Origin: a virus
Virus record (IMG/VR): IMGVR_UViG_3300028388_003515
Location: 1 to 26,347 of that record
Direction: 5' to 3' (one strand)
Length of the DNA stretch: 26,347 bases
Below the pieces are notes generated by a model. The model searched no databases and was not told the DNA's origin. It saw only the letters and a list, made by a program, of their open reading frames with translations. The translations under genes were made by a program, and so were the position numbers. Shown here in pieces: positions 1 to 26,347 of this stretch (positions within the stretch are counted from its first letter, which is position 1; the number at the start of each line of letters is the position of its first letter).

Positions 1-306
1 CTGCGCTTTGAACCCCGCGACGATGGCTTGCTTCATGGATGGGGTGCTGGCTACGGCCAGCTGTTCCCAGCTTGCATTGAGCACCCGGATCGCAGCCTGG
101 ATGTCTGCCAGCGGGCCAACCACATTCTCCGGCACCTCAACCTCCGGCTGCTCCGGGCTGGGCTGAATGGTGACTGTCTGCGTGAGCTTCGGGGTGTTGT
201 CGAACGGATTGAGGCTCGGCCCGGACGAATCACGGAGGATCGTGATCCACGGACACCAACTACTCTGCTGCCACACCCTTCCTGTATTCTGATTTATCAA
301 AGACAT
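1..306 (-). CDS. Partial phage protein at left edge, function unknown
   Basis: An open frame starts at ATG 306-304 and stays open through all 102 codons to the window edge, so only the N-terminus is present. The start is supported by a strong SD (AGGAGGAG, 2-3 bases before the ATG) and lies 10 bases past the stop of the Ig-domain gene, as expected for the next gene of the tail operon. The protein begins MSLINQNTGRVW, has a proline/glutamate-rich stretch around residues 48-62, and then a likely helix with LADIQAAIRVLNASWEQLAV. I recognise no domain. By position it is a tail or post-tail protein. Confidence 0.7.
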   Translation of the reverse strand, partial: MSLINQNTGRVWQQSSWCPWITILRDSSGPSLNPFDNTPKLTQTVTIQPSPEQPEVEVPENVVGPLADIQAAIRVLNASWEQLAVASTPSMKQAIVAGFKAQ

Positions 307-315
307 TTCTCCTCC

Positions 316-1056
316 TCATTCAGCAGCGTCAAGCGCCGCCTGTATCGCGTTTTTGAACGTTTCGAGCATCTGGCGACACTCGGCAAGATCAGCTTCGCAT
401 TCTGAACAGTCTTCCGACGGTGGCCTGGGCTCCGGCTCTGGTTCCGGCTCTGCAGCAACGACATTGATTGTTACCGTCGCCGGGTCGCTGTCGTTTTCGC
501 CATCGTCGGCAACGTAAGTAAATGTGTCCGTGCCAACAAAACCCGCTTGCGGAGTGTACCGAAAGGATCCGTCCCTGTTGATGGTAACGGTTCCATGGGC
601 AGGGAAGGCACATATCCTGGCGGCGATGGAATCGCCGTCCGGGTCGCTGTCGTTTGATAGCAGCCCTGGCGCCGGTACATCCAGTGCAGTGTCTTGATGG
701 GTGCTGTAGCTGTCAGCGCCAGCCTCCGGGGAAGCGTTTTGCCCGCCGCCATCAAACGTGGCCATGACTTCTGATACGCTTCTCTTAATAGTGGACAGCA
801 TTTCCGAAAACTGTGCATGGTTGGCTTTGTTTTCTTTTGTCCAGGCTATCGCCTTTGCTCCCATATCCGCATATGCTTCCTGCTCGGTCTTAAACCAGTA
901 GCCGGGGATTTTCTTGTAGTCGTCGGTTCCACGGCGGCATTCATGGATCAATATCCACCAGCACGCCGTGTAATTTCTGCTGCGGCACTCTGCATCAAGT
1001 CTGAAATCAAACTCCCCTATTCCAGCATTTGGATTTACCCACACTCCAAGAATCAT
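316..1056 (-). CDS. Tail-region protein with Ig-like (VCBS/Big_9-type) domain
   Basis: The 246-residue protein has three parts. Residues 1-100 are an unrecognised Trp/Cys-rich region. Residues about 112-200 look like a VCBS/cadherin-like bacterial Ig domain: a conserved LLSNDSDPDGD motif, then HGTVTINRDGSFRYTP and FVGTDTFTYVADDGENDSD. A short EPEPEPEP hinge follows, then a C-terminal Cys-bearing helix (CSECEADLAECRQMLETFK) that could form a coiled coil. Ig-like domains of this type are common add-ons to phage virion proteins and bacterial adhesins, where they are thought to bind surface polysaccharide. The start ATG has a GGAAAG SD. A role as an exposed virion appendage is inferred from domain and position. 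Confidence 0.7.
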   Translation of the reverse strand: MILGVWVNPNAGIGEFDFRLDAECRSRNYTACWWILIHECRRGTDDYKKIPGYWFKTEQEAYADMGAKAIAWTKENKANHAQFSEMLSTIKRSVSEVMATFDGGGQNASPEAGADSYSTHQDTALDVPAPGLLSNDSDPDGDSIAARICAFPAHGTVTINRDGSFRYTPQAGFVGTDTFTYVADDGENDSDPATVTINVVAAEPEPEPEPRPPSEDCSECEADLAECRQMLETFKNAIQAALDAAE

Positions 1057-1085
1057 TTTTCTTTCCTATTAAAAAAAGATAAGTT

Positions 1086-2426
1086 TTAAGCCGCCTCCTC
1101 GATTTCAATTCGCTGATCCCCAGGCCCGACGATGTACGTCACCATGCCAGCGGTAAAGGTGTCCACACCGTCGATGCGGACCGTGTCGCCGGGCTTCAAA
1201 TACGGGTCCGGGGCCGCCCGAAGCCGGTAGACCCCGTTTTCGATTCTCTGATAATAAATGTCGGATACCGCCGCGATCTTCCCAGTCCAGGTTGCCGTGC
1301 GCCGACCGGTCAGCGTGATCGAGCCCCTTACCGGCCCCTCGTCGATGTAAATTTCTTCCAGGTCCACCCGCAAAATTTCTTCTCGTATCGATTCCACCCC
1401 GTCTAACAGATAGGACAGCTCTACGATCATCTGACTGTTTGGCCGGTCGTTGATTTCGTCTGCATAATCCACGCCGGGGATTACCACCGACAGGTAGGTG
1501 GGGTCTCCGTTTCTGTGCCGGGCCTGGAAGGATTCGATGGGAATCTCAACGTCTGTTGTGCCGTCTGCGGTACCGGTAAGGGTAAAGTAAAAACGCCGCA
1601 CCGCACGGTGAGCATTTGCCTGAAGCCAGCTTGTCCAATTGAAGGCGTCTACCGTGTCGCCCAGCACCAAACCGTCCGCCGCAGGGCCGTCGAACACCGT
1701 GCTTGCATCGGCTGCCCCTGACAGCACCAGGCCGTCCGCCGCAGGGCCGTCGAACACCGTGCTTGCATCGGCTGCCCCTGACAGCACCAGGCCGTCTTGT
1801 GCCTCGCGGCGGTCCAAATCTGCATCCGAAGCGTCGGCCAGCACCAGGCCGTCTTGCGCCTTGCGGTCGGTCAGATCTGCTTCTGGAGTGTCGGCCACCA
1901 CCAGGCCGTCTTGCGCCTTGCGGTTCTTGAGTTCGGCCTCCGAGGTGTCCGAAACCGCTATGCCATCGGAGCCGATGCCGGACTCCGCCTCGTAGGCCAT
2001 CATCTCGATCTCGCTGACCAACCACCTGGTGCCGGTTCCAGACGTTGCACGAAGACGCACATATTGATATGCCGTCTCGTTTGAAAAGGTGATCTCCTGC
2101 CATGACCCGTGGGTCAGGCCCGTTGCGCTTTCAAGCGTCGTCCAGGACTTGTCGTCCCAATCCGTGTCTGAATCGTTGCTGGCCTCCACCACGCAATCGC
2201 TGACCTTGCTGTCGGTGTAGTATTGATACAGGCGCACCTTTCTGATCGTTTGCACCGAAGAAAAGGCATAACCGATCCAGTGCGGAAACCCGTCTGCAGA
2301 CCCCCACACGTGATCGTAGGTCATCGTGCCGGAATCATCGAAGGCCCGGTCTTCGCTGTAGGTCGAGTTAACGATCGAATCGGCGGCTGCCGATCCTCCC
2401 GTGCAAAGGTCTGCGGTATATCCCAT
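1086..2426 (-). CDS. Tail adhesin: F5/8C-like domain, 20-residue repeats, C-terminal tail domain
   Basis: The 446-residue protein is modular. Residues 1-145 resemble a discoidin/F5-8 type C fold: an AFDDSGTMTYDHVWGS start, WIGYAFSSVQTIRKVRLYQY, and a closing QYVRLRATSGTGTRW strand. Such domains bind carbohydrate or membrane surfaces. Residues about 155-265 hold five to six repeats of roughly 20 residues built on the core AQDGLVLADASDADL. Two of them are identical in DNA. The C-terminal about 180 residues (from NWTSWLQANAHRAVRRFYFT) form a beta-rich region that I cannot name. It sits downstream of the tape measure gene, where host-contact proteins are usual, so it is probably a receptor-binding or tail-tip protein. 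The SD before ATG 2426 is weak. Confidence 0.72.
   Translation of the reverse strand: MGYTADLCTGGSAAADSIVNSTYSEDRAFDDSGTMTYDHVWGSADGFPHWIGYAFSSVQTIRKVRLYQYYTDSKVSDCVVEASNDSDTDWDDKSWTTLESATGLTHGSWQEITFSNETAYQYVRLRATSGTGTRWLVSEIEMMAYEAESGIGSDGIAVSDTSEAELKNRKAQDGLVVADTPEADLTDRKAQDGLVLADASDADLDRREAQDGLVLSGAADASTVFDGPAADGLVLSGAADASTVFDGPAADGLVLGDTVDAFNWTSWLQANAHRAVRRFYFTLTGTADGTTDVEIPIESFQARHRNGDPTYLSVVIPGVDYADEINDRPNSQMIVELSYLLDGVESIREEILRVDLEEIYIDEGPVRGSITLTGRRTATWTGKIAAVSDIYYQRIENGVYRLRAAPDPYLKPGDTVRIDGVDTFTAGMVTYIVGPGDQRIEIEEAA
1672..1796 (-). repeat. Perfect 60-bp-period tandem repeat inside the adhesin gene
   Basis: Positions 1672-1736 are repeated without a mismatch at 1732-1796, giving two tandem copies with a 60-base period (20 codons, so length changes stay in frame). 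The encoded unit is DGLVLSGAADASTVFDGPAA. More divergent copies of the same protein repeat flank it up to about 1960. Confidence 0.95.
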
Positions 2427-2440
2427 GGATTACTCTTTTA

Positions 2441-2959
2441 TCAGGCGCCGTCGTCGGCCGCCGTCAAGGTTACCGTGATTTTCAGCTCATCGTCATCGAT
2501 CACCGATTTGGGACCCGACGTGAACTGAACCACGTTATACAGCGTTCCCCCGCCGGCCTGGTCGTCTTTGGTGCTGGCACCGGTGCCGCCGCCCACCAGC
2601 GCGCAGCCGTATATGGTTTTGGTGGCGTTGAAGGTCACCGAGGCCTTGTTGGCGCTATTGTCGCAGCTTTGGGAGCTGACGCCGCCGTCCTGCCACTGTT
2701 GGCGGTTGGCCTCGTCGTAGGCGGTACACTCGGTAAAACCTGGCGTGGCATACGTGTTTCCGGCGGCCGGGCTGTGGTCGTCTTCGAAAATCGCGATATA
2801 CCAGGCGGTGATCTGGGTGCCGCCGCTCATGGCCGCGTCCAGGGCGTAGTTTAGCCCCTCGTTAGTGATGAGGTTTTTGTCCGACCACCGGTCGATACAC
2901 ACCCCGGATCGTATCAACTCAAAATCCCACTTCTGGGAGATCTTTAGTCCGCTGTTCAT
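2441..2959 (-). CDS. Small tail-region structural protein, unknown family
   Basis: The 172-residue protein starts at ATG 2959, which overlaps the stop of the upstream tail gene as ATGA. An in-frame extension further upstream overlaps that gene and is not needed. It reads MNSGLKISQKWDFELIRSG, then a conserved-looking LITNEGLNYALDAAM segment, a WYIAIFEDD strand, and a Gly/Thr-rich beta C-terminus. I have the impression that proteins with an N-terminal 'NEGLNY' segment recur in phage tail clusters, but I cannot name a family. The tight coupling to its neighbours supports a virion tail role. Confidence 0.7.
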   Translation of the reverse strand: MNSGLKISQKWDFELIRSGVCIDRWSDKNLITNEGLNYALDAAMSGGTQITAWYIAIFEDDHSPAAGNTYATPGFTECTAYDEANRQQWQDGGVSSQSCDNSANKASVTFNATKTIYGCALVGGGTGASTKDDQAGGGTLYNVVQFTSGPKSVIDDDELKITVTLTAADDGA

Positions 2960-3300
2960 GTCAGCTTCTCCTTGACCAGGAGGGTCAGATCCAGCCGCCC
3001 TCCGTCGGTGTTGAGCTGTTCGATGGCCGCAGAAAACATGCCGTCCATGGTGGCCACGTTGACCAGCGTCTCGTTTTCGGCAATTTCTTTTAAGGCCGCC
3101 TCTTCTGCCGCCGTGATGTCGGCCTGTATTCGAAAAGTGCGGTCGCCGTGCACCTGGCCGCCATGGACGACCACCACACCGCCGTCTAAGGTCATCCGGC
3201 GCGAAACCCGCACCGGAATCTGAGAAATCCTCGAATCGGGTTTTTCGCGCAAGGCCACCGGCCCGTAGGTTGAACTTGCCTGCGTCGTAACGATGACCAT
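2956..3300 (-). CDS. Small tail protein, unknown family
   Basis: The 114-residue protein begins 3 bases after the tape measure stop and ends in an ATGA overlap with the next gene. It is predicted to be mostly beta strand, with a helix at AAEEAALKEIAENETLVNV. Its place directly after the tape measure gene is where lambda-like phages carry small tail-tip or tail-completion proteins (gpM position), but I see no sequence motif that proves this. Confidence 0.68.
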   Translation of the reverse strand: MVIVTTQASSTYGPVALREKPDSRISQIPVRVSRRMTLDGGVVVVHGGQVHGDRTFRIQADITAAEEAALKEIAENETLVNVATMDGMFSAAIEQLNTDGGRLDLTLLVKEKLT

Positions 3301-3303
3301 CTG

Positions 3304-5874
3304 CTAAATCCCCAAGAGAAACTCGGCGTTTTCTTCTGCGGCCCGCAACTGGACCCGCTCGATGATATTCCACATAATGGTTTCCAACTCCGGGTAGATG
3401 CCGCTCATTTCCAGCCGGATAAGGGCACCGTCGCCGGACTGCATGCGCCGGGTGCGCTCGTCGATAAACCGCCGCTGGGCCTCGTTTAGTTTTTTTTGTT
3501 CTTCGAAGTTTTCGCGCTGAAGCTGCTGCTCGCGCTCGATCAGGTCGAAAATTTCATAAAAGTGCCACCCGGACACATCGCCAAAAGCCCCGGCAAGGGC
3601 CGATATGGAATCGCTCGTGCTCTCGGTGGTGGTCTTGACCTGGTCTCCCCACAGCTCAAAAACCCGGGTCGTGGCCTCAAGCTCGGCGGTGTCGATTTTC
3701 ACCCTGGCCGTCAAGGCCGTCTGAACGACATCGGCCTGGGCACGGATCCGGGCGATGTCAAGGTCTGTTCTGATCTTGAGCGTCTTTTCGTCGGGCAACT
3801 CTTCTTCGATGACTTGGGCCGCACGCTCTATGGTGGGAAGATCGGGTTCCGCTCTAAACGTTGTCGTGCGCTCTTCTGGCGCGGCCTGTTCCCACTGGCG
3901 CTTGAACCGCTCCATATCCGTTTCGGCCGCAGCGGTATCTGCCAAAATCCGCGTGGTGCGCTCTGTCGGGATGTTTTCCACCCCCCGCCGGGCCTCGTCG
4001 ACCTGGCCGGAAAGCCCCTTCCAGGCAAGAGAGTAGCCGTCCACCGCCTCTGAAAGCTGCGCCATGCGGTCCTGATTGGCCGCGTCGCGAAACTCGATGA
4101 GGCTGTTTTTCCACTCTTCGAAATGAAGAAAACCGAGCCCCAGATTCCGGTTGAAAATCTCCACGATTTGGAGCAAGTTGCCCACCGTGTCGACAACGAT
4201 CAGCACCAGCGAGTCAAACGCTGTCTGTACCGTGTTCCAAAAACCGGTCACGGTGCCGATCAAAACCTCAAAGACTCGCTTCACCCCTTCGGCGTGCCCG
4301 CCGATGGCGATCAGGGCCGCCGAAACGATCGCCCCGGCATCCACGATGGCCTTGGCCGCCGCCAGGATATTACCGGCGGCCTGCTGGGCCTCGGCGTCGA
4401 GCCGACCGAACCCCTCGATGGCCGTGGCAATACCGGCGATGATCGGGCGAAACGTCTCTACCATTCCGGCAGTGATGTTGATCAGCCCGGACAGGGCGTT
4501 GACGGCAAACTGCACGGCCCGGGCCAGGTCCTCGGGGCGTGTCAAATCAAGGTCTGAAAAGTAGGCCGCGATCTCTTCTCGGGCCGCGCCCAAGGCGTCA
4601 AGCAGCGGGGAAAAGTCGACCTGGTCGAAGGCGTCCGGCAAGATGTCTGCGATCTCGCGAAGCAGGCGGCCCAAATCGTTTCCAAAACCGGACACCGCCT
4701 CGAACACATCGTCGAAAGTGCCGGCGACAACCAGGTTTTGCAGGGCGTTTTCAATCGCCGTGGCCCCGGCAAGCGTGTCGTTGACACCGCTTTTGAGCTC
4801 CGTGCCGGCGGCAATGGCCAGGTTTTTAAACCCCTGCACCAGCCGGTTTAACACCACCTCAGACGACTGCAGCCGGGCGTTTACCTCGCCTGCGATCGAG
4901 CCGGTGGCATCGTAGGCCCGGCCGGTGATTTCCACCTGGTAGGCCAGGGTGTCAAACACCACCGCCATCTTGGCCGCCTGCTCTTTTCCGGCCAATAGCT
5001 GGGTGATGTAGGCTTGCTGGTTGTCGGTAAGCCCGCCCCAGGCTTGTTGCACGTCAAGCAAAATATCCTTGCCGCTTCGAAGCTCGCCGTTTGCGTCTTT
5101 TTGCGACACACCGATCGAAGCAAGGGCCTCTGAGACTTTCGGAACATCTGAGATCAGTCGAAGCAGCCCGGTTCTAAGCGCCCGGGCAGACTCGTCCCCC
5201 GATCGAAAGATCTCGATCACCGGCGTTAGCAGCGCTGCGCCTTCTTCGAAATTGTAGCCCATCTGATACAAGATGGGAGAAAGCGAGGACATGCCCGTGC
5301 CAAGCTCGCGGACGCTCACCGCGTACTCGTTTGACAGGGCGTTTAAAATGTCCATCAGCCGCCGCGCCTCGTCTGCCGGGGCGCGAAAGCCCTTGAGCGC
5401 CGAAATCAGAATCTCCGAGCTTTCCGATGCCTGGATGGATCCGGCGATCACCAGGTCCATGGCGTCGCGGGTCAAGCCCATGGCCTCTTTTGCATCAAAC
5501 CCGGCCTGTTTGAAATCGGCCGTGCTCATGAGCACGTCAGCGGCCGCCTCGCCGTAAGTGTTTGAAAGCTCCAGCGCAGCCTCTGAGGCCGCCTGGATCG
5601 CCTCGGGCTGATCACCCATGACTTTTTGAAGCTCTACCTGGGCGTTTTCAAACTGCACCGTTTCTCGGTGGGCATAGACCAGGCCGCCCACGGCCAGCAG
5701 GGCCAGGGCCGCGTCGATTTTCAAAATCAAATTGGCCGCATTTGCCATGGGCTGTGCGATCCGCTCCAGGTCCGCCCCGAAGCGGTCCATCCTGCCGGCG
5801 ATCAGGTTGACCGTTTTTGAAACCTCGTCGTCACCCCTGAAGATGACCGCCACCGTTTTTTGCACGTCAGCCAA
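3304..5874 (-). CDS. Tail tape measure protein
   Basis: At 856 residues this is the longest gene in the window and it directly follows the tail chaperone frames, the standard place for the tape measure. The N-terminal about 350 residues look like the TP901-type tape measure core: a KASALN-like helical start, FENAQVELQKVMG, TYGEAAADVLMSTADFKQAG, RDAMDLVIAGS and QMGYNFEEGAALLTPVIEIF. There are hydrophobic stretches near residues 45-66 and in the middle (IVDAGAIVSAALIAIGG), and long Ala/Glu-rich helices toward the C-terminus. Tape measure proteins set tail length and help eject DNA through the envelope. The length suggests a siphovirus tail of moderate size. Confidence 0.9.
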   Translation of the reverse strand: MADVQKTVAVIFRGDDEVSKTVNLIAGRMDRFGADLERIAQPMANAANLILKIDAALALLAVGGLVYAHRETVQFENAQVELQKVMGDQPEAIQAASEAALELSNTYGEAAADVLMSTADFKQAGFDAKEAMGLTRDAMDLVIAGSIQASESSEILISALKGFRAPADEARRLMDILNALSNEYAVSVRELGTGMSSLSPILYQMGYNFEEGAALLTPVIEIFRSGDESARALRTGLLRLISDVPKVSEALASIGVSQKDANGELRSGKDILLDVQQAWGGLTDNQQAYITQLLAGKEQAAKMAVVFDTLAYQVEITGRAYDATGSIAGEVNARLQSSEVVLNRLVQGFKNLAIAAGTELKSGVNDTLAGATAIENALQNLVVAGTFDDVFEAVSGFGNDLGRLLREIADILPDAFDQVDFSPLLDALGAAREEIAAYFSDLDLTRPEDLARAVQFAVNALSGLINITAGMVETFRPIIAGIATAIEGFGRLDAEAQQAAGNILAAAKAIVDAGAIVSAALIAIGGHAEGVKRVFEVLIGTVTGFWNTVQTAFDSLVLIVVDTVGNLLQIVEIFNRNLGLGFLHFEEWKNSLIEFRDAANQDRMAQLSEAVDGYSLAWKGLSGQVDEARRGVENIPTERTTRILADTAAAETDMERFKRQWEQAAPEERTTTFRAEPDLPTIERAAQVIEEELPDEKTLKIRTDLDIARIRAQADVVQTALTARVKIDTAELEATTRVFELWGDQVKTTTESTSDSISALAGAFGDVSGWHFYEIFDLIEREQQLQRENFEEQKKLNEAQRRFIDERTRRMQSGDGALIRLEMSGIYPELETIMWNIIERVQLRAAEENAEFLLGI

Positions 5875-5877
5875 GGG

Positions 5878-5997
5878 TCACCGCCCTTTTTCCGGAAAGT
5901 AGTGCTCGTAGAATTTGGCCCATAATCCGCTTTCAACCTCCGTCAGGTATCCTTGCGGGAAGAGGTCTGGTCGGGCTTGGTAGAGAAAGTGCCGGGG
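5878..5997 (-). CDS. Tail chaperone T segment, reached by -1 frameshift from G
   Basis: This frame is open well upstream, but protein-like sequence appears only near its end: LYQARPDLFPQG, then EVESGLWAKFYEHYFPEKGR, stopping 3 bases before the tape measure start. It has no start codon of its own with an SD at a sensible place. It lies in the -1 frame relative to the end of the upstream G gene, which stops inside it at 5943. This is the lambda G/GT arrangement, where a small fraction of ribosomes shift to make a longer chaperone. The upper boundary given is a candidate C-CCC slip site at 5994-5997 and is approximate. Confidence 0.65.
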   Translation of the reverse strand, partial: PRHFLYQARPDLFPQGYLTEVESGLWAKFYEHYFPEKGR

Positions 5998-6512
5998 TCC
6001 ACCTCCGAATCCGCCTCCGGAGCAGAGGTGGAGGGCGTTTCGCACGTCGGCGTCCCTCCAGAGGCGTTCGATTCCCCCGACACGTCGCCCAGGCCGGTCA
6101 GGCGCAAAACCTCTGCCACCAGCTCGCCGAACACCACCGGAAAACTGGTGCACAGCCGCACCGCCGCTTCGTGGTCGATTTGCGGATCCACAGAGGCCGT
6201 TTCGAGCATGTAGATGTTTCGGCTCACCGCCGCCGGGGTGGCCTCTGTCAGCGCCAGGGCCTGCTCTAAGGCCGCCTTGATCTGGGGCACGGCCTTGCTG
6301 GCCAGCGCGGAGGCGATCTCGAGCACGTTTTTGGCGTTGTCGGCCCGCTCCTTTGCGGCGCCCACCTCGTGGCCGGTAAGGTTGCGCACGCGCCACACCG
6401 GCATTTGGCACTCCTTGATATCCTCGAAAAACTCGGCCAGGTCCGGCACCGGCACCGCCGACTCTCGCCGCCGCCATTTTGTTTTTTTAAATTTTTTCGT
6501 GTCAAATTTCAT
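5943..6512 (-). CDS. Tail assembly chaperone (lambda gpG position)
   Basis: The 189-residue protein starts at ATG 6512, overlapping the glycosyltransferase stop as ATGA. The frame is open further upstream, but that part overlaps the glycosyltransferase. It begins with the basic stretch KFDTKKFKKTKWRRR, followed by VPDLAEFFEDIKECQMPVWRVRNLTGHE and a helical middle. The 'WRVRNLTGxE' segment is what I would expect of a phage tail assembly chaperone, and the position just before the tape measure gene agrees. These proteins coat the tape measure during tail assembly and are absent from the virion. The C-terminal Ser/Thr/Pro-rich part (about residues 150-189) overlaps the T frame and is probably a linker. 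Confidence 0.75.
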   Translation of the reverse strand: MKFDTKKFKKTKWRRRESAVPVPDLAEFFEDIKECQMPVWRVRNLTGHEVGAAKERADNAKNVLEIASALASKAVPQIKAALEQALALTEATPAAVSRNIYMLETASVDPQIDHEAAVRLCTSFPVVFGELVAEVLRLTGLGDVSGESNASGGTPTCETPSTSAPEADSEVDPGTFSTKPDQTSSRKDT

Positions 6513-8296
6513 GCTGCCCCCCGCTCTTTTCCCACTGCCTGCGCCGCCGGCGACTGCAGGGTGATGCCCACCCGTGCAAGCTCGCCCGAAACCTGCTTTT
6601 CCATCGCTTCGCGATATGCCGGCCCGGTGCGCTCGATCACTTTGCCAAACCGGTTCAGGGCGCTCATGCCCTCTTCCAGGCGGATCACCGTCAAATAGTA
6701 CAGGCAGAAGGCAAGCGCTTCTGGCGTGTAGTTGTAGACAAAGGCGTTTCCGGCCACCGCGGGGTTTTTGCCGTAGCGGTCGTAGGCCGTCAAAAACCGC
6801 TGCGCCCCTTCCACCACCATGGACGGGTCGCCGGCGGCCAGCCCGCAGCGCACCGCGCACATGGCAACGTCAAGGTCCTCTGGAACCACTCTGACCGCCT
6901 CTTGCAAAATCGTAAGCGCGCGGTCGGTCTGCTTTAGCTCCAGCGCCATGGTGATGGCGTTGTGATAGGCCGATGTGTTGAAATGCTCGTCTTTTTCCCG
7001 CTCGCGGATGTAGGCCGCGCTGGTCTTCAAACACAGCAAACGGTCGGCGTCTCCGCCGCCGGCGCGCACGCGCCAGCCGTAGGCGCAGGCCAGCAAGAAC
7101 AGGGCATGCACGTCTTGCCGATCGTCGTGTATCCGTTTTTTGAGCAGGCCGATGGTTCGCTCGCATTTTTGCCGGATTTTGTCTGCGGGCAGGTCGTATC
7201 CGTAGTGGCGGAACCATGCCTCCGGGTAGCGGATCGACTCGGGCCGGCCGGTCCACACCGGCCAGTTGTGCACGATTTTTTCATAATGGACTGTGCCGCT
7301 TCGAAATACCCGGGCCATGTTGGTGCGCATGGGAAGCTCGCCTTCGATCACGTCCTCGCAGGTCAGGGCCACCGCCGACACATCTTCTGGAAGGCGGCCC
7401 AGCCATTGCTTGAACGCACCCGGATCGGCGCAGCAAAGCTCCTCGTCTGCATCGATCTGATACAGCCAGTCGCCCGTGGCGTAGGATATGCCCTGGTTTC
7501 TGTGGGCTGAAAAGTTGTCTTCCCACGGGTGATGAAAAACCTTTGCACCGTAGGATTCGCAAATCTTTACCGAATCATCTGCGGATCCGGTGTCGACCAC
7601 CACGATCTCGTCTGCCAGGTCCTCTACAGACGACAGGCAGCGGTGCAGGTTTGGCTCTTCGTCTTTGACCATCATAAAAACCGACACCGACACCGGTTTT
7701 GCTACCGTCGCAGCGCCCGGCAGATAACCGTAGCGCCGCGCCAGCTTGCGCACACGGCGGTAAAGTTTTTTATCAAGCGCTTTTAACGCCGACCAGGTCA
7801 CCGGCTCGTGCGGCCGGCTGTTGACCGTTTCGGGCAGTTGCGGCAGGGCCTCCGGCACATCGACACCCAGCGCATCGCAAAAGGCGGCAAGTGTTTCGGG
7901 CCTTTTTAAATCCTCCACCCGGTAAAAAAGCGCCGGGTGTATTTTTTCGATCAAATCGTTCCAGGCCACGTAGGAGTGCATGGCCCACCTGAGCCGGCTG
8001 CCGCCGCCGGGGTGGCCGACCCGGTCGTGGATGTATCGCCAGGCCTCGTCTGTGAGCGTAACGCTCGATGCGATTACTCCCAAAGGATGGCGCACCTGGT
8101 GCAGCAGGGGCGAAAAGGCATAGTCTGTTACCGGTGCGTTCAGCCACGGCACAGAGCCTCCGGGGGCCGCGTGCAGCCAGGATACGCAACCGTCGCGGCC
8201 GACCGTCTCGTGGCCAACGTCTTGTCCCAGCAGGCGCAAAAGCGCCGCCGTGTATCCGGTGGCGCTTCGCGGGTGTGCGGTGATCAAAAAGGGCAT
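6509..8296 (-). CDS. Sulfotransferase-like / GT2 glycosyltransferase / TPR fusion in the tail cluster
   Basis: The 595-residue protein appears to have three modules. Residues 1-195 are sulfotransferase-like: the 5'-phosphosulfate loop HPRSATGYTA (8-17), a 3'-phosphate site LLHQVRHPLGVIASS (64-78) and RVEDL near 126-130, the usual order of PAPS-binding motifs. Residues about 203-390 are a GT2 glycosyltransferase: MMVKDEEPNLHRCLSSV, IVVVDTGSADDSV, HRNQGISYATGDWLYQID and a metal-binding DADEE at 282-286. The rest is helical, TPR-like, as in SunS-type protein glycosyltransferases. It would transfer a sugar, and perhaps sulfate, to a protein or glycan; the acceptor is unknown. It lies between the tail tube and tail chaperone genes and overlaps the latter by 4 bases. 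The start has an AAAGGAA SD. The GT2 call is firm; the sulfotransferase call is good but lower. Confidence 0.85.
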   Translation of the reverse strand: MPFLITAHPRSATGYTAALLRLLGQDVGHETVGRDGCVSWLHAAPGGSVPWLNAPVTDYAFSPLLHQVRHPLGVIASSVTLTDEAWRYIHDRVGHPGGGSRLRWAMHSYVAWNDLIEKIHPALFYRVEDLKRPETLAAFCDALGVDVPEALPQLPETVNSRPHEPVTWSALKALDKKLYRRVRKLARRYGYLPGAATVAKPVSVSVFMMVKDEEPNLHRCLSSVEDLADEIVVVDTGSADDSVKICESYGAKVFHHPWEDNFSAHRNQGISYATGDWLYQIDADEELCCADPGAFKQWLGRLPEDVSAVALTCEDVIEGELPMRTNMARVFRSGTVHYEKIVHNWPVWTGRPESIRYPEAWFRHYGYDLPADKIRQKCERTIGLLKKRIHDDRQDVHALFLLACAYGWRVRAGGGDADRLLCLKTSAAYIREREKDEHFNTSAYHNAITMALELKQTDRALTILQEAVRVVPEDLDVAMCAVRCGLAAGDPSMVVEGAQRFLTAYDRYGKNPAVAGNAFVYNYTPEALAFCLYYLTVIRLEEGMSALNRFGKVIERTGPAYREAMEKQVSGELARVGITLQSPAAQAVGKERGAA

Positions 8297-8318
8297 GAGG
8301 GGGTTCCTTTGCCAGGCA

Positions 8319-8341
8319 GGGCCGGCACGAGGTGCCGGCCC
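8319..8341. promoter_or_regulatory. GC-rich hairpin between tail tube and glycosyltransferase genes
   Basis: A perfect 10-base stem (GGGCCGGCAC with GTGCCGGCCC) closes a 3-base GAG loop. It lies between the tail tube stop and the glycosyltransferase SD. On the transcribed minus strand there is no T-run after it, so it may act as a transcript 3'-end stabiliser or attenuator. On the plus strand it is followed by TTTTTT and would look like a terminator for antisense transcription. Confidence 0.7.
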
Positions 8342-8381
8342 GCTGTTTTTTCACGGCGCCGGGCGCTGCGATCGCTGCACC

Positions 8382-9410
8382 CTAGCTGGTAAACTCTGCC
8401 GCCGGCACTTCTGCCCCGATCGAGACGGTGGCCTGGATCTGCCCGTCCGGGGGATATTGGCGGGCCACGCCGTTTTTCCCCTGGCACAGGATGTAGGCCG
8501 TTTTGTCGCGGTCCGGGAAGAACTTGAACGTTAGGATTTCGTCTTTTTCGCGAATGAGCGTGTCTGAAACCCCGTCGTTTAGCATGCACGAAAAGCCGCC
8601 GGCGCCGAGACTGGAAGACACCGACCCCACCGTGCCGCCGTACACCTGCTGCGAGCTGATCGAATGGGTGTTTTCCGGCGGGGTGAAATTCCATGCGCGC
8701 TCGACGTCGGAAAGCTCCGGCTCGTAGTATTGGATGTAGACCTTTTTTGCGCAGGCCGAGGTGTCGGTGTGGATCAGCGGCAGGGCCGAGCCGAACTCGA
8801 TGTAGGCGTTTTGCTTGGCCGCCACCGAGGCATACTCGCCGTCTCCTACGTTGTTTTCCGTCCAGAGAGGATAGTTGTAATACTCTGCGTGGGTGCCGAC
8901 GGTCTGGAAAATCTCCGCACTGGTCAGGGCGGCCGAAGCGCTGGCGCTAACCCGCACCTGGCCGATCTCCACATCGTTTTTCGGAATCAGCGGCGGGCCG
9001 CCGGCAGCGTCACGCGTTTCTGAAAAACTGGTTCCTGTGCCGATGGTGCCCTCCACGACGGCAATCGAACCGTCTGACTGCATGACGATCGAATGCACCT
9101 GCGCCTTTGCATCCGTGGACGCCCGTGTAATGGTGGTGGTGGTGGCCGTCACGGTCTGCTCGACGCCCTTAGAGTAGGCCTTGAATGCGGCAATGGTCAC
9201 TTTGTCGTCGTCGGCATGGGTGGACAGCACCTGGCTGCCGGAACTGATGCCGTTGGGGCGCACGCTGGGGGTGTAGCCGGACTTGCCGCTCCACAGGGTG
9301 CCGCCGGACACCGTGAAAACCTCGTGATCGCCGGAATCTGTCATGGCCGCGTAGGCGTTCAGCGTCTGACCGCCCTCGACCTGGACTTTTGCGTTGTCAG
9401 CGGATGGCAT
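8382..9410 (-). CDS. Major tail tube protein
   Basis: The 342-residue protein starts at ATG 9410 behind a strong SD (AAGGAGA). It opens MPSADNAKVQVEGGQTLNAY and is beta-rich throughout, with Ser/Thr/Gly-rich strands and few long helices. Gene order (tail terminator, this gene, chaperones, tape measure) matches lambda gpU-gpV-gpG/T-gpH once the inserted glycosyltransferase gene is set aside. It is longer than lambda gpV (246 residues), which may mean an extra surface domain. The strong SD fits high expression. The tube call rests on position and general character, not on a diagnostic motif. Confidence 0.72.
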   Translation of the reverse strand: MPSADNAKVQVEGGQTLNAYAAMTDSGDHEVFTVSGGTLWSGKSGYTPSVRPNGISSGSQVLSTHADDDKVTIAAFKAYSKGVEQTVTATTTTITRASTDAKAQVHSIVMQSDGSIAVVEGTIGTGTSFSETRDAAGGPPLIPKNDVEIGQVRVSASASAALTSAEIFQTVGTHAEYYNYPLWTENNVGDGEYASVAAKQNAYIEFGSALPLIHTDTSACAKKVYIQYYEPELSDVERAWNFTPPENTHSISSQQVYGGTVGSVSSSLGAGGFSCMLNDGVSDTLIREKDEILTFKFFPDRDKTAYILCQGKNGVARQYPPDGQIQATVSIGAEVPAAEFTS

Positions 9411-9433
9411 TTTCGCTCTCCTTGGTTACAGGG

Positions 9434-10150
9434 TTACTGTGCAAACGGGTTGCCGCGCACGGTGGCGTAGCGAATGTGAAACAGGGCGGCCACGGCGACG
9501 GCCTCGTCTTCTTCGTCTGGATACCACTCTGATCCGCCGCCGGCGTAAAAGATGTCGTCTGCCAGCCCGCCGGTCACCAAATCGACCGGCGCCGTTGCAG
9601 ATACCGAGCCGCTCACCGTGGCGACGTTGGCCTGAGCGGTGGTGTCCAGGTTTTCTCCGTCGGTAAACACGCCAGAGCGGCGGCGAAGGGTGAGCGTGCC
9701 TGCGGCATTGCCGTTTGCCCAGGCGCCGGAAGACACACTCAGCGTTTCAACAACGGCCGTTGCCGAAGAAGATGCCCCGGTGACGGTTCCTCCAGGCACG
9801 ACGTCGGTTGTGCCGCCGGAAACAAAATCCATGGAAAACTGAGGCCCGGTCATGGCCTCGATGACGTCGCCGAGCATCGCCTCTGAAAGGGCCGAAGGCT
9901 CGCCAGTGCCGATGACGTGGTAAAGCTCCACCTTTACCGGAAAGACGATTTGAGCCCGGGAATATTCGCGGTCCGGCTCTTCTGGCTGAGGCCAGATCAC
10001 CGCCGCGTTGAGTTCGTTTTCAGGGTCCAGGTGATGGCGCACACGAAATACGTGGCGGCCGCAATCGGTTGCAAAGCCACGCACGGTGCGAATGGCGGCA
10101 AGCCGGGTCTCTATGGCGGATATGATCTGTTCGCGGATGGTGTCTGGCAT
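9434..10150 (-). CDS. Tail terminator-like protein (lambda gpU position) with inserted beta domain
   Basis: The 238-residue protein starts MPDTIREQIISAIETRLAAI, a typical beginning for small tail-completion/terminator proteins, and has PVKVELYHVIGTGEPS in the core. Residues about 112-192 are a Gly/Thr/Ser/Val-rich insert (GGTVTGASSSATAVV, AGTLTLRRRSGVF, TDGENL) of a kind I associate with repeat domains of phage structural proteins. The terminator core then resumes with DDIFYAGGGSEWYPDEEDEA and an AALFHIRYAT strand. The family is usually about 130-160 residues, so the insert explains the extra length. It lies one base downstream of the protein Z gene. Its expected job is to cap the tail tube and join it to the head. 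Confidence 0.7.
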   Translation of the reverse strand: MPDTIREQIISAIETRLAAIRTVRGFATDCGRHVFRVRHHLDPENELNAAVIWPQPEEPDREYSRAQIVFPVKVELYHVIGTGEPSALSEAMLGDVIEAMTGPQFSMDFVSGGTTDVVPGGTVTGASSSATAVVETLSVSSGAWANGNAAGTLTLRRRSGVFTDGENLDTTAQANVATVSGSVSATAPVDLVTGGLADDIFYAGGGSEWYPDEEDEAVAVAALFHIRYATVRGNPFAQ

Positions 10151-10151
10151 G

Positions 10152-10766
10152 TCAGATCCCCTTTAGAGCCCGGAAGATTTCGTGTTCGATGTTCTTGTCC
10201 AGCCGGATCCCGGCAAGGCGCAGCAGCTCGGCCATTACGTCCGGCCGGCCCAGGATGTCTTCCACACGGGGGCCGGTAAGCTCTTCAATCGGAAGACGGT
10301 ATTTTCGCGGAAGCCTGGCGTATGAAGCGTTGGGCTGCCACGGGCGCCCGTCTTTTTGATATTTTTTGCCGTAGCGCCGCGCAAACACACCGACATGGCC
10401 GGAAGCCATGGTGGCCAAAAACGCATGTTCCAGCTTCACGCGGCGGCCGGACTTTTTGACCTTTACCGAAATGCCGCCGCGCTTCAGCGCCCGCGTGCCG
10501 ATAAACTGGATCAGCGGTATCGGCCGGCCGCTTCGTTTGAAAAGGGCTTGCAACGTTTTGGGAGATGCTTTGATCAGCCGCATGGCGTCCCGGATTTGCT
10601 TTTTTTTCAGGTTCAACTCGGCGGCGGCTAGGTTGGTGCCGTCTGTTCTGACCCCGGTCAGCGTCTTGTTGATCGACCGGCTCATCATGCCGGTGCTCTT
10701 TGCGCCGAAGGTGCGAAGCCCGGCCACCGCCTCGCGCACGCCGCGGACCTCGACTCCGGCGCTCAT
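10152..10766 (-). CDS. Minor tail protein Z-like
   Basis: The 204-residue protein starts at ATG 10766, overlapping the head-tail joining gene stop as ATGA; an upstream extension in frame is not needed. It is strongly basic, with LNLKKKQIRDAMRLIKAS, ALKRGGISVKVKKSGRRVKL and YGKKYQKDGRPWQP, and a C-terminal helical part ending EHEIFRALKGI. This pattern and position match prophage minor tail protein Z (lambda gpZ family), which is needed for infectious virions and correct DNA positioning in the tail. The neighbours (FII-like before, U-like after) follow lambda order. Confidence 0.8.
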   Translation of the reverse strand: MSAGVEVRGVREAVAGLRTFGAKSTGMMSRSINKTLTGVRTDGTNLAAAELNLKKKQIRDAMRLIKASPKTLQALFKRSGRPIPLIQFIGTRALKRGGISVKVKKSGRRVKLEHAFLATMASGHVGVFARRYGKKYQKDGRPWQPNASYARLPRKYRLPIEELTGPRVEDILGRPDVMAELLRLAGIRLDKNIEHEIFRALKGI

Positions 10767-11077
10767 GATTTGACCGCCACTTTGCAAAACTTGCCGTCTT
10801 TTTCCACCACCCGCTGCACGGTCCACTTGACATCGCCGATGGCAAACTGCTCTCCTTTTGCCGGTTCGCGGCCGATGTCGCTGTAGATAAACTCGATCAT
10901 GTCGTCACAGCCCCAGGTGCCAGAATCGTAGCCGTCCGGCATCTGGGCCACGTTCTCGCGGGTGTGGCTTACGTTCAGCGTCACCGGCACGCCGGCTGCC
11001 GGCGTAAAAACAGCCTCCGTGCCGATGCCGGGCACCGAGAAAAGATCTTCTGCCATCTGGTCGAAAATGTCGGTCAT
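10763..11077 (-). CDS. Head-tail joining protein (gpFII-like)
   Basis: The 104-residue protein begins MTDIFDQMAEDLFSVPGIGTEAVF, carries a TLNVSHTRENV strand and ends with FAIGDVKWTVQRVVEKDGKFCKVAVKS. Length, beta content and place between the capsid and tail genes match lambda gpFII-type head-tail connectors (117 residues in lambda), which sit under the portal and dock the tail. The gene lies 9 bases after the upstream stop and overlaps the next start by 4 bases. Confidence 0.72.
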   Translation of the reverse strand: MTDIFDQMAEDLFSVPGIGTEAVFTPAAGVPVTLNVSHTRENVAQMPDGYDSGTWGCDDMIEFIYSDIGREPAKGEQFAIGDVKWTVQRVVEKDGKFCKVAVKS

Positions 11078-11086
11078 CGCGATAAT

Positions 11087-11626
11087 TTATGCCTTGTGCT
11101 TTGCCCGGAGTTTTTTCACCGCCGACACATAGTCGGCCTTTAACGCCCCGGAGGCGAGGTTGGCGCGGCCGGCGATCTCCGCCTCCAACTCCGATACGGT
11201 CATATCCTCCGGGTCTTTTAGCGGCGGATGTTTCAGCTCCTCGATCTGGTTTTCCAGCTGCAGCTTTTCTGCCGCCATGTTTTCAAAGCGGCCGGACAAA
11301 TCACTGTATGCGTCCTGCAAGGCGGCCGCGTCTGCAAAGGCCCTGTCAAGCGCTTTTTTCAAATCCCGCTTTTCCGCCTCCAGCTGGGCCGCCGCTTCGG
11401 TTTTAGCCGGTTCGGCAAGCAAAGAGGGGTTTTTCGCCACCAGGGCCAGACCGTAACGGCCCGCCATGGTAAAGGTACGCAGGCGCGCGCCGTCTTTTTT
11501 GCGGCAGTCCTCCAGTTTTGCGTCGAAAAGAAGCGTAAAGCCGGCTTTTTCCAGCCCCCCCAGGACAGCTGCAAGACCTTCTGGCAAATCCGAAAGGATG
11601 TCGCTTGGCTCTGTTGCATGTTTCAT
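11087..11626 (-). CDS. Coiled-coil head protein in lambda FI position
   Basis: The 179-residue protein starts at ATG 11626 behind GGGGAG; the frame is open further upstream, but that part overlaps a hairpin and the capsid gene end. A globular N-terminus (FTLLFDAKLEDCRKKDGARL) is followed by a long Ala/Glu/Lys-rich coiled coil at about residues 75-130 (EAAAQLEAEKRDLKKALDR). The C-terminus, MTVSELEAEIAGRA then ALKADYVSAVKKLRAKHKA, resembles a small HeH/SAP-type helix-extended-loop-helix motif that binds nucleic acid. Lambda keeps gpFI, a terminase-prohead docking factor, at this exact place between the capsid and FII genes. That equivalence is inference from position. Confidence 0.65.
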   Translation of the reverse strand: MKHATEPSDILSDLPEGLAAVLGGLEKAGFTLLFDAKLEDCRKKDGARLRTFTMAGRYGLALVAKNPSLLAEPAKTEAAAQLEAEKRDLKKALDRAFADAAALQDAYSDLSGRFENMAAEKLQLENQIEELKHPPLKDPEDMTVSELEAEIAGRANLASGALKADYVSAVKKLRAKHKA

Positions 11627-11641
11627 CGTCTCGTTCTCCCC

Positions 11642-11670
11642 GGGGCGGGGGAATCTTTTTCCCCCGCCCC
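11642..11670. promoter_or_regulatory. Strong GC-rich hairpin after the major capsid gene
   Basis: A perfect 12-base stem (GGGGCGGGGGAA with TTCCCCCGCCCC) closes a 5-base loop between the capsid gene stop and the SD of the next gene. No T-run follows on the minus strand, so it is better read as an attenuator, processing site or 3'-end stabiliser than as a full terminator. Confidence 0.8.
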
Positions 11671-11691
11671 GCCGGAATCGGCCATTGGCTG

Positions 11692-12693
11692 CTAGGTGTG
11701 GATGTTGGAAAACAGATAGCTTACGGCATCGTAAACCGTGGAAACCGCCGTTCCGTCGCTGTCCTTGCTCTGGATGAAACACTCGTCCACGTGGTGGCGG
11801 ACCCGGAAGATGTCGCTGCGGATCTGCTCTTCACGGTAGCTTTCCACCACCGGGTTCTGGGGCGAGTCGGCCGTCCACAAAAAGGTACGCCCCAGCGACG
11901 GGCGCCGCAGATCCCGGCTGCCGTCGGTGATGGTCAAAAAGGCGTATTCGCTGGACCACATGTCGGTCACCGTGCTTGCGATGCCCTTGCCGGCGGAGTC
12001 GTACACCGCACCGCCCACCAGCACCCTTGAGATATTAAAAACGGCGGCAAGCTGCTCGACGTTCATTCGGTTGATGTCGATCCCCGGGAAGGTGTACTTG
12101 AGCCGGTCCACGACCTGGTCGCAGTTTTTCAGGTCCTGAAACGTCTGCCAGGCGATGACCAGGGTGTTGGGCACCATGCCGCATGCGCTTCTGACCGCGG
12201 ACACGCCGTCGTTGACGTCGTCTACCGGGGTGCATGTGGCTGCCGTGTCCCACTCGGTGGTGACCGCATGCGCCGTGAAGTTGTTTGTGTTTTGGATTTT
12301 TTGGGCGATGCGGTATTCTGCCGCACGCATGATTGTGCCCCATGCGCGCTCAACGGCGATCTCGTCTGCAACGCCCGTGTAGATCTCGCCCTCGATGGTG
12401 GCCCGCTCGTCATCGTCCACCGGCTCTTCCCATCCTTTTTCAGAGGTGCGGTAGGTGCCGCGCTCGTATTCAAAATCGTCGCGGTTGTACCGGCCCCTCG
12501 GGGCGCGGTCCACGGTGTTGAGCTTGAGCAAAGCCTCTTTGGGCACGACCGGAAAGCTTGCCTCTTTCATCGGCGACGGAAACACTGGAAACAGCTCGTA
12601 GCCGATAAAGCCCATGCTGGGTCCCTCGGCATACTCGAGTACCATGGCCCCCAGGTCCGGCCGATAGACGACTGCGTCGGTTTTCGGTCTCAT
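11692..12693 (-). CDS. Major capsid protein (lambda gpE / Phage_cap_E type)
   Basis: The 333-residue protein is close in length to lambda gpE (341). It begins MRPKTDAVVYRPDLGAMVLE and contains FPVFPSPMKEASFPVVPKEA, an R-G-Y-N-R-D loop, and conserved late parts such as DRLKYTFPGIDINRMNVEQL, FNISRVLVGGAVYDSAGKG, and a C-terminal SYREEQIRSDIFRVRHHVDE. These match the HK97-fold capsid family of lambda gpE-like phages. There is no long N-terminal delta domain, in keeping with a separate scaffold. A very strong SD (AAAGGAGG, 9 bases before the ATG) fits the most abundant virion protein. Confidence 0.9.
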   Translation of the reverse strand: MRPKTDAVVYRPDLGAMVLEYAEGPSMGFIGYELFPVFPSPMKEASFPVVPKEALLKLNTVDRAPRGRYNRDDFEYERGTYRTSEKGWEEPVDDDERATIEGEIYTGVADEIAVERAWGTIMRAAEYRIAQKIQNTNNFTAHAVTTEWDTAATCTPVDDVNDGVSAVRSACGMVPNTLVIAWQTFQDLKNCDQVVDRLKYTFPGIDINRMNVEQLAAVFNISRVLVGGAVYDSAGKGIASTVTDMWSSEYAFLTITDGSRDLRRPSLGRTFLWTADSPQNPVVESYREEQIRSDIFRVRHHVDECFIQSKDSDGTAVSTVYDAVSYLFSNIHT

Positions 12694-12757
12694 TTGGGTT
12701 TTCCTCCTTTATTGCCGCAATGGCGGCTATGTCGTTAAAATTGCATGCCGGCCTGGC

Positions 12758-13297
12758 CTACGAGGTCAGAATCGACCGGGTGTATTCAAGCCAGAAACCG
12801 GTGGCGTAAAGCGCGTCGTTGTCATGGTCCCCGGGGGTCAGCTCGATGGTTAAGGTCTGGGCGCCCGCAGGAACCTTTGATGCTAAAATGGTGATCCTCG
12901 TTTCATCTAATGCACCGCCCAAAATGGGAAAGCTGCTCATGTATTCGATTTTAAAGTCTTTTTCATTAAAATACGCATCGATATAAACAAACGGATGGTC
13001 TGTAAACCCGCTCATGGCCGCCCTGAAATGCAGGACGATGTTTGAACCGGTGTCCAGATCCGGCGCAAGAGAAATCTGGTTGACGATGGGATTGACATCC
13101 GAAGCGGCCCATTTCAGGAGCAGTGCGCTGTCGCTGTCTGCGCTGGTGTATTCCAGGATCGGCGTGGAGTTCTTGGCCAGGGTCCCGCCGTGCGAAGTTA
13201 GGTTCTGGATGTCGTTGCTGCCGACTTCGCGCCATTGGGTGAGAGGTAATGGGATGAAGCGCTGTGCCGACAAAAGATCCTGGTAGATCTCGGCCAG
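12758..13297 (-). CDS. Beta-rich head structural protein, second copy of duplicated module
   Basis: The 179-residue reading begins at CTG 13297 (LAEIYQDLLSAQRFIPLPLT), with GGAGGT 9-10 bases upstream; no ATG, GTG or TTG lies at a sensible place in frame. The middle is divergent from the first copy (YMSSFPILGGALDETRITIL), but the ends match, including VPAGAQTLTIELTPGDHDND and FWLEYTRSILTS. The intact frame despite divergence implies it is translated. The family occurs near phage cement and capsid genes; function is unknown, with a surface or head-completion role possible. It overlaps the upstream cement gene out of frame by 100 bases. Start and expression mechanism are uncertain. Confidence 0.6.
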   Translation of the reverse strand: MAEIYQDLLSAQRFIPLPLTQWREVGSNDIQNLTSHGGTLAKNSTPILEYTSADSDSALLLKWAASDVNPIVNQISLAPDLDTGSNIVLHFRAAMSGFTDHPFVYIDAYFNEKDFKIEYMSSFPILGGALDETRITILASKVPAGAQTLTIELTPGDHDNDALYATGFWLEYTRSILTS

Positions 13298-13629
13298 GCT
13301 GCCCCGACCTCCACGGAGATCCCCTGTGCCGTGCCGCTGCTGGCATCGGAGAGCTTGCCGTCCGCGGCGCCATAAAGCACAGTGCCGCGGCCGATGGCCG
13401 AGTCGACGACACACTCGATCTCGAAAATTCCAGGAGCGTTGTTGAGCTTGACCGCCACCATGTCGCCGTCTAGCACGGCATGCTCAGTAACGCCGATAAA
13501 GTCTTCGCCGGCATCGGCGTAGATCACCTCGGGTGGATCCCTGGTAGTGCCGGATTCAATTTTGACCCGGCGCTTGGCCGCCAGGGTCTTTCCGGCATTA
13601 AACGTTGCTATTTTTTCGTTCCAGGGCAT
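13198..13629 (-). CDS. DUF2190-like capsid cement protein, second copy
   Basis: The 143-residue frame starts at ATG 13629 with GAGG 6 bases upstream and reads MPWNEKIATFNAGKTLAAKR, then GEDFIGVTEHAVLDGDMVAV and RGTVLYGAADGKLSDASSG. This is the pattern of DUF2190-type decoration proteins that stabilise expanded capsids. Compared with the first copy it lacks 16 residues (DNQHIQVALWNVKATT) near the C-terminus of the family core through a clean 48-base loss. After that the frame runs about 33 residues into the next gene in a different frame (AWPRSTRIFCRHSASS), a tail with no family resemblance. Confidence 0.72.
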   Translation of the reverse strand: MPWNEKIATFNAGKTLAAKRRVKIESGTTRDPPEVIYADAGEDFIGVTEHAVLDGDMVAVKLNNAPGIFEIECVVDSAIGRGTVLYGAADGKLSDASSGTAQGISVEVGAAWPRSTRIFCRHSASSHYLSPNGAKSAATTSRT

Positions 13630-13688
13630 TTCCACCCTCGTGTGGCCGCAATGGCGGCGGTGTCTTTGAGGTTGCCTACCGGCCTGGC

Positions 13689-14225
13689 CTACGAGGTCAG
13701 AATCGACCGGGTGTATTCGAGCCAGAAAGCTGTGGCGTAAAGCGCACTATTGTCATGGGCCCCGGGGGTCAGCTCGATGGTCAGCGTTTGGGCGCCGGCG
13801 GGAACATCTGCCGCGGCGATGGTGATGGTCTTCTCGGCGTAGGTTGCGCCCGATACGGCCGCGCTGACGTCCTCGACCTTGGTGTCTCCCTCGTTGAAAT
13901 AGGCGTCACTGGCCACGGTGGGCGTGTCTGTGGCCCCGCTCATGGCCGCCCTAAAATGCAGGACGACGTCGGAACCGGTGTCCAGATCCGGCGGAAGGGG
14001 AACTTCTGTGACGATTGGATTGACGTCTGACGTGGCCCAATTCAGGCGCAGCGCGCTGTCGGTGTCTCCGTTGGTGTATTCCAAAATCGGCGTGGAGTCT
14101 TTGGCCAGGGTCCCGCCGTGCGCGGCCAGGTTCTGGATGTCGTTGCTGCCGACTTCGCGCCATTGGGTGAGAGGTAATGGGATGAAGCGCTGTGCCGACA
14201 AAAGATCCTGGTAGATCTCGGCCAG
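13689..14225 (-). CDS. Beta-rich head structural protein, first copy of duplicated module
   Basis: The 178-residue reading begins at CTG 14225 (LAEIYQDLLSAQRFIPLPLT), then TPILEYTNGDTDSALRLNWA, a PPDLDTGSDVVLHFRAAMSG core and VPAGAQTLTIELTPGAHDNS, ending FWLEYTRSILTS. It looks like a small beta-sandwich structural protein. No canonical start lies at the expected N-terminus; an AAGG lies 10 bases before the CTG, and a GTG 24 bases further upstream is an alternative. It overlaps the end of the cement frame by 184 bases, lying in the -1 frame relative to it. A frameshift product fused to the cement protein is another possibility. Confidence 0.62.
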   Translation of the reverse strand: MAEIYQDLLSAQRFIPLPLTQWREVGSNDIQNLAAHGGTLAKDSTPILEYTNGDTDSALRLNWATSDVNPIVTEVPLPPDLDTGSDVVLHFRAAMSGATDTPTVASDAYFNEGDTKVEDVSAAVSGATYAEKTITIAAADVPAGAQTLTIELTPGAHDNSALYATAFWLEYTRSILTS

Positions 14226-14605
14226 GCGGTGGTGGCCTTGACGTTCCACAGCGCCACCTGGATGTGCTGGTTGTCTGCCCCGACCTCCACGGAGATCCCC
14301 TGTGCCGTGCCGCTGCTGGCATCGGAAACCTTGCCGTCTGCGGCGCCATAAAGCACAGTGCCGCGGGCGATGGCCGAGTCTACGACACACTCGATTTCGA
14401 AAATTCCGGGGGCGTTGTTGAGCTTGACCGCCACCATGTCGCCGTCTGCCACGTCGTACTCGGTAACACCGATAAAGTCCTCGCCGGCATCGGCGTAGAC
14501 CACCTCGGGTGGATCGTTGGTGGTGCCGGATTCGATTTTGACCCGGCGCTTGGCCGCCAGGGCTTCGCCGGCCTTAAACGTTGCGACTCCGTCGTTCCAG
14601 GGCAT
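14042..14605 (-). CDS. DUF2190-like capsid cement protein, first copy
   Basis: The 187-residue frame starts at ATG 14605 behind a strong SD (AAGGAGG, 6 bases). Residues 1-125 look like a complete DUF2190-type cement protein: GEALAAKRRVKIESGTTNDP, GVTEYDVADGDMVAVKLN, RGTVLYGAADGKVSDASSG, and a last strand HIQVALWNVKATTA. These proteins bind capsid outer faces after expansion, like lambda gpD. The remaining about 62 residues (WPRSTRIFCRHSASSHYLSP onward) are the out-of-frame reading of the next gene and look non-native. The simplest reading is that an ancestral stop codon between the two genes was lost by deletion. Confidence 0.78.
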   Translation of the reverse strand: MPWNDGVATFKAGEALAAKRRVKIESGTTNDPPEVVYADAGEDFIGVTEYDVADGDMVAVKLNNAPGIFEIECVVDSAIARGTVLYGAADGKVSDASSGTAQGISVEVGADNQHIQVALWNVKATTAWPRSTRIFCRHSASSHYLSPNGAKSAATTSRTWPRTAGPWPKTPRRFWNTPTETPTARCA

Positions 14606-14639
14606 TTGTACCCTCCTTGTCTGGTGTTGCGTATCGTTT

Positions 14640-14657
14640 GCGGCGGCAGCCCGCCGC
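14640..14657. promoter_or_regulatory. Small GC hairpin upstream of the first cement gene
   Basis: A 7-base stem (GCGGCGG with CCGCCGC) closes a CAGC loop in the short gap between the protease/scaffold stop and the cement gene SD. There is no T-run on the minus strand. It may set relative transcript levels of scaffold and cement genes. Confidence 0.5.
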
Positions 14658-14674
14658 GACGTTTGTCAAGCGGC

Positions 14675-15166
14675 CTACGCGCTTTGGTTGACCTGCCGCA
14701 AGTAGGCCTGGTGCGACTCCGGGTTGCTCTTTCGAACCGCGCTCATGGCCTTGGCATACGAGCACTTGTTTTGCCTTCGGTAATCGTTGACCAGGGACAT
14801 GAAGTCTGCACTCTGCCCTGTGCCGCCGTCGCCGGTGCCAGGGTCCGGGGCGCCGGTGTTTTGAAGGGCCGACAGCATGCCGGCCATGGCGGCGTTTGTG
14901 TCGTTTCCGGCGGGAAGCGTGCCCTGGATGGCGGCAAGCTGGTCTCGGGTGACGCCGGTCTCGACCAGGGTCGCGAACTTTTCGCCCAGCTTCTCTCCGA
15001 AAAAGCCAACGGCCAGGTCAAGGACCTGGTGGGTTGTGCTGTTGGCCGCCTCGGCGCGAATGGCCTCGGCGTCGATGCTGGCGCCGCCGTCCTTGAAAAT
15101 CTGGTCGCACAGCTCGGGCAGCTCGGTTTTGAGCTGCTCGACGGTGGTGATGTCTTTGGTGTCCAT
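14675..15166 (-). CDS. Nested in-frame scaffolding protein (lambda Nu3-like)
   Basis: An internal ATG at 15166, in frame with the protease, has an excellent SD (AAAGGAGAG, 7 bases away). Translation from it gives 163 residues, MDTKDITTVEQLKTELPELC onward, with a helix-rich middle (GFFGEKLGEKFATLVET), a Gly/Asp/Thr linker, and a basic Tyr/Lys-rich C-terminus (DYRRQNKCSYAKAMSAVRKS). This is the lambda C/Nu3 layout, in which the scaffold is made separately in excess over the protease. A strong SD deep inside a coding region is the main evidence. Confidence 0.78.
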   Translation of the reverse strand: MDTKDITTVEQLKTELPELCDQIFKDGGASIDAEAIRAEAANSTTHQVLDLAVGFFGEKLGEKFATLVETGVTRDQLAAIQGTLPAGNDTNAAMAGMLSALQNTGAPDPGTGDGGTGQSADFMSLVNDYRRQNKCSYAKAMSAVRKSNPESHQAYLRQVNQSA

Positions 15167-16042
15167 CGATGCTCTCCTTTTGCTGTTGGATTTGCTGCTG
15201 TCATCGACCATGGCCCGTGCCAGCTCGACTGCGGCATCCAGGTTGCCGATCTCGTCAACGAGGCCGGCCGCCTTGGCCTGGCCGCCGATGAACACCCGGC
15301 CGTCGGCCATGTTCGTCAAAACGGTCTGGTCTTCGGCGTCGCGGTTTCGCCCGACGACACCGACAAACAGGCTGTAGAGGTAATCCAGCTCCTGCTGGAA
15401 CACCTCTCTGGCCTCCTGTGACAGTGGCTCTGCGTCGTTGCCGATCGCCTTGTAGCGTCCGGCGGACAGATACGTGGTTTTAAGTCCGATCTTCTTGTCG
15501 AACTCGCTCCAATCCAGGTGCACCATGAGCACACCGATGGAGCCGACATCGGCGGTGTTTTCGGCCATGACCACGTCGGCTGCCGAGCCGAGCCAGTAGC
15601 CGGCGCTGGCCATCATTCCCGAGGCCACCGCCACGATGGGCTTGGTGCCCCTGGCATTGAAGATTTCCTCGCCGGCGGCCTCCACCCCGGACACGACACC
15701 GCCCGGGGTGTCCATGTCCAGAACCACGGCCTCCACGGAGGGGTCTGCCATGGCCTGGCGAAAAGAGGTGCGAATCCCCTCGTAGGTGGGCAGGCCGAGA
15801 AACCAGGTCAAAAAATTTTCCCGCTTGAAAAGCGCGCCGTGGATCGGCAGCACCGCCACGCTGCCGCTAATATCGTAGCCGGCATCGCGGCTTTCTGCTT
15901 TGCCGGCGTTGTACCGGATTCGGGCTGACAGGATGTCCTTTTCGGTTGCGCCCTCCAGCTCGCGAACCTTCCGGGCCAGTGTCTCGAAATGTGCGGGCAC
16001 GATCGCCCACGACGCGCCTTTGGAAAAACTGCTAAGATCCAT
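14675..16042 (-). CDS. S49-family prohead protease with scaffold C-terminus (lambda gpC type)
   Basis: The 455-residue protein starts at ATG 16042, overlapping the portal stop, behind GAGGGAGAAGAAG; the longer upstream frame overlaps the portal gene. Residues about 60-270 are an SppA/ClpP-fold S49 peptidase: VLDMDTPGGVVSGVEAAGEE, GMMASAGYWLGSAAD with the likely nucleophile Ser146, and AGRYKAIGN with the likely general base Lys198. These positions match the Ser/Lys dyad of SppA-type enzymes. The C-terminal about 160 residues (from MDTKDITTVEQL) are helical and scaffold-like. In lambda-like phages this protease is packed in the prohead, cleaves scaffold and portal, and then leaves. All key residues appear present. 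Confidence 0.9.
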   Translation of the reverse strand: MDLSSFSKGASWAIVPAHFETLARKVRELEGATEKDILSARIRYNAGKAESRDAGYDISGSVAVLPIHGALFKRENFLTWFLGLPTYEGIRTSFRQAMADPSVEAVVLDMDTPGGVVSGVEAAGEEIFNARGTKPIVAVASGMMASAGYWLGSAADVVMAENTADVGSIGVLMVHLDWSEFDKKIGLKTTYLSAGRYKAIGNDAEPLSQEAREVFQQELDYLYSLFVGVVGRNRDAEDQTVLTNMADGRVFIGGQAKAAGLVDEIGNLDAAVELARAMVDDSSKSNSKRRASMDTKDITTVEQLKTELPELCDQIFKDGGASIDAEAIRAEAANSTTHQVLDLAVGFFGEKLGEKFATLVETGVTRDQLAAIQGTLPAGNDTNAAMAGMLSALQNTGAPDPGTGDGGTGQSADFMSLVNDYRRQNKCSYAKAMSAVRKSNPESHQAYLRQVNQSA

Positions 16043-17504
16043 CTTCTTCTCCCTCGGTTTCTCCCGCCTCGTCTTCGCTGCCGGTTTCCGGCTTGGTGAC
16101 CGTTTCGTCCACGGACGGGTCAAGGCCGCGGGCGTCCATCTCCTCGTTTTCCTCCTCCAACTGGTCAAACACCCGGTAGATGTCCCGCTGCCGCTCAAGG
16201 GCGTGCTCGGTGCGGCTCTTGAGTTTGTTCTTGATCTGGAGAAGATCGCCCTGGGTCTCTTTGACCGGTTCGATCTGTCCTTTCGGCGGCCCGATCCAGT
16301 CCGCGGCGGTCAGCTCCTCCATGTTCTCGTAGAAAATCTCTGCCGGCACCGCATCGATGTCGCCGCGCAGCCAGCCCTCCTCGCAGAGCATGGTGTAGGG
16401 CGGTTGGCACAGCATCCACCCGAGCCAGCTTCTGTAGGTGGAAAAGATCCGCCAGGCTTCGAGCATGGCCGAGCGGTAGCTGGCGTAGTTCATCCCCTTG
16501 AACTGGCGAAACAGCACCGGGTGCGGCACGCCAAACCCGTTGCTGATGGCCGTCTCGATACGGGTGACAAACGGGTCGAAAGTAGTGCCGGGCCGGTCGG
16601 CCTTGATCGGGTGGGGCTTTTCGCCGGGCCGGTTGCCGTACATGATGCGGCCCGGGACAAGCTCCTCGTAGCGCTGATCGTAAGCGCTGCCGTCCGACTT
16701 GTAGGCGGGCTCTCGGATGGTGGCCATGCGGTTGGCATATCCCCATGGGTTGCCGCCCTCGCCCACCTCGATAAACAGCGCAAAGGCCGCGGTCACGATG
16801 TTGGAAACCAGCTCTGCGTCGAGAAAGTCCGACAGATCGCGGAAGAACTTCATGGCGGGGGTGAACCACGGGTAGCCGCGCACCTGCTCGGCGTCTTCTG
16901 AAAAAAAGCCGTGCAGCACGTTGACCCGGTGGCCGGCGCGAAGAGGAACACGAACAAAATCCTTGCTGTGGTTCGAATAGGTCTTTGCGCCCGCCTTTTT
17001 GATCCAGTAGGCGACGGGCTCGCCGTCTTTGCCGATCTGCACGCCGTCTCTGATGCGCTCGTCTCTTGAAAGGTCTGTCGGGGTGGCCAGGCGCTGGGGG
17101 TTGACCGGCTTTAAGGCCAGAGAATAGGGGCGGCCCGGGTCGTCTAACATGCGCACCAAAAAAAGATACTCCCCGTATTGCACCAGGTTGCGCATGGCCA
17201 GCCACTGGAGCTGAAAAAAAGTCATGCGCCGGCCGGCGTCGGCGTGTCGCACCCATTTACGAAATACGCGGTATTGCTGGCGCTGAAGCAGGCGGAACTG
17301 GTCGCGCGTCAAACCGATCAACTTGTAGTCGAAGTTTAGAAACGGAATTAGGCCGGCGCCGACCACGGTGGCCCCGAAGGTGGTGACGATGCCGGCGGCC
17401 TGGGGATCTGAGCCGACCAGGTCGCAGGCGCGGGCAACGATCTCCGAGCGCTGGATGGCCTCCTGGGCGTCGGTCATCAGCCGCTGCGGAATCCACTTTT
17501 TCAT
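16032..17504 (-). CDS. Portal protein (lambda gpB family), intact part
   Basis: From ATG 17504 the frame gives 490 residues: MKKWIPQRLMTDAQEAIQRS, then IVARACDLVGSDPQAAGIVT (the 'R-x-x-D-L-V-x-x-x-P' segment of lambda portals), YLFLVRMLDDPGRPYSLALK, GFFSEDAEQVRGYPWFTPAM, and GMNYASYRSAMLEAWRIF. These are classic lambda-family portal features. Portals form the dodecameric DNA channel at one capsid vertex. The ATG at 17504 has no SD, and family resemblance clearly continues upstream in frame (AYGYQRTAAKRKGS), so the true start is probably ATG 17675. That start is separated from this part by an in-frame TGA. The C-terminus is Glu/Asp-rich and overlaps the protease start. Confidence 0.9.
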   Translation of the reverse strand: MKKWIPQRLMTDAQEAIQRSEIVARACDLVGSDPQAAGIVTTFGATVVGAGLIPFLNFDYKLIGLTRDQFRLLQRQQYRVFRKWVRHADAGRRMTFFQLQWLAMRNLVQYGEYLFLVRMLDDPGRPYSLALKPVNPQRLATPTDLSRDERIRDGVQIGKDGEPVAYWIKKAGAKTYSNHSKDFVRVPLRAGHRVNVLHGFFSEDAEQVRGYPWFTPAMKFFRDLSDFLDAELVSNIVTAAFALFIEVGEGGNPWGYANRMATIREPAYKSDGSAYDQRYEELVPGRIMYGNRPGEKPHPIKADRPGTTFDPFVTRIETAISNGFGVPHPVLFRQFKGMNYASYRSAMLEAWRIFSTYRSWLGWMLCQPPYTMLCEEGWLRGDIDAVPAEIFYENMEELTAADWIGPPKGQIEPVKETQGDLLQIKNKLKSRTEHALERQRDIYRVFDQLEEENEEMDARGLDPSVDETVTKPETGSEDEAGETEGEEDGS

Positions 17505-17675
17505 GGAGCCCTTGCGCTTGGCGGCCGTGCGCTGATAGCCGTATGCGGCTTGTTTCGACGGGGCAAGGGGGGAGCCGTCCGGTCATCCTGGGGCCGGACG
17601 GCTTGCGGGGGAAGGATAGGAAGCGGCCAGATGATCCAGCACGGACGCAAAAAACGTGTCTTTGGCTGTGTGCAT
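17505..17675 (-). pseudogene. Portal 5' end interrupted by in-frame TGA
   Basis: ATG 17675 follows the previous gene's stop by 3 bases, has an AAGG SD 6 bases away, and is in frame with the portal. It reads MHTAKDTFFASVLDHLAASY, PSPASRPAPG, then TGA at 17585-17583, then PDGSPLAPSKQAAYGYQRTA and AKRKGS into the intact portal. The stop lies in the loop of a 10-base inverted repeat; with the loop flipped the reading becomes SRPVILGPDGSPLAP. The portal may thus be disabled, made from a poor internal start, or intact in other members of the population. Confidence 0.75.
17573..17603. repeat. 10-base inverted repeat around an 11-base loop in the portal gene
   Basis: AGCCGTCCGG (17573-17582) and CCGGACGGCT (17594-17603) are perfect inverted repeats around the loop TCATCCTGGGG (plus strand). 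As written, the loop puts TGA in the portal frame. In the reverse orientation it encodes V-I-L-G without a stop and keeps the frame. Confidence 0.95.
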
Positions 17676-17678
17676 TGC

Positions 17679-17888
17679 CTACCTTGCGATGATACCGGTG
17701 CTCACCGACGGCCCGGAATTGCTGTCGGCTCGATATTGGGCAAGCCAGAACTGCAGCCCGCGCTCCAGCTTGCCCAGGTCGGCGTAGACGACGCGCTTGC
17801 CGTCAAGCGCAGCCTCCTGGCCGAGCAGGACCTTGGAAATCGCGGTCTGATATTCCTCTACCCACTCTGCGGCGGTTTTGATGGCCAT
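17679..17888 (-). CDS. Small head-tail joining protein (DUF6148-like, gpW position)
   Basis: The 69-residue protein MAIKTAAEWVEEYQTAISKV continues with LLGQEAALDGKRVVYADLGK and LERGLQFWLAQY. The pattern 'W-x-x-x-Y-x-x-A-I-x-x-V-L-x-G-Q' followed by 'R-x-x-x-x-A-D-L-x-x-L-x-x-G-x-x-x-W' is what I recall of DUF6148/gpW-like proteins found between terminase and portal genes. Lambda gpW stabilises filled heads and prepares them for tails. The start overlaps a four-codon leader frame (ATG AAA AAG ATC TGA) as TGATG; the leader has the better SD (AGGAGACGGAG region), so the gene may be translated by coupling. Confidence 0.75.
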   Translation of the reverse strand: MAIKTAAEWVEEYQTAISKVLLGQEAALDGKRVVYADLGKLERGLQFWLAQYRADSNSGPSVSTGIIAR

Positions 17889-17921
17889 CAGATCTTTTTC
17901 ATCTCCGTCTCCTGAAAAAGA

Positions 17922-17979
17922 AAAAACCCCATGATGTTGTGCCGATTACAATGTGACGGCACCGTATCATGGGGTTTTT
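17922..17979. terminator. Strong, possibly bidirectional terminator before the head genes
   Basis: Perfect 14-base arms AAAAACCCCATGAT (17922-17935) and ATCATGGGGTTTTT (17966-17979) flank an inner 6-base stem (GTGCCG with CGGCAC) and a 12-base loop. On the minus strand the hairpin is followed by TTTTTTCTTTTT, a good Rho-independent terminator. On the plus strand it ends GGGGTTTTTGGGGTTTTT. It lies between the helix-turn-helix gene and the head genes, so it could end the packaging transcript or act as an attenuator for the head operon. Confidence 0.82.
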
Positions 17980-17999
17980 GGGGTTTTTCCGGTTTCCCT

Positions 18000-18039
18000 A
18001 CGATTTCTTGGAAAACGGATACGATTTCATAACGATTTC
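18000..18039. repeat. Three ACGATTTC direct repeats in an intergenic gap
   Basis: ACGATTTC occurs at 18000-18007, 18021-18028 and 18032-18039, just after the stop of the small helix-turn-helix gene and upstream of the terminator. The spacing (21 then 11 bases, about two turns and one turn of helix) fits a protein binding site on one DNA face. No clear -35/-10 pair is visible on the minus strand. A plus-strand TTGACA at 18044-18049 has no matching -10. Confidence 0.6.
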
Positions 18040-18056
18040 GTAGTTGACAGGGTTTT

Positions 18057-18338
18057 TCACTCTCCTTCGTCTGGCGGGTCCGGCATCGGCTGACTGGTGC
18101 CGGCTTCAAAGAAACGATCGATATTGCTGGTGTAGGCAAGCCAGGTGCCCCGCACCAGCACCGCAGGCATGCCGTCGCGGATCATGCCGACCACAAACTC
18201 CCGCGAAACCGGCGCACCGTCGGCCCGGCTCAGGTAATGGCGGATGGCGTCCATGCCGATCAGCACCCGCGGATTTTTCAGGTCACGGATGGCGCAGGTG
18301 ATGGTGTTCATCGCTTTTTTGAGCTGGTCGTCGGTCAT
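18057..18338 (-). CDS. Small helix-turn-helix-like protein after the terminase gene
   Basis: The 93-residue protein starts at ATG 18338 behind GGAG (5 bases). Its middle, IGMDAIRHYLSRADGAPVSR followed by FVVGMIRDGMPAVLVRGTWL, resembles the winged helix-turn-helix of excisionase/MerR-like small phage proteins: a scaffold helix, a recognition helix with 'M-I-x-x-G-M-P', and a 'G-x-W-x-A' wing. The C-terminus is acidic and proline-rich. It is the last gene before the non-coding gap with three repeats and a terminator, so it might regulate there or assist packaging. Both ideas are inference. Confidence 0.65.
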   Translation of the reverse strand: MTDDQLKKAMNTITCAIRDLKNPRVLIGMDAIRHYLSRADGAPVSREFVVGMIRDGMPAVLVRGTWLAYTSNIDRFFEAGTSQPMPDPPDEGE

Positions 18339-18365
18339 CCCCTCTCCGCAAGGCCTGGTCGTTTT

Positions 18366-20441
18366 CTATCGGTCCAGCCAGCTCGGCCGGTCGTATTCCA
18401 CCCGCTCCGGCGGTCGGTTTTGAACGGGCATGGCGGCCGCCGGCGGCCGGCGAATCTCCGGGGCAGAGTCGGCCGCCGCGCGAACCTCGTCCGGATCCCA
18501 GTACCGGATGCCCAAGACCTCCGCTGCGGCCAGGTTGCCGGCGGAACAATCCCATGCGTGGTTGGCACGGTTTCCGATCTGCTCCCAAAACCCTTTCGGG
18601 CCGACGTATTCGGCCGTCATCTGCCGCGCCCATTCCTCTGTGGTCTCCGCGTTCATGTGCCAGGCGCCGGGGTCGGAAGCGTTCACCTCAAGTTTTGCGG
18701 CCAGCTTGTTTTTGAAATAGGTCACGTCCACCTGGCACAGCTTCAGGCCGCCGAGGATCTTCTTGCCGGTGCCCGGATATTGGTCTATGGTCGCCCAGGA
18801 AATCGGTTGTGTCTTTTTCCGGTGGCCCTGTGTCGGAAACACCATGCCGCGGTGCAAACGGCACCATTCGTAGACCTCGGAAGTGCGGGTGCCGATACCG
18901 GGCGTCTGCCGGCCCATTCCGCCCATGGCGTCGATCAGCACCAGGTGCAGCGGATAGGAGGTGCCGCTCGCGTCTTTGTAGCCGTGGCGCCAGAAAATGT
19001 CTTCCAGCTCGGCAAGCGACGTGGCAAACCCGGCCCGAACCTGCCAGCTTTCCTCCTCGATGCCCCAACCCCACGCCCGGATCTCGTACCAGAAACCGTC
19101 TTTCTGGGTGTCGGCAAACGCCGTGAGCCCGGCCACGCCCCGGATCGCGCTTGCGCCGGCGTGCCGGCCCGGCACCAGGCCCCGCGGCCGATCGTCTGCC
19201 AGCGCCAAAATCTTGTCTTCGGTGCGCTCGGCCGTGTAATCCAGCCACGGCTCGGCCTTGTGGCCGTTCATGAAATCCTTGGCCTTGTTGGGGTCGCCCA
19301 GGATGAAACCGGAAATGTAACAGGCCGCCGGCTCGCTCATCGACACGAAATAAGACAGCCAGCTGGGGATCTGAAAGCCGATCGACACCGGCCTGTGCTG
19401 CGCCAGGTGCACAAACAGCTCCAGGCCGGACACCCGCTCGCGCCACTCGCCGCGGCGCACGGCACGGTCGCGCTTCTCGTCGTCCCATGCGGCGGCGCAA
19501 TTGGGGCATTCGTACCACGCCAGGCGGCCAGACTCCACGTCCGCCGGGACGGGATGTTTTGCCCGGCCGCGAGCGGCCTGGTTTTTTGGCCACTTGATAT
19601 TGTCAAACACCATTACGTGGGGATGGTCGCACTCCGGGCAGCGCACGTAGTAGTCGAACCGGGCCTGGCATGCGCTGATCGCCGCCCAGATCTGGCCCGT
19701 TTCCACAGTCGGCGATGAAATCTTCCAGGCGATCTTGTTGAACCGATACCAGCGCTGGCGCTTTTCTCCCAGCGAAATCGGGTCCGCCTCGCGCTTGCCC
19801 GACGTCTCTGGGTACTTGTCGGTCTCGTCGAAAATGACGTAGCGGATCGGCTTGTTGGCCAGCCGGGCGGGAGATCGTGCCCAGGAAATGTAGATGGGCA
19901 TGTGTTGTAAATTGATCCGGTACTGTGCCATGTCGTCTGCCGCGGCAGTCTTGTAGGAGCGCAGCCGTGGCGAACTTTCGATCATGGCCTGGATCCGATC
20001 ACGGCTGTTTTCCTTTCCGGTGTTCTCGTCGGGGTAAACGTACATGGCCGGGCCGGGGTCCCGGTCTATGGCGTAGCAGATGCAGTTGTGTACGGCCTCG
20101 GACTTGCCCGTCTGGGGGGCGGCACAGACGACCACCTCACGGATCGAAGAAAAAAACGAGGCGTCCATGATACCGACCAAATAAGGCGTGGTGCGGTTTT
20201 TCCACGGCCCGGGCACCGAGCTCATGGTGACGATCCGGTGTTTTTCGGCATGTTGCGACACCGGGATTTTCTTGCGCCGCCGCAAAATCTTTTTTTCCGC
20301 GCGTGAAAACTTGCCCCTCCTGACGATCGCAACGCCGCCTGTGCGTATTTTTTCGGCAACAATCGGCGGCAGCCAGCCGGTGGTAATTGGCACCCGGAGG
20401 TCGGCAAAGTCATGCGGTGGGTGTTGGGTTGAAGGTGGCAT
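18366..20441 (-). CDS. terL: Terminase large subunit (lambda GpA family)
   Basis: The 691-residue protein is near the length of lambda gpA (641). The ATPase has Walker A CAAPQTGKSEA (about 106-116) and Walker B VIFDETD (202-208). An inserted zinc ribbon has CPEC and CPNC pairs (VRCPECDHPHV and YECPNCAAAW), common in GpA proteins. The C-terminal half holds the nuclease fold, with VLIDAMGGMG as a likely metal-binding strand and WEQIGNRANHAWDCSAGNLA near the end. The enzyme cuts concatemers and drives DNA into the prohead through the portal. It starts one base after the upstream stop; the SD is weak, suggesting coupled translation. GpA-type terminases often make cohesive ends; no cos site was identified here. 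Confidence 0.93.
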   Translation of the reverse strand: MPPSTQHPPHDFADLRVPITTGWLPPIVAEKIRTGGVAIVRRGKFSRAEKKILRRRKKIPVSQHAEKHRIVTMSSVPGPWKNRTTPYLVGIMDASFFSSIREVVVCAAPQTGKSEAVHNCICYAIDRDPGPAMYVYPDENTGKENSRDRIQAMIESSPRLRSYKTAAADDMAQYRINLQHMPIYISWARSPARLANKPIRYVIFDETDKYPETSGKREADPISLGEKRQRWYRFNKIAWKISSPTVETGQIWAAISACQARFDYYVRCPECDHPHVMVFDNIKWPKNQAARGRAKHPVPADVESGRLAWYECPNCAAAWDDEKRDRAVRRGEWRERVSGLELFVHLAQHRPVSIGFQIPSWLSYFVSMSEPAACYISGFILGDPNKAKDFMNGHKAEPWLDYTAERTEDKILALADDRPRGLVPGRHAGASAIRGVAGLTAFADTQKDGFWYEIRAWGWGIEEESWQVRAGFATSLAELEDIFWRHGYKDASGTSYPLHLVLIDAMGGMGRQTPGIGTRTSEVYEWCRLHRGMVFPTQGHRKKTQPISWATIDQYPGTGKKILGGLKLCQVDVTYFKNKLAAKLEVNASDPGAWHMNAETTEEWARQMTAEYVGPKGFWEQIGNRANHAWDCSAGNLAAAEVLGIRYWDPDEVRAAADSAPEIRRPPAAAMPVQNRPPERVEYDRPSWLDR

Positions 20442-20690
20442 CTATTTTCCGCTGTCCTCATCGAGCTGCTTCATGCCGGGCCGCCTGGGTTCGTAAGGGA
20501 TAAAGCCGCTTCCACCGATCGCGTTGGTGGTTTTCAAAAAATCCACTTCGACCTTTGCCGACTCGATAATGGTCTGCGCCACCTTGCTGACGGTCCTGGC
20601 GCGATCCAGGTCCATCGGATTATCTTCGTCCTGCAACGCTTCGATGGTGGCAAACAAATGGTCTCTCAAATCCTCGATCCTGTTTTTCAT
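20442..20690 (-). CDS. Small conserved phage protein between HNH and terminase genes
   Basis: The 82-residue protein MKNRIEDLRDHLFATIEALQ continues DEDNPMDLDRARTVSKVAQT, then IIESAKVEVDFLKTTNA, and ends with a Pro/Arg/Asp-rich tail. Small helical proteins with this 'R-x-x-L-F-x-x-I/L-E-A-L-x-D' start and 'I-I-x-x-A-K-V-E-V-x-F' segment recur near packaging genes of prophages; function is unknown. It overlaps the HNH stop as ATGA and runs straight into the terminase gene, so it is part of the packaging operon. Confidence 0.75.
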   Translation of the reverse strand: MKNRIEDLRDHLFATIEALQDEDNPMDLDRARTVSKVAQTIIESAKVEVDFLKTTNAIGGSGFIPYEPRRPGMKQLDEDSGK

Positions 20691-21325
20691 CGCCCGCCCC
20701 TTTCGTTTATTTTTCGGTTCAGTACACCGCGGATCCGGATCACGTCGACAAGCTCCCTCGGAAACCGGTGCAGGCTATTTCGCCGCAGATTTTCCTCCCG
20801 GGTGATCAGCTCCAAATTTTCGATCCGGATGTCGTCTTTTAATCCATTTTTGAAAACCACGATGTGCCCGGGCGGTATGGGGCCGTTGTGATCCGTCCAT
20901 AAAATGTGGTGAACAAAAGCCCAGCGCTGTTGTGGGGCGCCATGGTCGCTCACTTTCCGGCGTTTGTAGCCACAGGAATCTATGGTCTCCGATCCTACCG
21001 GCTGCCACGTATGAGGCCGATTGCCTTTTTTAAAGCGTGTCTCTACAGACCTGCCGCCTGCGCCGAACCCCTTTTGCCCTTTGTTGTGTGGACGGTGGCC
21101 AGGCTTAAACTCCGTTTCCGGCGACGGCCTATGCCCCTTTTGGAAAACACCACCCCAATCACTTTTCAAAAAACGCTCGCTTTTGGTCAACCCGAGCTTT
21201 TGTGCAGCACCGTAAACGGATCTTTCCGATCGCCCTAACCGCATGGCAATTGCCCAGGTCACCATGTTGGGATAATGTTTTCGTAAATATTGCTTTTCTT
21301 TTTTGCTCCACGGCCTGCCGCCCAC
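20687..21325 (-). CDS. HNH endonuclease with SANT/Myb-like N-terminus
   Basis: I choose GTG 21325 as start (212 residues): it lies 3 bases past the small terminase stop with GGAGGAG 5 bases upstream. A longer frame to 21394 would overlap that gene. Residues 1-50 (RPWSKKEKQYLRKHYPNM, then AMRLGRSERSVYGAAQKLGL) resemble a SANT/Myb-type DNA-binding domain. A Gly/Lys/His-rich linker repeats the theme 'FKxGxRPHxxG'. The HNH fold follows: FVHHILWTDHNGPIPPGHIV and DDIRIENLELITREENLRRN. HNH nucleases beside terminase genes are known to aid DNA packaging in some phages, and this architecture also occurs in free-standing homing endonucleases; both roles fit. Confidence 0.85.
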   Translation of the reverse strand: MGGRPWSKKEKQYLRKHYPNMVTWAIAMRLGRSERSVYGAAQKLGLTKSERFLKSDWGGVFQKGHRPSPETEFKPGHRPHNKGQKGFGAGGRSVETRFKKGNRPHTWQPVGSETIDSCGYKRRKVSDHGAPQQRWAFVHHILWTDHNGPIPPGHIVVFKNGLKDDIRIENLELITREENLRRNSLHRFPRELVDVIRIRGVLNRKINERGGR

Positions 21326-21327
21326 CG

Positions 21328-22053
21328 CTACTCCTCCTCGAAAACCACCTGAAAGCTGTCCATCGTGGCATACTGGTTTAAGAGCTCGTCCCAATGCGTC
21401 ATCATTTTCTCCAGCAGCAGGTAGGCTTTGTCCGGATCGCCGTCCACGACACGCACGTACTCGGCAAGGCGGGTGTGGATGGCATGTCTCATGCCCGAGT
21501 CGAGCACGGCGGCACGGGCGGCCAGCTCCATGAAAAAATCGTCTTTTGAAAACCAGCCGCCTTCTAAAACCTCGCGCTCGCGCCGGAGCTTGGCCACCTG
21601 CTCGGAAACCTTCTCAAGCTCCTTTTCCTTTGTTTTGAGCGAAATCTCGACGGCACGGCTCTGGGCATTTGTCTCGGTGACCTTTTTTACATTTGCCAGC
21701 CGTATGTAGCGCTTCACGTCGGAATCCAAAACGGATCCGTCGGGCTGCAAGCGAAGAAGGCCGGCCTTTGCATCGTTATAAATCTTGCTCTTGGCCAGCT
21801 TGTAGCCGTGGCCTTTTAGATAGGCCAAAACCGCCAACCGGTTGTCGAAGACCTCCTCTGCCGGCTCTTTTGGCGCCGTACGCTCCTCGATCATTCTGCA
21901 GGCCTTCTCCCAGGCCTCTAGGTTTGCCCGGGAAGGGTCCTCCTCCACCTTCTTACGAGCCATTTCCCGCGCCTGCTTAAGCAAAACAATCTCGGGGGTC
22001 GAATCGGCGTTGCCGCCGTATTGCGCCTGAGACTCGCTCATCTTTTGCCGCAC
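21328..22053 (-). CDS. Putative terminase small subunit / Nu1-like DNA-packaging protein
   Basis: The 241-residue protein starts at GTG 22053 (AAAGGAGG just upstream; ATG 22041 is an alternative). Residues about 70-115 look like a helix-turn-helix: RLAVLAYLKGHGYKLAKSKI, YNDAKAGLL and DSDVKRYIRLA, similar in layout to the Nu1-type winged helix that recognises packaging sites. A long coiled coil follows (ISLKTKEKELEKVSEQVAKL), then FFMELAARAAVLDSGMRHAI and an acidic end. Small terminases have an N-terminal DNA-binding domain and an oligomerising helical part. Position upstream of the large terminase agrees. No decisive motif proves the call. Confidence 0.7.
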   Translation of the reverse strand: MRQKMSESQAQYGGNADSTPEIVLLKQAREMARKKVEEDPSRANLEAWEKACRMIEERTAPKEPAEEVFDNRLAVLAYLKGHGYKLAKSKIYNDAKAGLLRLQPDGSVLDSDVKRYIRLANVKKVTETNAQSRAVEISLKTKEKELEKVSEQVAKLRREREVLEGGWFSKDDFFMELAARAAVLDSGMRHAIHTRLAEYVRVVDGDPDKAYLLLEKMMTHWDELLNQYATMDSFQVVFEEE

Positions 22054-22069
22054 GTTCCTCCTTTTTTAA

Positions 22070-22969
22070 TTAAAGCCCCGGCATTTCATTATGCTCCACA
22101 CCATCCAGCAGACGGCCAGCGGCTTTTTTTCCGACCGCCCAAAAAGCATCGGGTTGGTTTCCCAGGTTTTGTGCGGCATCGACACGTTGACAGGTGTCTT
22201 CCGGCAATTGCGAGGCCAGACAGCTATTACCCCATTGCTTGAAAAAAAACGGCACACCCGCTGCCTTGCACTGATCCCGCACCAACCGAAACCAACTCGG
22301 ATAGGCCGGCCGTGCGCCGGGGCCGGATTCGCCGCCGGCGATCACCCAGTCAAGCGTAGGGACCGTTGCATTGGGAATCATCTGGCCTGCCGCTATTCTC
22401 GATAAAGCGGCACCTGACAAAACCGATCCGCGTAAGTATCTATCAAATCGAATATTATCCAGGTCAATCGCCCCGATTGCCGGCTCATAGCTCACAAACC
22501 GCACCGCCGCCGGTATCTGCAAAAGGACCGGGATGCGCTCGTTGGCGAGGTCTTGGGTCTCTACGGTGACGCCCAACCAAACATTTCCGGCATCGTTAAA
22601 TTTGGAGTGGTTGAACTCGTAGAAACGGCGCATGTTCTCCGGCCGCTTCGTCAAAATCATGAACGTGTGCTGCTCGGCCTTGCACATAATTTCGTGAAGC
22701 AGAACCTGAATATCCTCCGAAACGAGGCTGTGAAACAGGTCGCCCATACTGCACACAAACACCTTGCGCGGCTTTCTCCACTTCAACGGCTGATCCAGTC
22801 GATCCGGGTGGTACGTCACTTGGAAAGCATTTTTTTTAGGATACCCGTACCGTCCTTTCAGCCGATTCGCCATGCGTTTTGCGTAACAATTTTTACAGCC
22901 TTCACTAATCGGCGTGCACCCGGTGATCGGGTTCCAAGTTTCTTCGCACCACTCAATTTTTGTAACCAT
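22070..22969 (-). CDS. Gp37/Gp68-family phage protein (DUF5131)
   Basis: The 299-residue protein begins MVTKIEWCEETWNPITGCTP and continues ISEGCKNCYAKRMANRL, then FVCSMGDLFH, a MILTKRPENMRRF segment, VWLGVTVETQDLANERIPVL, RFVSYEPAIGAIDL, WVIAGGESGPGARP and FFFKQWGN. These are hallmarks of the Gp37/Gp68 (DUF5131) family. The CX6CX2C cluster in TGCTPISEGCKNC resembles that of radical-SAM-like enzymes, to which the family is thought related, so an iron-sulfur enzyme is possible. The substrate is unknown. The start has AAAGGAG 7 bases upstream and overlaps the preceding gene by 17 bases. Confidence 0.88.
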   Translation of the reverse strand: MVTKIEWCEETWNPITGCTPISEGCKNCYAKRMANRLKGRYGYPKKNAFQVTYHPDRLDQPLKWRKPRKVFVCSMGDLFHSLVSEDIQVLLHEIMCKAEQHTFMILTKRPENMRRFYEFNHSKFNDAGNVWLGVTVETQDLANERIPVLLQIPAAVRFVSYEPAIGAIDLDNIRFDRYLRGSVLSGAALSRIAAGQMIPNATVPTLDWVIAGGESGPGARPAYPSWFRLVRDQCKAAGVPFFFKQWGNSCLASQLPEDTCQRVDAAQNLGNQPDAFWAVGKKAAGRLLDGVEHNEMPGL

Positions 22970-23255
22970 TTTGCCGCTCCTTTATTTTTTCGAGCACTTC
23001 GGCATATGCGCTCCTTAATGCGCTTTTGTCGCAGTTTTTTTCGGGAAATTCGTCCGGACACGCATAAAATCGGTCCGGCCCAATGTCGATACATCGCCAG
23101 CCGTGGTCTTCGACAAACGGGGAATGAAGCTCTTTTTTCCCGCATACGACGCAAGTCATTTTTTCTCCACGAAACGGAGCCCTGCGACGCTTTGAAAAAA
23201 AACCTTCTTTATCGGTTGTTTCTTTTATAAACCACAAATCGTTATCATTTTTCAT
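22953..23255 (-). CDS. Small Cys-rich, probably zinc-binding protein
   Basis: The 100-residue protein overlaps the primase stop by 11 bases. After a basic N-terminus it carries MTCVVCGKKELHSPFVEDHG and WRCIDIGPDRFYACPDEFPE, with CxxC plus two further Cys that could hold one zinc ion, then NCDKSALRSAYAEVLEKIKE. A shorter start at Met33 would begin exactly at the CxxC. I recognise no named family. The tight overlaps on both sides place it in the replication operon. Confidence 0.72.
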   Translation of the reverse strand: MKNDNDLWFIKETTDKEGFFSKRRRAPFRGEKMTCVVCGKKELHSPFVEDHGWRCIDIGPDRFYACPDEFPEKNCDKSALRSAYAEVLEKIKERQNGYKN

Positions 23256-24624
23256 CGGTTTTCCCCAAAATCATGTTTTCAGCTCGAATAATTGTTTCCG
23301 GATGGCAACAGATGTAGGATCGGACGTCGTCGTTAAAAAAAACGAGGTCGGAAATCCGCTTCGACGCCTGCCAATTCTCCCGGGACCAGGTCCTGGGAGA
23401 AAGCACCCGTAGCCGCGTTTCGGTGTTCTGAATCGACACCGGGGTCCCTTCGAGCAACTCGGCGAGCTCCGTCACCGCTGCCGGCACCCGTGTTTCCGCC
23501 GGTGTTTTACAGGCCGCCTCCCCCTCTTTTTTTCTATCCAATATCGAAGGTCCGAGCGTCCACCCCTTCGGCAGTCCGGCGACGACCCACTCTCGTATAT
23601 TCACACCGGCTGCGAAAGCCTCCCCCGGATCCTTTCCTGCAGGCACCGGCCACCGGTCCGACTGTTGAAAAACCTTGCGCCACCACGAAAATGCCTTGGC
23701 GCCGGCAGCATCATAATCCAAAGCGTTTAAAATCAGTGCAGCGGCCTTCAGGTGCCGGACGGCCTCTGCGCCTGGCTTTCGGCTCGAGTTTCCCAAGCCG
23801 ATCACACCAACCAGGTCGCCGGCCTCCTGGTCGACTAGAGCCCCGTCCAGCTCGGCCTCGATGATGACATAGGTCCGGCAGCCAGGCTTGGACATCATCA
23901 CTTCCATCGATGATCCTGGAACGACATAATAACGAGGCTCCGTTTTTCCGAAACGGCGGATCCGGACCCGGACGACACGGTTGTTGTCTATCATCGGGAT
24001 GACCAGGCCGATCGGAAGCCAAAGTGCCTTCGGTTTGCCGTTATCTTTGAAAATATCGGGCAAACCCCACCCCTTCCTGGCCCGGTAAAGATCCCGGCCG
24101 TTGTCTCCCGGGTTCCAGCCGAGGCGATAGCGGCGGACGGTATCTTTGCGGATCCCACGTCGAAGCAGCCACCGAAGTTTTGCATCGTTTTTAAAAAGAT
24201 TCTTGTGTGACCATTCGACAAACTTGCCGGCCTTCTCGGACCACAAGGGCGAAGGCCCTTCTGGTTCCGGCTCCGGTGCGAAACAATTTGCCCTATTTTT
24301 TGCCGGCGCCTTTAGTTTTTTGGGAAGTGGAGCCTGGCGCTTCACTTCAATGCCGAGTTTTGCGCAGGCTTCGCCGAACGAACACCCGCCAAAGTCCATA
24401 AAAAACTGGATGGCATCTCCTGTTTTTCCACACTGGCGGCAATGGTACGTTCCGCCTGCGCCGGCCTCCGCTGCCTTTTCACCGCCGTTTTGTGCTGGCC
24501 AAACGATGAATCGGTCCCGGCCACCGCACCCAGGACAGGGTGAATGCCACTCACCGCCATTTGTGGAAGCCGCTTTTTTCGGCTCGATCCCAAAGGATTT
24601 CAAAATATCAATGACGTTTTCCAT
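23245..24624 (-). CDS. DNA primase with zinc finger and TOPRIM domain
   Basis: The 459-residue protein starts at ATG 24624 with GGAG in the loop of a small hairpin. Residues 25-90 are a primase zinc finger: SPCPGCGGRDRF (Cys30, Cys33), YHCRQCGKTGDAIQFFMDFG (Cys62, Cys65). The TOPRIM region follows near 250-310, with IIEAELDGALV (Glu257) and LDYDAAGAKAF (Asp303, Asp305) as the acidic metal ligands. It would make RNA primers for phage replication; with the separate D5-like helicase it replaces the fused primase-helicase of P4-type systems. The C-terminal about 100 residues (TRLRVLSPRTWSRENW onward) are unassigned. Confidence 0.88.
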   Translation of the reverse strand: MENVIDILKSFGIEPKKAASTNGGEWHSPCPGCGGRDRFIVWPAQNGGEKAAEAGAGGTYHCRQCGKTGDAIQFFMDFGGCSFGEACAKLGIEVKRQAPLPKKLKAPAKNRANCFAPEPEPEGPSPLWSEKAGKFVEWSHKNLFKNDAKLRWLLRRGIRKDTVRRYRLGWNPGDNGRDLYRARKGWGLPDIFKDNGKPKALWLPIGLVIPMIDNNRVVRVRIRRFGKTEPRYYVVPGSSMEVMMSKPGCRTYVIIEAELDGALVDQEAGDLVGVIGLGNSSRKPGAEAVRHLKAAALILNALDYDAAGAKAFSWWRKVFQQSDRWPVPAGKDPGEAFAAGVNIREWVVAGLPKGWTLGPSILDRKKEGEAACKTPAETRVPAAVTELAELLEGTPVSIQNTETRLRVLSPRTWSRENWQASKRISDLVFFNDDVRSYICCHPETIIRAENMILGKTDEK

Positions 24625-24640
24625 GATGCCGCTCCGGCAT
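24625..24640 (-). promoter_or_regulatory. SD-bearing mini-hairpin at the primase start
   Basis: On the minus strand ATGCCG-GAG-CGGCAT forms a perfect 6-base stem with a GAG loop ending one base before the primase ATG. The primase SD (GGAG) sits in its loop and stem edge, so folding could limit or present the ribosome site. Confidence 0.5.
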
Positions 24641-24644
24641 TTCT

Positions 24645-24826
24645 AAGGTCCAAGGTCCAGCTAAGTTCCAGAAGTTCGTCCAAATTGTTTTTCCTAATGT
24701 ATTTAATATGTTTTATATCTATTTATTATCCCTTTTGGACCTTGGAAGATAATTGTATAGAAACAGGAAAAACAAAAAGGCCATATAGTAATATCTGGCA
24801 ATGTTGCACATTAGGTCCCAAGGTCC
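24645..24826. repeat. AAGGTCC repeats in an AT-rich gap: candidate origin or operator
   Basis: AAGGTCC occurs as a tandem pair (24645-24651, 24652-24658), inverted at 24737-24743 (GGACCTT) and again at 24820-24826, the last beside a near copy AGGTCCC (24813-24819). Weaker forms (AAGTTCC 24663-24669) lie between. The gap is markedly AT-rich (ATTTAATATGTTTTATATCT) in an otherwise GC-rich region and sits between the helicase and primase genes. This fits an iteron-type origin or a regulator's binding region. Confidence 0.6.
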
Positions 24827-26347
24827 ATTTGTCCAGATGTCTCAAAAGCCAATTTAACACCTAAATATCTGATAGTACCTGATTTTTCCCATTCAAACCT
24901 ACGTTTCATCAATTTTCCAAAGGTCCGGTGGCTTGGCGACTTCTTGCTGACGTTGTCCTCCCACCAGGCCGAAAAATCGTCGAACAACGTTTTGGACTGG
25001 TCCTCGCATTCCGGACCCAAAACGCAGCGCTCTTCTATCCAGTCACCGAGAACGTCCTCATCTCGTTGCCAGCCCTCTGTGGCCTCCACAACTGACTTCG
25101 GCGGCCGCAGTCCTTCGGCCTGCCACTGGAGGCATCCGCGAACGATGCTGGCCAGGATCCCGGGCGCCTCCTCTTTGAGTTTTTCGTCCAGCTCCAAATC
25201 TGCCTTCCGTTCTTTTGGCCCGGTCGGCTCTCCCTCGATAAAAGACAAATTAAACGGCACAAGGTGAATCCGCTGCCAGAACGCGAAATCGTCCGCCGGC
25301 GCGATTGGCTTGTGGTTCGTCATCAAAAACAGAGTGTGTGTCGGTGGAAATTCCGTTTCGTGCCGGTCGTGCGGATAGCGCCCCTTAAGGGTGTCTTTGC
25401 CAGACAGCCACTTCACCCTGGAAGGCGAGAAGCGCCGGCCGTCGTCGGTCTCAGACGCAAAAACCATCCGCAGGCCACGAAGCCCCATGATGTCGGGAGA
25501 CGGCCGGTCAGCGCTCCTGGACCTGCCCTGGTCGAGCAACATCTCCGAGACGATCGGGCCGGCTAGGTTGCCCAAAGCAAACTTGACGATTTCAAGAAGC
25601 GTTCCCTTGCCGTTTCTGCCGATACCGTAGAACACCGGCACCACCGCCGAGCGGATCACGCCGGCCGCAGCGTATCCCAACAGCCGAATGACATAACGGA
25701 CCAGGTCCTCGTCGTTGTCGAAAACCTCTGTCAAAAAGCGTTCCCACGTTGGCGCTGGTGTGTCTATTCCTTCCCATTCTATCGGAGACGCCTTGCTGAT
25801 GTAATCATCCGGGTTACCGTCTCGGAGCCGGCCGGTCCGAAGGTCTATCACCCCGTTCGGGCATGCCAGCAGCCACGGGCTCTGGTCAAAGTCGCCGCCC
25901 TTGACGGCAAGAGGAGTGTCCGGATGAGTATGCGCAAATTCGAGACAATTTTTCCGACCTCGGTTGCTTCGAAGACGCGACACCCGCCTGTAAATCATTT
26001 TCTGCATATCTTCGAGCTCGCGCTGCGCCTCTTTTTCCTGCTTTGCAATCGCCTGGCCGATCCGATACCCGACGCGCCCGGCCTCCTCGATGTATTTTTG
26101 AGAAACCTCCTCGACCGCCGCCAGGGCCTCGTCCATCTCGTCAAGCTCCCAAAAGTGGCCACGCCACACCATCCATTGTTGTGCGCTTTTATTGTAGATA
26201 AACTTCCCCCGGTGCAGCGCGATATACAAAGTGCCGTCGCCCAGCTCGTTGGCCCGAAGGCAATCCCGGATAAAAACCGGCGTGATCTCGTCACCCTCTT
26301 CCGGTGGTTCCGGAATCGAGGATGCCTCGGCCAACCTCCGCGCCTCG
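24811..26347 (-). CDS. D5/P4-type replicative helicase, N-terminus beyond the window
   Basis: The frame is open to the right edge, so the start is not seen; TTG 26334 is possible but has no proper SD spacing. About 507 residues are visible. Near residue 45 the D5_N-type start appears (KFIYNKSAQQWMVWRGHFWE), then LLACPNGVIDLRTGRL, Walker A GIGRNGKGT (about 237-245), Walker B LRMVFASE (about 289-296), and the sensor segment LFLMTNHKP (about 335-343). The C-terminus (ETFGKLMKRRFEWEKS-like region) looks like a winged helix. These SF3-type hexameric helicases unwind phage DNA and pair with a primase, here encoded by the next gene. Confidence 0.88.
   Translation of the reverse strand, partial: EARRLAEASSIPEPPEEGDEITPVFIRDCLRANELGDGTLYIALHRGKFIYNKSAQQWMVWRGHFWELDEMDEALAAVEEVSQKYIEEAGRVGYRIGQAIAKQEKEAQRELEDMQKMIYRRVSRLRSNRGRKNCLEFAHTHPDTPLAVKGGDFDQSPWLLACPNGVIDLRTGRLRDGNPDDYISKASPIEWEGIDTPAPTWERFLTEVFDNDEDLVRYVIRLLGYAAAGVIRSAVVPVFYGIGRNGKGTLLEIVKFALGNLAGPIVSEMLLDQGRSRSADRPSPDIMGLRGLRMVFASETDDGRRFSPSRVKWLSGKDTLKGRYPHDRHETEFPPTHTLFLMTNHKPIAPADDFAFWQRIHLVPFNLSFIEGEPTGPKERKADLELDEKLKEEAPGILASIVRGCLQWQAEGLRPPKSVVEATEGWQRDEDVLGDWIEERCVLGPECEDQSKTLFDDFSAWWEDNVSKKSPSHRTFGKLMKRRFEWEKSGTIRYLGVKLAFETSGQMDLGT

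Follow-up and report, generated by a model that had tools for sequence, protein, structure and literature searches.

Why would a phage keep a gene for a sulfotransferase-type domain fused to a glycosyltransferase (GT) among the genes that build its tail? This question is raised by a viral fragment of 26.3 kb, the full 26,347 nucleotides of which form the window analyzed here. An earlier note, made from the sequence alone, had described one reading frame of the window as a sulfotransferase-glycosyltransferase-TPR fusion between the tail tube and tail chaperone genes, and had inferred that a tail protein, perhaps the tube, carries a glycan that may be sulfated. The relevant features are as follows.

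9434..10150, minus strand: tail terminator, upstream neighbor of the tube gene (phrog_4204, 8e-6)
8382..9410, minus strand: tail tube protein, probable substrate, 342 aa (model match to tubes; PHROG 30644, function unnamed)
6509..8296, minus strand: fusion gene with sulfotransferase-type domain, GT2 domain and TPR tail, 595 aa (open reading frame, translation, family matches, model)
7703..8296, minus strand: N-terminal sulfotransferase-type domain, residues 1-198 (invariant residues in nine relatives, Sulfotransfer_3 in relatives, weak PDB profile matches)
7200..7690, minus strand: GT2 catalytic domain, about residues 203-365 (DADEE at 282-286, Glycos_transf_2, SunS fold)
6512..7199, minus strand: C-terminal TPR-like helical tail, about residues 366-595 (model helices; CHIP and OGT TPR matches, Z about 14)
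5943..6512, minus strand: tail chaperone, gpG-like (precedes the tape measure gene; 29% identity to its counterpart in locus L003; ATGA overlap with the fusion gene)
3304..5874, minus strand: tape measure protein (Pfam PhageMin_Tail 3.5e-38, TIGR01760)

The claimed reading frame of 595 residues was confirmed; it is encoded on the minus strand, a point missing from the earlier note. It starts with an ATG at 8296, shortly downstream of a ribosome-binding site of its own (AAAGGA), and ends with a TGA at 6511-6509. The proposed coupling to the chaperone gene was also found, as the stop codon overlaps the chaperone ATG (6512-5943) in an ATGA at 6512-6509. In the direction of transcription, the genes follow a lambda-like order: terminase, portal (named via a sequence match to L003), protease, capsid, gpZ-like protein, terminator, tube, fusion, chaperone and tape measure. 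The fusion gene is thus placed between the tube gene and the chaperone and tape measure genes, as described. The neighbors had been named by position; the name of the tube is now supported by its fold, that of the chaperone only by position and by conservation in relatives.

A second frame at 5878-6512 (minus strand), conserved in relatives, overlaps the chaperone gene at its end; together with a GGGGGAA near 6070, it suggests a programmed frameshift of the lambda G/GT type. The gap between the tube and fusion genes (8297-8381, minus strand) contains a strong hairpin with a 10-bp stem (GGGCCGGCAC/GTGCCGGCCC; -49 kcal/mol and z -3.4 for the whole stretch) and no T-run, which was not found in the corresponding junctions of relatives when these were inspected by eye. 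Two closely similar tandem reading frames (12758-13414 and 13689-14390, minus strand) lie between the protease and capsid genes, just behind the former; they are apparently duplicated and possibly encode decoration proteins. The terminator (9434-10150) contains a Ser/Thr-rich insertion that is absent from shorter relatives of about 150 aa.

Residues 205-325 of the fusion protein matched Pfam Glycos_transf_2 (9.5e-21), and its structural model (mean pLDDT 90.8) aligned to SunS with a Z of 26.8 over 293 residues. Membership in GT2 is indicated by this Pfam match, the DADEE motif and the SunS-like model, that is, by a GT-A fold with a DxD metal site. The TPR was only weakly detected by sequence (TPR_14, E 0.04), but the helical-repeat tail is visible in the model. 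The six fusions described below conserve the DxD (D282 and D284, both invariant), H343-N344 and the PAPS-loop residues. The domain architecture given in the earlier note (PAPS-type motifs, GT2 with DADEE, TPR-like C-terminus) is therefore in agreement with our results.

The PDB sequences nearest to the fusion protein were GmaR, the best match, and SunS/ThuS. SunS is derived from the SPbeta prophage. The NCBIfam model for the SunS family of S-glycosyltransferases (TIGR04195) was matched with 2e-21, but the score of 76 bits did not reach the equivalog cut-off of 350. Like the fusion protein, the peptide S/O-glycosyltransferases SunS and ThuS, which function in glycocin biosynthesis, are soluble and consist of a GT2 domain followed by a helical tail. 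They are, however, bacteriocin-linked, whereas the fusion is tube-linked and has an additional sulfotransferase-type domain at its N-terminus. ThuS glycosylates peptides (PMC12457901). GmaR of Listeria is a flagellin GlcNAc transferase and antirepressor that also combines GT2 with TPR, and its substrate is a polymerizing filament protein (PMC9638930). It differs in that it lacks a sulfotransferase domain, has an antirepressor domain and is found in another genomic setting.

The assignment of the N-terminal domain rests on its motifs and on its family rather than on the window protein alone. The PAPS-type motifs HPRSAT, VRHP...S and VEDL are present, and P9 R10, H29 E30, V68 R69 P71, S77 and E128 D129 are invariant in nine relatives, in which the 5' PAPS loop (HPRSxT) and the 3' phosphate-binding motif (VRxP...S) are invariant or nearly so. 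The window domain by itself matched Pfam Sulfotransfer_3 only below threshold (E 0.15); four of the nine members of the fused-type domain family matched it, with a best E of 1.8e-6. Searched against the PDB, the profile of the family gathered mostly sulfotransferases, all of them weakly (E 0.04 or weaker). A different fold of this domain would have refuted the earlier note; the profile matches of the family gave no such refutation, although the fold of the domain alone was not searched. In the model, residues 1-198 have a pLDDT of about 90, and the structural matches listed covered residues 199-543 only. The invariant His-Glu pair sits 20 residues past the loop arginine. In human TPST2, about 21 residues separate the catalytic Glu from the loop Arg that precedes it, and we therefore regard E30 as a candidate catalytic base.

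Compared with the PAPS sulfotransferases of the Sulfotransfer_3 and Sulfotransfer_1 type, the fused domain has both the 5' and the 3' PAPS loop and its relatives match Pfam, but it is divergent and, at about 195 aa, short, and it groups with standalone genes of phage C48C1 and contigs L004-L006. These standalone relatives of about 196 aa were found in L002, L004, L005 and L006, and the one in the Kyanoviridae phage C48C1 is annotated as hypothetical. In L004-L006 they lie near carbamoyltransferase-like or sugar-transfer genes, as judged by eye.

The model of the neighboring tube protein (pLDDT 79) matched monocin MttP (Z 11.6) and lambda gpV (Z about 10), aligned over residues 1-342. Both this fold and the position between terminator and chaperone are those of a lambda gpV-type tube. 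An inserted domain at residues 50-180, approximately, matched a baseplate protein of phi812 (Z 12.6) as well as receptor-binding protein domains; we infer that it faces outward.

In order to compare tube loci, we used profile searches, which yielded 80 distinct loci with this tube; the viral matches were the best 80 of 354. A GT-TPR gene lies at the tube in 27 of these 80 loci (best 80 of 354 viral matches), in 18 cases before and in nine after the tube gene. This is not a population frequency, since the searches favored window-like tubes and the viral matches were limited to the best 80 of 354. The search for the same fusion at the tube in other phages, which the earlier note had suggested, was successful: among the best 80 of 354 viral matches, six loci carry it (the window, L003/L089, L090, L107, L118 and L156). 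Three others (L106, L150 and L152, the same contigs as L038, L039 and L030) have separate genes, with the GT before and the sulfotransferase after the tube (again best 80 of 354), and this separate sulfotransferase scores above the Sulfotransfer_3 cut-off. The fused and the separate sulfotransferases belong to different subfamilies, and their alignment is confined to the PAPS loop. It thus seems that one and the same activity was acquired from more than one source next to this GT. Other loci of this selection (best 80 of 354) have different partners: in ten, a GT-B glycosyltransferase precedes the GT in a fusion (Pfam checked for L021), and in three, a hexapeptide-repeat gene of the acyltransferase type lies between tube and GT. 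In five more the GT has no partner, and two of these are truncated by contig ends. Scans of viral contigs with single sequences, either the whole protein or the N-terminal domain, returned nothing, whereas profile scans did find relatives. The fusion was absent from annotated phage and plasmid records, which gave matches to the GT only and one match to the N-terminal domain.

The GT is found at the tube in all 19 whole records with the cassette. L118 has a second GT-TPR gene in addition to its fusion, about 5.6 kb after the tube and beyond the tape measure gene. None of 20 tube records without the cassette has such a GT elsewhere, with the cassette records as positive control, although many of the 20 are fragments. 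Homologues scattered without tail linkage, which would have refuted the earlier note, were thus not seen: within the tube family, the GT is either at the tube or absent from the record. Each of the five other fusion records has a single copy of the fused-type sulfotransferase domain, and a search of the 15 remaining cassette records did not find it. The GT is missing from every genome locus with the tube (Desulfosarcina, Desulfobulbales, Methylobacter and others); in the sample of the Desulfosarcina phylum, one of 395 genomes has the tube.

On the tube tree, the presence of the GT requires two changes. All GT-bearing tubes fall into one clade of 31 tubes (93% SH-aLRT, quick search), and the GT is absent from 49 tube loci. 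Presence of a sulfotransferase requires five changes on the same tree, indicating that tube and GT stay together while the partners turn over. On the GT tree, placement before or after the tube takes three changes (two on the tube tree) and the sulfotransferase fusion two; its deep branches are weak. L088, L091 and L093 (Desulfosarcina widdelii) are nested in the GT clade and apparently lost the GT once. This trio also lost five conserved Ser/Thr columns of the tube (window residues 24, 93, 112, 248 and 318; Fisher p 0.008 over columns, a post hoc test on columns that are not independent). Between zero and one such columns are lost in GT-bearing trios, one to three in pairs and up to four in unrelated GT-less trios. 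We therefore treat this loss as a lead only. No residue cleanly specific to GT presence was found among the related tubes compared, and the C-terminal Ser of the tube did not discriminate between GT-bearing and GT-less tubes.

The same GT family occurs elsewhere in phages. A GT-TPR gene lies downstream of the major capsid gene (phrog_212), mostly with one small gene between, in L008-L010, L012, L013, L016, L026, L027, L031 and L034-L036; L034 has two copies in a row. In L037 (3-3450), a portal-type connector, a GT-TPR and a weak Sulfotransfer_3 match (8.7e-6) follow one another, a possible second pairing of GT and sulfotransferase in another phage. Adjacency to the tube is therefore not universal. 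As far as gene neighborhoods can tell, the family tends to sit beside genes for virion proteins in general.

With moderate confidence, we favor the explanation that the fusion works in two steps as an enzyme on the tail tube of its own phage, and that it represents one version of a modular cassette for tube glycosylation. With an architecture like that of SunS/ThuS and GmaR, the GT2 domain and TPR tail would recognize freshly synthesized tube subunits while these are in the cytosol, and the GT2 would move a sugar from a nucleotide sugar onto an exposed tube residue; substrate, sugar and site are all inferred. The fused N-terminal domain may then add sulfate from PAPS, most likely onto that sugar, which is likewise an inference. 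As the comparison of loci shows, the GT-TPR is the part fixed beside the tube in this cassette, while the partner is a fused or separate sulfotransferase, a fused second GT or a hexapeptide acyltransferase-type gene. The predicted outcome is a dense glycan coat on the tail, negatively charged in the window phage.

Several other explanations have to be weighed against modification of the tube. The enzyme could act elsewhere in the virion, on the terminator, the chaperone product, the tail tip or a decoration protein, and adjoin the tube merely through operon order. The Ser/Thr-rich insertion of the adjacent terminator would fit this, as would the location of the same GT family after the capsid gene in other phages. 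However, the GT is found on both sides of the tube, which is its only constant neighbor, longer terminators occur both with and without the GT, and GT presence tracks tube phylogeny; we therefore consider another virion substrate unlikely, though not negligible. Phage glycosyltransferases often change the host O-antigen, and the PHROG category of this GT family is moron. The enzyme might thus alter host surface glycans or other host molecules, as in seroconversion, with the tail operon as a handy site for late expression. Yet the fusion protein contains no hydrophobic segment (maximum 19-residue hydropathy 1.42) and so lacks the C-terminal transmembrane helices of GtrB-type enzymes, its nearest solved relatives use peptides or proteins, and the GT is linked to one structural gene. 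A host target is accordingly quite improbable.

Glycosylation of the tube without sulfation would result if the N-terminal domain were a PAPS-superfamily fold reused for binding. Its short, divergent sequence and weak Pfam score in the window protein leave room for this, but the invariance of the PAPS-loop residues and the His-Glu pair in nine relatives, together with the recognizable separate sulfotransferase that takes its place in three, make it very unlikely. That the gene is mobile cargo or a GmaR-like regulator without any virion role is scarcely credible. GmaR is indeed both glycosyltransferase and antirepressor (PMC9638930) and the gene is missing from many tube loci, but catalytic residues are conserved in both domains, the partners are other glycan-type enzymes, and whole records with the tube have the gene placed at this one gene only.

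Modification of the tube thus remains the preferred explanation, and the reading of the earlier note, a tail glycan that may be sulfated, is supported, although modification of the tube is inferred rather than measured. L106, L150 and L152, in which the GT and a clear sulfotransferase flank the tube gene, support a sulfated tube glycan more than the fusion alone does. The glycan of the window phage is probably sulfated; this is inferred from a divergent domain, and neither sulfate transfer nor the PAPS supply of the host has been demonstrated. Related phages with the GT probably coat their tails with tailored sugars, again without any modification having been demonstrated. The broader idea, that swappable cassettes tailor tube glycans throughout a clade of uncultured long-tailed phages and lead to sulfation in at least nine of them, is tentative, and we hold it with rather low confidence. 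The benefit of a coat (against proteases, in adhesion or against defense sensors) is a matter of speculation. Since some bacterial defense systems (DSR2) sense the tail-tube protein (PMC10981675, PMC11087589), a coat might hide new tube subunits from such sensors, an untested speculation.

Glycans on capsid and tail-tube subunits have been described for mycobacteriophages, which also use phage glycosyltransferases (Freeman et al. 2023, as cited in PMC12619734). No sulfotransferase appears to be reported for that system. We found no report in the open-access literature of a phage sulfotransferase combined with a glycosyltransferase, or of a tube-linked sulfotransferase, which is weak evidence of absence. 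As far as open-access papers go, tube glycosylation is known, whereas a tube-linked sulfotransferase and a modular cassette are new.

A clade of tail tubes thus travels with a dedicated GT and with partners that can be exchanged, among them two unlike sulfotransferases. An enzyme and its substrate can therefore be named as a pair on sequence grounds, and simple co-expression would allow this pair to be tested. To our knowledge, no sulfated glycoprotein is known from a phage particle so far, and a tube with a sulfated glycan would be the first. If our explanation is correct, sulfation would join the chemistry of phage particles and a soluble two-step protein-modifying enzyme would be gained. 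The purpose of tail glycans could then be tested by comparing tubes that come with the cassette and tubes that lack it, the GT-less L088, L091 and L093 among them.
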